The position numbers and the translations under genes are program-made. From positions 1 to 49,129 of the forward strand of contig JAPLLC010000110.1 of the NCBI GenBank assembly GCA_026387775.1: a DNA stretch of 49,129 nucleotides. The letters are read 5' to 3'. The stretch's first letter is position 1. Each line of letters opens with the position of its first letter. Below are positions 1 to 49,129 of this stretch, in pieces. This stretch comes from Candidatus Methylomirabilota bacterium (GTDB taxonomy: Bacteria > Methylomirabilota > Methylomirabilia > Methylomirabilales > 2-02-FULL-66-22). The notes beneath the pieces are model-generated. The model had not been told where the DNA came from. It saw only the letters and a program-made list of their open reading frames with translations, and did not search any database.

Positions 1-921
1 CTTGCCGTCGTGCTGGAACACGATGAACACCGCCGCCAGGAGGATCGAGAGGATCCCGAAGACCACGAGCAGTCCGCCGCCCCAGCCGGTGCCGCCGGTC
101 GCCCCTTCCACCAGCGGGAGGTAGCGCATCAGGCAGTAGAGCGCGGTGTTCAGCATGAAACCGGAAAAGAGCGCGGACACCGGCGCGGGGGCCTGGCTGT
201 GGGCGTCCGGCAGCCAGCTGTGCAGCGGCGCGAACCCGGCCTTCGTCCCGTAGCCCACCAGCAGGAAGAGGAAGGCCAGCTTCATGGGGCCTGGCGCCAG
301 GAGCGCCGCCGATTCGCGCAGCCGGGTCCAGAGCATCATCTCGGAGGCGTCGAGCCCCAGTCGCTGCGCCGAGGCGGCCACCAGGAGCGTCCCCACGAAC
401 GCGAAGGCCACCCCCACCGAGCAGACCACCAGATACTTCCACATGGCCTCGAGCGACAGCGGGGTCACATGGACGCAGATCAAGAAGGCGGTGAGCAGCG
501 TGGTGGCCTCGATGCCCACCCACATCAGTCCCAGGTTGTTGGAGAGCAACACCGCGGTCATCGCCGCCGCGGAACCGAACCACAGCGCGCCGAACCTGCG
601 GGCCGAGCGGAGAGACAGCGTGCCGTCGGCCAGCTCTCCCTGGAAGTAGCCCCAGGCATAGACCGAGCTCGCGCCAAAGACGAGGCCCAGGACTGCGAGG
701 TGATAGGCGGACAGCGCATCCAGGTACAGCCAGCCGCGGGCGGTGAAGAGGGGCCCGGAGACGTAAGCCGCCGAGGCCGTGGCGCCCGCGAGAGCGGCCC
801 ACCCGGCGCCTCCGGCCGAGGCGAGGAGCAGGACGCGCCGGGCGGAGCGCGCCACACAACACGTCCCCGCCAGGACGGGTGGCAGGATCAGAAGCGCCCA
901 GAGCAGCATCCCGGCCTCCAT
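1..921 (-). CDS. hyfF: Hydrogenase-4 component F-like membrane subunit (partial, 3' end outside window)
   Basis: My translation of the minus strand from ATG at 921 gives 307 residues open to the window edge. It is an antiporter-like proton-channel subunit of the NuoL/M/N-HyfF family, expected to be an integral inner-membrane part of a hydrogenase-4 or complex I-like assembly. The family signature is seen at GYGTKAGFAPLHSWLPDAH followed by SQAPAPVSALFSG, which holds the conserved channel Lys and the broken-helix His/Pro. Many hydrophobic segments precede it, and HyfF proteins are usually about 500 residues, so roughly 200 are missing. The start lies 3 nt after the hyfE stop, so co-translation is likely. 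Catalytic [NiFe] or Fe-S subunits would lie beyond position 1, so it cannot be said here whether the complex is a true hydrogenase. Confidence 0.85.
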   Translation of the reverse strand, partial: MEAGMLLWALLILPPVLAGTCCVARSARRVLLLASAGGAGWAALAGATASAAYVSGPLFTARGWLYLDALSAYHLAVLGLVFGASSVYAWGYFQGELADGTLSLRSARRFGALWFGSAAAMTAVLLSNNLGLMWVGIEATTLLTAFLICVHVTPLSLEAMWKYLVVCSVGVAFAFVGTLLVAASAQRLGLDASEMMLWTRLRESAALLAPGPMKLAFLFLLVGYGTKAGFAPLHSWLPDAHSQAPAPVSALFSGFMLNTALYCLMRYLPLVEGATGGTGWGGGLLVVFGILSILLAAVFIVFQHDGK

Positions 922-924
922 ACA

Positions 925-1581
925 TCAGCCCCGCAACTGGTTCAGCTGGTCGACGTCGATGTGGTCGAACTCGCGGCTGATGTGGTACGCCGCGATGCTC
1001 ATGATGAACACCGCCACGAAGACGTCCATCAGCACACCCAGCTCCACCAGCATCGGCACCCCGCCGACCAGCGTGACGCCGACGGTGTAGATGCCGTTCT
1101 CCAGCACGATGTAGCCCAGCACCTGGGTGACCGCCGTGCGGCGGCTGACGATCAGGAAGAGTCCGATCAGCAGCGTCGCCAACCCGGCCGGGACCATCAG
1201 CGCTTGGTTCGGCGCCACGGGACCCGGCAGGTTGAGCTGGGTGCCGACCCAGATCGAGAACATCAGGGCAGCCACCCCCGCGACGACCGAGAGCGTGTGG
1301 CCCACGAAGGGCTCGACCTCGCGCCGCACCCCGCTTTCGCGCAGGACCCGGAGCAGGAGCCACGGAAAGACCGCGCCCTTGAGGATCATGCTGCCGCCGG
1401 TCAAAATCCAGGGCCGGACAGCCCCCTCTGCCCCGTGCAGGAGCACGGGGAGCAGGCTGACGACGACCCCCTGGAGCGCCGCCATGGTGATGCAGCTCCG
1501 CAGCCGACCGGATCCCAGGAGCAGGAGATCGGTGATGACCAGCAGGGCCAGGACGGCATCCGTGCCGGCGGTATCGTTCAT
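925..1581 (-). CDS. hyfE: Hydrogenase-4 component E-like membrane subunit
   Basis: A 218-residue, highly hydrophobic protein matching the usual HyfE length (about 216). HyfE is the NuoK-like small antiporter-type subunit of the membrane arm. Recognisable family stretches are GYIVLENGIYTVG and the C-terminal VLMDVFVAVFIMSIAAYHI, with conserved Glu and Asp inside membrane helices. It sits between hyfC (4-nt gap) and hyfF (3-nt gap) in an operon read leftwards. The tight spacing points to translational coupling and a fixed subunit stoichiometry. A multisubunit Mrp antiporter subunit is the alternative, but the gene order B-C-E-F favours Hyf. Confidence 0.86.
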   Translation of the reverse strand: MNDTAGTDAVLALLVITDLLLLGSGRLRSCITMAALQGVVVSLLPVLLHGAEGAVRPWILTGGSMILKGAVFPWLLLRVLRESGVRREVEPFVGHTLSVVAGVAALMFSIWVGTQLNLPGPVAPNQALMVPAGLATLLIGLFLIVSRRTAVTQVLGYIVLENGIYTVGVTLVGGVPMLVELGVLMDVFVAVFIMSIAAYHISREFDHIDVDQLNQLRG

Positions 1582-1585
1582 GACT

Positions 1586-2497
1586 TCACCCCAGGACGAG
1601 AACGAGGGCCAGCACGGCCAGGGCCGTGGCCCCCACCAAGAGCTTGGGCACGCGCACGAGCTGGAGCCGCGCCATCGAGGACTCCACGACGCCGATCAGC
1701 ACTGCCAGGGCGGCCATCCCGCCCAGGAACTGCCCGACCTGGAAGAGCGGATTCCCGCTCCGGACGGGAACCGCCAGCCCCACCAGGAGCGCACCCAGCA
1801 CCCAGAGCTTGAGCATCGCGCCGTAGAGCGCGAAGGCCAGGTCGGGGCCGCCGTGGTCCAGCAGCATGACTTCGTGGATCATGGTCAGCTCCAGATGGGT
1901 GGTGGGGTCGTCCACGGGGATGCGCGCGTTCTCGGCCAGCAGGACCACGCCGAGCGCCACGGCGACGAGGGCGAGGGCCGGCCCCTGGCTCGACCAGGTC
2001 CCCGCCGAGATTGATCCGACCATCCCCGAGAGCGAGAGGGTCCGCGTCTCGCGGGCCACGGCCGCCAGACTCAGAAGCAGCGCCGGTTCGGCCAGCGCCG
2101 AGAAGAGCACCTCGCGACTCGCCCCCATGCCCTCGAAGCTCGAGCCGGTATCCAGCGCCGCGATCACCGTGAAAAAGCGCGCCAGACAGAGGAGATAGGC
2201 GAAAAGCAGCACGTCGCCCGGAAAGCGCACGGGGGCCGGCAGCCCGCCCATGGGGGTCAGGGCCAGCGCGGTGGCGGTCGCGCTCAACCCCACGATCGGC
2301 CCGGCGCGGAAGACCCAGGTGGTTGTCCGGCTGTACGTCGCGCCCTTCCGGAGCAGCTTTCCGAGATCGAAGTAGGGCTGGAGCAACGGCTGCCCGTGCC
2401 GGCCGGCGAAGAGCGCCTTGGTCCGGTTGATGACTCCGAACAGGAGCGGCGCCAGGAGCAGGCCAGCGGCCGGGGGAATCACGACGGTCCAGTTCAT
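1586..2497 (-). CDS. hyfC: Hydrogenase-4 component C / NuoH-like membrane subunit
   Basis: A 303-residue integral membrane protein of the HyfC/HycD/NuoH family, which anchors the soluble arm of group 4 hydrogenases and complex I to the membrane. The seen motif IPVDDPTTHLELTMIHEVM is the classic acidic HyfC/NuoH loop that lines the entry to the proton path. The N-terminus carries QPYFDLGKLLRKG, also typical of the family. Length is close to the E. coli proteins. The gene lies 4 nt after hyfB and 4 nt before hyfE. No HyfD-type gene separates HyfC from HyfE, so the module is shorter than the E. coli hyf operon. Confidence 0.9.
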   Translation of the reverse strand: MNWTVVIPPAAGLLLAPLLFGVINRTKALFAGRHGQPLLQPYFDLGKLLRKGATYSRTTTWVFRAGPIVGLSATATALALTPMGGLPAPVRFPGDVLLFAYLLCLARFFTVIAALDTGSSFEGMGASREVLFSALAEPALLLSLAAVARETRTLSLSGMVGSISAGTWSSQGPALALVAVALGVVLLAENARIPVDDPTTHLELTMIHEVMLLDHGGPDLAFALYGAMLKLWVLGALLVGLAVPVRSGNPLFQVGQFLGGMAALAVLIGVVESSMARLQLVRVPKLLVGATALAVLALVLVLG

Positions 2498-2501
2498 GCG
2501 C

Positions 2502-4496
2502 TCACCCCAGCTTCCAGACCATCAAGACGATCAGGGTCAACACGATGTAGAGCACGTAGACCTGGATCCGCCCCTGCTGCAGGGCTCGCAGTCGGTCAAG
2601 CGTCCGCTCGATGCCGGCGAACGTTGGGCGGAAGAGGAGCTCGGAGAACGCATCCGGCGTGTCGGTCTCGAGCGCCGCCCGGCGCGGGAAGAGCCCCTCG
2701 GGTGGAACCAGCCGGGTCCGCGTCCGAAGCACGAGGCCGAACAGCTCGGTCAGCGGCTGGGCGAACGACGAGGCGGTGTACTGCATCCGCGCGGTCGGCC
2801 GGGCGTAGCCGCAGTCCCAGGTCCCCGTCTCCTCCACCGACCGCCCGGCAAGCAGCCTTCGCCGCAGAAGCATCAGAGACACCACGATCGTCAGGAGGAT
2901 CGCGCCCCCGACCGCGATCATCCGGAGCGGGTCGGCGGCGCCGGCGAGGACGGCCGTCACCTTCGCCTCCGGCTGTCGGGCCACCAGGAGAAGCGCGGGG
3001 GTCAGGGCGAACACCGCTGCCACGGGAAAGAGACCCACGCCGACGCAGGCCGTCGCCAGCAGGACCATCGGCAGCCGCATGGCCGCCCCGGTTTCGTGCG
3101 CCAGCGCCGCATCGGCGCTCCGCGGCTCCCCCAAGAAAACGATACCGAACGCCTTGGTGAAGCAGGCCGTCGCCAGCCCGCCGATCAGCGCCAGCGTGCC
3201 GATGGCGACGAGCCCCGGAATCTGGGGCATCACTTGGCCCTCGGCCCCGGCCAGGCTGCCGAACGCTGCCAGGTAGATGAGAAACTCGCTCACAAAGCCG
3301 TTGAGCGGCGGGAGACCCGCGATGGCCGCGGCGCCCACCAGGAAGCAGGTTCCCGTCCAGGGCATGCGGCGGAGCAGGCCGCCGAGGCGGTCGATCTCGC
3401 GCGTGCCGGCCCCGTGCAGGACGGATCCCGCCCCCAGAAACAGCAGTCCCTTGAACAGCGCATGATTGATAACGTGGAGCAGTCCCCCGCCGTACCCGAG
3501 GACGGCCAGCGCCGGCATCCCGGACGCGACCCCCAGCGTCCCCAGGCCCAGCCCCAGGGCGATGATCCCGATGTTCTCGACGCTGTGGTAAGCGAGCAGC
3601 CGCTTCAGGTCGTGCTGCGCCAGCGCGAAGAGCACGCCCAGCACGCCCGAGGTCACCCCGATGACGAGGAGGAGCCATCCCCACCAGGCAGGTGGCGGCC
3701 CGAGCAACACGAGCAGGCGGACGAGGCCGTAGATCCCCGTCTTGATCATCACGCCGGACATGACTGCCGAGACGTGGCTCGGGGCGGCCGGGTGAGCCTC
3801 GGGCAACCAGACGTGGAGTGGCATGAAGCCGGCCTTGGTGCCGAAGCCGATCACGGCCAGCACGAACGCCAGTCCGGCGAGCGCGGGCGCCGCGGCGGTC
3901 GCCCGCCCGAGGTCGTCGAAATCGAAGGAACCCGCCGCCTCTGCCAGCAGAACGAACATGGCCAGGAGGCAGGCGGTGCCCAGGTGGGTCGCGACCAGGT
4001 AGATCCAACCGGCCTCGCGGACGGCCGCCTTCTCGCGCTCGAAGGTCACAAGAAAGAACGAGGCCAGCGCCATCGTCTCCCAGGCCAGGAGGAACAGGAT
4101 GCCGTTCTTGGCCACCAAGACTAGCCCCATGCTGACCACGAGAAAGTCGAAGCAGCACCAGGCCGCGCCGAGCGACTTGGCCCCGCGGAACCCCCGCAGG
4201 TACTCCGTACCGTAGATGGCTGCCAGGAGGGAGAGAAACAACGTGGGGACCAGGAAGAGGCCGGAGACCGCGTCCAGCGCGACGACGAAGGCGCCGCCGG
4301 GGATACTCCAGGCGAGGCGGAGACTCTCGACCGGCCCCCCGAGCAGCGCCCGGAATGCGGGGACCAGTCCCAGGGCGCAGCCGGCCACCGCGCCGCCGGC
4401 GCCGCACGCCGACGCCCACCGGCCGGACCGGCCGAGCAGGAGCGCCCCCAGCCCGCCCAGGGCGATCAGGCCTATCGCGATCAGAAACAACACCAT
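2502..4496 (-). CDS. hyfB: Hydrogenase-4 component B-like antiporter subunit (NuoL family)
   Basis: A 664-residue polytopic protein, near the usual 670 for HyfB/HycC. The proton-conducting antiporter fold is recognised by FLLAWETMALASFFLVTFE and by GFGTKAGFMPLHVWLPEAH followed by PAAPSHVSAVMSGVMIK, which contain the conserved Glu and Lys of the channel. Further conserved His/Lys residues occur at LAYHSVENIGII. The C-terminus has the extended GTWDCGYARPTARMQYTA region common in HyfB/HycC. It is the first structural gene after the EIIA/HTH gene (6 nt apart), so that regulator heads the operon. Confidence 0.9.
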   Translation of the reverse strand: MVLFLIAIGLIALGGLGALLLGRSGRWASACGAGGAVAGCALGLVPAFRALLGGPVESLRLAWSIPGGAFVVALDAVSGLFLVPTLFLSLLAAIYGTEYLRGFRGAKSLGAAWCCFDFLVVSMGLVLVAKNGILFLLAWETMALASFFLVTFEREKAAVREAGWIYLVATHLGTACLLAMFVLLAEAAGSFDFDDLGRATAAAPALAGLAFVLAVIGFGTKAGFMPLHVWLPEAHPAAPSHVSAVMSGVMIKTGIYGLVRLLVLLGPPPAWWGWLLLVIGVTSGVLGVLFALAQHDLKRLLAYHSVENIGIIALGLGLGTLGVASGMPALAVLGYGGGLLHVINHALFKGLLFLGAGSVLHGAGTREIDRLGGLLRRMPWTGTCFLVGAAAIAGLPPLNGFVSEFLIYLAAFGSLAGAEGQVMPQIPGLVAIGTLALIGGLATACFTKAFGIVFLGEPRSADAALAHETGAAMRLPMVLLATACVGVGLFPVAAVFALTPALLLVARQPEAKVTAVLAGAADPLRMIAVGGAILLTIVVSLMLLRRRLLAGRSVEETGTWDCGYARPTARMQYTASSFAQPLTELFGLVLRTRTRLVPPEGLFPRRAALETDTPDAFSELLFRPTFAGIERTLDRLRALQQGRIQVYVLYIVLTLIVLMVWKLG

Positions 4497-4502
4497 GGGA
4501 GA

Positions 4503-5207
4503 TTAATCCCCTGCCGACGGGACCGGTCGAGGCTGGACCAGGCCGGACTCCACCCGACGGACCTCGGCCAGGATCTCGTCGCGCAGCCCCTGGTGTCTGA
4601 TGACCTCGCGGAAAACCGGGTCGCGCAGCGCGAAGGCCAGACGGGAAAGCAGATGCAGGTGGGCCCGGACCGTGGGGCTCACCAGCATGAAGAGGCAATG
4701 CACCGGCTGGCGGTCCAGCGCGCCGAAATCCACCGGTCGCTCGAGAAAACACAGCGTGATCGTCGGGCGCGGGACGTGGAGCACGATGGGGTTGCGAACG
4801 TGCGGGATGGCGATGCCGTCTCCGACGCCCGTCGAGGCCAACGCCTCGCGGGCCACCAGCACCCGCAAGAGCTGCTCTCGGTCAACCTCGTCGGGCAGCC
4901 GCATGCCCTCCACCGCCGCGCGCAGCACGGATTCTGTGTCGGTCCCGACCAGCCGGTAGACGATCCCGCCGGCCAGCAAGGCCTCGGTCAGGCTGGTCGC
5001 CTGGGCCGTCGCGTCCCCGGCCTCCTGGAAGATGTCCACCGACACACCGACCTTGCGCGCCGTCACCCATTCCAGAAGCTCTGCACGGTGGAACCGGTAC
5101 TGCTCGTTGATCCGGTAGGCCGGAATCGACCGGTCCTTGATCCACCGATAAATCGTCTTCTCGGAGACGTTCAACAGGCCCGCGACATCTCGAACCGTGA
5201 GCTGCAT
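4503..5207 (-). CDS. Excisionase-type HTH fused to a PTS EIIA(Ntr/fructose) domain
   Basis: A 234-residue protein from ATG at 5207. I chose this start because GAGGG lies 6 nt upstream and because it begins directly with the helix-turn-helix. Residues 3-50 form a MerR/excisionase-type DNA-binding domain (LTVRDVAGLLNVSEKTIYRW, then YRFHRAELLEW). Residues 75-234 form an EIIA domain of the PtsN/fructose class. Its phospho-acceptor His is about residue 136 in DGIAIPHVRNP, and LFMLVSPTVRAHLHLLSRLA follows the family pattern. It probably binds DNA in response to PTS phosphorylation. Its position as first gene of the hyf-like operon suggests it couples carbon or nitrogen phosphoryl-transfer state to that complex, but this is inference. 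Confidence 0.82.
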   Translation of the reverse strand: MQLTVRDVAGLLNVSEKTIYRWIKDRSIPAYRINEQYRFHRAELLEWVTARKVGVSVDIFQEAGDATAQATSLTEALLAGGIVYRLVGTDTESVLRAAVEGMRLPDEVDREQLLRVLVAREALASTGVGDGIAIPHVRNPIVLHVPRPTITLCFLERPVDFGALDRQPVHCLFMLVSPTVRAHLHLLSRLAFALRDPVFREVIRHQGLRDEILAEVRRVESGLVQPRPVPSAGD

Positions 5208-5266
5208 CCGATTCCCTCGTCTGATCGCCGCTACCCATCCATCATTCCATCCGGACAAACCGCGGC

Positions 5267-5295
5267 ACAATATACTTCGTGTCTAGAAATGTCAA
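5267..5295 (-). promoter_or_regulatory. Sigma70-like promoter for the EIIA-hyf operon
   Basis: On the minus strand a perfect TTGACA (complement of 5290-5295) is followed after 17 nt by TATTGT (complement of 5267-5272). A TATATT is also readable with 15-nt spacing. It lies 60-90 nt upstream of the chosen EIIA/HTH start and overlaps the end of epsI. Prediction by eye only. Confidence 0.55.
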
Positions 5296-5906
5296 TCCAT
5301 GGAGCGGATTCCGGGGAACAGGTCGCCCATATCGTCCATGAACTTCCTCAGGTAGGCCTTCGCCGTCTGCTCTTGCCCTTTCGGGAAGAGCATCGTGACC
5401 TCGACGAGATACTGATCCGGACCTCGCCGGACGAGTCTCTGCTTGACCTCTGCGTGCTTCAGGAGCATTCCATCCTTGATGATTCGGTCGCCCGTATGCA
5501 CGCCATAGTAGACCAGGATCTCGCTCCCACCATCATTGCGGCCGAGCAGACCGGCCATGCGATACGCACCCGAGGGAGACGTCAGATCGCCTTCGTCTGC
5601 CATCCTCCATCCGAGCCCTTGATAGCATACGGATGGAAGGTGGTTGCGCCGATTCTGCAGGATGAGCAGATTGACCGGAGATCCCCCCTGGAAGCGATAC
5701 TGCCTGGTGATGGCGGGCCCCACGTCTCCCGCGAGCAGACCTCCGAGATCGTACGGGTTGCCTTCCCATCCTCCCCGGATGAAGGGGAGCGATATGCGGA
5801 ACGGTCCCTCGCTCGGCAAGGAGACTCTCTGCATCCATTGTCCGAAGATGCCGGCGAAACCGAGAAACACGCAAGCGACCAGGACACGCCTCCGATCCGA
5901 GATCAT
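5292..5906 (-). CDS. epsI: Exosortase-associated EpsI family protein (DUF3485)
   Basis: A 204-residue protein with one N-terminal hydrophobic segment (VLVACVFLGFAGIFGQW), so probably membrane-anchored with a periplasmic domain. The family hallmark is RRNHLPSVCYQGLGWRM, with the conserved Pro, Cys and GxGW. EpsI-type proteins work with exosortases in export or surface processing of PEP-CTERM proteins and exopolysaccharide; their biochemical role is not settled. Its ATG overlaps the exosortase stop by 4 nt (5903-5906). In some genomes the two are fused, but here they are separate. It is the last gene of the exosortase operon. Confidence 0.85.
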   Translation of the reverse strand: MISDRRRVLVACVFLGFAGIFGQWMQRVSLPSEGPFRISLPFIRGGWEGNPYDLGGLLAGDVGPAITRQYRFQGGSPVNLLILQNRRNHLPSVCYQGLGWRMADEGDLTSPSGAYRMAGLLGRNDGGSEILVYYGVHTGDRIIKDGMLLKHAEVKQRLVRRGPDQYLVEVTMLFPKGQEQTAKAYLRKFMDDMGDLFPGIRSMD

Positions 5907-6733
5907 CGGATCACCCAGGCTTCAAGGCGGGAAATACATGCCGTGACAGTCAATAGCCCCAAGACACATGCGGCGAAGACCAGGACACCCCACAACGCAT
6001 GGGTCCCGCCAAAGACCGATTCCTGCCCCCACCGAACCGCACCCGCGGACATGGCCGTCACTCGCAAGATATTCGCCGCAAACACGAGCGACAGGCTGCT
6101 CAACACGACAAACAGCCGAAGCCCAAAGCGGCGAATCCTGAGATAGCCGTAGAATACGGACAGGGCCAGGATCGTCATCAACGAGCTCAACCCCGCGCAG
6201 GCTTCGGTCACCCCGATAGGTAGCGAATCGACGATCAGGACATTCCCTTGCCGTATCACATCATAGCCCGCCTGCCGCAGCAGCCAGGCGGCGCCCTGCG
6301 AGACAAAGAGCTTCAAGGGCACCACCAGCTCCAGATACAGCTTCCCCGGGATAGGAAAGGCGAGCACGAGAAGAACAGCCGGAAAGCGCACGAGCCTAGC
6401 CGCAGCCGGACCCATCAGGTAGAGGACCAGCCCGTAGAGCGTGATCGGCAGGGAGACTTGGGCCACGTAATAGACGCCCAGGGCTTGCCCGACGACGTTC
6501 AGCACGATCCCCGCGAGGAAGAACCGAACCGGCCCTCCCGCATCGTGTTCCCGAGCCAGACGCAGCAACTCCCGGCGTCTCTCGAGCACCAGATACCCCG
6601 CCAGCGCAAAGACGAATGGCGCGTGCTGAACGAGCTCGTTGCCGGGCAGCCCCTGGACGAGATCGAACAGAACCGGAGCGTACGCGAAGACGAACAGCAG
6701 GGAGAGGAGAGCCGGGCGGGCAACAGTCGCCAT
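5903..6733 (-). CDS. xrt: Exosortase (PEP-CTERM sorting transpeptidase)
   Basis: A 276-residue polytopic membrane protein. The exosortase catalytic set is visible: Cys179 in TEACAGLSSLMTILA, Arg224 in FAANILRVTAMS and His245 in FGGTHALWGV. These correspond to the Cys-Arg-His triad proposed for exosortase/archaeosortase enzymes that cleave and relocate proteins with a C-terminal PEP-CTERM signal. It starts 13 nt after the PEP-CTERM gene and overlaps epsI by 4 nt, so enzyme, accessory protein and substrate share one transcript. Subtype is not assignable by eye. Confidence 0.9.
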   Translation of the reverse strand: MATVARPALLSLLFVFAYAPVLFDLVQGLPGNELVQHAPFVFALAGYLVLERRRELLRLAREHDAGGPVRFFLAGIVLNVVGQALGVYYVAQVSLPITLYGLVLYLMGPAAARLVRFPAVLLVLAFPIPGKLYLELVVPLKLFVSQGAAWLLRQAGYDVIRQGNVLIVDSLPIGVTEACAGLSSLMTILALSVFYGYLRIRRFGLRLFVVLSSLSLVFAANILRVTAMSAGAVRWGQESVFGGTHALWGVLVFAACVLGLLTVTACISRLEAWVIR

Positions 6734-6746
6734 GGGTGGGAAACGA

Positions 6747-7424
6747 TCAGGACGCGGGCACGGCGTGCCGGCGATAGCGTGTGTATCCCAGTAGCCCCAG
6801 ACCCGTCAGCCAAAGCATCCATACGTGGGGCTCGGGCACCCCGGTCAGGGTGGAGGAATAGCTCCTGGTCAGGCTTCCCGAAGGAGTCTGCGCCCAGCCC
6901 TGCAGGGCGGCATCCGTCGCAAAGGACATGGTCAGGCTTCCCGTCGAGGAGCCGGAGAACTGCTGGAGCGTGGAGGAGGAGATGGAGTTGTTCACGCCCA
7001 GGATGGTGACCCCCCCCCAGGTTACCGTGCCCGTGTTGAAATCGATCGTTTGCGCGGTGGCTTGCGCCTGCAAAAGGTATAGCGACGGAGTGTTCCAGTC
7101 GCCCGAAGAAGGGGTCAAGACAAGCGTTTCCGCGTCACCGGACAGGGACCACACGCCGGGAGATATCTGAGAGACAAGCACATAGTCCCAGGTTGTGTGG
7201 GCCGGCACGTACAAGGTCTGCCAATTCCCGATGATCGGATCACTGGAACCCCCGGACGCGGAACCGACCTGCGCCGGATAGAAGCCGACCTGCTGCTGGC
7301 CACCCGCGTAGTCAAACTGGATATTGTTTCCAGCCGTATAAGACGGCAAGGCTAGAACATCCCCCGGCGGCGGGCAGACGCCAACGAGTAGAACGATGAA
7401 TAGAACTCTCTGCCATTTCCCCAT
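6747..7424 (-). CDS. PEP-CTERM sorting-signal protein
   Basis: A 225-residue secreted protein. The ATG at 7424 is preferred over a TTG eight codons upstream because a GGGTGGTGG purine tract precedes it. An N-terminal signal peptide (RVLFIVLLVGVCPPPGDVLA) is followed by a Ser/Thr/Gly-rich, low-complexity beta-type body. The C-terminus carries the sorting tripartite signal VPEPHVWMLWLTGLGLLGY followed by TRYRRH: PEP motif, hydrophobic helix, basic tail. It is the only PEP-CTERM protein in the window and lies directly before the exosortase, so it is probably a dedicated substrate. Body function is not recognised. Confidence 0.87.
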   Translation of the reverse strand: MGKWQRVLFIVLLVGVCPPPGDVLALPSYTAGNNIQFDYAGGQQQVGFYPAQVGSASGGSSDPIIGNWQTLYVPAHTTWDYVLVSQISPGVWSLSGDAETLVLTPSSGDWNTPSLYLLQAQATAQTIDFNTGTVTWGGVTILGVNNSISSSTLQQFSGSSTGSLTMSFATDAALQGWAQTPSGSLTRSYSSTLTGVPEPHVWMLWLTGLGLLGYTRYRRHAVPAS

Positions 7425-7492
7425 GAAACCACCACCCTTCCGATCCAACTATGACGACCCCTCTCAAAAAAGCAAGGACTTCTTTGCCGGAG

Positions 7493-9718
7493 CTACTTCT
7501 GACCCAGCCGCTCGAGGGTCAGCGCCAGATGCTTCTGGATGGCCGTGTTCTCTGGATCCAGACGCAAGGCTCGCCGGAAGTAGTACTCGGCATCCCCGAA
7601 CCTGTTCACCTTGAAATAGTACCACCCGATCGTGTCGATCGCCGTCGGCTCATCCGCATCCACTCGAAGGGCATCGACAAGGGGCTTGGCCTTTTCCGGA
7701 GAATTCAGCGTGTCGATATACAGCCAGGCCAACTGATTGAGCGTCAGCATATTTCCGGGCTGTCTTTTCCGGAATGCCAGCAGGACGCTCTCCGCCTCCT
7801 TTTCAAGATGGGTATCGATATATCGGGCCGACAAATTGAGCACCAAATTCGGATCGTCCGGATTCAGAGCCAATGCATGCTGATAGCTCGCCAGGGCAAG
7901 CTTCTTCTCCTTCTTCACAAGATAGAGATCCCCCAGGAGATAATGGAGCCGCCAATCTTTGGGGTGCTGCTTGCTATTCAGCATGACGACAGCTATCGCA
8001 TCGTTCAGCCGATGGTTCACCACGAGCGTGTTGACGTACCCGACCAGGGCGTTCTTGTCTTCCGGCATCTCTTGCCAGTATTTCTGTGCCATCGAAAGGG
8101 CCTGCTCCGGATCGCCCTCCACGGCCTTCAGCCAGATCAGCTTGGTCTTCAGGTCCTTGATGGAAGGGTTCTGGGCCACGGCCTTGGCATACTGCTCTTC
8201 GGCAAGCTTGTACTTGCCAAGGTTCAGATAGGTATCCCCCAACTGGAGCAAGGCGGGCAGATAGGTCGGCTGGATCGCCAGGAGGCTGGTCAGATGCGCC
8301 TTGGCTCGCTCGTACATGCCCCTTCGAAAATAGACATCGGCCAGCAGAACGTGGGGGGAGATGGAGGAGTCCCCGAGTGAGAGCGCCTTCTTGGCGCATT
8401 CCTCCGCCAGGGCCAGCTTCCCCTCCTGGACGTAGAGGCCTCCCAGCACGACTCGCGGACCGACGGCATCGGGAGCGATCCGGACGATCGTCTTGAGGGT
8501 CTCGATGGCCGCTGTTCGCTGTCCCAGACGCAGATGGTATTGCGCCTTCAATCTCAAGGCGAACACGTTCTCGGCGTTTGCGGCCAGCAGACGATCGATG
8601 TGGCCCTTGAGGCCGGTGATGTCGTCGGCCGCCAGGAATGCGCGCCCGATGTTGTACTCGATCAGCGGCAGGTTCGGCAGGACCTCCAGGGCTTTCGTGT
8701 AGTAGGTGATCGCCCCTCGAAATTCCCGCTGGCTGAAGAGATACTCTCCATAGGTGTACAGCACCTCCGGGTTCTGGGGGTACCTCTTCAAGGCGTCATC
8801 GAAATGCGATCTTGCCCCGGCCTCGTCCTGAACGCGGAGGGAGAACTTCGCCAGACTCAGAAGATCATCGGCGTCCATTTTGGACTGAAGATGCGTGCGG
8901 ATCACCTCCGCCGCCGATAGACGATCCCCCTTCCGCATGTAGAGATCCGCGATATACGCGTACCACTTTACCTGTAGCGGCTGCTGCGACCGCTTCTCCG
9001 CTTCGAGAGCCTTCTGGAGGGCTTCCGCGAGGTGTCCTTCCCCGAAGGCTATCTGCGATTCGAGCAGGAGAGCTCGCGAGACATATTCGTCCCGCTTGCG
9101 GACCCGCGCCGCGATACCCCGTGCCGCCTGGTAGTCATGATCGAGGAGAAGAAGCTCCCCCAACCGAGAGAGGATCTCCAGATTGTCCGGCCAGCGATCG
9201 GTCGCCGCCTTCAGGAAATGATAGGCGACCCGAGGCTCTCCTTGTCTCAGACAGATCTCGCTGCTTCTGAGATAGACATCGGCATCCGTCAGATCCAGAG
9301 GAAGCTGCTTGAGCAGAATCGCCTTCGCCTCGTCAAGACGCCCCTCCTTGACCTTCGCATCCGCCTCGCGAAGGGCCTGGTCGTGAAGGGCCCGGTCCCC
9401 TTTGGCGATGGCTTCCCTGCTCTCTTTCGCCAACTCCCGAGACGGTTTCGTGGCGCGGCGCTCGGAGACCAGATCGAGCACGGCCGGCCCAAACATGACG
9501 AGACTCAGAACCATCAGCAACAGGCCGAACCAGAGCTTGCGGTTCAGGCGCTGTCTTCGTTCCAGGGCCAAGGCGGGATCGTCGTCAGGCCACTCGTCAT
9601 CGCCCGACGGTGGCGGACTTTGCGACCCGCCGACGCCGCGCGGGGTGTTCGGTTTTGTTTTGCCCCAGAGCGCAAACAATCTTCTCATCGCCAAGGCCGA
9701 CAATGGCATGTCAGCCAC
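7493..9718 (-). CDS. TPR-repeat protein of the exosortase operon, membrane-anchored
   Basis: A 741-residue protein with one membrane segment near residue 55-75 (LWFGLLLMVLSLVMFGPAVL) and then about twenty tetratricopeptide-type helices. Repeats such as PEVLYTYGEYLFSQREFRGA and LPALLQLGDTYLNLGKYKLA show the usual W/L-G-Y/A-P pattern. TPR proteins often accompany exosortase and exopolysaccharide loci as scaffolds; no enzymatic motif is seen. The start is uncertain: GTG at 9718, ATG at 9709 and ATG at 9688 are all in frame. The longest is given because the only Shine-Dalgarno-like sequence lies just upstream of it. It heads the operon, 69 nt before the PEP-CTERM gene. Confidence 0.8.
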   Translation of the reverse strand: MADMPLSALAMRRLFALWGKTKPNTPRGVGGSQSPPPSGDDEWPDDDPALALERRQRLNRKLWFGLLLMVLSLVMFGPAVLDLVSERRATKPSRELAKESREAIAKGDRALHDQALREADAKVKEGRLDEAKAILLKQLPLDLTDADVYLRSSEICLRQGEPRVAYHFLKAATDRWPDNLEILSRLGELLLLDHDYQAARGIAARVRKRDEYVSRALLLESQIAFGEGHLAEALQKALEAEKRSQQPLQVKWYAYIADLYMRKGDRLSAAEVIRTHLQSKMDADDLLSLAKFSLRVQDEAGARSHFDDALKRYPQNPEVLYTYGEYLFSQREFRGAITYYTKALEVLPNLPLIEYNIGRAFLAADDITGLKGHIDRLLAANAENVFALRLKAQYHLRLGQRTAAIETLKTIVRIAPDAVGPRVVLGGLYVQEGKLALAEECAKKALSLGDSSISPHVLLADVYFRRGMYERAKAHLTSLLAIQPTYLPALLQLGDTYLNLGKYKLAEEQYAKAVAQNPSIKDLKTKLIWLKAVEGDPEQALSMAQKYWQEMPEDKNALVGYVNTLVVNHRLNDAIAVVMLNSKQHPKDWRLHYLLGDLYLVKKEKKLALASYQHALALNPDDPNLVLNLSARYIDTHLEKEAESVLLAFRKRQPGNMLTLNQLAWLYIDTLNSPEKAKPLVDALRVDADEPTAIDTIGWYYFKVNRFGDAEYYFRRALRLDPENTAIQKHLALTLERLGQK

Positions 9719-9721
9719 GCT

Positions 9722-9742
9722 GGTCCATCACCCTGATGGACC
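9722..9742 (-). promoter_or_regulatory. Hairpin covering the translation start of the TPR gene
   Basis: Perfect 9-bp arms, GGTCCATCA and TGATGGACC, with a 3-nt loop. The structure ends 3 nt before the GTG start at 9718, and the only purine-rich ribosome-binding candidate lies within it. A second short palindrome (9752-9764) stands next to it in the same leader. It may throttle translation of the first gene of the exosortase operon, but no known riboswitch class is recognised. Confidence 0.45.
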
Positions 9743-9876
9743 TCGCGTTTCGGATGGGCCATCCACCCTTCCCGGCAAGAATGGCTCTGTATTCCTGGCT
9801 CGGCACGCACCGTCGGTTGGGGTTCTATGGGGTCGTGGTCGGTAAGGAGATCCTTCGGCCGCTGCGGCCGGTGCCA

Positions 9877-9905
9877 TCAATAGCCAATGGACCCGGTGTT
9901 GTCAA
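9877..9905 (-). promoter_or_regulatory. Promoter of the TPR/PEP-CTERM/exosortase operon
   Basis: On the minus strand, TTGACA (complement of 9900-9905), a 17-nt spacer and TATTGA (complement of 9877-9882). It would give a leader of about 150 nt before the TPR start, containing the hairpin at 9722-9742. It is divergent from the IclR promoter. Confidence 0.5.
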
Positions 9906-9936
9906 CAGTTTCCTGGCCGATCGTCGAGCTCCTGCC

Positions 9937-10002
9937 TTGACAGCCCATTTTGGTAATGGTAGGTTATTCATCGATGCAAAATTATGTTCCACGATGTTGA
10001 AC
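9937..10002 (+). promoter_or_regulatory. Promoter and probable IclR operator
   Basis: TTGACA at 9937-9942, a 17-nt spacer and TAGGTT at 9960-9965. Just downstream, 9986-10002 reads as an interrupted inverted repeat with GTTC and GAAC half-sites separated by 9 nt. This size and spacing suit an IclR-type dimer site. Autoregulation of the following iclR gene is an inference. Confidence 0.4.
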
Positions 10003-10052
10003 GTACAGCGGTACGCACCCACCCCGTTATCTCCGGAAGATGGAGACCACTG

Positions 10053-10865
10053 ATGGTCGGTTCCGTCCGGAAGGCGCTCGATATCCTGGAGATCTTCAGC
10101 TTCACCGAGCCGCGTCTGACCCTGGCCCAGATCAGCCAGCGGCTCAAGATCCCCAAGAGCACTGCTCACAATCTCCTGCGGACCCTCGCAGCGCGCGGCT
10201 ATGTCGAGCGACCGGACCGCGACCACTACGCCTTGGGCACCGCGGTCTACCGGCTCACCCAGGCGGTACGCGTGAATGTCGAGGTCCGCGACCGGGCCGC
10301 CCCGCTCCTGCGGCAGTTGGCGGACAGTTGCCGCGCCTCCTCGTTTCTGGTGGTGCCGGACAACGGGCGTGCTCTCTACGTCTATGCCGTCGAGTCGCCC
10401 CAGCGGCTGCGAGCCCGTACGCTGGTCGGGGAGCGATTCTTTTTGCACTGCACCGGAGTGGGAAAGGCGATCCTGGCCTTTCTGCCCCCGGAGGAATGCC
10501 GGCGAATCGTGGCGACGGAAGGGCTGCCCGCCTTCAGCCCGACCACCATCACGAACCCGCGGGCTCTCGCGCGCGAGCTGGCCGAGGTCCGATCGAAGGG
10601 CTATGCGATCGACCGAAGCGAGCACGAGCCGAGCACGTATTGTATCGCCGCCCCGATCCTCGACGACGGCGGCCGAGTCATCGGCGCCTGCAGTATCTCG
10701 GGCTCCGATCCGGAGATCGTCGGCAATCGGCTGCAGGAGCTTTCCCCGCGCGTCACGAGCACGGCCGAGGAGATCTCGCGGCGGATGGGGTACGTCCCGG
10801 TGCGCCCCGCCTTGCTGGCAGCCGGCAAGCTGCAACAACCCTTTTACACAAGGAGGAAACCATGA
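10053..10865 (+). CDS. IclR family transcriptional regulator
   Basis: A 270-residue regulator. The ATG at 10053 is chosen because GGAG lies 7 nt upstream; an in-frame ATG 23 codons earlier lacks a site. Residues 5-65 hold the winged helix-turn-helix (LTLAQISQRLKIPKSTAHNL). The rest is the IclR effector domain, with the conserved CTGVGKAILA stretch and APILDDGGRVIGACSISG near the end. IclR proteins usually regulate uptake or breakdown genes for small carbon sources. Its stop overlaps the start of the solute-binding protein gene by 4 nt, so the two are translationally coupled and the binding protein probably delivers or relates to its ligand. Confidence 0.9.
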   Translation: MVGSVRKALDILEIFSFTEPRLTLAQISQRLKIPKSTAHNLLRTLAARGYVERPDRDHYALGTAVYRLTQAVRVNVEVRDRAAPLLRQLADSCRASSFLVVPDNGRALYVYAVESPQRLRARTLVGERFFLHCTGVGKAILAFLPPEECRRIVATEGLPAFSPTTITNPRALARELAEVRSKGYAIDRSEHEPSTYCIAAPILDDGGRVIGACSISGSDPEIVGNRLQELSPRVTSTAEEISRRMGYVPVRPALLAAGKLQQPFYTRRKP

Positions 10866-12211
10866 GTCCAAGGACTGAGCCGGGAAGCGGAATGACCCGA
10901 CGCGAGGTGCTGCGTCTGGGTGCGGCGGCGGCCGCGGGCGCGGCGGTCGGACCATTCATCCACACACCGGGCCACGCCCAGAGCTTCAACTGGCAGCGGT
11001 TCAAAGGGAAAGAGCTGTTCCTGATCTTCTTCAAGCATCCCTGGGCCGAGGAAATCGTCAAGTACGCCCCGGAATTCGAGTCGCTCACCGGGATCAAGCT
11101 GAAGTACGAGATCCTGCCGGAGATCCAGGCGCGCCAGAAGCTCACAGTGGAGATGACCGCCGCCTCCGGCGGCCTGGACGCTTTCCTGAGCAGCTTGCAC
11201 GTGGAGAAGCGCCGCTTCTGGAAGGCCGGCTGGTACGAGCCCCTGAACAAGTACCTCGAGGACAAGACCCTCACCGCCCCGGACTACGACTGGAACGATT
11301 TCACCGCCACCGCCAAGGCAGCCGTTACCCAGCCCGACAAGACGGTGAGCGCGCTTCCCAGCTTCGTGGATCCCGACATCCTCTATTACCGCAAAGACAT
11401 CTTTGCGCAGAAAGGCTTGACGCCGCCCAAGACCCTGGCAGAGATGGAGAGCCTGGCCCAGAAGCTCCACGACCCCAAGAACAAGTTCTACGGCTTCGTG
11501 GCCCGCGGCCTCAAGAACGCCAACGCCTCGCCGTTCGCCTACATCGTGTTCGCCATGGGCGCGGACTATCTCACGCCGGATCGGAAATCCGCGCTCGGCT
11601 CGCCGGCCTGGGTCCAGGGCGTCGAATACTACTCCCGCATGCTGCGTCAGTATGCGCCTCCCGGCGTGGTGAACTTCAACTGGTCCGAGTGCAGCAGCGC
11701 CTTCATGCAAGAACAGGTGGCCATGTACTTCGACGGGGTGAACTTCGCCACCCAGTTCGAAGACAAAGAGAAGTCCAGGGTGGCGGGCAAGGTGGGCTAC
11801 ACGCTCCTGCCCGCCGGTCCCGGCGGCCTGCACACGTGCATGTTCACCAGCGGGATGTCGATCAGCGCTCAGAGCCGAAACAAGGAGGCGGCCTGGTTCT
11901 TCATCCAGTGGGCCACCAACAAACAGAACTGCATACGCGAGCTGGTGGCGGGCGTCGGCGGGGGCCGGGCCTCCACCTGGGGTCAGCCCGAGGTGAAGGC
12001 GAAGCCGCGGATGCCGGCCGACTGGTACACCGCGTTCCTGGAAAGCCTGAAGATCGGCAGACACGGTCTCCCCGAGATCGTGGACGTGACCCAGTATCGC
12101 GACATCATCGGCGTGGCCATCCAGAAAGCCATCGAGGGCGGCAAGCCGGCGGATCTCATGGCCCAGGCCCACAAGGAGTTCCAGGAGATGCTGAACAACA
12201 CCGAGAAGTAA
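10862..12211 (+). CDS. ABC transporter solute-binding protein, Tat-exported, without permease genes
   Basis: A 449-residue extracellular solute-binding protein of the family 1 (sugar/glycerol-3-phosphate) type. The start at 10862 has an AGGAGG site. The N-terminus carries a twin-arginine signal (MTRREVLRLGAAAAAGAAVG) with a probable cleavage after GHAQ, so it should be exported folded. Family features include YYRKDIFAQKGLTPPKTLAEM and the C-terminal KEAAWFFIQWAT. Members usually come with two permeases and sometimes an ATPase; none follows, and a strong terminator closes the transcript 20 nt later. It either serves a distant permease or acts as a sensor partner of the coupled IclR protein. 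Confidence 0.88.
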   Translation: MSPRTEPGSGMTRREVLRLGAAAAAGAAVGPFIHTPGHAQSFNWQRFKGKELFLIFFKHPWAEEIVKYAPEFESLTGIKLKYEILPEIQARQKLTVEMTAASGGLDAFLSSLHVEKRRFWKAGWYEPLNKYLEDKTLTAPDYDWNDFTATAKAAVTQPDKTVSALPSFVDPDILYYRKDIFAQKGLTPPKTLAEMESLAQKLHDPKNKFYGFVARGLKNANASPFAYIVFAMGADYLTPDRKSALGSPAWVQGVEYYSRMLRQYAPPGVVNFNWSECSSAFMQEQVAMYFDGVNFATQFEDKEKSRVAGKVGYTLLPAGPGGLHTCMFTSGMSISAQSRNKEAAWFFIQWATNKQNCIRELVAGVGGGRASTWGQPEVKAKPRMPADWYTAFLESLKIGRHGLPEIVDVTQYRDIIGVAIQKAIEGGKPADLMAQAHKEFQEMLNNTEK

Positions 12212-12230
12212 CTCGCGCAGCTCCCAGGAG

Positions 12231-12277
12231 AAACAACCGGCCCTCTCCCGCGACTCGCGTGAGAGGGCCGGTTGTTT
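12231..12277 (+). terminator. Strong hairpin terminator after the binding-protein gene
   Basis: Perfect 17-bp arms (12231-12247 and 12261-12277) enclose a 13-nt loop that can itself pair as CGCG/CGCG. The right arm ends in GGTTGTTT. It begins 20 nt after the stop of the plus-strand gene. There is no long T run after it, so efficiency is inferred from the stem. Confidence 0.75.
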
Positions 12278-12318
12278 GTGGCAGCAAAGATGGATCGGGC
12301 TGCTGGCTTCTGTATGGA

Positions 12319-12522
12319 TCAGGAGCGGCCAGGGAGTATGGTCTTCACGCGACCGACTTCCCCGCTCGCCAACCGCACCTTGATGCCGTGCGGGTGCGTG
12401 GCCGAGCTGGTGAGAATCGCCTGGACGGTTCCTTCAGTCAGCTTCCCGGACCGCTGATCCTGCTTCTGCACCACCTGCACCCGGGCCCCCAGGGTGACAT
12501 CCGCGCGGTTTCTCCCATCCAT
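12319..12522 (-). CDS. ywbE: YwbE family small protein (DUF2196)
   Basis: A 67-residue protein that I recognise as the YwbE family. It opens with the characteristic MDGRNRADVTLGARV and continues through KQDQRSGKLTEGTVQAIL and THPHGIKVRLASGEVGRV, which is nearly the entire conserved family pattern. The Gly/Val-rich beta pattern resembles a small SH3-like or KOW-like barrel. No biochemical role is established. The ribosome-binding site GGAGGTGAG before the ATG is strong. It is a single gene, with its 3' end facing the terminator at 12231-12277. Confidence 0.85.
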   Translation of the reverse strand: MDGRNRADVTLGARVQVVQKQDQRSGKLTEGTVQAILTSSATHPHGIKVRLASGEVGRVKTILPGRS

Positions 12523-12568
12523 CGCTCACCTCCACGTTCTCTGCTCTGCCTGTGTCTGGTTGTCTGGT

Positions 12569-13585
12569 TCATACTAGCCGCGTGGGGGGCTGGTCGGTCC
12601 CGGCGTGTGTGTGCGGTGACCGGGCGGTCAGCCGCTGCGCCAGCGGCTTGAGCATCTGCGGAGAGAGGTAGATCGGGAACTGGGACAGGGCGAAGTACAG
12701 CCAGGCGAGGTCAGGCAAGGCACCGCCGGTGGCCGCCACCATCAGCCCCATGTTGCGCTGGGCGGCCATGAGTCCAAGCACCAGGGCGCGCTCCCGGCCG
12801 GCCCGGGCAAAGACCAGAGCGGTGACTGTGAGCACGGCGAAAAACACCCCGAAGGCAAGCAGGGCCAGCTCGCACATGACCAATGGTGCGGCAGCAAAGC
12901 GCGCGGCGACATGTTCCATGACCGCCGCCACAAAGATAAACACGACGAGAATGTTGATGCCGGCGATCGTGTCCGTATGCCGCACGATGGCGGCAAGGCC
13001 AACGATCCGGCGGAGAAGAACGGCCACGAGCGCGGAGCCGGCGAGGATCGCGAACAGCCGGAGCCCGAGCGTCAGCGGGGCGAGCGTCAGCGCAGGACCG
13101 ATGACCGCCCGGGCGAAGAGCGGCGCCGTGAACGGGGTCAGCGCCGTGCCGGCGACCAGCGTGACGAGCACGAGCGTGGCGTCGAGCCCCAGCAGCGCGG
13201 CAAGGGCGGGACTCGCCATCATCGGCGAGGCGACCGCCTGAAGCATGAGCGCGAGGAAGAGATCGGGCGAGCGAACCTCAAGGCCGATGGCGAGACAGCC
13301 GACGCCAAACACGGCGGGGATCGCCAGCGTCGTCCAGGCCGTCGCCGCGAGCACGAGCCCCGGCCGCCCCAGATAGCCTCGCAACGCGGCCGGGTCCACC
13401 CGCAGGAAGGCGAGGCACAACAGCACGAAGATCGCCTCGGTGACGAACGGCTTGAGCAGGGCGTCAAGCGGCGGCATCGCGATGCCGAGAAACACGAGCG
13501 CGGCAATCGCCCGCGTCCCCTGCCGGCCGAGCCACGCCAGCGCCGCCGCCGGCGCATCGAGAACAGCCACGCGCAAGAATCCCAC
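12569..13585 (-). CDS. BASS-type (bile acid:sodium symporter-like) membrane transporter
   Basis: A 338-residue protein with about nine to ten hydrophobic helices. It begins at GTG 13585 behind a GGGGAGG site. The pattern of paired discontinuous helices, QAVASPMMASPALAALLG and the late GLMAAQRNMGLMVAATGG, resembles the Na+-coupled BASS/SBF superfamily, which moves organic anions such as bile acids or pantoate. Substrate cannot be read from sequence. It stands alone, divergent from the downstream toxin-antitoxin pair. Confidence 0.65.
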   Translation of the reverse strand: MGFLRVAVLDAPAAALAWLGRQGTRAIAALVFLGIAMPPLDALLKPFVTEAIFVLLCLAFLRVDPAALRGYLGRPGLVLAATAWTTLAIPAVFGVGCLAIGLEVRSPDLFLALMLQAVASPMMASPALAALLGLDATLVLVTLVAGTALTPFTAPLFARAVIGPALTLAPLTLGLRLFAILAGSALVAVLLRRIVGLAAIVRHTDTIAGINILVVFIFVAAVMEHVAARFAAAPLVMCELALLAFGVFFAVLTVTALVFARAGRERALVLGLMAAQRNMGLMVAATGGALPDLAWLYFALSQFPIYLSPQMLKPLAQRLTARSPHTHAGTDQPPTRLV

Positions 13586-13888
13586 CGATACCTCCCCAAC
13601 TCAGAACCCGCATACCACAAAGCCACAGGCATCCGCAGGTCGGCTATAAATCAAGATAGCTCGATCTGCATAATCTCCGATGTCGGAGAACGGCGGGGGG
13701 AGTATGGCAAGCGCGAGGGCCAGAGGCAAGCGAAAGCAGCGGGGTCCTACGGGGTGACGGCCCGGCCCGCTGAACCCGGACCCGCGCGCGATCCGAGTCC
13801 CTCCCCGACACGAAGTCGGAGGGTCCGGAGAAGAGAAGATACGCAGATGATGCTACGTCCGCATTGCGTCGACTGATAGCGGAGAGTG
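13586..13888. other. Intergenic stretch without a gene
   Basis: About 300 nt between two divergent genes. I see no credible reading frame or repeat shared with the rest of the window. The promoter of the BASS-type gene must lie here, but no convincing -35/-10 pair stands out. Confidence 0.4.
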
Positions 13889-13918
13889 TTGCCACTTATG
13901 TACACATCATGGTACACT
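13889..13918 (+). promoter_or_regulatory. Promoter with overlapping palindromic operator of the Phd/PIN pair
   Basis: TTGCCA at 13889-13894 and TACACT at 13913-13918 form a weak promoter with 18-nt spacing. An inverted repeat, TGTAC (13899-13903) and GTACA (13912-13916), lies between and over the -10. This is the usual arrangement for autorepression by an antitoxin. Confidence 0.55.
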
Positions 13919-13956
13919 CTTGTGCAACAGAGATCATCGGAAGAGGAGGGAGCACC

Positions 13957-14250
13957 ATGAAGTTCGTTGCCATCCGGGAACTGCGTAGCAAGACCGCCTC
14001 CATTCGCCAAGATCTGGCGCAGGCACGCGAAATCGTCCTCACCGCCAACGGACGGCCTTTTGCTCTCATGACGCCCGTCAGCCCCGACACGGTGGAAGAG
14101 GAGATTCAGGCCATTCGCCGCGCCCGGACACGCGCCGCGATCGACGCCCTCCGGGCTGCAGCGAAAACCGCGGGTGTCGATGCATTGACCGTGGAAGACA
14201 TCGATGCCGAGATTGCGGCTGCTCGCCGTGCTCGACGGAAGCGCCCATGA
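13957..14250 (+). CDS. Type II antitoxin, Phd/YefM-like
   Basis: A 97-residue protein starting at ATG 13957 behind an AGGAGGGAG site; an upstream in-frame extension runs through the promoter and is discarded. The N-terminus, MKFVAIRELRSKTASIRQDL, and the following IVLTANGRPFALMTPV match the Phd/YefM DNA-binding fold. The C-terminal half is helical, acidic and basic (EEIQAIRRARTRAAIDALR), as expected for a toxin-wrapping tail. It should neutralise the PIN toxin and repress the operon at the palindrome upstream. ATGA overlap with the toxin. Confidence 0.85.
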   Translation: MKFVAIRELRSKTASIRQDLAQAREIVLTANGRPFALMTPVSPDTVEEEIQAIRRARTRAAIDALRAAAKTAGVDALTVEDIDAEIAAARRARRKRP

Positions 14251-14657
14251 GGCGGGTCGTACTGGACACCAATGTCCTTGTCGCCTCTCTCCTCCAACCC
14301 GTCAGTCGCTGTGGGCGTCTGCTGGATCTCGTCGTCGACGGCGCGGCGGAGGCGTGCGTCGACGATCGTGTCCTGGCGGAATACGCGGAGGTGTTGACCC
14401 GGCGAAAGCTCCATCTGCCGCCCGAGAAGGTCCAGACACTCCTGGAGTTCTTCCGGCAGAGCGGGATCCCCGTGATTGCCCACCCGCTCGCCGTGACCCT
14501 CCCCGACCCCGATGATCTCGCCTTCCTGGAGGTGGCAGCCTCCGGGGAGGCCCTCCTGGTCACGGGCAATCAGCGCCATTTTCCAAAAGCAGCAACCGGA
14601 GCCGTCTCCGTACTCAGCCCCGCCGAATGCCTCGAAGCCCTTCGAAAGCGCGCCTGA
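14247..14657 (+). CDS. PIN-domain toxin (VapC-like ribonuclease)
   Basis: A 136-residue PIN protein of the putative toxin subfamily. Acidic residues of the Mg2+-dependent nuclease site are visible: Asp7 in VVLDTNVLVASL, Glu45 in VLAEYAEVL and the Asp cluster at 87-90 in LPDPDDLAFLEVA, with TGNQRHF at 106-112. It likely cleaves RNA when not bound by the upstream antitoxin. The start codon overlaps the antitoxin stop by 4 nt, which enforces coupled translation. Confidence 0.88.
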   Translation: MRRVVLDTNVLVASLLQPVSRCGRLLDLVVDGAAEACVDDRVLAEYAEVLTRRKLHLPPEKVQTLLEFFRQSGIPVIAHPLAVTLPDPDDLAFLEVAASGEALLVTGNQRHFPKAATGAVSVLSPAECLEALRKRA

Positions 14658-14700
14658 TTTCATCGATTCCACAAATCAGTCCGGAACGCCGCAATACAAG

Positions 14701-14770
14701 GCCGGTGCGTTCGTACGAGTCCTGGTTAGCTCCCCAAGCAGGACGAATTTGGGCACTGGGAGGAAGCGAT
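14701..14770 (+). repeat. Structured repeat, copy 1
   Basis: Shares GAGTCCTGGTT, GCTCCCCAA, CGAAT and TGGGCACTGGGAGGA with the copies at 17461 and 21341, and more weakly with the reversed copy at 23241. Within it GTCCTG (14719-14724) pairs perfectly with CAGGAC (14739-14744). Copies 1 and 3 also share a weaker tail around TGGTGT, running up to the end of the neighbouring minus-strand gene. Confidence 0.75.
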
Positions 14771-14786
14771 TCTCTTGGTGTAAGGG

Positions 14787-15872
14787 TTACGGTGAGGGGC
14801 GCGGCATCTTGCTTTGCAGGGCAGCGATGAACTTCGGATCCAGTTCCCCTCCCCGCGTCGTTGCTTCGGCAAGCCCGATCTTCCTCCACGCCTCGGCATA
14901 GTCGCCAACGAGAAACAGGGTCATCGCCCAACCCTGGAGGTTCAGGGTGTGCTGAGGGGCTTTTTCATATACCCGGGCAAAGTGGACGAAGGCTTTCTTC
15001 ACAAGTGACTCATCCCGGGTTTGTGCGCCGAAGATGCCGAGTGTTAAGCCGTAGTCTGCGTAAAAGTCGAGATCGCTCGATACAAACTCCTCCGCTTCAG
15101 CGAAGAGTTTCAGTGCTTCAGGGCGTCCACCTGGTCTGTTCCCTTGGATGACCGCCATACCCCAAAGGGCTTGTCCATTTGAGCCATCGAGCAACCAAGC
15201 TTGATTAAACCGCCGCATCGCGTCGTCTGTCTTCCCCTGACGTAGAAACTGCCAACCCCGCTCGGCAATTTCCTTCGACGCGCTCTTTCGGTTTCCCTTG
15301 TACTGTTCATCCACCGCGGCAATGAACTCGCGATCCGCTGCTTGCTGAGCCTCGTCTTTCGGCTGCGAGCCATACTTCGGCAGCACATTACTACTTTGCG
15401 GACGGGCTGCATGCACCTCGCGCCCATTACGCGTCAAGGACACATTAGAACCGTCCGGCTTCGCACATTCAGTCGGCAGGCGAAGCTTAGAGACGTCGCC
15501 CTCCGTGAGCGCGACCCACATCGAGAGAAACGAATAGTACTGCCCGGCCGAATTGGGGAAGTGGATACCCCCCGGAATTCGCCACACCTTATCGCCGCGT
15601 TTGGTTTGGACGCCGCCAGGTGCCGCATATAGCACTCCGTGGGCGTCGACATGTATTGGCCGATACTCGCCCACGGGCAGACGGAATTCTCGACCGCCGG
15701 CAGAAAGAGAGCACTCATGCTTGACGAGTAGTGTCGTCTCGATTGCTGGACCCCCGCCGAGAATATCCGACGGGGTGACAGGGTGAAGGCCACTGGCGCA
15801 CGCGTTAAGTACGAAAACGGAAGAGAGACCCATGAAGGAGCAGATGATGGACAGAACGCGTCTCTTCCGCAT
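14787..15872 (-). CDS. Lipoprotein with C-terminal TPR-like repeats
   Basis: A 361-residue protein with a lipoprotein signal: basic start MRKRR, hydrophobic core, lipobox LNAC with Cys25. Residues 40-160 form a beta-rich domain of unknown type containing a GGREFRLPVGEYRPIHVD stretch. Residues 200-350 hold helical repeats of TPR type (AERGWQFLRQGKTDDAMRRF, then LNLQGWAMTLFLVGDYAEAW). The ribosome-binding site GGAGGAGG is strong. Cys and Asn content and codon choice look less GC-biased than the flanking core genes, consistent with acquisition. No specific function is recognised. Confidence 0.75.
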   Translation of the reverse strand: MRKRRVLSIICSFMGLSSVFVLNACASGLHPVTPSDILGGGPAIETTLLVKHECSLSAGGREFRLPVGEYRPIHVDAHGVLYAAPGGVQTKRGDKVWRIPGGIHFPNSAGQYYSFLSMWVALTEGDVSKLRLPTECAKPDGSNVSLTRNGREVHAARPQSSNVLPKYGSQPKDEAQQAADREFIAAVDEQYKGNRKSASKEIAERGWQFLRQGKTDDAMRRFNQAWLLDGSNGQALWGMAVIQGNRPGGRPEALKLFAEAEEFVSSDLDFYADYGLTLGIFGAQTRDESLVKKAFVHFARVYEKAPQHTLNLQGWAMTLFLVGDYAEAWRKIGLAEATTRGGELDPKFIAALQSKMPRPSP

Positions 15873-15983
15873 GACGCGATACCTCCTCCAATCCGATCAG
15901 GCGCGATGATGTGAGGGAATCTATAGAAGTCGAGAGGGTGATGTCAACGAGAATCCCCCCCGGTTAACCTCGCCGTTCAGCAA

Positions 15984-16075
15984 GTAATCGGGGACGTTGC
16001 CAAGAATAGCAAGTTACTCCCGCAGGAGTCGAGGCAAAGGCAATTTGTCGTACTTTTGGCAACGTCCCCGATTAC
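15984..16075. repeat. Hairpin repeat (REP/MITE-like), copy 1
   Basis: A 92-bp element with perfect 20-bp terminal inverted repeats: 15984-16003 (beginning GTAATCGGGGACG) and 16056-16075. The 52-nt core contains GCAAGTTA, GGAGTCGAGGC and TTTGTCGTA, shared with the element at 30697-30786. It lies in the 308-nt gap between the lipoprotein and HEPN genes, which otherwise contains no gene. Confidence 0.85.
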
Positions 16076-16180
16076 GATTACGGTGGGGGGAGCTGCGGTC
16101 ACTGAGAAGGCCAATCGATGCCCCATGACGAGCAGGCGACGCCAACCCGATTTCTTGTTCCGCTGCCCCTCAAAACATCC

Positions 16181-16597
16181 TTACGCCTTCGGTCGTTCGA
16201 CGATTCCGCGCGCCCACGCATACACCTCCTCTGCTCGTCGCGCCGCCTCGGTCCCTTCCCGTTCGGTTGCCAGACGGCCCTCGTAATCGAATTGGTGCTT
16301 GTGGGCAATCAAGCGACTCAGCGTGGTCCGCTCTCGTTCCACCTCTGCGCCGAATTCCCGGCGGAGATGCTCGACGACATCCGCATGTGCCGGGCTGTTA
16401 CTCCGGAACCCCCGCCGATGAATCAGTACCGCATCGGCGGCATGCATCGCTGCCTGGATCGCATCTGTGACTGCCGCCGTCCACCGTCGATTGACGACAT
16501 TGTCTGTGGCAGAACGCCGGAGTTCGTCGGCAATCTTGAGGTATGTGGGAGCCGCCCCTGGATCTTCCTTGCGGATGCTCAGCGGTCTTGGTGTCAT
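16181..16597 (-). CDS. HEPN-domain toxin of an MNT/HEPN pair
   Basis: A 138-residue, mostly helical protein. The HEPN nuclease motif, an Arg followed within a few residues by His, is visible at Arg95-Leu-Ile-Ala-His-Lys-His101. The preceding helix AVTDAIQAAMHAADAVLIHRR is the usual HEPN core. HEPN proteins of such pairs are RNases silenced by AMPylation from the partner nucleotidyltransferase. The ATG overlaps the stop of the nucleotidyltransferase gene (16594-16597), the classical order antitoxin then toxin. Confidence 0.78.
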   Translation of the reverse strand: MTPRPLSIRKEDPGAAPTYLKIADELRRSATDNVVNRRWTAAVTDAIQAAMHAADAVLIHRRGFRSNSPAHADVVEHLRREFGAEVERERTTLSRLIAHKHQFDYEGRLATEREGTEAARRAEEVYAWARGIVERPKA

Positions 16598-17229
16598 CGG
16601 AGGAGATCCATCATGGGTGCTCCGTAGAGAATCTCCCCACCGTTGACGATGGTCCGGGCGAGCGGGTCCTTAGCCTGATACCGCTGCGTCAGCACGCGTT
16701 TCGACCAGACCAGGGCGTTGACGGGATGCCCGAAGGTTCGGCGGAGATCTGCGGCCGCAGCGTGGAGCCCTTGTTCTACGCGCTCCTGATCCTTGGCCTG
16801 TGCGATAATGCAGAGGATATCGATGTCGCCCGCTCTCCGCTCCTCTCCTCGGACCATGCTTCCAAACAGGATGACGCTGATCGGTGCCGGCCGCATGGCC
16901 TTGTTGAGGCGACTGGCCAACTGCTCCCGATACGTGGCTTCCGCTCGGAATAGGCCGGCGAGCCCCGCCGCCAACCAATGGTCCCGATTAAACGATCCGA
17001 TCACTGCCCGCCCTACGGGACGGAGATCGACCAACTCGCTCTCCGCTAAGTGCTGGAGCGCGCGGGACACTGCCGTGTGAGAGACGGCCACCGCCTTCGC
17101 GATCGCCCGGCCGGTGTGCGATCCTCCAGCCCGGCAGAGGTATCGCAAGATTCGGACGGTGACCACACTGGCGAAGACGGCGTCCAGCGCTCCTTGCGGC
17201 ATCCCCTGCTGTTGCACCCGCGCCACCAT
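16594..17229 (-). CDS. HTH-nucleotidyltransferase (MNT) antitoxin
   Basis: A 211-residue two-domain protein. Residues 20-80 form a winged helix (TVRILRYLCRAGG, then AIAKAVAVSHTAVSRALQHL). Residues 115-190 form a minimal nucleotidyltransferase with LFGSMVRGEERRAGDIDILC: Gly-Ser at 123-124 and Asp135/Asp137. The third acidic residue of the active site is not obvious in HPVNALVWSKRV, so catalytic capacity is open. Such proteins AMPylate and silence the adjacent HEPN RNase. The fused HTH suggests it also represses its own operon, for which an upstream palindrome is a candidate. Confidence 0.8.
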   Translation of the reverse strand: MVARVQQQGMPQGALDAVFASVVTVRILRYLCRAGGSHTGRAIAKAVAVSHTAVSRALQHLAESELVDLRPVGRAVIGSFNRDHWLAAGLAGLFRAEATYREQLASRLNKAMRPAPISVILFGSMVRGEERRAGDIDILCIIAQAKDQERVEQGLHAAAADLRRTFGHPVNALVWSKRVLTQRYQAKDPLARTIVNGGEILYGAPMMDLLR

Positions 17230-17266
17230 CTGGATTGATCTCCTATGCTGCAGTGGAACCGATCAG

Positions 17267-17279
17267 GTACATATGGTAC
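17267..17279 (-). promoter_or_regulatory. Candidate operator upstream of the MNT/HEPN operon
   Basis: GTAC (17267-17270) and GTAC (17276-17279) flank ATATG, about 40 nt before the MNT start. The ATGGTAC half resembles the operator of the Phd/PIN pair at 13909-13915. The remaining 17230-17460 sequence holds no gene. Confidence 0.35.
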
Positions 17280-17460
17280 GCTTCCGCTCCATGCGTTGCA
17301 AGCCGAAAAGCTCGCTGACAGGTGGGACCAATAGCGGATGCCATGCGACTGGATCCATGGAATGCCGGCGTGGTGTCTGCAGTCATGAAGGGGTGATGGG
17401 CCCCGTGCCTGTCCGATTACCCGGCCGCGCTCCGCGGCCGCTCGGAACCAGAAGAGCTAG

Positions 17461-17510
17461 GCCGGTGCGCGCGTTCGAGTCCTGGTTGGCTCCCCAACCG
17501 GGGCGAATCT
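17461..17510 (+). repeat. Structured repeat, copy 2, interrupted by insertion sequence A
   Basis: Begins GCCGGTGCG as in copy 1 and contains the self-complementary GGTTGG-CTCC-CCAACC stem plus GTTCG/CGAAT outer arms. The repeat is cut after GGCGAATCT (17502-17510), where the insertion sequence starts. The usual GGGCACTGGGAGG continuation is absent at this site. Confidence 0.8.
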
Positions 17511-19421
17511 CTAGCCGTTGCACAAAGGTGTTGATGGGTTCGAGTGAGATACGTACAATCCTCTTGCGAGCATTCATCGCAGGGGATTGTCATGTCTCAG
17601 AAGCTTTCCGCCCCCGGCAAGCCTCCCCGTATCCCGCCCCCGGTGGACGGAATCCAAGTGAACTTCTGCAAGAACCCCGGCTGTCCGAACTACGGCGTCC
17701 CGGCCTTGCCCCGGGTTGCATACACCCGCCTCACGGCCGATCCGTTCCATGACCATTATGAGATGGACTGGGGCAAACTTCCCTCCGTGCCCCTCTTGCA
17801 CTGTCAGTTGTGCAGAGAAGAGCCACCGATCAAGAGCAATCAGGCCGTGGCCGAGGAGCGGGCGCGGCTGCTAGCCCCGCTGCAGCAACGTCCAGAGCCC
17901 AGTTGCCCGAACCCGTTGTGCGCAAACCACCCGATTCCCCTCAGCCGCGCCGCTGGCAGTTATCAGTCGTTTGGGAAAACCCACTCTGGATCCCGGCGCT
18001 ACCGCTGTAAGGCCTGCCGGCAGACGTTCTCGGTGGGGATCGCGACCCTGCGCCAGAAAGCCCCCGAGAAGAATCGGACGATCTTTACCCTCCTGGTGAA
18101 CAAGGCCCCCCTTCGTCGGATTTGCGAAGTGGCGCAGATCGATCCGAGCCATCTCTATTGGAAGATCAAGTTTCTGACTGCCCAGTGTCAGACCTTCGTC
18201 GCGGACCGGGAGCGTCGGCTTCTCGGTGGGCTGCCGCTCCGCCGGTTGTATCTCACGACCGATCGGCAAGAGTACATGGTGAACTGGCCGCGGCAAGAGG
18301 ATCGCCGGAACGTGCTCCTCCACGCCGTCGGGACGGCGGACACCACCAGCGGCTACGTGTTTGGGGTACACCTGAACTACGATCCCACCCTGGATGCCGC
18401 CCGGGTGGAGGCGGAGGCCGAAGCCTGTGGGGACCTGCACGCCAAGCGTCCCTTCCGCCGGTTCGCCCGGTGCTGGCTTGCGGCGGATTATGCGGAGAGC
18501 CACCAGCGCCAGGCCGTGCGGGGCCGCCGGGGGAGAGTCCCCCTGCCGGCGGCGATTCAAGCGACCTACGACGAGGCCCTTGAGCGCGAGGACGTCGAAG
18601 TCTCCGACCCCCCATCCCCCGATCGGCGTCTGCCGGCTAAGGGTATGCAGCTCCACGCGGAGTACACGCTCTACGGGCACTTCTTCTATCTGCGGGAGCT
18701 CTTCCGCGGGGTCGAGAAGCTCCGGTTCTTCCTCGATCAGGACTCGGGCATGCGGGCCGCCTGTCTCGCCGCCTTCCACCCTGAGATTGCCGCGCGCCGG
18801 GCGGATGCCTTCTATGTGCGGATCGCCTCCAAGCTGACGATCTCTGAGAAGCGGGCCGCCATCGCCGAGAGCCGGCGGGCCTTTCAGGAGGCTCGCCGAG
18901 CACATCCCGACCTCTCGGAAACCGAGGTCAAGCTGCTGCTAATCAAGACCCGGATGCGCGAGATGGCGGCCCTGGGCAAATGGCAGGATAAGTGGTTGAC
19001 GCACCCCTTTCCCCATATGAGTGAGCCCAGGAAGGCCGTCTGTTACCTCACCGATTACGGGGATTACGACGAGGATCACCGGGCGTGGCTCTACAACAAG
19101 GCCTCCCTGCACGCGATCGATTGTTTCTTTATGCAGGTGCGCCGCCGGCTCTCGATTCTCGAACGACCCATTGCTTCGGCGAGCGCTCTCCAGCGGACCT
19201 GGTACGGGTACAGTCCCTACAATCCCGAGAACATCTTGCGGCTGTTGACGATCTTCCGCGCCTACTATAACTACTGCTTACCTGGGAAGGGTGGAACCAC
19301 ACCGGCCATGCGACTGGGATTAGCCAGCGCGAAGGTGGACTTGGAGGACATCATTCGGTTCCAGACCGTCGCAGGTCAGGGGTTGACTTCTGGATTTTCA
19401 ACACCTTTGTGCAACGGCTAG
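17511..19421 (+). mobile_element. Insertion sequence A, complete
   Basis: Length 1911 bp. Perfect 24-bp terminal inverted repeats occupy 17511-17534 (starting CTAGCCGTTGC) and 19398-19421. Flanking direct repeats GGCGAATCT at 17502-17510 and 19422-19430 give a 9-bp target duplication. One transposase gene fills the element and its stop codon TAG is the last three bases of the right repeat. The intact ends and duplication suggest recent movement. Confidence 0.92.
17592..19421 (+). CDS. Transposase with N-terminal zinc fingers, family unassigned
   Basis: A 609-residue protein starting at ATG 17592 (AGGGG 7 nt upstream). The first 150 residues hold four Cys pairs: Cys26/31, Cys71/74, Cys105/110 and Cys139/142. 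The last pair, in RYRCKACRQTFSV, resembles the zinc ribbon of IS1-type InsA and related transposases. Candidate acidic catalytic residues are Asp224 (LYLTTDRQEY), Asp382/384 (RFFLDQDSG) and Glu546 (YNPENILRLL), an RNase H-like DDE pattern. I infer transposase mainly because the gene exactly fills an element with inverted repeats and target duplication. The length is large for IS1-like enzymes, and I cannot name the family. Confidence 0.8.
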   Translation: MSQKLSAPGKPPRIPPPVDGIQVNFCKNPGCPNYGVPALPRVAYTRLTADPFHDHYEMDWGKLPSVPLLHCQLCREEPPIKSNQAVAEERARLLAPLQQRPEPSCPNPLCANHPIPLSRAAGSYQSFGKTHSGSRRYRCKACRQTFSVGIATLRQKAPEKNRTIFTLLVNKAPLRRICEVAQIDPSHLYWKIKFLTAQCQTFVADRERRLLGGLPLRRLYLTTDRQEYMVNWPRQEDRRNVLLHAVGTADTTSGYVFGVHLNYDPTLDAARVEAEAEACGDLHAKRPFRRFARCWLAADYAESHQRQAVRGRRGRVPLPAAIQATYDEALEREDVEVSDPPSPDRRLPAKGMQLHAEYTLYGHFFYLRELFRGVEKLRFFLDQDSGMRAACLAAFHPEIAARRADAFYVRIASKLTISEKRAAIAESRRAFQEARRAHPDLSETEVKLLLIKTRMREMAALGKWQDKWLTHPFPHMSEPRKAVCYLTDYGDYDEDHRAWLYNKASLHAIDCFFMQVRRRLSILERPIASASALQRTWYGYSPYNPENILRLLTIFRAYYNYCLPGKGGTTPAMRLGLASAKVDLEDIIRFQTVAGQGLTSGFSTPLCNG

Positions 19422-19430
19422 GGCGAATCT
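19422..19430. repeat. Right target-site duplication of insertion sequence A
   Basis: GGCGAATCT, identical to 17502-17510. It separates element A from the left end of element B by exactly these 9 bases. Confidence 0.85.
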
Positions 19431-21305
19431 CTAGCCGTTCCAGAAAGGTGTTGAAAAGTCTGAGAGGTGTGGGCACAATAGCGAGAGATTATCTGAGGAT
19501 AGGGGGTTGCCATTCCTGAGAAGATTTCTTCCGCAGACAAACGCCCCCGCATCCCGCCCTCTGTCAGCGGGGTCCAGGTCAACTTCTGCAAGAACCCCAA
19601 CTGCCCTAATTACGGAGTCCCAGCCCTCGCGCACGTCTCCCGCGGGCACATCACTGCCCATTCCATTCACGATCGGTACGAACTCGATCGAGGCGTAGAT
19701 CCGTGGGTGCCGTGCCTGCATTGCAAGCTCTGCAAAGAAGAGCCACCGCTCAAGAGCAATCAGGGCATCACCGAGGAACGGAACCGACTCTCGAAGGAGC
19801 TCCAACGACTGCTCGCGCCTACGTGTCCGAATCCGGCGTGCGAAAATCACCACATGCCGATCACCAAGGGCAGCGACCATTACCACCGATTCGGGAAGAC
19901 CCACTCTGGATCACAACGCTACCGCTGCAAGGCCTGTTGTAGGACGTTCGCGGTGGCCACCGCCACGGTGCGGCAGAAGGCCCCGCATCAGAACCGCACG
20001 ATTTTTTCTCTCTTGATGAACAAGGCCCCGTTTCGCCGGATCTGCGAAGCAGCCGGCACGCATCCGGGCCCCCTGTATGGGAAACTGCAGTTTCTGACGG
20101 CCCAGTGCCGGGCCTTCAGCGCGGAACGGGAGCACCGCCTCCGCGAGGGTCTGCCCATCCGCCGACTGTATCTGGCCACTGACCGGCAGGAATACGTGGT
20201 GAACTGGTCGCGGCAAGAGGACCGGCGGAACGTGCGGCTGTACGCCGTGGGCACGGCCGATAACGAGACGGGGTACGTGTTTGGGATGCACTTGAACTTC
20301 GATCCGACCTTGGATCCCGGCGCGGTGGAGCGCGAGGCGCAGGCCTGCGGGGACCCCCAGACCAAACGCCCCTTCCGGCGGTACGCCCGGTGTTGGCTCG
20401 CGGCGGACTACGACTACGCGCTCCAGCGGCAGACCCACAGGGGCCAGCGGGGACACCAGCCCCTGACCGACGAGATCCAGGCGGTCTATGATGAGGCCGG
20501 GGACCGGGAGGATGTGGAAGCCTTTGAAACGCAATCGCTCGCCCGACGCCTGCCCAGCGCCGGCATGCAGATCCACGCCGAGTACACGCTCTATGGCCAT
20601 TTCTTCTATCTCCGGCAGCTCTTCGGCGGGGTGGAAAAGCTCCGGTTCTTCCTGGATCAGGAGTCCGGCATCCGTGCGGCGTGCCTGACGGCCTTCCAGC
20701 CCGAGATCGCCGCGCGCCAGGCGGATGCCTTTTACGTGCGGATTGATCCGCGGCTGACGATTACAGAAAAGCGGGTCGCCGTTGCCGAAAGCCGGAAGAT
20801 CTTTCGGGCGGCCCAGCAGGCGCACCCCACCATGTCGGAAACGGAGGTTCGGCTCCTGCTCATCAAGCAGCGGATGAGCACGATGGCGGCGCTCGGCAAA
20901 TGGCAGGACAGGTGGCTGACGCACCCCTTTCCCCACATGAGCGAACCCCGGAAAGCCGTCTGCTATCTCACCGATTTGGGGGACTATGACGAGGAGCATC
21001 GGGCGTGGCTCTACAACAAGGCTTCCTTGCATGGCATTGACCGGTTCTTCATGCAGGTCCGCCGCCGTCTCTCGATTCTCGAGCGACCCATCACCTCGGC
21101 CAGCGCGTTTCAGCGGACCTGGTACGGGTACAGCGCGTACAATCCCGAGAGCGTTTCGCGACTGTTGACAATCTTTCGCGTGTACTACAACTACTGTCTT
21201 GCGGGAAAAGGGGAAGCCACGCCGGCCATGCGATTGGGGCTCGCCAAAGGTAAGGTGGCCCTCGAGGACATCATCTACTTTAGAGCTGGGATTCAAGAGG
21301 AGTAG
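19431..21305 (+). mobile_element. Insertion sequence B, degraded relative of A
   Basis: The left end 19431-19454 matches the left repeat of element A at 22 of 24 positions. The expected right repeat is not found before the structured repeat at 21341, so the right end has been lost. The gene within is roughly 70% identical to the transposase of element A by eye. The end coordinate given is the stop of the reading frame, not a defined element end. Confidence 0.8.
19512..21305 (+). pseudogene. Transposase of insertion sequence B, start codon and C-terminus altered
   Basis: The frame aligned to the intact transposase opens at ATT (19512), exactly where element A has ATG. An in-frame stop at 19500 precludes an earlier start. 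The first usable start is GTG at 19707, which would remove the first zinc-binding Cys pair (CKNPNC). From there the frame is uninterrupted and keeps the same Cys pairs, LYLATDRQEY and LRFFLDQESG; the Glu region reads AYNPESV. The C-terminal 13 or so residues that in A are encoded by the right terminal repeat are replaced by unrelated GIQEE. It is probably non-functional, or initiates at ATT with low efficiency. Confidence 0.75.
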
Positions 21306-21340
21306 GTACCCAGACGGTTTCCTATGGATGGACCTCCCAT

Positions 21341-21430
21341 TCTTCAGGTTCGAGTCCTTGTTGGCTCCCCAAGCGGGGCGAATCTGGGCACTGGGAGGAG
21401 AGGGTGTCGCTGGTGTGAAGGCTTAACGGG
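21341..21430 (+). repeat. Structured repeat, copy 3
   Basis: Contains GGTTCG (21347-21352) pairing with CGAATC (21379-21384) and an inner TTGG-CTCC-CCAA stem (21361-21372). GGGCACTGGGAGGA follows as in copy 1, and a weak TGGTGTGAAGG similarity continues to the end of the DUF2971 region. Confidence 0.75.
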
Positions 21431-21434
21431 CCGT

Positions 21435-21457
21435 GGATGGGGGGCGCATGGTTAGAT
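21435..21457 (-). repeat. Half of an attC-like site at the 3' end of the DUF2971 gene
   Basis: On the minus strand the gene ends TGCAATCTAACCATGCGC, with the stop codon TAA inside ATCTAAC. The same 18-nt string with one mismatch occurs in reverse orientation at 22372-22389. ATCTAAC fits the RYYYAAC box that opens integron attC sites and often contains the cassette's stop codon. The matching distal half is not found. Confidence 0.5.
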
Positions 21458-22357
21458 TGCATCGAAGTAGAGTCGAAACTGATCGGTTCCGCGCCGCGCT
21501 TGGAAGATCCGCGATTTCGGGTAATTCGCGGAAAGCAAGGTGACGAATGACTCCTTGAGCTTGGGATCCATGTTACACCCCAGGTAGACTGACCCGACCT
21601 CGTTCGGTCGAAGACGGTAGTCGGAGAAAAAGGAGTCCTGCCGATGGGGCAGCAGGTCCCATACCCGCCACTCCTTCTCATATGACCACACATCGCTCTT
21701 GACGCGGGCGTATCGGAAGTACAGGTCGTCGACATCGAGATCGCGGACGCCCAGAATATCGTCGAGCCACTGCTGCTCTGTGAAGAAGGGCGGAGGGGCG
21801 CTCCGATAAACGACGGGTTCAGCGACGCACAGGGGATTGTCTTCGTCAGGCAACACCAGGAATTCGAAGACGACACCGGTGTGAGATTTTCCGTAGTGGG
21901 ACCACATAAGCAGATTGTCCCTCTCTTCGCAGACGCTGAATACACGGAGCCGAGGTAGAAACTCCTTCCACTTGTGTTGGTACTTGACCTGAAAGTGAAT
22001 GATCTTGTCCTTGAGCTCCTTCAGCGGCAGCTCGCACGCCTCCCAGAGGCGTTCTCTTGGAAAACCCTGAGTGATCCGCCTGTCCCACATGAAGAGGACG
22101 GCCTGGCCCCATGGATCGTCTACAGAGAGGTTCGGTCGCGTGGATGAGGCGACCAGATCCTCGATGCGCTTGAAGAGCTTGTCCGGTAGCGATCCGATAG
22201 CGAAGTCAAAGTGAAGGCCAGCTTGAACGTCGAAAGGATCGTTGAATATGAGGGGTGAGCTGTAGCGAACAGCCCCGACCTGGAGGATCTTGATCGCCGT
22301 TGTTGCCGACGTGTACTTGAAGAACCGCTCTCTGTCGTGTCTTGGATGAGACAGCAC
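21452..22357 (-). CDS. DUF2971 family protein
   Basis: A 301-residue protein. I favour GTG at 22357, which has AAGGTGGGG just upstream, over a GTG 18 codons earlier that lies inside the attC-like site. DUF2971 is recognised by FFKYTSATTAIKILQVGAV, RYSSPLIFNDPFDVQ and CEERDNLLMWSHYGKSHTGV. The family has no firm biochemical role but is frequent on mobile and defence islands. Flanking attC-like sequences suggest it arrived as a gene cassette. It is soluble, with no signal peptide or membrane helix. Confidence 0.8.
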   Translation of the reverse strand: MLSHPRHDRERFFKYTSATTAIKILQVGAVRYSSPLIFNDPFDVQAGLHFDFAIGSLPDKLFKRIEDLVASSTRPNLSVDDPWGQAVLFMWDRRITQGFPRERLWEACELPLKELKDKIIHFQVKYQHKWKEFLPRLRVFSVCEERDNLLMWSHYGKSHTGVVFEFLVLPDEDNPLCVAEPVVYRSAPPPFFTEQQWLDDILGVRDLDVDDLYFRYARVKSDVWSYEKEWRVWDLLPHRQDSFFSDYRLRPNEVGSVYLGCNMDPKLKESFVTLLSANYPKSRIFQARRGTDQFRLYFDAI

Positions 22358-22372
22358 CGCCCCACCTTTGCA

Positions 22373-22479
22373 ATCTAACGATGCGCATAACCGGCCGTGC
22401 GGTACCCCCACGCTAATTGATCATGCCATCCGCCCCACTTGCGCCACGTACTCGCGGTCCGGTTGATGCGCTTGTCAGC
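22373..22479 (-). repeat. attC-like imperfect palindrome (integron recombination site candidate)
   Basis: A 107-bp site between two minus-strand genes. GCGCAT (22383-22388) pairs with ATGCGC (22466-22471), and AACCGG (22389-22394) with CCGGTT (22459-22464), leaving G22465 extrahelical. A further ~11 pairs reach GTAC/GTAC (22403-22406 region and 22448-22450) with single bulges. The outer boxes, GTTAGAT on the minus strand (complement of 22373-22379) and GTCAG (22474-22478), pair across a short unpaired spacer. GTTAGAT fits the GTTRRRY consensus. Orientation is right for a cassette array read leftwards. Confidence 0.55.
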
Positions 22480-22513
22480 TGCTCAGAGACTCAATGGACT
22501 GCGCTGTCATTCT

Positions 22514-22936
22514 TCATCGGCCAGGATGAACACTTCTCGCCTTCATTCGGGGATAGATCCTGAAGATGAAAAGACATGAAGCTGCGACGGTAATAGATGC
22601 GAGTACGGGATTGAGCAGATGGAGGTATCTGACCGCTGCTTCACGCGGAACGCTGGTCAACGGGATAATAACGGCGAGTAGAGCCCCGGCGAGGAACCAC
22701 AGAACTAGTCCTAGGATAATGGATGTGAGGGACCTCTTCATGAATTGAGTGCGCCGATTGGCTACGAGGACGACCCCCAACACGAGTGAAGGAGGTAACA
22801 GAATCAGATTGGCATAGATGCTGGATTCAAGAACAGTAGGGATATGCGACATACCCCAGATAGCGCCAAGAAAGAATGTGAGAACAAACCAAATGAGGGT
22901 GCCCCAAAACAGACCGGAGAGCAGTTTCCTCATCAT
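22514..22936 (-). CDS. Small four-helix membrane protein, unknown function
   Basis: A 140-residue protein from ATG at 22936 (GAGG 5 nt upstream; a longer in-frame extension lacks a site). Four hydrophobic segments are clear: LLSGLFWGTLIWFVLTFFLG, LILLPPSLVLGVVLVA, IILGLVLWFLAGALLAVIIP and PVLASITVAASCLFIF. The C-terminus is basic and short. I recognise no family. Its base composition is less GC-rich than neighbours, and it is followed 35 nt later by the attC-like site, so it may be the upstream cassette of the pair. Confidence 0.65.
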   Translation of the reverse strand: MMRKLLSGLFWGTLIWFVLTFFLGAIWGMSHIPTVLESSIYANLILLPPSLVLGVVLVANRRTQFMKRSLTSIILGLVLWFLAGALLAVIIPLTSVPREAAVRYLHLLNPVLASITVAASCLFIFRIYPRMKARSVHPGR

Positions 22937-23010
22937 CCGTTCCTCGGTTTGGGAGGTGCCAAACACCCCCTGGATTGCAGGAGGAAAGTTGGGCGAACCG
23001 TCGGTCGAAG

Positions 23011-23037
23011 AGTATCGTCGCGCTCACGGGCTGTCAA
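23011..23037 (-). promoter_or_regulatory. Promoter upstream of the small membrane-protein gene
   Basis: Perfect TTGACA (complement of 23032-23037) and GATACT (complement of 23011-23016) with a tight 15-nt spacer, about 75 nt before the gene start. The spacing is shorter than ideal. Confidence 0.4.
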
Positions 23038-23046
23038 CCGTAAACG

Positions 23047-23071
23047 CCCCCCGTTTCAGTAACACGGGGGG
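23047..23071 (-). terminator. GC-rich hairpin
   Basis: CCCCCCGT and ACGGGGGG arms around a 9-nt loop, lying between the DUF2284 stop and the promoter at 23011. It could end transcription from the DUF2284 gene. No T tract is present on the minus strand. The 23072-23240 sequence holds no gene. Confidence 0.45.
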
Positions 23072-23240
23072 TTGAAAATACACGAGGAGGAAAGTAGGCA
23101 CAGAATCGGTCAGGGGGAGCACCGACACATGGAGGTGCGAGTCTGAAGGACCACATAGGCAAGGCCGCCAGAGCCCCGAGGCGGCCGACAGGATCGCAGG
23201 CGGGGCGGCGGCCGTCGAGCGGGACGAAGAGACTCCTGGG

Positions 23241-23291
23241 GTGGTGCCCAGATTCGGACCCAGATGGTTCCCCATCAAGGACTCGAACCCG
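23241..23291 (-). repeat. Structured repeat, copy 4 (reverse orientation)
   Basis: Read on the minus strand it gives GGTTCGAGTCCTTG, an inner stem GATGG-GGAA-CCATC and CGAATCTGGGCAC, matching copies 1-3 in order but with a different inner stem sequence. It lies 14 nt beyond the DUF2284 stop. Confidence 0.7.
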
Positions 23292-23304
23292 TCGAAAACG
23301 GCGC

Positions 23305-23814
23305 CTACTCGATCAGGACGAGGCCGTAGTAGTTGTCCTCGCAGGACTCGTCCCTCACCACTTCGATCGGGAAGCCGTTGGCGCGGGCGGTGGCGAAGAC
23401 GTCGATGCCGCAGGCCTCCATGGCTGGTCGAGCCTCATCGGCTCGAATGCACCCCTCGAAGTTGCATGCCTTGCACAGGCGGCACGGTCCCGCGCCGAAA
23501 CCCAGCGCCTTGTAGAAGCCGGAGAGGAAGATCTCGCGTTCCAGCGCGGCTGCGATCTTCGTCGGCCGCTTGTCTCCCCGGCAGTGGATCAAGAGCGCCT
23601 GCGCGTAGCATGCCACGACTGCGGCGGTCTGCTCTGGGGTGGGCGTATGCGGTGGACAGCACAGATTCGACCCCCAGCCGCCGCAGCCGTACTGGCACTT
23701 CAACCGCACCCAGGGGGCGGTGACGACCGAGTCGGCCCGGATCAGTTTCGCCTCCACCGCTCCAAGCTCGCAGGCCCGCCGTGCGAATGTTTTCAACTGG
23801 GGACTCGTTTTCAT
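23305..23814 (-). CDS. DUF2284 predicted metal-binding protein
   Basis: A 169-residue protein. Cys-rich motifs typical of DUF2284 are present: KCQYGCGGWGSNLCCPPHTP near residues 39-58 and CRLCKACNFEGCIRADEARP near 111-130, together suggesting an iron-sulfur or zinc site. The C-terminal GIDVFATARANGFPIEVV is also a family feature. Function is unknown; such proteins are common in anaerobes and corrinoid-using organisms. GGAAGGG precedes the start. It is a single gene with a hairpin on each side. Confidence 0.82.
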   Translation of the reverse strand: MKTSPQLKTFARRACELGAVEAKLIRADSVVTAPWVRLKCQYGCGGWGSNLCCPPHTPTPEQTAAVVACYAQALLIHCRGDKRPTKIAAALEREIFLSGFYKALGFGAGPCRLCKACNFEGCIRADEARPAMEACGIDVFATARANGFPIEVVRDESCEDNYYGLVLIE

Positions 23815-23858
23815 GACGACCCTTCCATCCGCCTCGAAGAGATTCGGGCGATAGCACG

Positions 23859-23887
23859 AAGCCCCCTCGGAATCTCCGGGGGGGCTT
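23859..23887 (-). terminator. Terminator after the transaldolase-like/small-peptide operon
   Basis: AAGCCCCC and GGGGGCTT arms with a 13-nt loop, about 25 nt beyond the stop of the small minus-strand gene at 23911. Confidence 0.6.
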
Positions 23888-23910
23888 TGTGTTGACTCGC
23901 GTTGCGCAGC

Positions 23911-23988
23911 CTACTTCTTCTTGGTCGCCGGCTTCGCGGCGGGCTTGCTCTTCTCCGGTGCCTTCTTCGTTCCACATCCACAGGCCAT
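23911..23988 (-). CDS. 25-residue Cys/Lys-rich peptide
   Basis: A very short frame with a strong site (GGGAGGAAGAGTC before ATG 23988). It opens MACGCGTKK, a Cys-Gly-Cys motif, and then consists of Lys, Pro and Ala ending in KKK and TAG. It follows the transaldolase-like gene by 38 nt on the same strand, and that protein's own tail is also Lys/Ala/Pro-rich. No homologue is recognised. The good ribosome-binding site, the terminator right after it and the compositional match argue that it is real. Confidence 0.55.
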   Translation of the reverse strand: MACGCGTKKAPEKSKPAAKPATKKK

Positions 23989-24026
23989 GACTCTTCCTCC
24001 CTTCAGAACCAACCGGTCAGAGGAAA

Positions 24027-26351
24027 CTAGCGGCCCGCCCGCTTCCTGGCGGCCGCCCTTGGCGCCTTCTTTCCCGCCCTGGCGGGCTTCTTCACCACCT
24101 TCTTGGCTGCCTTCACGGGCTTGGCAGGCTTCTTCACCATCTTGGCCTTGGGCGCGGCCGCCTTGACGGCCCTTGCCGCCGCCTTCGGCTTGCCCGTCTT
24201 GGCGGGCTTCGCAGCCTTGGGGGCCGGACCCGCGGCGCCCATGAACAGGCCGACCATGTCCCCGCTGAACTTGTCGTAGGCCGCCTTGAATTCGACCAGC
24301 GTCTTCTGGACGGAGCCGAACTCGGGCCACTCGGCCGGCGCGTGGCCGCCGCTCCCGAAGTCGCCGGCGATCCCGGCCTCGCGCAGGGCCTGGTTCAGTT
24401 CCGCGTTCAGCTCGTACCCCTTGCGGAAGTCCGGGATCGTGTTGAGCTTCGCGAGGACCTCGGGCGGGAACTGGGCGGTGATGGATTCGGCGTAGTCCGC
24501 CAGCTTGAAGGCCGGCTCCTCGGCCATCTTCCGCATGTTCTCCTGGTGATTGGGGAACTCGGTGTGGACCATGTTCGATCCGGTCAGCGTCCAGTAGGTG
24601 TCCTGCGGCTTCCGCTTCGAGGCCGGCAGATAGCAGACGCGGCTCAGGATCAGGCCGGCCTGCTCCTTGGTGATGCCGTGCTTCCGGGTCAGGTACTCCA
24701 CCCACTTGCCTCGGTTCTCTTCCGACCAGAAGATCCCCCACGCCCGGCGCGCCACCAGCGTGCCGGACTTGCCCAGGACATCCTCCCAGGTCTTCAGCTC
24801 CTCCTCGGAAGCCACGTCCTTCAGGGCGGCGATGACGTTCCCGTCGATCGTCCGCTGGCTGCCGAACCGGGTGGCCGCCACCACCTTGGCCTCGTACCCC
24901 TTGGCCTCGTCCGCCTTGGGCTTGGTCCCGTTGGCGGCGGCGAGCTGCTCCACCCGCTTCAGCGCCTCGGCCTCGCCCAGCTTCCGCTTGAGCTCGCCGA
25001 AGAGGGCCTCCAGCTTCACCTCGCGCAGGTGGCTCTCGAACCGGCCGCCCATGTTGGTCATGTAGAGCTGGGTCGGCACGATGCCCTTCTTGATGGCGGT
25101 GGCCATCCCCGCCAGCTCCTCCAGCACCATGGTGACTTCCTGACCCACCGTGTAGATCACCGTGATGTTGGAGCCGAACCCGAACGCGTTGATCGTCCGG
25201 GCAATCTCCCGCGCCGCGGGCGAGGAGGCCGCGACCTTGATCACCATGTTGGGCCGCCCCCGCTCGCGCATGGCGCCGTAGCCGGCCAGCAGGTAGTCGT
25301 CGTAGACCGCGAGGTCCTCGGTCCCCGCCGCAAAGGCGGCGAAGACGTCCCGGACGCTCTCCTGGACCATGTGCGCGATGTTCGGGTTGAGCTGGAACGA
25401 CACCACGCCGCCGCCCGAGGTGCCGGCCAGGTTGAAGAAGATCGGCCGGTAGACGTGCAGGTTATCCCACAAGGCGAGCAGCGTCGCGTAGAGCGCGATC
25501 TCGTCGGTGTGCTTCTCGGAATTCGTCTTCCACTCGGCGAACTTCGGATGGAACTTCGCCTCGGTCTGCAATGCCTGGGCGAGCGACGGGTCGTCCGAGT
25601 ACGCCAGGGCCGCCAGGACCGGGTTGGTGGACACCTGTTCGAACCCGAGATGCCGCAGCCAGCGCAGCCCCAGGGCGTAGTCGTTCCCGAAGCGGCAGCG
25701 GTTCTCGCGAACCATGCGGGTGTAAACGTTCGCCTCGATCTCGGCCTGGGCCTTGTCCAGGAAGGCGAGCAAGACGGGCTTCCCGAAGTCCAGCGCCTGC
25801 TCGATCCGCATCGCCGTCCTGGCCACCATGCTGATCCCCTTCTGGACCAGCTTCATCCGATCGAGGAACCGGCGGATGACGGCCGCCGCCACCGAGCCGT
25901 TCTTCTCGGCGGCCTCGCGCGCCTCCCACTCGGCCAGGGCGCCCCGGATGCTGCCCACGGCCTGGCGCCGCTCGCCGGCGTCCAGCCACCGGCTCTCCAG
26001 CCCGCAGAAATTGATGGCCATTTCCAGGAGCGTCTCGTACGCGTACTGGCGTGCCCGGATCTTCCGGACGATCTCCGCTTCGCCGTCGGCGGCCAGGACG
26101 CCTGCCCCGACGAACCGGATGTTGAGCTGGCGGATCACCCCCGCCACCACGGCAAGCAAGGACCCGTTCAGCTCCGGGAACAGCAGGTGGTCGGCGGCCA
26201 GGGTCGTCTGGCCCCAGCCGGTGAGCTGGACCACGTTCGCGGCGTGATCGCCGGTGATCGGGTGCTTCCCGGGATCCGACAGCCGCTCGGGCCGGCTGGC
26301 GGCGACAATCTTCTCGATCTGCTCCTGCGTCAACTTTACAGCAGTTGCCAT
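24027..26351 (-). CDS. Transaldolase-like protein with histone H1-like lysine-rich tail
   Basis: A 774-residue protein starting at ATG 26351 behind AGGAGG. The centre resembles the class I aldolase barrel of transaldolases. VSTNPVLAALAYSDDPSLAQ matches the TNP strand, and NMVIKVAASSPAAREIA matches the strand that carries the Schiff-base lysine, followed by GSNITVIYTVGQ where transaldolase has its VNxT...S..Q strand. It is more than twice the size of ordinary transaldolase (about 220-380). The last 80 residues are a Lys/Ala/Pro-rich, AKP/KKP-repeat tail like bacterial histone H1-like proteins. Transketolase and rpiA elsewhere in the window make a pentose-phosphate role plausible, but catalysis is not shown. 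Confidence 0.65.
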   Translation of the reverse strand: MATAVKLTQEQIEKIVAASRPERLSDPGKHPITGDHAANVVQLTGWGQTTLAADHLLFPELNGSLLAVVAGVIRQLNIRFVGAGVLAADGEAEIVRKIRARQYAYETLLEMAINFCGLESRWLDAGERRQAVGSIRGALAEWEAREAAEKNGSVAAAVIRRFLDRMKLVQKGISMVARTAMRIEQALDFGKPVLLAFLDKAQAEIEANVYTRMVRENRCRFGNDYALGLRWLRHLGFEQVSTNPVLAALAYSDDPSLAQALQTEAKFHPKFAEWKTNSEKHTDEIALYATLLALWDNLHVYRPIFFNLAGTSGGGVVSFQLNPNIAHMVQESVRDVFAAFAAGTEDLAVYDDYLLAGYGAMRERGRPNMVIKVAASSPAAREIARTINAFGFGSNITVIYTVGQEVTMVLEELAGMATAIKKGIVPTQLYMTNMGGRFESHLREVKLEALFGELKRKLGEAEALKRVEQLAAANGTKPKADEAKGYEAKVVAATRFGSQRTIDGNVIAALKDVASEEELKTWEDVLGKSGTLVARRAWGIFWSEENRGKWVEYLTRKHGITKEQAGLILSRVCYLPASKRKPQDTYWTLTGSNMVHTEFPNHQENMRKMAEEPAFKLADYAESITAQFPPEVLAKLNTIPDFRKGYELNAELNQALREAGIAGDFGSGGHAPAEWPEFGSVQKTLVEFKAAYDKFSGDMVGLFMGAAGPAPKAAKPAKTGKPKAAARAVKAAAPKAKMVKKPAKPVKAAKKVVKKPARAGKKAPRAAARKRAGR

Positions 26352-26354
26352 CAC

Positions 26355-26847
26355 ACTCCTCCTATGAAGACCGAATCGTGTTCGGTCGGATTAGCGCCCG
26401 AGAGAGTATAATCCAATCGGCCCTTCGCTGCTACGGTCTCAAGGCCGGGCTGTCCAGTTTGTGAGACAATCAGCCGGGAAAGACGCGGACGGAGCATGGC
26501 CCGCCACGCAACGTGAGTGAGTCGATGATCGGAAGTCGGTCGCACACTCGCCGGGGCCACCAGGGCCTCCCTCCGACGCCTAACCCTCGTCGAAGCCGGC
26601 TCCCTCTTACCCCGGGTCGGTCCGCTCGCGGAGCGGACCTCCGTGCCGGGGACGAGGTCGCCCGCGAGGGCGGCGCTCCGGGAGACCCTGGTGGCCCCTG
26701 GTGTCGTCGCTGAACGCTTACAATGAAAGAACCGCCGAGGCGCGAGGGACCCCAGAAGCCTTTCACCCCCTCTGCTCCCCTGCTCCCCTGCAGCTTTGCC
26801 TACTGCCTTCTGACCACTGACTACTGCCCCCCGCCCCCCTGCCGTTC
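26355..26847. other. Intergenic region with promoter-like box and an isolated hairpin
   Basis: About 490 nt without a credible gene. A minus-strand TATACT (complement of 26405-26410) could serve the transaldolase-like gene, though no good -35 is seen. A perfect 9-bp hairpin, GGTCCGCTC with GAGCGGACC, lies at 26619-26639. The rest is C-rich, low-complexity sequence up to the M48 stop. Confidence 0.4.
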
Positions 26848-27972
26848 CTAGCCGGAACGACGCAGCGGACGCGTGGCGCCGCAGATACCGCGGACGTCGC
26901 GCCAGACGTTACCCGAAAGCAGCGGGACCGCTGCGGGCCGCCCCGGCCCTGCGAGCGACCGCAGTCGCTCGATGCGTCCCTCCGTGCTCGGGTGGGTGGA
27001 GAGGTACGTCGGAAGCGCGGACCCCTTCCCCTGCTCCCGGTTGAGCGTCTCGAAGAAAGCGATCATCCCCGCCGGATCGATGCCGCCCGCGACCAGCATC
27101 CGGAAGCCCTCCCGGTCGGCTTCCTCCTCCGCCTGGCGGCTGTAGCGCAGCTCTCCCAACACGCGGGCGCTCTCCAGCCCATAGACCATCGCGCCGCTCA
27201 CGTCTCCGGTCAAGCCGGCGATGAGCAATCCGGTCGAGGCATGCCGGAGCAGCGCCTGGGTCGAATGCCGCAAGAGCACGTGCTGAAACTCGTGGGCGAG
27301 GACGCCCGCCAGTTCCTCAGCGGACTGGGTCCGCTCCAGCAGCCCCCGGAACACGACCACGTACCCGCCGGGCGCGGCGAGGGCATTCACCATCGGGCTG
27401 TTCGCCACGATTACTCGGAAGGTATAAGGGGAATGTGGCACGGGCGAGGTAACGGCGGTGACGACCTCCTGAATCGCCCGAGTGCGACTCGCCTCGGTGC
27501 AGCGCCTGGCCTCCGGCGCCAGGTGCGCCGCGACGCTCTCCCCCAGGCGCTCCTCCCACGACACCGGGACGCGGGTCGCGATGAGAGAGGCGATCCCGGG
27601 GATACCCCAGAAGTAGAGAAGCGCCGAGAGGCCGACGGCAGCGAAAGCCGCAAGGATCGTGAGCCTCACCCGCCTCCCCCGAAGGGCGGGGTCGTGGAAG
27701 CGTCCCGCCACCTCCGGTGCCACGCGATGCAGGCTTGTCAGGAAGGCCGCGTCGGAGACCAGCAGCACCTCCGGCAGCTCGCCTCCCCGCTCCAGACGGA
27801 TCTGCTGACCGGCGTAAGAGCCTTGCGTCTGGCGGATCTCCCCATAGGGCCACCAGGCCGTCTGGCCACTCTCCGCGGCGATCTGCACCCCGCTCCGCAG
27901 GAGCCGGATTGTCGCCCGTTGCCGCGTCGCGGTCCGGCCGTCCAGATAATGACCTTCCCAGTCAGTCTGCAT
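26848..27972 (-). CDS. M48 family membrane metallopeptidase
   Basis: A 374-residue protein. Residues 1-95 form an N-terminal domain with the DWEGHYLDGRTATRQRATIR pattern often seen in front of bacterial M48 peptidases. One membrane segment follows near 105-130 (LTILAAFAAVGLSALLYFWG). The zinc site HEFQH is near residue 225 in LAHEFQHVLLRHSTQ, and the third ligand Glu is in RQAEEEADREGFRMLV. HPSTEGRIERLRSLA closes the domain as in the family. It would act at the membrane or in the periplasm on misfolded proteins. It is next to a DUF898 gene, a pairing I have seen in other genomes. Confidence 0.87.
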   Translation of the reverse strand: MQTDWEGHYLDGRTATRQRATIRLLRSGVQIAAESGQTAWWPYGEIRQTQGSYAGQQIRLERGGELPEVLLVSDAAFLTSLHRVAPEVAGRFHDPALRGRRVRLTILAAFAAVGLSALLYFWGIPGIASLIATRVPVSWEERLGESVAAHLAPEARRCTEASRTRAIQEVVTAVTSPVPHSPYTFRVIVANSPMVNALAAPGGYVVVFRGLLERTQSAEELAGVLAHEFQHVLLRHSTQALLRHASTGLLIAGLTGDVSGAMVYGLESARVLGELRYSRQAEEEADREGFRMLVAGGIDPAGMIAFFETLNREQGKGSALPTYLSTHPSTEGRIERLRSLAGPGRPAAVPLLSGNVWRDVRGICGATRPLRRSG

Positions 27973-28091
27973 CAGTGTCCGCGGAAATCAGTGAGCCGCA
28001 CCCTCTTGCCGCGGCGAATCGCGTCGGCACCGACGCATCGCGGCAACCCTCAGCACGCAGTTCGCAGGCTGTTGGAATACTCACTCTTCGG

Positions 28092-28216
28092 CAGGCTGCT
28101 CAAAAAGGTCCAGATGCAAGGCGGAACACGCAGAGCCGAGTGAGGCGTACTCCAGGTACGCCGCAACGAGTGCCCAAGTGTTCCAACGCCGCAGATGGGC
28201 CTTTTTCAGCAGCCTG
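28092..28216 (-). repeat. 125-bp palindromic repeat, copy A
   Basis: Ends CAGGCTGCTCAAAAAGG and CCTTTTTCAGCAGCCTG are inverted repeats. A central GGCGTAC/GTACGCC palindrome lies at 28144-28162. It matches the 125-bp element at 40105-40229 in reverse orientation, with similarity continuing to about 28064. It directly follows the TAA of the DUF898 gene. Confidence 0.85.
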
Positions 28217-29326
28217 TTAGATGCCCAGATCGAAGCCCGCATCCAGGAGGTTGGCCAACCCTTCGCCCGTGGCGGACGCGTCCTGGGCTTCCTGCTGGAT
28301 GCTCGCCAGGTCCAGGGAGCCTTCCAGGGTCAAGTACCTGAAGGTGAAACGGATGCCTCGCGCCGCGACCCATGGCCAGCCGAGCCCCAGCGTCACGATC
28401 AGGAGGAGCATATTCCCCAGGCTGAACCCGAGGAGGCGTCCTCCCGTGACGGTGGAGTGGAAGCGGGCGGGACCGAACGCGGTGTGGTCCCAGTAGTAGC
28501 GCTGCTTCCTGGCCGCGAACCAGACCCAGCACAGGCCCAGGGTCGGCAGCGTGAGAAGGAGCGTCAGCAGATACCTGCCAAAGAGGTCTTTGCCCCGGCC
28601 GTCGAACGAGAACGGCTGGTTGCCGAGATACGAGTGCGACACCAGGAACCCGTGCCGCCGAGCGTCGAAGATGGGATAGTAGAGGCCCAGCGTGACGGTG
28701 CTGAGCAGCGAGCCCCAGAGGAAGAGCGTGACGAACTCCCGAACCCCACCCCGGAACGAGAACCGGACGCCGCGCCAAGACGTCCGGCTCAGCCGATAGC
28801 GCCGCGCGCCCACGATCGCGACGGGGAGAAAGGCCAGAATGAGGACGGAGGACAGGAATTTTACGATGGCTTCGATGATCGGCGATGTGACCAGAATACC
28901 CATGACCAGATTCAAAACCATGAGAGGGAGACCGACGAGCAACACGGCCTTCAGAGAACCGAAGAGCAGCTCCTTGCCGGTCCCGTGATAGGCGAACCGG
29001 TCCCCCTCCAGCTCCGTCTGGCTCAGGAGGTAGCTCCGGACCTTCGCCTTGCCCCAGAAATAATAGAGGCCCAGCGTGACCACAGTGAGAAAGAGGTTGA
29101 CGATGTGAATCCCGAAGAGGGATCCGCCCGTGCCGTGGAAGGACATCCGATGGGCCTGCCCCGCCTGAGGGCTGGGGTCGTTGCCGGGCGTCTTCCGCTC
29201 AACGGGAGGCTTCCGCTCAGCCGAGAACGCCGCCGACGACGCGCCCAGTGGCGTCCGACAGGACTTGCAGGTCGGCCCCGGCAACTGCATCAACCCACAC
29301 TTCGGGCACTTCACCCCCGTGGCCAT
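28217..29326 (-). CDS. DUF898 (YjgN-like) membrane protein with N-terminal zinc ribbon
   Basis: A 369-residue protein beginning with a zinc ribbon, CPKCGLMQLPGPTCKSCRTP. It continues with a repeated membrane module: FHGTGGSLFGIHIVNLFLTV, TLGLYYFWGKAKVRSYL and YHGTGKELLFG, with a second set at FDGRGKDLFGRYLLTLLLT. This G-x-G-x-LFG/YYFW pattern is the DUF898/YjgN signature. About six to eight membrane helices are predicted by eye. Function is unknown. GGAGGGACG precedes the start. The last codon is followed at once by the 125-bp repeat. Confidence 0.85.
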   Translation of the reverse strand: MATGVKCPKCGLMQLPGPTCKSCRTPLGASSAAFSAERKPPVERKTPGNDPSPQAGQAHRMSFHGTGGSLFGIHIVNLFLTVVTLGLYYFWGKAKVRSYLLSQTELEGDRFAYHGTGKELLFGSLKAVLLVGLPLMVLNLVMGILVTSPIIEAIVKFLSSVLILAFLPVAIVGARRYRLSRTSWRGVRFSFRGGVREFVTLFLWGSLLSTVTLGLYYPIFDARRHGFLVSHSYLGNQPFSFDGRGKDLFGRYLLTLLLTLPTLGLCWVWFAARKQRYYWDHTAFGPARFHSTVTGGRLLGFSLGNMLLLIVTLGLGWPWVAARGIRFTFRYLTLEGSLDLASIQQEAQDASATGEGLANLLDAGFDLGI

Positions 29327-29582
29327 CGGTCGTCCCTCCGAAAGGTGACGTCATGAACATTCAGGCCGGGTTTCCCCCGCGCAACCAATTCTGGACACGA
29401 TTCTCCATGGCGGGCGGGCGCCGGAACACTCGGGAGGGAGGCTATCGAACCGGTGTCGACCTGTCAAGAACTGTACGTCTATAGGAGGACCGAGAAGATG
29501 AAGTGCCCCTCTATTCCGCAGCCCTCCAGGCGACCAGGGATGCCGCGTCCTCAATGACTGGGGCTGCGTGCCCGGGTGCCCG

Positions 29583-30512
29583 TCAGTACACCGGCGTCAG
29601 CCAGTGCTTGTACTGCGGAAGGCGGCCGCGCACAACATCCCGGTAGATCCGCCGGATCCTCCGCGTCAGGGGGCCGATCGTGCCGTCCCCCACCGGGTAG
29701 CGATCCACCGAGGTGATCGGCGTGACCTCCCAGGCCGAGCCGCAGAAGAGCACCTCGTCGGCGACATACAGCTCGGTCCGGTCCACCTCCCGCTCCACCG
29801 CCTGCACGCCCATCTCCGCCGCAAACAACTCGATCAGCGTGCTGCGGGTGATGCTCTCCAGCACCCCCGCGGTGACCGGCGGCAAGATGGGTCGGCCATC
29901 GCGCACGATCATCAGGCACGCCCCCGGCCCTTCCGCGACCTTCCCCTGCCCATTCAGGATGATGGCGCCGTCGTAGCCGTCAACGGTGGCCTGCACGACC
30001 ACCAGCCGGCTCTGCTGGTAGTTCGCTCCGGCCTTCACCCGGGGCGGCATCACGTCGTCGGCGAGGCGTCGCCAGGCGCTGACGCAGCAGGCGATCCCCT
30101 GCTCGTCGTCGAGTGTGGAGCGCCGCGGAGTCGCCAGGACGAACGCCCCTGTGTCGATCTTGTCCGGCGTGTGGGCGAAGAGACCCCCTTCGCCGAAATA
30201 GACGGTCGGGCGAATCTGCACGTCCTCGCGGAAGCCGTTCCTGACCACCAGCTCCGCGCACACCGCCGCCAGCTCCTCGCTGGAATACGGGGGCGTCATG
30301 CGCATGATCTTCATCGACTGGCGCAACCGGGTGAGATGCTCCGGCAGCCGGAAGACGTAGACCTGTCGCTCGTCCGGATCGGAGTAGCCCCGCAGCCCCT
30401 CGAAGACGCTCCCCCCCGTCAGCACGGCCGCCGTGCTTACGTGGATCCGGGCCTCCGGCCACTCGACGTACTCGCCGTTCAACCAGGCGTACCGCGCCGC
30501 ATTACCCGCCAT
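29583..30512 (-). CDS. ilvE: Branched-chain amino acid aminotransferase (class IV)
   Basis: A 309-residue PLP enzyme starting at ATG 30512 (GGGAGG 7 nt upstream); a longer in-frame extension is discarded. Class IV aminotransferase features are present: GGSVFEGLRGYSD, the Schiff-base Lys160 in RVKAGANYQQSRL and Glu194 in GKVAEGPGACLMIV, then GVLESITRSTLIEL. It interconverts Leu/Ile/Val and their 2-keto acids with glutamate. A D-amino acid transaminase or aminodeoxychorismate lyase is less likely given the GLRGY and AGANYQ pattern. It is a single gene, divergent from the GntR cluster. Confidence 0.88.
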   Translation of the reverse strand: MAGNAARYAWLNGEYVEWPEARIHVSTAAVLTGGSVFEGLRGYSDPDERQVYVFRLPEHLTRLRQSMKIMRMTPPYSSEELAAVCAELVVRNGFREDVQIRPTVYFGEGGLFAHTPDKIDTGAFVLATPRRSTLDDEQGIACCVSAWRRLADDVMPPRVKAGANYQQSRLVVVQATVDGYDGAIILNGQGKVAEGPGACLMIVRDGRPILPPVTAGVLESITRSTLIELFAAEMGVQAVEREVDRTELYVADEVLFCGSAWEVTPITSVDRYPVGDGTIGPLTRRIRRIYRDVVRGRLPQYKHWLTPVY

Positions 30513-30696
30513 AGGAATACCTCCCGTGATGCGTTCCACGCCGCGACGTTGTCCCCGCGGCGGTAGCCCGCCGAGGGGCAAGCGGATCAGGGCACTCCTA
30601 CGCTACTCCCAGCCGAGTTCACGTGTCAACCGTGGGCGACCGGCCCTCATCCGGCGGCAACCTTCTTGCTGTGCCGGGCAGACCATTGACGGGGAC

Positions 30697-30786
30697 GTAA
30701 TGGGGGACCCGGCCAAGAATGGCAAGTTAGCCGCTCGGGAGTCGAGGCCAACACAGTTTGTCGTATTTGGCCGGGTCCCTTATTAC
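30697..30786. repeat. Hairpin repeat (REP/MITE-like), copy 2
   Basis: A 90-bp element with 20-bp terminal arms 30697-30716 and 30767-30786, complementary at 18 of 20 positions. The arm sequence (ACCCGGCC part) differs from copy 1 at 15984 (ACGTTGCC part), while the core GCAAGTTA, GGAGTCGAGGC and TTTGTCGTA is conserved. It lies in the 618-nt gap between ilvE and the GntR gene. The remainder, 30787-31080, shows only a TTGACA at 30816 and no gene. Confidence 0.8.
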
Positions 30787-31082
30787 TGGTAGATCGGTGC
30801 CCCCCAGTTTTGCGCTTGACACCCACGTTCGGTGTGCAGGACACTCCGCGCACATTCGGGGGTACGGCGTGGGCGTTGGGGGAGCCGGCCCGCGCAGGGT
30901 CCTGCCGAGGTTCCGGCGGGTCCGGCCCTGGATCGTCCCGCGGCCCCAAACGCAACTCCCTATCGCTTATCACTTCATTCATTTTTTCACGCATCGGTAG
31001 CAACAGGCAAGACTCGTCGCGCCTGACAAACCTGTCCAGCCTTTTGGCTTGACCGGGCGGTATTGTTTGTGGGAGCTTGAGA

Positions 31083-31098
31083 CATCTGATGTCAGATG
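31083..31098 (+). promoter_or_regulatory. Probable GntR/FCD operator
   Basis: CATCTGA (31083-31089) and TCAGATG (31092-31098), a perfect inverted repeat with a 2-nt centre, flanked by GAGACA and TGTCTC-like sequence. It stands upstream of a FadR-type regulator gene. TATAGT at 31124-31129 is a possible -10. Confidence 0.6.
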
Positions 31099-31130
31099 AG
31101 TGTCTCTAGCCGACTATTCTGCGTATAGTT

Positions 31131-31925
31131 ATGGAATCATTCTCGATACTGTCTGCCCGGTTAACGCGATCAAGGGCCTCGCACGCGGCCAGGAAACCCG
31201 TTCGCCCGCTTCGCGTGGCGGTAGGAAGAGGCTCTGTCGTCTCCTTGGTGATCGACCGCGTCCGAGAAGCCCTGCTCCGACAGGATCTGAAGCCGGGGGA
31301 CTACCTCCCATCCGAAACCGAATTGACCAAGACTCTCGGCGTGAGTAAATCCAGTGTGCGCGAAGCGGTGAAGATGCTGCAGGCGATGGGCGTAGTGGAG
31401 GTGCGGCGGGGGCAGGGCACGCGGGTCCGCGAGCAGCCCGGGGTGGACTACATCAGTCCCATGGTCTTTCAACTCATCATGGAGGGCGGGTACCCAAGCG
31501 ATCTGGTCGATCTCCGCCTCATGTTCGAGCCGGCCTTTTCGGCCATGGCCATGCGACGGGCGACGGAGGAGGATTGCGCGCGCATCCGCTCGGCGGTGGA
31601 GAGCCTGGAATCCTCCGTCCGGGCAGGAACCCAGGTGGCCGAAGAGGACATCGCGTTCCATCTGGCCATCCTGCAGGCGACCAAGAACCCACTGGTCATC
31701 CGGATCGGCGAGACGCTCTTCCAACTCTTCAAACCCTCCATCGCCATCTCCATGCGGCACATCCCCGAGCGGGCCATCCTGGATCACCGTCGAGTGTTCG
31801 AGGCGTTCCTTTCTGGGGATGAGGCGCGGCTGCGTGAGGCGGTGGTCCAGAGCTACGAGGGGTGGAAGGTGAGCCTGTTCGCCAAGCCGGGCCAGGGGAA
31901 TGCGGATCCGCCCGAGAGGGCCTGA
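31131..31925 (+). CDS. GntR family regulator with FCD domain
   Basis: Up to 264 residues. The winged helix (LPSETELTKTLGVSKSSVRE and AMGVVEVRRGQGTRV) occupies residues 50-105. The all-helical FCD ligand domain follows, with metal-site candidates in DLRLMFEPAFSAMAMRRA, EDIAFHLAILQA and ILDHRRVFEAF. The start is uncertain: ATG 31131 has no ribosome-binding site and abuts a -10-like TATAGT, so a GTG near 31215 may be the true start. FCD regulators usually sense sugar acids or carboxylates. It leads the TRAP/catabolic cluster and probably controls it. Confidence 0.85.
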   Translation: MESFSILSARLTRSRASHAARKPVRPLRVAVGRGSVVSLVIDRVREALLRQDLKPGDYLPSETELTKTLGVSKSSVREAVKMLQAMGVVEVRRGQGTRVREQPGVDYISPMVFQLIMEGGYPSDLVDLRLMFEPAFSAMAMRRATEEDCARIRSAVESLESSVRAGTQVAEEDIAFHLAILQATKNPLVIRIGETLFQLFKPSIAISMRHIPERAILDHRRVFEAFLSGDEARLREAVVQSYEGWKVSLFAKPGQGNADPPERA

Positions 31926-32021
31926 GAGGTGGGCAGTTCCCGAACTACGCGGTCGGCCGCTGGATGGCAAGATCGTGCCCATTTCCATTCTGTGCCGCGT
32001 TGGGGAAAGGAGGCTGTGGTT

Positions 32022-32522
32022 GTGACATTGCAGCGGCTGAGCGATTGGGCCGACCGGGTGGTCCGGGTCCTGCTCGTGCCCATCGGCATCGGATTCATTC
32101 TCATCGTCTTCCTGGGGGTGCTCACCCGCTATGTCTTTCAGGCCCCCATTATCAGTTCGGTGGAGCTGGCCCGGATCGGGTTCAGTTGGGCGGCCTTCCT
32201 GGGGGCGGCGGTCTGCCTCAAGCAGGAGAAGCACACCCGATTCCTCTTCCTGTTGGATCGGCTCGCGGGCCGTGCCCGCGCCGTCGTGCTCTTGGCCATC
32301 GACCTGATCTCGCTGGCCTTCTTCGTGCTGCTCATCCTGAAGGGGCTGCAGATGGTGCAGGCCGTGCGGGAGACCTTCTTCCCCGCGTTGGGCTGGTCGC
32401 AGCTCTGGTTGTATCTCCCCCTGCCGATGGCCGCGGGATTCATGCTGCTACACACGCTGGCCTTCCTGGCCCGGGATGCCCGCGCGCTGAGGCGGGAGGG
32501 CGGAGTAGGGGCGCGGCCATGA
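32022..32522 (+). CDS. dctQ: TRAP transporter small permease (DctQ), system 1
   Basis: A 166-residue four-helix membrane protein. GTG 32022 is preferred since AGGAGG lies 8 nt upstream; longer starts lack a site. TRAP small-subunit features are TRYVFQAPIISSVELARIGF, with the conserved E of the second helix, and SWAAFLGAAVCLKQEKHTRF. It pairs with DctM to import carboxylated substrates using the sodium gradient. It overlaps dctM by 4 nt (ATGA). Confidence 0.87.
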   Translation: MTLQRLSDWADRVVRVLLVPIGIGFILIVFLGVLTRYVFQAPIISSVELARIGFSWAAFLGAAVCLKQEKHTRFLFLLDRLAGRARAVVLLAIDLISLAFFVLLILKGLQMVQAVRETFFPALGWSQLWLYLPLPMAAGFMLLHTLAFLARDARALRREGGVGARP

Positions 32523-33802
32523 TCGGACCCCTCCTCCTCGGCTTCGTCCTCCTCGCGCTGCTCGGCGTGCCCATGGCCGTCGCCATGGGGGTGGCCGTGG
32601 CGGTCACCATGGCGTTCTTCACCCCGTTTCCGGTGCTCGGCGTCATCCAGCGCATGGTGACGGGGATCGACTCCTTCGTGCTGATCTCCATTCCCTTTTT
32701 TATGTTGACCGGTCGTTTGATGAACGCGGGTGGGATCACCAACGACCTGTTCCGCTTCGCGCGCAGTCTGGTGGGCCCCATCCGGGGCGGCCTGGCCCAC
32801 GCCAACGTCATCGCCAACATGATCCTGGCCGGCATGTCGGGCTCGGCGGTGGCGGACGCGGGCGGTATGGGCGTGGTGGTCATCAAGGCCATGCACGAGC
32901 AGGGCTATCGGAAGGAGTTGGCGGCGGCGATCACCGTGGCCGCCTCCACCATCGGACCCATCATCCCGCCCAGCATCCCCATGGTCATCTACGGGGCCAT
33001 GGCCGAGGTGTCGGTGGGGAGGCTGTTTCTGGGAGGCTTCGTCCCGGGGGCCCTGATGGGGTTGGGCCTGATGGCGCTGATTTATCTCTTCAGCTTCCGC
33101 GAGGCCATGCCCAGGGATCGGCTCTATGGGCTGGGAGAGATCTTGGAGGCGTTCCGGTCGGCCTTCCTGTCGCTGCTCACACCCGTCATCCTCATCGGCG
33201 GGATCCTGAGCGGGATCTTCACCCCCACGGAGGCCTCCGCGGTGGCCGCCATCTACGCCTTCGTGCTCTGCTTCTTCATCTACAAGACGGTGACGCTGCG
33301 GGACATCCCGGAAATCATCGTGGACACCTTCGTGACCACGGCGGTGGTGACCTTCATCATCTCGGCGACCTCGGGCCTCTCCTATCTACTGATCGTGGGC
33401 AAGATCGGCAGCATGCTGGTGGAGTCCACCCTGGCGCTGACGCACAACCCCTGGATCGTCCTGTTCATCATCAACATCGCGCTCCTCGTCCTGGGCTGCC
33501 TGATGGAGGCCGGCGTCCTGCTGATCCTGTTGACCCCCATCCTGGTGCCCATGATGAAGAGCCTGGGCGTGGACCTGGTCCACTTCGGGCTGGTGATGGT
33601 CCTCAACCTGATGATCGGCGTGGCCACGCCCCCGGTGGGGATGTGCCTCTTCGTGGTCAGCGGCGCGACCGGCATCAAGCTGGAGCGGCTCATGCGGGAG
33701 GTAATCCCGTGGGTCATCCCGCTCATCGTCGTGCTCTTCTTGATCACGTACTTCCCTAGCCTCGTGCTGACGGTGCCCAACTGGCTCATGCCGGCCAAGT
33801 GA
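32519..33802 (+). CDS. dctM: TRAP transporter large permease (DctM), system 1
   Basis: A 427-residue polytopic protein, normal DctM length. Family signatures include ISIPFFMLTGRLMNAGGIT, ANMILAGMSGSAVADAGGM and TIGPIIPPSIPMVIYGAMA in the first half, and ILIGGILSGIFTPTEASAVA and NLMIGVATPPVGMCLFV in the second. These hairpin and discontinuous-helix motifs hold the Na+ and substrate sites of the elevator transporter. Translation is coupled to dctQ. A 130-nt gap without a visible gene separates it from the binding protein. Confidence 0.92.
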   Translation: MIGPLLLGFVLLALLGVPMAVAMGVAVAVTMAFFTPFPVLGVIQRMVTGIDSFVLISIPFFMLTGRLMNAGGITNDLFRFARSLVGPIRGGLAHANVIANMILAGMSGSAVADAGGMGVVVIKAMHEQGYRKELAAAITVAASTIGPIIPPSIPMVIYGAMAEVSVGRLFLGGFVPGALMGLGLMALIYLFSFREAMPRDRLYGLGEILEAFRSAFLSLLTPVILIGGILSGIFTPTEASAVAAIYAFVLCFFIYKTVTLRDIPEIIVDTFVTTAVVTFIISATSGLSYLLIVGKIGSMLVESTLALTHNPWIVLFIINIALLVLGCLMEAGVLLILLTPILVPMMKSLGVDLVHFGLVMVLNLMIGVATPPVGMCLFVVSGATGIKLERLMREVIPWVIPLIVVLFLITYFPSLVLTVPNWLMPAK

Positions 33803-33932
33803 CGACGAGGTGGCGTGCGACAGGAGGAAGAGGAGGTGGTGATAGGTGGACCTGCGAACCGGGGACGATGAGCGGTTGGTTCATCGGGCATAGAGATCCA
33901 ACACACATGTTCGTCTACAGGAGGGCTTCACG

Positions 33933-34916
33933 ATGATGCGACTTCACAATGGGATGCTGGTCGGGCTCGTTGTTCTGTTTCTGGTCGGGCTGGCGTCGGT
34001 GGCGGCGGCCCAGAGCTATACCATCAAGGTGGGCATCGGGCACCCGCCGGGCCAATCGTTCGTGGTGGCCTCCGAGAAGTTCAAGGAGATGGTGGAGAAG
34101 CGCTCGAACGGGCGCCTGAAGGTCGAGATTTTCCATAGCAGTCAACTCGGCGGCGAGCGCGAGATGCAGGAGATGGTCGCCCTGGGCACGCTGGAGATGA
34201 GCGTGAGCGGGATCGTGGTGATATACGAGCCACTCTTCACGCTGCTGGAGGCGCCGTTCCTGTATCGGGATCGGGACCACATCAAGAAAGTCATGGAGAG
34301 CTCGGTGGTGGCGGACCTCAGCCAGACCCTGCTGAACAAGGGCATCCGCATGGTTGGCTTCTACGAGAACGGATTCCGCCATATCACCAACAGCAAGCGG
34401 GCCATCAATGCGCCGGCTGACCTGAAGGGGCTGAAGATCCGCACCCCGGAGAACCTGGCCCAGATCGAGACCTTCAAGGCGCTGGGCGCGGTCCCCACCC
34501 CCATGGCCTACAGCGAGCTCTACAACGCCCTTTCCCAGGGGGTCGTGGACGGTCAGGAGAACCCGCTGCAGAACATCTGGACGGGGAAGATGTACGAAGT
34601 GCAGAAGCATCTGGCCATCACGGGCCATATCTACAACAGCGCCTACATCCTGGCCAGCAACAAGTTCTGGACGGGGCTTCCCGCGGACCTGCGCAAGGTG
34701 GCCGAGGATGGCATCAAGGAGGCCAGCTACTGGCAACTGGACTACCTGGCCGATCTCGACAAGAAGCTGCTCGAAGACTGCAAGGGGAAGGGGATGCTGG
34801 TGACCACGCCGGACCGGGAGGCATTCCGCAAGGCCACGGCCCCAGCTTACGACGCGTTCTACGCCAAGTTCGGCGACAAGGGGAAGAAGATCATCGAGGC
34901 GATCCGTGGGATGTAG
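33933..34916 (+). CDS. dctP: TRAP transporter solute-binding protein (DctP), system 1
   Basis: A 327-residue periplasmic protein with a Sec signal peptide cleaved near AAAQS. It starts at ATG 33933 or 33936, both behind AGGAGGG. DctP features are NGFRHITNSKRAINAPADLK and LKGLKIRTPEN, with the Arg that normally clamps the ligand carboxylate, and QGVVDGQENPLQNIW. It is one of two binding proteins in the cluster, and clearly divergent from the second, so the two TRAP systems probably take different, related ligands. Confidence 0.9.
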   Translation: MMRLHNGMLVGLVVLFLVGLASVAAAQSYTIKVGIGHPPGQSFVVASEKFKEMVEKRSNGRLKVEIFHSSQLGGEREMQEMVALGTLEMSVSGIVVIYEPLFTLLEAPFLYRDRDHIKKVMESSVVADLSQTLLNKGIRMVGFYENGFRHITNSKRAINAPADLKGLKIRTPENLAQIETFKALGAVPTPMAYSELYNALSQGVVDGQENPLQNIWTGKMYEVQKHLAITGHIYNSAYILASNKFWTGLPADLRKVAEDGIKEASYWQLDYLADLDKKLLEDCKGKGMLVTTPDREAFRKATAPAYDAFYAKFGDKGKKIIEAIRGM

Positions 34917-34931
34917 GACGGAGGAGGCTGC

Positions 34932-35864
34932 ATGGCTCTGCGTGAGGTCGTGGTCGTCGTCCAGAAGGGGGACCATTCGCTGGGCTATTACGATTTCGAG
35001 ACGGGGCGTGAGCTGGACCGGGTCGGGGTCGATCCCTTCCCGCACGAGTTCGCCCTGAGTCCGGACGGCCGCGTGGCGTACCTGGCGGGGTTCGGCGTGG
35101 CGCTGGCCGAGCATCCCGGCGACGGCGGGAGCACCGTGTCCATCGTGGACGTTCCCGGACGCCGGCGGATCGGGACGGTACAATGCGGGGACTACCGGCG
35201 CCCCCACGATGTCGCCCTGGACGGCCGCGGCACACTGTACGTGGTCTGCGAGGGGTCGAGCCGCCTGCTGGTGGTCCGCGACCCGGCCTCGGGCCGGTTC
35301 GATCTGGCGCTGCCCACGCTGGGGCAGGGCTCGCACATGGTCACGGTGCTCCGGGACGGTTCGGTGGCCTTCTCCAGCAACATGGAGTCGGGCACAGTGA
35401 CGGCGCTCTTCCCCGACGCGCCGGACCGCCCGGGGGTGGTGCTCGCGGTGGGGAAGCACGCCGAGGGATCGGTCCTCGATGCCGAGGAACGGCGCCTGTA
35501 TGTCATGAATCGCGAAAGCGCCGAGATCACGATCATCGATGTGCGGCAGTTGCGGGTGCTCCGGTCGGTTTCCACGCCGCCCGGTCCGGTGCGGGTCTGT
35601 CGCGACGCCGAGCGGCTGCTGGTGGCCCTGTACCACGGCTGCGGCCTGTTGATGGTAGATCTGAACGATCCCGCCAAGCAGCAGGTGGTGCCCCTGCCGG
35701 CCAAGGCGATCTCGGTGGGGTACCACGCCCCCAGCCGCACCGCGCTCCTTAGCTGCCACGACCAGCGCGTGTACCTGGTGGATACCGTGGCGGGCGCCGT
35801 CATCCGCTCGATTTCGACCCGGAGCGATCCGGATCCCATGGCCGTGGTGTCCCTGGATATGTGA
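34932..35864 (+). CDS. Cytoplasmic beta-propeller (YVTN/lactonase-like)
   Basis: A 310-residue protein with no signal peptide. It is built of about six or seven repeated blades of the type HEFALSPDGRVAYLAG, HDVALDGRGTLYVVCEG and EGSVLDAEERRLYVMN. The His-containing blades could shape a metal or lactone site, as in 6-phosphogluconolactonase and related propellers, but no specific catalytic set is certain. It starts 15 nt after dctP with GGAGGAGG. Position between two TRAP systems suggests a step on the imported compound, perhaps lactone opening. That is inference. Confidence 0.7.
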   Translation: MALREVVVVVQKGDHSLGYYDFETGRELDRVGVDPFPHEFALSPDGRVAYLAGFGVALAEHPGDGGSTVSIVDVPGRRRIGTVQCGDYRRPHDVALDGRGTLYVVCEGSSRLLVVRDPASGRFDLALPTLGQGSHMVTVLRDGSVAFSSNMESGTVTALFPDAPDRPGVVLAVGKHAEGSVLDAEERRLYVMNRESAEITIIDVRQLRVLRSVSTPPGPVRVCRDAERLLVALYHGCGLLMVDLNDPAKQQVVPLPAKAISVGYHAPSRTALLSCHDQRVYLVDTVAGAVIRSISTRSDPDPMAVVSLDM

Positions 35865-35915
35865 CCCGTGAACTCAGGATATGTTTCCGCAACGATCAAG
35901 GAAGGGGAATCAACC

Positions 35916-36929
35916 ATGAAGTCACGTCGAATCCTCAGGGTAGTGTGTGTGATGTTCGTGGCCGCGTTTCTCCTGTGCCAGCTCGGCTGGTCGGCAGCCG
36001 AGGCGCAGGTGATCCAGATGCGGGTGGCGCTGCACATCGATGAGAAGCACCCGGTGTACTTGGGGGCCAAGGAAATGGCGGCCAAGGTGGAGGAGCGCAC
36101 CAAGGGGCAGGTGAAAATGACGCTCTATCCCAACAATGCCTTGGGGTCGCCGCCGGAGATGGCGGAGCAGGTCGCGCTGGGGACGCTTGACATGTCCCTC
36201 AATACCCAGGGGCAGCTCGAGAACCACGTCAAGGCGTCGGCTACTCCGCAGATCCCGTTTATCTTTGATGATTATGAGCACGCTCACCGGACGATGGATG
36301 GGCCGGCCATGCAGTGGTTCATGCCCCAGTTCGAAAAGGCGGGTCTCATCTATCTCGCCAACTGGGAATGGGGATTCCGGAACCTGACCAACAGCAAGCG
36401 GCCCGTGACGAAGCCCGAGGATCTCAAGGGACTGAAGATCCGGGTGCCCCCGGAATTCCACCTCCAGGCGCTGTTCGAGTCGCTGGGTGCGGTAGTGACG
36501 CAGATCGCCTGGCCGGAGGTCTACATGGCTCTGGCCCAGAACGTGGTGGATGGCCAGGAGAACCCACTGAACGCCATCTATTACGCCAAGTTCTACGAGG
36601 TGCAGAAGCATGTGGCCCTCACCCGGCACGCCTACTCCTGTCTGATCCCGGTGGTGAGCACCAAGACCTGGGCCAAGCTGAACGCGGAGCAGAAGCAGAT
36701 TTTGAGAGAAGAGGCCAAGCGGTCCGGGGATTGGGTCCGCAAGGCACTGAACGATGAAGAGAGCGACCTGATCGGGAAATTCGAGAAGGCGGGCCTCCAG
36801 GTCACCCGGCCGGATCTCAAGCCGTTCCGGGCGGCCATCGGGTCGGCCAACGAGAAGATCTACAAGCGTTACGGCGAGGACAACGTCAAGACCTTCCTGA
36901 AGTTCGTCGAGGACGCCCGGAAGAAGTAA
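35916..36929 (+). CDS. dctP: TRAP transporter solute-binding protein (DctP), system 2
   Basis: A 337-residue protein from ATG 35916 (AAGGGG upstream); a longer in-frame start is rejected because the signal peptide MKSRRILRVVCVMFVAAFLL begins here and ends near EAQV. The ligand region NWEWGFRNLTNSKRPVTKPE, GLKIRVPPEFH and NVVDGQENPLNAIYYAKFY is typical. It precedes its permeases, the reverse of system 1. Ligand class is probably an organic acid. Confidence 0.9.
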   Translation: MKSRRILRVVCVMFVAAFLLCQLGWSAAEAQVIQMRVALHIDEKHPVYLGAKEMAAKVEERTKGQVKMTLYPNNALGSPPEMAEQVALGTLDMSLNTQGQLENHVKASATPQIPFIFDDYEHAHRTMDGPAMQWFMPQFEKAGLIYLANWEWGFRNLTNSKRPVTKPEDLKGLKIRVPPEFHLQALFESLGAVVTQIAWPEVYMALAQNVVDGQENPLNAIYYAKFYEVQKHVALTRHAYSCLIPVVSTKTWAKLNAEQKQILREEAKRSGDWVRKALNDEESDLIGKFEKAGLQVTRPDLKPFRAAIGSANEKIYKRYGEDNVKTFLKFVEDARKK

Positions 36930-36971
36930 GCCGTTGTCAAAGAATAACTTGACAAGTTATTTCGTAACGGC
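36930..36971 (+). promoter_or_regulatory. Nested palindrome between dctP2 and dctM2
   Basis: Inner perfect palindrome AATAACTTGACAAGTTATT (36943-36961) inside outer arms GCCGTT (36930-36935) and AACGGC (36966-36971). It directly follows the dctP stop. As RNA it forms a long hairpin that could protect or partly terminate the upstream message and so raise binding protein over permease. As DNA the inner part could be an operator. Confidence 0.6.
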
Positions 36972-37001
36972 TCCTAACCGGCGAGGACGGAGACTCAACC
37001 C

Positions 37002-38294
37002 ATGATGACGGCCGCCATCTTCGCGGTGCTCTTCCTCTTCATCCTGCTGGGGCTGCCCATCGCCGTCTGCATGGGCTTCACCGCTGTGATCTTCTTCGTG
37101 GTGCTCGGGCAAGCCGACGTTCTGCTCATGCTCCCGGCCCGCATGTACTCGGGCACCACCAGCTTCACGCTGCTCGCGATCCCCTTCTTCATCCTGGCCG
37201 GCAACCTCATGAACACCGGCGGGATGACGCAGCGCCTCGTGCATTTCGCCCAGTGTCTGGTCGGGCATATCCGCGGGGGGCTGGGCCACGTGACCGTCGT
37301 CACCAACATGATCATGGCGGGAATGTCCGGGTCGGCGGTGGCGGATGCGACGGGGACCGGAGTCGTCCTGATCCCCGCCATGGAGAAGGCCGGCTATCCC
37401 CGGGCCTTCTCGGCGGCCCTGGTGGGGGCGGCGTCCACCATCGGCCCCATCATTCCGCCCAGCATTCCCTTCGTGATCTTCGGCAGCATCACCGGCACCT
37501 CGGTCGGCCGGCTGTTCCTGGGGGGATTCCTGCCCGGCGTCCTGATGGGGATCTTCCTGATGATCACGGTGGCCATCCTTTCCAAGCGGCGGGGATATCG
37601 CCGGGAGGAGCGGGCGAGCCGCCGGGAGCTGATGATCTCTGCGCTCCAGGCCACCCCGGCCTGGGGCGCCCCGATCATCATCATCGGGGGAATCCTGGCC
37701 GGCGTCTTCACACCGACAGAGGCCGCCGTGGCGGCCAGCCTCTACGCGCTGATCGTGGGCATGCTGGTTTATGGGGAGATCACGATAGCGGATCTCCCAC
37801 GGATCCTCTGGGAGACGATCCAGAACACGATCCAGGTCATGTTCATCATCGCGGCGGCCGGCATCTTCGGGTTTCTCTTGATCCGGCAGCAGGTTCCCAT
37901 GACGCTCGTCGAGGGGCTGATGAGCTTGACCACGACCCCCTGGGTCGTCCTCCTGGTCATCAACGTCATCCTGTTGATCCTGGGCTGCTTCATGGAGGCG
38001 ATCGCCATCATGCTCCTCACCATCCCCGTCTTCATGCCGCTGATCGCGCGGGTGGGAGTGGACCCGGTCCACTTCGGCGTCCTGCTGACGCTGAACCTGA
38101 TGATCGGCCTGCTCACGCCGCCCGTGGGGATGTGCTTGTACGCAGTGTCGAGCGTCAGCAAGGTCCCCCTGTGGCCGCTGGCGAAGGAGCTGTGGCCCTA
38201 CATCGCGGCCCTGACGGTCTGCCTCGGCCTGGTGACGTATGTTCCCGGCCTGGTCCTCTGGATTCCGAACCTGGTCATGGGGGTGGCGCGATGA
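37002..38294 (+). CDS. dctM: TRAP transporter large permease (DctM), system 2
   Basis: A 430-residue polytopic protein. Signatures are LAIPFFILAGNLMNTGGMTQ, TNMIMAGMSGSAVADATGT, TIGPIIPPSIPFVIFGSITG, IIIGGILAGVFTPTEAAVAA and LTLNLMIGLLTPPVGMCLYA. It lies before its dctQ, an order less common than Q before M. The start overlaps the 4-nt ATGA with dctQ2 at its 3' end. GGAG precedes the ATG pair at 37002. Confidence 0.92.
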   Translation: MMTAAIFAVLFLFILLGLPIAVCMGFTAVIFFVVLGQADVLLMLPARMYSGTTSFTLLAIPFFILAGNLMNTGGMTQRLVHFAQCLVGHIRGGLGHVTVVTNMIMAGMSGSAVADATGTGVVLIPAMEKAGYPRAFSAALVGAASTIGPIIPPSIPFVIFGSITGTSVGRLFLGGFLPGVLMGIFLMITVAILSKRRGYRREERASRRELMISALQATPAWGAPIIIIGGILAGVFTPTEAAVAASLYALIVGMLVYGEITIADLPRILWETIQNTIQVMFIIAAAGIFGFLLIRQQVPMTLVEGLMSLTTTPWVVLLVINVILLILGCFMEAIAIMLLTIPVFMPLIARVGVDPVHFGVLLTLNLMIGLLTPPVGMCLYAVSSVSKVPLWPLAKELWPYIAALTVCLGLVTYVPGLVLWIPNLVMGVAR

Positions 38295-38824
38295 CGCCTT
38301 CCGAGACGACTTCCGGCCGGTGGGCGGCGCTGGACCGCGGCCTGGCGGGTGCCATGCGCACCGCCTGTCTCGCCGCCTTCGTCGTCCTCATCGTGCTGGT
38401 GACCACGCTGATCCTGATCCGCTTCGTGCCGCTGTTTTCCCTGGGCTGGGCGGACGAGATCGTGGAGATGGCCTTCGCCTGGCTGACCTTTCTCGGGGCC
38501 GCGGCCCTGTGGCGGACTCGGTCGCATTTCCGGGTGGACCTGGTCCCGGGCATGCTCGCCGGCACCCGCATGGGGCAGGCGCTGGAGATTCTCCTGAGTC
38601 TCATGGCGCTGGCTTTCTTCCTGGTCTTCACGTACGAGGGGGCGGTGCTCACGCTGCGGACCGCCATGCCGTCCCCCATCCTGGCCTGGCCAAAGGCCCT
38701 CTGGTACATGATCATGCCGATCTCCGGCTTCATCATCATCGGCTACACGATGCGGGATCTCTGGCTGCTCTTCCGTGGGCAAACCGTTCTCGCGGGCGAG
38801 GCGGTCAAGGAGGGGCATTCGTGA
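38291..38824 (+). CDS. dctQ: TRAP transporter small permease (DctQ), system 2
   Basis: A 177-residue protein, four hydrophobic helices. Recognised by FSLGWADEIVEMAFAWLTFL and GAAALWRTRSHFRVDLVPG, with the acidic second helix of DctQ, and by SPILAWPKALWYMIMPISGF. It is coupled by ATGA overlap to dctM2 and completes the P-M-Q system 2. Confidence 0.85.
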   Translation: MTPSETTSGRWAALDRGLAGAMRTACLAAFVVLIVLVTTLILIRFVPLFSLGWADEIVEMAFAWLTFLGAAALWRTRSHFRVDLVPGMLAGTRMGQALEILLSLMALAFFLVFTYEGAVLTLRTAMPSPILAWPKALWYMIMPISGFIIIGYTMRDLWLLFRGQTVLAGEAVKEGHS

Positions 38825-38895
38825 GCCGAGGCCCGGAAGGGTCCGCGCGACCGCGCGGCGCAGGCATCTGCAACCCACAGACAGCGAGGTAATCC

Positions 38896-40104
38896 ATGAG
38901 TCCGCAATCCAAGGAGCCCTGGCGCAGCACCCACTGGCACTGCAGCCCGCACAACTTTGACCCGAGCCTCCAGGTGCCGCTCCACCCCGTGGCCCTGCAC
39001 GACATCACCGTGCGGGACGGGGAGGAGTGCGCCGACGTGGCCTTCACCGTCGACGACAAGGTGCGGATCGCCGAGGCGCTGGCGCTGGTCGGGATCAAGC
39101 GCATGGAGCTGTTCCTCACCGTGCCCGGCTGGCTGGAGGCCGTGCGGGCCATCCTGCGCCGCAAGCTCCCGCTCGACCTCTACGTCACCTGGCACCCCGG
39201 CCGCGTGGAGCGGGTGCTGGAGCTCGGCGTCCGGCACATCATGGTCTGGTACCGCATCGGCGAGGAGCACCAGCGCTACGACCTCCGCCGGTCGCGGAAA
39301 GAGCTGCTCGATCAGGCCGCCGCGCAGATCGCCGCCGCCCGCCAGGCCGGCTGCGTGGCCAACCTCTTCCTCGTGGAGGGCAGCCGGGCGACGCTGGAGC
39401 AGATCCAGGAGGCGGTCCTGGTCGGCAAGCAGGCCGGCGCCTCGGCCGTCACCGTGGTGGACAGCTACGGCGTGGCCCGGCCCGCGGCTGTCGGGTTCCT
39501 CGTCCGTCAGGTGCGGGAGTGGAGCGGCCTGGAGGTGGATGTCCACTGCCACAACGACTTCGGGCTGTCGACGGCCAACGTGCTGGCCGCCTACGAGGCC
39601 GGCGCCACCGGCCTGAACGTGGCGGTGAACGGCCTGGGGTACCGGGCGGGGAACGCAGCCCTGGACGAGGTGGCGCTGGCGCTGGAGGTCCTCTACGGTG
39701 TAGACACGGGGCTCCGCCTGGAGATGCTCCCGTGGCTGGGCAAGCTCGTCGAAGAGATCACGGGGATCCCCCTCGACTACTTCAAGCCGATCACCGGCAA
39801 GGGCGCCTTCAGCGTCGAGCAGTGGAAGACGGCGAGCGCCATGGAGACGGCCGGCGTCCGGCCGTACGCCTTCCCCTTCGAGCCCGAGCTGGTCGGCCGG
39901 ACCCCCCGGGTCGTGGTCGGCAAGTGGAGCGACGTGGGGGCCGTGGCCAAGAAGCTCAGCGACTACGGCCTCACCGCCTCGCCGGAGGATCTGGGCCGCA
40001 TCCTGCCGGAGTGCCAGCGCGCCGGGATCGCGCACCATCGCCCGCTGACTGACGACGAGTTCCTGGCCGTCGCCAGGGCGCACGGGGCCGTGCCGGCGGA
40101 GTAA
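38896..40104 (+). CDS. DRE-TIM metallolyase/synthase family enzyme (HMG-CoA lyase or 2-isopropylmalate synthase-like)
   Basis: A 402-residue TIM-barrel enzyme. Metal- and acid-binding motifs are seen: LHDITVRDGEECADVAFT with Arg40-Asp41 (DRE motif variant) and VDVHCHNDFGLSTANVLAAY with His217/His219/Asn220. NGLGYRAGNAALDEVA is the G-x-G-x-x-G-N-A-x-x-E loop of the family. Members condense or cleave acyl-CoA and keto acids. The substrate is not predictable; the sequence has neither the LeuA regulatory domain nor an obvious citramalate signature. GAGGT precedes the ATG. Context suggests a carbon-carbon bond step for the imported acid. Confidence 0.82.
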   Translation: MSPQSKEPWRSTHWHCSPHNFDPSLQVPLHPVALHDITVRDGEECADVAFTVDDKVRIAEALALVGIKRMELFLTVPGWLEAVRAILRRKLPLDLYVTWHPGRVERVLELGVRHIMVWYRIGEEHQRYDLRRSRKELLDQAAAQIAAARQAGCVANLFLVEGSRATLEQIQEAVLVGKQAGASAVTVVDSYGVARPAAVGFLVRQVREWSGLEVDVHCHNDFGLSTANVLAAYEAGATGLNVAVNGLGYRAGNAALDEVALALEVLYGVDTGLRLEMLPWLGKLVEEITGIPLDYFKPITGKGAFSVEQWKTASAMETAGVRPYAFPFEPELVGRTPRVVVGKWSDVGAVAKKLSDYGLTASPEDLGRILPECQRAGIAHHRPLTDDEFLAVARAHGAVPAE

Positions 40105-40229
40105 CAGGCTGCTCAAAAAGGCCCATCTGCTGCGTTGGCCCGCTTGGGCGCTCGTTGCGGCGTACCGGTAGTACGCCTCACTCGGCCCTGCGCGTGCCGC
40201 CTTGCATCTGGACCTTTTTGAGCAGCCTG
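40105..40229 (+). repeat. 125-bp palindromic repeat, copy B
   Basis: Exactly as long as copy A (28092-28216) and in opposite orientation. Ends are CAGGCTGCTCAAAAAGG and CCTTTTTGAGCAGCCTG. It immediately follows the TAA of the DRE-TIM gene. Similarity to the copy A flank continues to about 40258. It fills the 184-nt gap before the SDR gene. Confidence 0.85.
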
Positions 40230-40288
40230 CGCGAAAGCGGGATTTCCAGCAGCCTGCCGAAGGGTGGAATCTACAACGGAGGACGGTC

Positions 40289-41038
40289 ATGGAGTTGAAA
40301 GATACGGTTGCCATCGTCACCGGCTGCACCGGCGGACTCGGACAGCGAATCTGCCGGGCCTTCGCCGAGAACGGCGTGCAGATCGCCGGGATCTACCAGC
40401 ACTCTCGGGAGCAGGCGGAGGCTCTCGCCAAGGAATGGTCGGTGCTGGGGCCGCGCTGTGTCGCCATCCAGGCCGACGTGACGCTGCCCGAGGCGATCCA
40501 GGCCATGGTGGATCAGGTGATGGCGGCGTTCGGCCGGGTGGACATCCTGGTCAACAACGCCGCCTTCAATCAGACGGTGCCGTTCAAGGACCTGGACGGG
40601 CTGACGCTGGAGCTCTGGAACAAGATCCTGCTCGCCAACCTGACCTCGCCGCTCTTGTGCGTCAAGGCGGTGGCGGCGATCATGCGAAAGCAGGGGCGCG
40701 GCCGGATCGTGAACATCGGGTCCATCGCCGGCCTGGCTCCCTTGGGGAGCAGCATAGCCTACGCCGTCTCCAAGGCGGGCGTCATCCATCTGACCCGCTG
40801 CCTGGCGGTCGCCTTGGGGCCCGAGGTGGCCGTGAACGCGGTCGCTCCCGGCACGATGATGGGGACGCGAATGACCGCGAAGCTGGCCCCGGACCTGGTG
40901 GAGCGGACCACCAAGGCCGCCGCCCTGCAGAAGCCGGTGGAGCGGGACGACGTGGCCCGGCAGATCGTGGAGTTCTGTCGGAGCGACAGCACCACCGGCC
41001 AGGTGCTGGTCCTGGACTCCGGCGTGGTGTACCATTGA
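40289..41038 (+). CDS. Short-chain dehydrogenase/reductase
   Basis: A 249-residue classical SDR from ATG 40289 (GGAGG upstream); a longer in-frame start runs into the repeat and is rejected. Cofactor motif TGCTGGLG (11-18), NNAAF (89-93) and catalytic Ser145, Tyr158 and Lys162 (YAVSK) are all present. Length and the GRIVNIGSIAG strand resemble FabG-type 3-oxoacyl reductases. Substrate is probably a hydroxy or keto intermediate of the cluster's pathway. It starts after the 125-bp repeat and ends 4 nt before the C45 gene. Confidence 0.9.
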   Translation: MELKDTVAIVTGCTGGLGQRICRAFAENGVQIAGIYQHSREQAEALAKEWSVLGPRCVAIQADVTLPEAIQAMVDQVMAAFGRVDILVNNAAFNQTVPFKDLDGLTLELWNKILLANLTSPLLCVKAVAAIMRKQGRGRIVNIGSIAGLAPLGSSIAYAVSKAGVIHLTRCLAVALGPEVAVNAVAPGTMMGTRMTAKLAPDLVERTTKAAALQKPVERDDVARQIVEFCRSDSTTGQVLVLDSGVVYH

Positions 41039-41042
41039 CAGG

Positions 41043-42146
41043 ATGGACATGAACCAGAATCCGAGAGAGACACCCGCGGCGTTTCCGCTGCTGCGGGTAG
41101 CGGGCAAGACCTATCGCGAGATCGGCGGCAAAATCGGCGCCGGTTTTTCCGACCGCATCCGCGGCGGGGTCGAGGCGCGCCGGGCATGGGTGGAGAAGCT
41201 CGAGGCGTTCGTCGCCGCCGACCGTCCCGCCCGTTACGACTGTTTTCTCGCCGCGGTCCGGGATGAGTTTCCTCACCTGATCGAGGAAATGCAGGGCTGC
41301 GCCGAGGGCGCGGGCGTGCCGTTTGACCGCATGTTCACCATCGCCCTCACCCCCGAGCTGGGCGCGATGATGCGGGCTGCGGAGACGGCCAAGGAATGCA
41401 CGACCGTCGCTCTGGCCGCAGGCGACAAGCTCTGGATTGCGCACAACGAGGACGGCGCCAGCGCCTACCGCGAGTTCATGTACCTGCTCGACGTGAGCTG
41501 GCCGTCCGGCATGCGCTCCTGGTCGTTCTGCTACCCCGGCATTCTTCCCGGCAACGGGCCGTCGGTCAACTCGGCCGGGATGGCGCAAACGGTCAACTTC
41601 ATCGCCGCGGCGGCGGTGCGGTCGGGCGTGCCGCGCTACGTCCTCGACCGCGCCGGCATCGAGGCGCGCTCGCTGGACGAGGCGCTGAAGATCGCCGCCC
41701 ACCCGCGCCGGTCGTACTCGCAGCACCACATCTTCCTTTCGCGGGACGAGAAAAAGATGGTGTCGGTGGAAGTCGCCGCTGACCGCCAGTCGGTGGCCGA
41801 GATCGCGGGGGTTTACGTCCACGCCAACCACCTCATCCACGAACAGATGAAGGACCTGCCGCAGATCATCGGCCGGCCCGACACCTCGCGACCGCGGCAG
41901 GCGGTGGCGGACTCCTGGGCCGCGGCCGTCAAGGACCCGGCGGCCCTCCAGCCCGCCGACCTCCTCGGCCTGCTCCAGAGCCACCAGAACGCCCCGCTCT
42001 CCATCTGCCGCCATCCCGCGCCCGGCATCATCGGCTCGACGCTCGGCACGGCCGTCATCCGCGGCAACGAGCGCAGGGTGGACTTCTATGATTTGGAGCC
42101 GTGCGGAGGACGGGGGCGGGAGGTGGAGTGGCCGCAGGGCGAATAG
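41043..42146 (+). CDS. C45 peptidase / acyl-CoA:6-aminopenicillanate acyltransferase-like hydrolase
   Basis: A 367-residue protein of the Ntn-hydrolase C45 family. The autocatalytic nucleophile is Cys119 in AKECTTVALAAGDKLW, followed by the family IAHNEDG motif and GNGPSVNSAGMAQTVNF. In this family an inactive precursor cleaves itself before the Cys to free an N-terminal nucleophile. No signal peptide is seen, so it is likely cytoplasmic. Members hydrolyse or transfer amide-linked acyl groups. In this cluster it may release an acid from an N-acyl compound, which is speculative. The start could also be ATG 41049. Confidence 0.8.
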   Translation: MDMNQNPRETPAAFPLLRVAGKTYREIGGKIGAGFSDRIRGGVEARRAWVEKLEAFVAADRPARYDCFLAAVRDEFPHLIEEMQGCAEGAGVPFDRMFTIALTPELGAMMRAAETAKECTTVALAAGDKLWIAHNEDGASAYREFMYLLDVSWPSGMRSWSFCYPGILPGNGPSVNSAGMAQTVNFIAAAAVRSGVPRYVLDRAGIEARSLDEALKIAAHPRRSYSQHHIFLSRDEKKMVSVEVAADRQSVAEIAGVYVHANHLIHEQMKDLPQIIGRPDTSRPRQAVADSWAAAVKDPAALQPADLLGLLQSHQNAPLSICRHPAPGIIGSTLGTAVIRGNERRVDFYDLEPCGGRGREVEWPQGE

Positions 42147-42164
42147 TGAGGGGAAAGAACGAGA

Positions 42165-42851
42165 TCAGCCCTTTTGCGTCAAGACCTCCACGCCGTCCGG
42201 CTTGCCGACGATCACCCGATGCGCCACCCCCAGGAAGAGACCGGTCCCGACGATGCCCGCGCGGCCGAGGAGCTTCGCCTCCAGGCCCGCCGGATTCGCG
42301 ATCCCACCTTCGAATCGGCAGTGCAGGATGTAGTTTCCCTCATCCGTGACGAATGGCTTTCCGTCCGGCTCGACGCGGAGCGTCGGCGCACCGCCCAGCG
42401 ACGCGATGAAGGCCAGGTGGCACTTCCAGCCGAAGGGCACCACCTCGACCGGGAGCGGCGCCTTGGTTCCCAGGCGGCTCACCAGCTTCGAGTCGTCCAC
42501 CAGGATCACCACCTCACGCGCGGCCGTCGCCACGATCTTTTCCCAGAGCAGCGCACCGCCCAGCCCCTTGATGAGATCGAGATTGGGGTCCACTTCATCC
42601 GCCCCGTCCAGATTCAGATCCAGCGCCGGCCGCTCGTCCAGCGTGGCAAGGGGTACCCCTGATTCACGCGCCACGGCGGCGATGGCGCTGGAGGACGGAA
42701 CCCCCACGATGTCCCGGAGCGTGCCCTCGCGAAGCTTCCTGCCGATCGCCTGCACCATCAGGGTAGACGTGGTGCCGCTCCCCAGGCCAAGCGCCATGCC
42801 CGACTGCACCAGACTCGCCCCCCGATCCGCCGCTGCCTGTTTCGGATTCAC
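42165..42851 (-). CDS. rpiA: Ribose-5-phosphate isomerase A
   Basis: A 228-residue enzyme interconverting ribose-5-P and ribulose-5-P. The phosphate loop [16 protein letters not shown], the catalytic [20 protein letters not shown] and the ILVDDSKLV strand of RpiA are plain, as is the terminal [18 protein letters not shown]. It starts at GTG 42851 (AAGGACG upstream), 27 nt after the transketolase stop, so the two share a transcript. Confidence 0.95.
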
Positions 42852-42878
42852 GGTCGTCGTCCTTTCAGAAATGATTCT

Positions 42879-44894
42879 CTACCCTTTGACCAGCCTCGAC
42901 GCTCGCGCCGCCACATTCTCCGCGGTGAAGCCGAATTGCTCGAAAAGCACCTTGGCGGGCGCGGAGGCGCCGAACCGCTCCATGCCGACCACATCCCCGT
43001 CCAGTCCGACGTACTTGTGCCAGCCCAGGGGGCTCCCCGCTTCCACGGCCACGCGAGCCGTCACGGCGGGCGGCAGAACAGCGTCACGGTAGGCCTGCGG
43101 CTGTGCCTCGAACAGCTCCCAGGACGGCATGCTCACCACGCGGGCCATCACGCCTTTCTCCTGCAAGATCTTCTGCGCGCCGAGGGCCACCTCGACCTCG
43201 GATCCCGTGGCGATCAGGATCGCTTGGGGCTTTCCCGCCGCCTCGGCGAGGACGTAGGCTCCCCGCTCCACCCCCCCCGCGGGCTGCGCCCCGGCACGAT
43301 CCAGGATCGGCAGGTTCTGGCGGGTCAGGATCAGACACGTGGGGCCGTGGTGCGTGAGCGCCGCCCGCCAGGCTTCGACCGTCTCCGTCGCGTCCGCCGG
43401 CCGGATCACGCGCAGCCCCGGGATGGTCCGCAGGGCCATCACGTGCTCCACGGGCTGGTGGGTGGGACCATCCTCCCCCAGACCGATGCTGTCGTGCGTG
43501 AAGATGAAGACGACCGGAATCCCCATCAGAGCCGCCAGGCGAATGGCCGGCCGCATGTAGTCGGAAAAGACCAGGAACGTCGCCGTGTAGGGGCGAAGCC
43601 CGCCGTGCAGCGCCATCCCGTTGGCGATGGCCCCCATGGCGTGCTCGCGCACCCCGAAGCGGAAATTCCGCCCGCCGGGGGCGCCCGCCTGGAACTCGCC
43701 GCCGGCCGGCACGTAGGTGTTGTTCGACGGGGCCAGGTCCGCCGACCCGCCGACAAGATTCGCCACCGGTCCGTACACCGCCTGGATGACCTTCCCCGAC
43801 ACGGCCCGCGTGGCCACGGCCGGATCGTCCGGCGTGTACCGCGGCAGCGCCGCGTCCCAGCCCTCCGGCAGCGCGCCGCTCATCCAGAGGCTCCAGCGGG
43901 CCGCCTCGGTCGGAAAGGCCGCCGCATACGCCTGCAGGCGCTGCCGCCACGCCGCCTCCCATCTCTCGCCGCGCTCCACCGCCTTGCGGAACTCCTGCCG
44001 CACCTCGTCCGGCACCAGGAACGCCGGCGACTCGGGCCAGCCGAGCCTCTGCTTGGTGATCGCAAGCTCGTCCTCGCCCAGCGGCTCGCCGTGGGCCTTG
44101 CTGGAATCCTGCCGGTTCGGACTCCCGAACCCGATGTGGGTCCGGCACATGACGAGGGAGGGCCGGGCGGTCTCCCGCTGCGCGGCGCGGATCGCCGTCT
44201 CCACCGCATCCAGATCGTTCCCGTCGGCCACCCGCTGCACCTGCCCGCCGTAGGCCTCGAAGCGCCGCCCGACGTCCTCGGTGAACGCCAGGTCCGTGCT
44301 CCCGTCGATCGTGATCTTGTTGTCGTCGTACAGATAGATCAGCTTGCCGAGCCCGAGATGACCGGCCAGCGAAGCGGCCTCGGAGGAGATCCCCTCCATC
44401 AGGTCGCCGTCGCCAACGATGCCATAGGTATAATGGTCCACGATCGCGTGGTCCGGCCGGTTGAACTGGGCGGCCAGCCAGCGCTCGGCGATGGCCATGC
44501 CGACCCCGTTGGCAAATCCCTGGCCCAGCGGACCCGTGGTGGTCTCGACGCCGGGTGTGTGGCCGAACTCGGGGTGGCCGGGCGTCCGGCTCCCCCATTG
44601 TCGAAACTGCCGGAGATCCTCCAGACTGAGGTCATAACCCGTCAGGTGCAGCAAGGCGTAGAGCAGCATCGAGCCGTGCCCCGCCGACAGGACGAAGCGA
44701 TCCCGGTCCGGCCAGGCGGGATTCGCCGGATGGTGCCTGAGGATGCGGGTCCAGAGGACGTAGGCCATGGCCGCCGCCCCCATGGGCATCCCCGGATGAC
44801 CGGACTTGGCCTTCTGGACCGCATCCGCCGCCAGCATGCGAATCGTGTTGATGCAGAGCTGATCCAGACGCTCAGGCTGTTTCGGTGCCGACAT
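42879..44894 (-). CDS. tkt: Transketolase
   Basis: A 671-residue thiamine-diphosphate enzyme of the non-oxidative pentose phosphate or Calvin pathway, normal full length. Seen: [20 protein letters not shown] and [14 protein letters not shown] at the start, the ThDP motif [40 protein letters not shown], and the C-terminal [26 protein letters not shown] precedes ATG 44894. It is the first gene of a tkt-rpiA operon divergent from tamB. Confidence 0.97.
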
Positions 44895-45026
44895 GGCAGG
44901 CCTCCCTTTCCACGGCTGGGGTTCGCGCGGGGCGCAGGGCCGCAGGGCCCTGCGGTGGGAGCCAGCCTACCACACAAGCGCTCTCGGTCCGCAACAAGAA
45001 AAACTCGCGGCGCACGGCGCGAGTTC

Positions 45027-45056
45027 GTGACGAACGGCCCCTTGTTCCGATATAAT
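45027..45056 (+). promoter_or_regulatory. Promoter of the tamB-tamA genes
   Basis: Perfect TATAAT at 45051-45056 with GTGACG at 45027-45032 (18-nt spacer) as the best -35. About 55 nt upstream of the tamB start. Confidence 0.6.
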
Positions 45057-45114
45057 TCCCCCATTCTTCCTAGCCCCGCGAGGCCATGCGTCGGACCGCG
45101 CGGGTCCTCGTCAC

Positions 45115-48100
45115 ATGGGTGAAATGGCTACACGTCGCTTTGGCTGGTTCGCCTGGATTCTCGCCGGAGGCGTCCTCCTCGCCGGTGTCGCGCTCGCGTC
45201 CGCGCTCGCGCTCCGGGCCTACGCCCCCGCCCTCACCCGGGAGGGCCTCGAGCGCGAACTGACGGAGGCCCTGAGACGCCCGGTCCGGATCGAGGGCGTC
45301 GCGCTCTCCCTCTGGCGGGGCCGGGCCGTGATCCGCAACCTCAGGGTGGAGGCCGGGCCTCATGTCGCCGAGCCGCTCCTCCGGCTCGGCCGGCTGGAGC
45401 TTTCGGTCGGCATCAGCAGCCTCTGGAGGCGCGAGCTCGTCCTCTCGAAGATTCTGCTGCGGGACCTCGGCCTCAGCATCCCGTTCCCCGATTCTCCTCC
45501 CCTGTCGATCGACTTCCCAGAGACCGTCGCGATCGGTCCGGTCACCGCGCGGATCGGGACGATCGAGGTGGAGCAGGCCCGCGTGACCTACCGGGATCCC
45601 AAGTCGGGTCTCACCCTGGAGGTCCAGAACCTGCGTGGCGTGGGGCGCCTGATCCGCCGGGGAGTCGACGCTACGCTTCACCTCGACACCTTCATCCTGC
45701 AGGCGGGCGGCGTGCGAGAGGTCGTCACGGACGTGGACGGGGCGGGATGGATCCACGACGACTCGCTGTCCCTGCGCACGCTCACCGGTCGGTGGCTGGA
45801 CCGACCCGTCCAGTTGACGGGAGAGGTCCGGCGGCCGGTCGACACCCCGGAGCTTGCCCTGCGGGTGCGGGGCGAGTTCGACCTCGCCAAGCTGTCCCAG
45901 CGCTTCAAGAGCCCCGCGCCCTTCGCGGGCGTGGCAACCGTGGACGGAACGCTCCAGGGCCGCCCGGACGCCCTGGAAGCCTCGGGGCGCGTCACGACCG
46001 CCACGCTTCGCGCAGGCCCCGTTCAGGCCCGCGACGTCGCCGTCCGCGGCCGCTGGAGCCGGGGGACCCTCGACCTCTCCGAGGTCACGGCGCATCTCTT
46101 CAACGGCACCCTGCGCGGCTCCGTCGCGACGAGGCCCGACCACCTCGAGGCGACCCGCATCGCCTTCAGTCTGGAGCACGCCTCGCTGGTCGCGCTGGAT
46201 GCCCTCGCGCCCACGCCCATCGGCCTTGGCGGCGACCTCGACTTCGAGGGCGATTTCGCCGGGGATCCGCGCCGGCCCGTGGAAGCAGGCGGACGATTCC
46301 GCCTGGCCGCCAGGCGCCTCACCCTGCCGGGAGATCTCCACCGCATCGGCCCCGGCACCCTCAGCGCCACAGGAGTGCTTCGAAGCGCCGTGGCAGAGCT
46401 CGCCGATGTCAGCGGACGCTGGGCCGGGATGGAGGTGGAGGCCTCGGGGCGGCTCTCCCGAGAGGGGCCCGCCGGCCTGCGCTTCCGCCTCGGCGCCGAC
46501 CTGGGCGCCTTGGCCTCCCTCTGGGACATCCGACACACCCTCGGACAGGCGAGTCTTGCGGGGGAAGTGAACGGCCGCTGGGACGACCCCGAGATCGCCG
46601 CCAAGGTGCGCGCCCCCTCGATCACCGTGGCCGGCGTTGCGATCGAGGCGATCGAGGCGTCGCTCCGGTTCCAGGGCAAGACGCTCCGCGTGGACTCGGT
46701 CGCGGCCGCTCTGGGGCAAAGTCGCGCCATCGCTTCCGGCAGCCTCACCTGGGACGGCCCCGGCGACCCCGCCAAGACGGGAGGGGAACGGCCTCTCCGG
46801 TTCCGGGCCGACCTCCGCGCCCCGGTGCTGCGCTGGGAGGATCTCGACCGCTGGCTGCCGCCGGCCTGGCAGGGGTCGGGCCGGCTCGTCCTTTCCGGCC
46901 GCCTGGAGGGCACTCCGGCCGCCTGGCGCGGCTCCGGCTCGGTCGAGGCCGCCGGCCTCACGGCGGGATCCGGGATCCCGATCCGAGATCTCCAGGGCGC
47001 CTTCAGCGTGACCCAAGACCGGATCGACGTGTCCCGCCTGCAGGCGGACGTGGTCGGGATCCCCTGCCGCGGTGCGGGCGGCTGGGCGTGGAGTGGAAGC
47101 GGCCAGGCCACGGCCGAGCTGGGCCCCGCTGATCTCGCCCGCATCCCGGACCTTCCCCCGGAGGCGGCGCTCCGCGGCACGGTCCGGGCGCGCGTCCAGG
47201 CGTCCATCCGCCAAGGGGTCGCCGAGGTATCCGGCACCGCGGCGGCGGAGCGGGTCGCGACCCGCGGCGTCTCCCTGGGCGACGGGTCGGCGCAGTTCGC
47301 GCTGCGCGGCGGCGAGGTGCGCGCGGAGGCGGCCTTCCCCGAGATGCACCTCTCCGCCACGGCGCGAGGACGGCTCGATCGGAAGGACCCCCTCGCGGTG
47401 CGGATCGAGGCGCGTGATCTCGCCCTGGGCCCCATCCTGCGCGGGATCGATCAGGTGAAGGATAGCGGCCTCGACGGCACGGTGACCGCCCTCGCCGAGT
47501 TCCTGATCCCGGCCTCCCAGCCGTCCGCCGCCCGAGGCACGTTGACCTTGGATCCGGTACGACTCACCCTCGTCGGCGAGGAGTGGACGAACCGCGGCCC
47601 CGTATCGCTGCGATGGGAGCCGACCGGGCTCCAGGTAGAACGACTGACCCTGGCCAGCCGTCTCGGAAGGCTGCAAGCCTCCGGCCGGCTGGAGCCCCAC
47701 GGACCCCTCGGCCTGCAGGTGGACGGACAGTTCCCTCTCGGGACGCTCGCGGCGTTCCGCCCCGAGATCCGGGAAGCCGGGGGAACCCTGACCGTCACGG
47801 GGCAGGTGGCAGGAACCGCGTCCGCGCCCCGCTTCGCGGGCGAGGCGACCGTCCGGAACGGGACCCTCCAGCTGCGCGAGCGGCCCGAGACGCTCCGGGA
47901 GGTCGAGGCGCGGGTCGTGCTGTCGTCGGAGGGCCTCCGGCTGACCGAGGCGACGGGCTCGCTGGGCCGGGGCCGGATCCGTGCCAGCGGCGACCTGACC
48001 CTGGAAGGATGGCGGCTCGGGGCGTACCGGTTTTCCCTCACCGGCCAGAATGTATCGCTCACGCCCGTCGAGGGGTTGCAGACGACCTGGGACTGCAATC

Positions 48101-48588
48101 TCGAGCTGGTGGGCCGGGGAACCAAGGCCCAGCTCCGGGGAGAGGGCCGCCTCCTGCAGGGAATCGCCTCCGGTCGCTTCTCCCTGCTCTCGCTGCTCCT
48201 CAGCCATGGACCCGAGAAGGCCGTCGAGGCGTCCGGCGCCATTCCGCTCCGCATCCTGCTCAAGCTGGGCAACAACCTGCGGGTGAACATGAACCTGGCC
48301 CGGCTCCAGGCGGGGGGCACGCTCAGCCTGGAGGGGACGACCGCCGAGCCGGTCCTCCTGGGTGCCCTGGAGACGCAGGAGGGCCGCATCACCTTCCGGA
48401 ACCAGCGCTGGAATCTCGTCTCGGGCGCGGCCCGCTTCATGGACCCGCGTCATACCGAGATGATCCTGGACGTCACCGGGCAGAGCCGGATCAAGGACTA
48501 CGACGTGACCCTCCGTCTCGCCGGCCGCCCGGACGAGCTCAGCGTCTGCGGATCTCCTGGGCCTTACGATGGGCGGTCTCGGACCTGA
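45115..48588 (+). CDS. tamB: TamB-like translocation/assembly protein, 3' end out of frame
   Basis: A 1157-residue frame. An N-terminal membrane anchor (FAWILAGGVLLAGVALASAL) is followed by a very long beta-rich repeat region of AsmA/TamB type (REGLERELTEALRRPVRIEG, GVALSLWRGRAVIRNLRVEA, many GxLxxxG strands). Near the end, NLRVNMNLARLQAGGTLSLE and TEPVLL-type repeats and FMDPRHTEMILDVTGQSRIK are the start of the conserved TamB C-terminal domain. After AGRPDELSV the frame becomes GSPGPYDGRSRT and stops, whereas the expected domain continues in another frame at 48569. TamB bridges inner and outer membrane for protein or lipid transport. Either this allele is broken, or the sequence has an error here. 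Confidence 0.8.
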   Translation: MGEMATRRFGWFAWILAGGVLLAGVALASALALRAYAPALTREGLERELTEALRRPVRIEGVALSLWRGRAVIRNLRVEAGPHVAEPLLRLGRLELSVGISSLWRRELVLSKILLRDLGLSIPFPDSPPLSIDFPETVAIGPVTARIGTIEVEQARVTYRDPKSGLTLEVQNLRGVGRLIRRGVDATLHLDTFILQAGGVREVVTDVDGAGWIHDDSLSLRTLTGRWLDRPVQLTGEVRRPVDTPELALRVRGEFDLAKLSQRFKSPAPFAGVATVDGTLQGRPDALEASGRVTTATLRAGPVQARDVAVRGRWSRGTLDLSEVTAHLFNGTLRGSVATRPDHLEATRIAFSLEHASLVALDALAPTPIGLGGDLDFEGDFAGDPRRPVEAGGRFRLAARRLTLPGDLHRIGPGTLSATGVLRSAVAELADVSGRWAGMEVEASGRLSREGPAGLRFRLGADLGALASLWDIRHTLGQASLAGEVNGRWDDPEIAAKVRAPSITVAGVAIEAIEASLRFQGKTLRVDSVAAALGQSRAIASGSLTWDGPGDPAKTGGERPLRFRADLRAPVLRWEDLDRWLPPAWQGSGRLVLSGRLEGTPAAWRGSGSVEAAGLTAGSGIPIRDLQGAFSVTQDRIDVSRLQADVVGIPCRGAGGWAWSGSGQATAELGPADLARIPDLPPEAALRGTVRARVQASIRQGVAEVSGTAAAERVATRGVSLGDGSAQFALRGGEVRAEAAFPEMHLSATARGRLDRKDPLAVRIEARDLALGPILRGIDQVKDSGLDGTVTALAEFLIPASQPSAARGTLTLDPVRLTLVGEEWTNRGPVSLRWEPTGLQVERLTLASRLGRLQASGRLEPHGPLGLQVDGQFPLGTLAAFRPEIREAGGTLTVTGQVAGTASAPRFAGEATVRNGTLQLRERPETLREVEARVVLSSEGLRLTEATGSLGRGRIRASGDLTLEGWRLGAYRFSLTGQNVSLTPVEGLQTTWDCNLELVGRGTKAQLRGEGRLLQGIASGRFSLLSLLLSHGPEKAVEASGAIPLRILLKLGNNLRVNMNLARLQAGGTLSLEGTTAEPVLLGALETQEGRITFRNQRWNLVSGAARFMDPRHTEMILDVTGQSRIKDYDVTLRLAGRPDELSVCGSPGPYDGRSRT

Positions 48589-48811
48589 TCAGATCAGTAT
48601 GGAGAAGACCGACACGAACCAGCAGATCGTTCACGTGGGGGGGCAATTGACCGAGGACGTCCGGATGCTCTACTCGCAGAGCATCTCGGGGACCGCGAAA
48701 CGCATGCTCCGGGTCGAGTATCAGATGGTCGGCCCGCTGCTCCTGGCGGGTGAGCAGACCTTCCCGGGGGGCGTTGGGGGCGATCTCGTGCTGAGGTTGC
48801 GATTCCGATGA
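48569..48811 (+). pseudogene. tamB: Detached C-terminal end of the TamB-like protein
   Basis: About 80 residues in a different frame. They read on as MEKTDTNQQIVHVGGQLTED then VRMLYSQSISGTAKRMLRVE, and end GGDLVLRLRFR, the terminal beta strands characteristic of TamB (a DTNQ...VGxQLTxDVxxxYSQ pattern). The stop overlaps the next ATG (48808-48811) by 4 nt. The frame could be read back through SADLLGLTMGG. The usual SDPPL...-type segment that should link the parts is missing, so a deletion plus frame change near 48540-48570 is likely. Confidence 0.7.
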
Positions 48812-49129
48812 GATCGCCCATCCTGCATCTCGCGGCCGCGGCCGCATTCGCCCTCCTCGCAGCCGCGGCCTCCCCCGCCTTCGGCGACCCGCCGGAGATC
48901 GTGAAGGGCGTGGACCTTGTCTCCGCCCAGGAACTTCCCACGGAGCTGGTACGGGCTGCCATCGGCGGGCTGACTGATCGGCCCCGCTCGCGCAGGGCGA
49001 TCCGGGAGAGTCTGGAACGCCTCTGGTCCCTCGGCCTCTTCTCGGAGGCATGGGTGGACGAGGTACAGGAGCCGGACGGCGTCCGGCTGCGCTTCCATTT
49101 CACCCGGCGCCTCCAGATCCGGCGGATCG
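48808..49129 (+). CDS. TamA/BamA-family outer-membrane assembly protein (partial)
   Basis: The first 107 residues, cut by the window end. A Sec signal peptide (HLAAAAAFALLAAAASPAFG) is followed by a first POTRA-type domain: EIVKGVDLVSAQELPTELVR, then RRAIRESLERLWSLGLFSEA, with the beta-alpha-alpha-beta pattern and LWSLGLFSEAWVDE typical of the POTRA helix and strand. It would form an Omp85 barrel in the outer membrane, the natural partner of TamB. TamA versus BamA cannot be settled from this piece. Start codon ATG overlaps the tamB-tail stop. Confidence 0.75.
   Translation, partial: MRSPILHLAAAAAFALLAAAASPAFGDPPEIVKGVDLVSAQELPTELVRAAIGGLTDRPRSRRAIRESLERLWSLGLFSEAWVDEVQEPDGVRLRFHFTRRLQIRRI

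Follow-up and report, generated by a model that had tools for sequence, protein, structure and literature searches.

The dispersed repeat in the window (the whole stretch of DNA that was analysed, 49,129 nucleotides long and comprising all of contig C101 in a genome of 4.46 Mb and 312 contigs) was best read as a member of a family of palindromic repeats that is specific to the genus, low in copy number and scattered between genes. We consider the chances about even that the repeat represents the right-hand edge of small integron cassette insertions, most of them decayed, and is otherwise passive. The evidence came from the end of the repeat's tail, where related copies abruptly stopped resembling one another at a GTT trinucleotide of the kind that opens an integron core site. 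The features of the window on which the argument draws were as follows.

14713..14790, plus strand: repeat copy 1 with both hairpin and tail; minus-strand edge box GTAACCC
17473..17510, plus strand: repeat copy 2, 5' half alone, interrupted by an insertion sequence (IS) right after GGCGAATCT
17511..19421, plus strand: IS1-like insertion sequence; perfect inverted repeats of 24 bp at 17511-17534 and 19398-19421; flanked by GGCGAATCT at 17502-17510 and 19422-19430
19431..21305, plus strand: second related IS copy, protein 70% identical, one in-frame stop, without the right-hand inverted repeat
21347..21427 (start also given as 21348), plus strand: repeat copy 3, complete; last tail bases AAC at 21425-21427
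21421..21457, minus strand: truncated attC-like remnant, from R'' ATCTAAC (21451-21457) to R' GTTAAGC (21421-21427) at the repeat edge
21452..22357, minus strand: DUF2971 gene; GTG start, chosen by reading, just behind the R' box GTTAGAT
22373..22477, minus strand: attC candidate with R'' TGACAAG, L'' CGCATCAACCGG (one extra C), L' CCGGTTATGCG and R' GTTAGAT
22514..22966, minus strand: small gene of 150 aa upstream of the attC candidate, a possible second cassette gene
23206..23288, minus strand: repeat copy 4, loop inverted; tail diverged, without an edge box

The repeat family and its range

The four copies reported by the initial annotation were recovered at 14713 (+), 17473 (+), 21348 (+) and 23288 (-), and a BLAST search with copy 3 retrieved the other three at E = 1e-12, 2e-10 and 0.006. 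The E value of 2e-10 given to copy 4 by model R1 was obtained with copy 4 in the training set of that model. The repeat unit was a decayed palindrome, GTTCGAGTCC..TGGCTCCCC..GGGCGAAT, followed by a tail of ~40 nt with an AAC end; spelled out for the family, it read GTTCGAGTCC-NNNN-TGGCTCCCC-NNNN-RGGGCGAATCTGGGCACTGGGAGGAGAGG..TGAAGGCTTAAC. Its length was ~80 bp, with long forms reaching ~160 bp.

The inner stems described for the four copies (GTCCTG/CAGGAC, GGTTGG/CCAACC, TTGG/CCAA and GATGG/CCATC) were present letter for letter, and copies 1, 3 and 4 did lie just past the stop codons of minus-strand genes. The outer arm GGTTCG/CGAATC, also described there, was complete in copies 3 and 4; in copy 2 (CGTTCG) it was mismatched at one end position, and in copy 1 (CGTACG/CGAATT) it was broken. 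A TGGGCAC block had been taken as common to all four; copy 2 has none, because the IS cuts it right after GGCGAATCT. The loop of copy 4 was in inverted form, with TGGGGAAC in place of GGCTCCCC.

Further copies, which the initial annotation had proposed to look for genome-wide, were found. A covariance model built from 15 repeat copies detected about a dozen in the genome of the window, a few in each of several congeneric genomes and a single strong one in a different family of the same order, with almost none elsewhere. When 84,980 species were scanned with a degenerate exact pattern, a sole match was returned, on an Acidobacteria contig; read in context, it was judged to be due to chance. The viral sequences searched gave no matches. 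Relatives at C30 and C72 were near-perfect 38-nt palindromes (GTTCGAGTCC..18 nt..GGACTCGAAY), and the perfect-palindrome pattern occurred at just three loci in the genus. On the simplest reading, the copies would descend from such a palindrome by loss of two bases from one arm (GGACTCGAAT to GGRCGAAT), and we infer that the stems differ between copies because they decay.

The tail edge and integron-type core sites

The AAC at the end of the tail was kept in seven copies and reads as GTT on the opposite strand, the start of an integron core site. That site is defined as 5'-GTTRRRY-3', with exchange after the G (PMC12901181). On the strand opposite that of copies 1-3, the edge boxes of the seven copies were GTTAAGC, GTTAGTC, GTTAAGA, GTTAGCC, GTTGGTC (twice) and GTTAACC. 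The edge was sharp, as identity between copies fell from 0.58 just inside the AAC to 0.26-0.35 outside it. The same break separated two near-identical loci, G012:C236 and G006:C44, which were 95.7% identical along the 1.7 kb leading up to the edge, a stretch that includes an HI0933-like gene, and 28% identical beyond it. A crossover at such a core site would leave this pattern; the sequences support that step rather than prove it, because the statistics of single attC sites are weak.

The two loci were also of note in themselves: the matching stretches, 218-1912 of L067 (G012:C236) and 1791-3476 of L065 (G006:C44), shared 95.7% identity though the genomes are assigned to different families, a likeness that reflects either a recent transfer or a binning error.

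On the far side of the edge, a gene read towards the junction at window copies 1 and 3 and at C98, C283, C16, C221 and C44. Sites resembling attC were readable beside the edge at C98, C283, C221 and C44, the first three with an extra base on the L'' side; a scoring scheme of low power singled out just two of the edges, C283 (p 0.016) and C98 (p 0.034). Generic attC scans, based on the L-box duplex, alignment, complementarity of start and end boxes and the extrahelical-base rule, also had low power, with few sites standing out and true sites barely above shuffled counts, and the attC alignment was too small and too gappy for model building. A recognisable edge site was absent from copy 4, C243a, C18, C140 and the G003 copies.

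A cassette-like unit in the window adjoined copy 3. The start box of the DUF2971 gene, GTTAGAT (22373-22379), is followed by AAAGGTGG and the GTG start, and its end box, ATCTAAC, is the perfect complement of the start box, with the stop codon inside it. The unit (21427-22378, minus strand) thus has the R' GTTRRRY start and complementary R'' RYYYAAC end of a gene cassette. The attC expected downstream was incomplete, with 37 nt between the outer box ends and no L' complementary to L'' in that remnant; because of this truncation, the unit would at best be a relic of a cassette. For L-box pairing, the candidate at 22373-22477 scored best in the window, with a penalty of 0 that shuffles reach about once per 376 kb; its R' was perfect and its R'' imperfect. 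Copy 4 lies beyond this candidate and the 150-aa gene, in opposite orientation. In total, contig C101 carried one good attC candidate and one truncated site, and had no intI match.

A full-length IntI was encoded elsewhere in the genome, at 17484-18428 of L054 (G000:C134), scoring 464 bits against a cut-off of 265, and of the seven genomes of the genus, five had matches above the curated cut-off. Sites resembling attC also occurred on some contigs carrying intI fragments, and the covariance model found no repeat copy on the contig of the full-length gene. Small ORFs lie behind the 3' end of this intI, which suggests an array on the 3' side; several contigs of the genus break at that point.

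The copies had been proposed as possible module boundaries or recombination sites. This was partly borne out, in that similarity broke off sharply at the tail edge, at a core site of integron type (G|TT opposite copies 1-3) with differing genes and attC-like sites beyond; the repeat adjoins that site, and the hairpin as a recombination substrate was unsupported. We favor a reading in which, in at least seven copies, crossover at a core site of this type (G|TTRRYC opposite copies 1-3) would have occurred at the tail edge. A gene reading towards the junction lies on the other side and is followed, in several copies, by a site resembling attC. The repeat would form the right flank of small integrase-less cassette insertions, relics resembling clusters of attC sites lacking integron-integrases (CALINs). 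The junctions were presumably made by the host IntI, which would have inserted or exchanged cassettes at the repeat edge, and the palindrome, probably passive DNA that doubled as an IS target, would have decayed afterwards together with the attC sites. The low power of the attC scoring, the short remnant beside copy 3, the copies lacking an edge site and the contig of the full-length intI, on which no copy was detected, count against this reading. If an integrase does place cassettes repeatedly at the repeat edge, the genomes would provide natural, sequence-tagged insertion sites outside attI and a means of recognising single-cassette insertions, which array-based tools discard by default.

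Similar arrangements are known from other integron systems. In class 1 integrons, the 3'-conserved segment is a shared sequence directly to the right of the last attC, as the repeat is at different loci; the repeat, however, is ~80-160 bp long and without genes, and no integrase or attI was seen at the left end. CALINs are clusters of attC sites without an integron integrase, by default of at least two attC sites (PMC9024848). The repeat loci resemble them in having cassette-like genes and attC-like sites at integrase-less loci with IntI elsewhere in the genome, and differ in that the attC sites are decayed and mostly single, and that one short repeat recurs from locus to locus immediately behind the crossover. 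Cassettes at attG or secondary sites (PMC12901181) also occupy genomic positions outside attI with a GTT-type core, but attG sequences diverge strongly, whereas here a conserved repeat lies to the right of the crossover.

A more active role appears unlikely: the repeat, present in multiple copies and bearing a hairpin, would then be a dispersed landing pad, with the host IntI favoring its tail edge for the insertion of cassettes. Were it true, the genus would spread single cassettes over the chromosome, some near toxin-antitoxin-like genes, and would not store them in one array.

Insertion sequences, palindromes and alternative origins

Several older copies had no recognisable edge site, and an ordinary REP- or MITE-like palindromic repeat of accessory islets, adjoining cassettes because both accumulate there, therefore stays a serious alternative, though one that we regard as doubtful. 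Like REP elements (PMC1525189, PMC2817692), the repeat is an intergenic, imperfect palindrome; its relatives at C30 and C72 are near-perfect palindromes, and several of its decayed copies are without cassettes. Its IS insertions agree with the known preference of some IS elements for REPs as insertion sites (PMC1525189), and the IS occupies the same base in two copies: a miniature of ~200 bp with the ends of the 1.9-kb IS sits in the C243 copy at the position used in copy 2. Another miniature, at G006:C30, lies in an unrelated hairpin, GCCCCCGT..ACGGGGGC, and has a separate 9-bp duplication, which rules out that the element targets the repeat alone. For this reason, the IS seems to prefer hairpins.

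Against an ordinary REP or MITE stand the seven copies that end exactly at AAC with unrelated DNA beyond, which it leaves unexplained, and the copy number, about a dozen where REPs typically exceed 100 per genome (PMC2817692). The repeat also differs from REPs in its long tail and in sharing its IS family with other hairpins, and flanking duplications were not recognised. REPs are further accompanied by a linked REP-associated Y1 transposase; here, one of the five Y1 matches in the genome (C140:2110) shared a contig with a repeat copy (11976), 9.5 kb apart, and the other four were on contigs without one.

The IS at 17511-19421 had features of the IS1 family, namely terminal inverted repeats close to the family's ~23 bp, a target duplication (GGCGAATCT, 9 bp) within the usual 8-9 bp, and an IS1-type zinc-binding and N-terminal match. 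It differed in its protein of 625 aa, which resembled IS1 weakly and, at 33-38 bits, scored far below the curated IS1 cut-off of 100.

An origin from integrative elements that use tRNA genes, which would have left behind either an attachment site, since decayed, or part of a tRNA-gene 3' end, was judged improbable. It would account for GTTCGAGTCC..CCCCA on the plus strand, spaced like a tRNA T-arm and CCA end, for GGGGAGCCA on the other strand, which resembles the 3' end of tRNA-Asn, and for the best local alignments, which for many copies stop at the 3' terminus of the tRNA. Their scores, however, were 16-20 against a shuffled mean of 13.3, with most copies inside the shuffled range; no tRNA or Rfam match was obtained, and the conserved tail has no tRNA counterpart.

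The changing stems had been interpreted as covariation suggesting selection for a fold, which the 15 copies did not bear out. With 3' letters shuffled among the copies as the null, 79.5% of cells were paired in the register of the GTCCTG/CAGGAC stem (shuffles, 79.7%) and 3 pairs showed double changes (shuffles, 3.8), so that the covariation above background characteristic of a structured RNA family was not found; an alternative register was marginal (11 to 50 of 500 shuffles attained the observed values). Folded as single-strand DNA, the copies had z-scores of just -1.5 to -2.6. A conserved RNA fold under selection was not supported, because there was no excess covariation, the inner stem cannot form in many copies and an Rfam search with the repeat gave no match. 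Four copies alone can make a decaying palindrome look like covariation. A structured RNA or transcription terminator whose hairpin is kept by selection at gene ends is accordingly largely refuted and very improbable: most copies can be drawn as hairpins and three follow stop codons, but no T tract lies behind the hairpin and copy 4 has the opposite orientation.

Neighboring genes and other repeats

Toxin-antitoxin-like genes were also observed in the window. At 13957-14657 (plus strand), next to copy 1, a PIN-domain gene (PF13470) comes after a small ORF that resembles an antitoxin. At 16181-17229 (minus strand), a nucleotidyltransferase gene whose N-terminus is MarR-like comes directly after a HEPN-domain gene, and the two form a HEPN/MNT toxin-antitoxin-like pair. 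The window also contained a MITE-like direct repeat of 72 nt (15984-16055 and 30697-30768, 79% identical), in which both copies have inverted repeats of their own at the ends (GTAATCGGGGACGTTGCC..). A 156-nt inverted pair (28064-28219 and 40102-40257, 87% alike; CAGGCTGCTCAAAAAGG..) occurred again in G000:C98 and near G000:C192, and therefore represents another dispersed palindromic repeat family.

Follow-up and report, generated by a model that had tools for sequence, protein, structure and literature searches.

Gene cassettes are common away from integrases, and their landing places have mostly been described as scattered attG sites. In IntegronFinder terms, clusters of attC without an integron-integrase are CALIN and single ones are SALIN (PMC9024848, PMC12690207). 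Secondary sites of the form GTTRRRY take cassette insertions (PMC10127599, PMC2426708), and CALIN are said to arise by such insertions or by loss of intI (PMC8618304). As summarized in PMC12901181 and PMC12444791, attG are genomic cassette insertion sites that are neither attI nor attC (Loot et al. 2024). A CALIN on a Shewanella prophage has its own attI, a copy of the attI of the host's integron (PMC9892861). Methylomirabilota, the probable phylum of the class studied here, are absent from the list of phyla in a 2021 review (PMC8618304) and, judged by counts and titles, the literature on Methylomirabilota/Rokubacteria holds only a few passing mentions.

The window analyzed here is the whole 49,129-nt stretch, which is contig C101 of assembly G000. 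It contains, in order along the minus strand, a membrane-protein gene, an attC (site 1), a DUF2971 gene, and the remnant of a second attC (site 2); the whole element spans about 21348-23092, beyond the coordinates of an earlier, sequence-only reading. It is best read as a short cassette array of the CALIN/SALIN type that lacks an integrase of its own and is now decaying, its cassettes probably having been inserted in trans by an IntI at an attG-like site that recurs in the genome. Site 1 has the following parts:

22373-22480, minus strand: attC site 1, 108 bp, from the covariance model and a layout as in 29 attC of relatives
22480-22474, minus strand: R'' box AGCTGAC, then spacer AA
22471-22459, minus strand: L'', made up of GCGCAT (22471-22466), extrahelical C (22465), and AACCGG (22464-22459)
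22394-22383, minus strand: L', after a long loop, then spacer ATC
22379-22373, minus strand: R' box GTTAGAT, cut G^TT

By comparison with related genomes, 22373-22480 is identified as an attC in minus orientation, an assignment based on its model score relative to background, on the R388 control, and on the further attC in the genome. Covariance model R1 was built, with the window excluded, from 29 attC that a scanner had found around the integrases of related genomes and that share a single layout (7-nt R'', 2-nt spacer, L'' with one extrahelical base, L', 3-nt spacer, R'). Their pairs covary strongly, in a structure that was drawn on the same sequences and is not independent of them. On the minus strand, site 1 aligns to R1 over all 74 positions with a score of 38.7 bits (E 1.2e-7), far above background, while the next-best match in the window scores 17.4 bits. 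In plasmid R388, the model returned both class 1 attC (52.8 and 47.0 bits), with everything else on the attC strand at or below 9.5 bits. An attC on the plus strand was rejected, as no match there exceeded 7.5 bits; with the attC on the minus strand, both cassette genes have the normal cassette orientation. A search of the whole window against Rfam gave zero matches.

The sequence-only reading had reported a palindrome between the two genes, together with ATCTAAC and CATGCGC at the DUF2971 stop, and all are present as described. Its account of the fold holds for the paired L boxes and for the one extrahelical G on the plus strand, but the attC strand is the minus strand. The folding energy of site 1 is ordinary (z -0.96), so the fold alone is no evidence, and in this respect the site resembles a chance palindrome between two unrelated genes. 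Chance is nonetheless hardly credible given the model E-value and the single match with an arm score equal to or above that of site 1 that a pattern scanner found in 2.9 Mb of shuffled window; a DUF2971 relative elsewhere is also followed by an attC, and a second R''/R' pair lies at the gene end. The R' of site 1 satisfies GTTRRRY. Its R'' does not fit RYYYAAC, and altered R'' boxes also occur in other attC adjoining the 3' block (below); since R boxes differ between cassettes and the remainder of the site fits, we read AGCTGAC as decay.

No integron-integrase match was found on the window's contig, in agreement with the earlier observation that the window lacks one. The only match over the cut-off in the assembly lies on contig C134, which encodes an intact, full-length IntI (464 bits to TIGR02249), in which the extra region characteristic of IntI can be recognized by eye; its nearest solved protein is the integron integrase IntI4 (E 6e-86). 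Thus, the window locus lacks the intI adjoining attI and cassettes that defines a complete integron. Contig C134 itself (L009, 18669-19303) breaks off behind a cassette ORF, within what seems to be the first attC, and the assembly therefore lacks the array of this integrase. Model R1 found some 25-30 further attC in the assembly, a lower bound, some of them in arrays of 5-9; arrays occur on contigs C179, C64, C56, C144, and C39, with single attC elsewhere. An orphan cassette cluster, offered earlier as something the locus may be, is therefore supported by the model score, by the IntI elsewhere, and by the many attC on other contigs. The earlier reading had also named its own checks, an attC covariance model and a genome search for IntI and similar sites, and had set a low score, no IntI, and no similar palindromes as grounds against it: with the model built from relatives, all three came out the opposite way. 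In a draft assembly such as this one (312 contigs, 6.2% contamination), the IntI and the window could in principle derive from two different organisms; on the other hand, the flanking blocks do recur in the genus's other genomes.

Integrons are widespread throughout this bacterial class: 26 of 80 relatives had an integron-integrase match at E <= 1e-70, and 56 of 60 had attC. In the integrase loci compared, intI comes first and the attC follow it on its own strand, an arrangement shared with the atypical Treponema integrons (PMC3607928) and the reverse of that in class 1 integrons.

The cassette genes and the second site are as follows:

21452-22357, minus strand: DUF2971 cassette gene, start GTG at 22357, product of about 301 aa (longest ORF 21452-22411)
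22514-22936, minus strand: small membrane-protein gene of the upstream cassette (ORF 22514-22966, 150 codons; probable ATG at 22936; hydrophobic translation)
21421-21457, minus strand: attC site 2 remnant, 37 bp, with R'' ATCTAAC (21457-21451) and R' GTTAAGC (21427-21421)

The DUF2971 gene has the form of a cassette, by definition one promoter-poor gene that ends at its own attC: its stop (TAA, 21454-21452) lies inside the R'' box and its GTG start 15 nt after the R' of site 1. Its product matches PF11185 at 33 bits (cut-off 22) and the PADLOC candidate defence (anti-phage) family PDC-S31 at 8e-31; the gene in this cassette may thus have a role in defence. The membrane-protein gene product matched no Pfam family above cut-off and had no homologue among 95 genomes of the class. 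What had been called a half-site at the DUF2971 stop does contain an R'', but it is the remnant of a whole site: both R boxes are kept, GTTAAGC lying 23 nt beyond ATCTAAC, and the hairpin in the middle is gone. The remnant has no stable fold and no R1 match. Integron crossover falls between the G and TT of R', so that an R' is part of the cassette that follows it and pairs with the R'' of that cassette. The R'' of site 1 belongs to the upstream, membrane-protein cassette. The boxes that bound the DUF2971 cassette (GTTAGAT, 22379-22373; ATCTAAC, 21457-21451) are perfect complements, whereas R'' and R' within site 1 are not, as expected if boxes travel with their own cassette.

The sole relative of the DUF2971 gene found in the class, in genome G026 of the same order, shares 31% identity and is broken by a stop codon. 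An attC (42.6 bits) lies 14 nt after its stop and is followed by another ORF, which gives independent support for the cassette reading. Homologues with 46% identity are scattered among Hydrogenophaga, Cupriavidus, Chlorobiaceae, and Geothrix; by model R1, which may not fit those clades, these close homologues of other phyla have no attC. None of the papers searched links DUF2971 with integrons.

Downstream of the remnant, the window continues into a block that it shares with other loci:

21348-21427, minus strand: 3' conserved block, starting at G^TT of R' and ending in a tRNA-3'-end-like stretch (GTTCGAGTCC...GGCTCCCCA, plus strand)

The sequence from GTTAAGC on (GTTAAGCCTTCACACCAGCGACACCCTCTCC...) was found again on contig C98 of the same assembly, directly behind an attC. 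In all, this block of about 80 bp stands directly behind an attC or remnant at six loci in three genomes of the genus (G000, G004, and G006):

Window: attC site 2 remnant before the block
G000:C98: attC of 24.9 bits
G004:C283: attC of 34.0 bits
G006:C44: attC of 15.6 bits, with a second attC (42.4 bits) behind it
G006:C16: attC of 14.0 bits
G006:C221: attC of 13.4 bits

Comparison of the six loci places the start of the block at G^TT in every case, after attC that differ. Here, as at attG and secondary sites, the junction between cassettes and non-integron DNA thus lies at G^TT, and the recurrence of this border beside other cassettes suggests that the integrase repeatedly used the same kind of landing place. 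The adjacent attC is weak (13-16 bits) at three of the six loci, and in the window it is reduced to a remnant; most of the sites before the block are thus degenerate. Between G006:C44 and G012:C236, the flank is 95.7% identical over 1,695 bp and diverges exactly at GTT, a comparison limited by the G012 contig, which stops about 200 bp past the divergence in apparent sequencing adapter.

Two tRNA-related explanations of the block were rejected: ARAGORN finds no tRNA gene at the copies scanned, and the tRNA 5' part that the attachment site of a tRNA-integrating island would have was not found. The tRNA-3'-end-like repeat also has copies without an adjacent attC in the window, at 14713-14790, 17473-17510, and 23244-23289, the last of which is:

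23244-23289, minus strand: divergent copy of the repeat, in the orientation opposite to that of the 3' block (78% identity, E 0.006)

Other repeats in the window include tandem copies of a long gene (17501-19354 and 19421-21274; 73% identical, 1,920-bp period, no Pfam match), each preceded by a palindromic motif, CTAGCCGTT...AAAGGTGTTGA. A near-perfect inverted repeat lies at 19395-19457 (27-nt arms, 93%; TTTTCAACACCTTTGTGCAACGGCTAG / CTAGCCGTTCCAGAAAGGTGTTGAAAA), with related motifs at 17511-17534 and in G000:C243. A dispersed 156-bp repeat has inverted copies at 28064-28219 and 40102-40257 (88.5% identical) and also occurs in G006:C16, and two paralogous stretches (32674-33646 and 37163-38135; 66% identical) have a further relative in G000:C5.

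A second block lies on the other side of the cassettes:

22962-23092, minus strand: 5' conserved block, with a hairpin (23071-23047), TTGACA (23037-23032), 17 nt, TACTCT (23014-23009), and a GTT end (22964-22962)

Window positions 23092-22962 are 86% identical to G000:C98:4254-4125 over 131 bp, and the match ends just past GTT; in C98 this copy lies upstream of that contig's genes, another attC, and the 3' block. Weaker copies occur in G006:C16, G004:C283, G006:C177, and G004:C198. Behind five of the six good copies (window, C98, C16, C283, and C198), an attC with matching orientation follows within about 0.5-1.6 kb; behind the sixth (C177) come a gene and then a partial 3' block, without an attC. 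The hairpin is strong. Conservation among the six copies argues for reading TTGACA-17-TACTCT as a putative promoter, which a formal promoter scan did not list (second hexamer 3/6). The left border is less well defined: the similarity between window and C98 ends just past GTT, that between C98 and C198 extends some 8 nt further, and in C16, C283, and C177 the homology ceases after the promoter. By these comparisons, the left boundary is less sharp than the right and is the weak point of the insertion account. Nor was an AAC-type L box of an attI seen, by eye, in GCAATCCAGGGGGTG, left of the crossover. An empty site, with the 5' block joined directly to the 3' block, was not found in the genomes examined.

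Alternatively, the element could be a fragment of a sedentary integron whose integrase end has moved or been lost, the 3' block being ancestral post-array sequence and the 5' block an attI/promoter region, both copied by rearrangement. Larger arrays and an IntI exist in this genome, and class 1 integrons share the logic of a conserved segment behind the last attC. We consider this origin unlikely: the IntI genes and large arrays examined have neither block next to them, and the copies lie in differing surroundings across three genomes.

The blocks could also be the two ends of a small, MITE-like transposable element that carries cassettes (compare integron mobilization units) and whose last move did not involve IntI. 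They are dispersed and flank passenger genes, in C177 they surround a gene without an attC, and the repeat copy at 23244-23289 is inverted. Nevertheless, this is quite improbable, as the 3' block begins exactly at the IntI crossover at six loci, the attC vary between units, and the other side of C98 has no matching inverted end. Flanking inverted repeats as transposon ends were likewise rejected because they are absent at C98.

Insertion by IntI at a recurrent site remains our preferred explanation, and beyond the comparisons themselves we infer insertion in trans, use of the promoter, and loss of mobility. An IntI encoded elsewhere, such as that of C134, would insert cassettes by attC recombination at a recurrent, attG-like genomic site, of which the 3' block would be the right half and the 5' promoter block the probable left half. 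The predicted promoter of the 5' block would drive expression of the inserted cassettes. With the site 2 hairpin lost and the site 1 R'' drifted (AAC to GAC), excision has probably become hard, which would fix the pair in the chromosome. More tentatively, and less probably than not, the genus may have several integrase-free cassette platforms, with one IntI serving all of them in trans. Each would combine a hairpin acting as insulator with a promoter, a G^TT at which cassettes enter, and the conserved 3' block. If so, incoming cassettes could be expressed from many places in the chromosome and not from one array only.

Like CALIN and SALIN, the window has an attC and cassette genes but no intI next to them; unlike them, it has blocks on its flanks that are found again at other cassette sites. 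With one intact attC and a 37-bp remnant, it lies below the CALIN default of at least two attC with no intI nearby, and SALIN is the better fit. It shares with attG and secondary sites, as they are summarized in the sources above, cassettes away from the integrase and a border at G^TT, and differs from attG so described in that its border is a recurrent block of about 80 bp common to several loci, with a promoter block opposite in some. The 5'-CS and 3'-CS of class 1 integrons (e.g., In3 of R388) similarly enclose variable cassettes between conserved segments, with a promoter on the 5' side, but the window's 5' block has no intI, no qacE or sul1 is present, several copies occur per genome, and no attI L box was recognized. 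The Shewanella prophage CALIN (PMC9892861) also combines a cassette cluster with an insertion site and no adjacent integrase, whereas no copy of the host integron's attI was found at the window. In fused cassettes with truncated attC (PMC4670013), partial loss of an attC likewise fixes neighboring genes together, but in the window it is the terminal and not the internal attC that has lost its hairpin. Elements of the CALIN/SALIN and attG kinds are known; apparently undescribed is one border block at several loci together with a promoter block. With the same border sequence at several loci in three genomes, both the site preference of IntI and on-site expression become testable by strain comparison.
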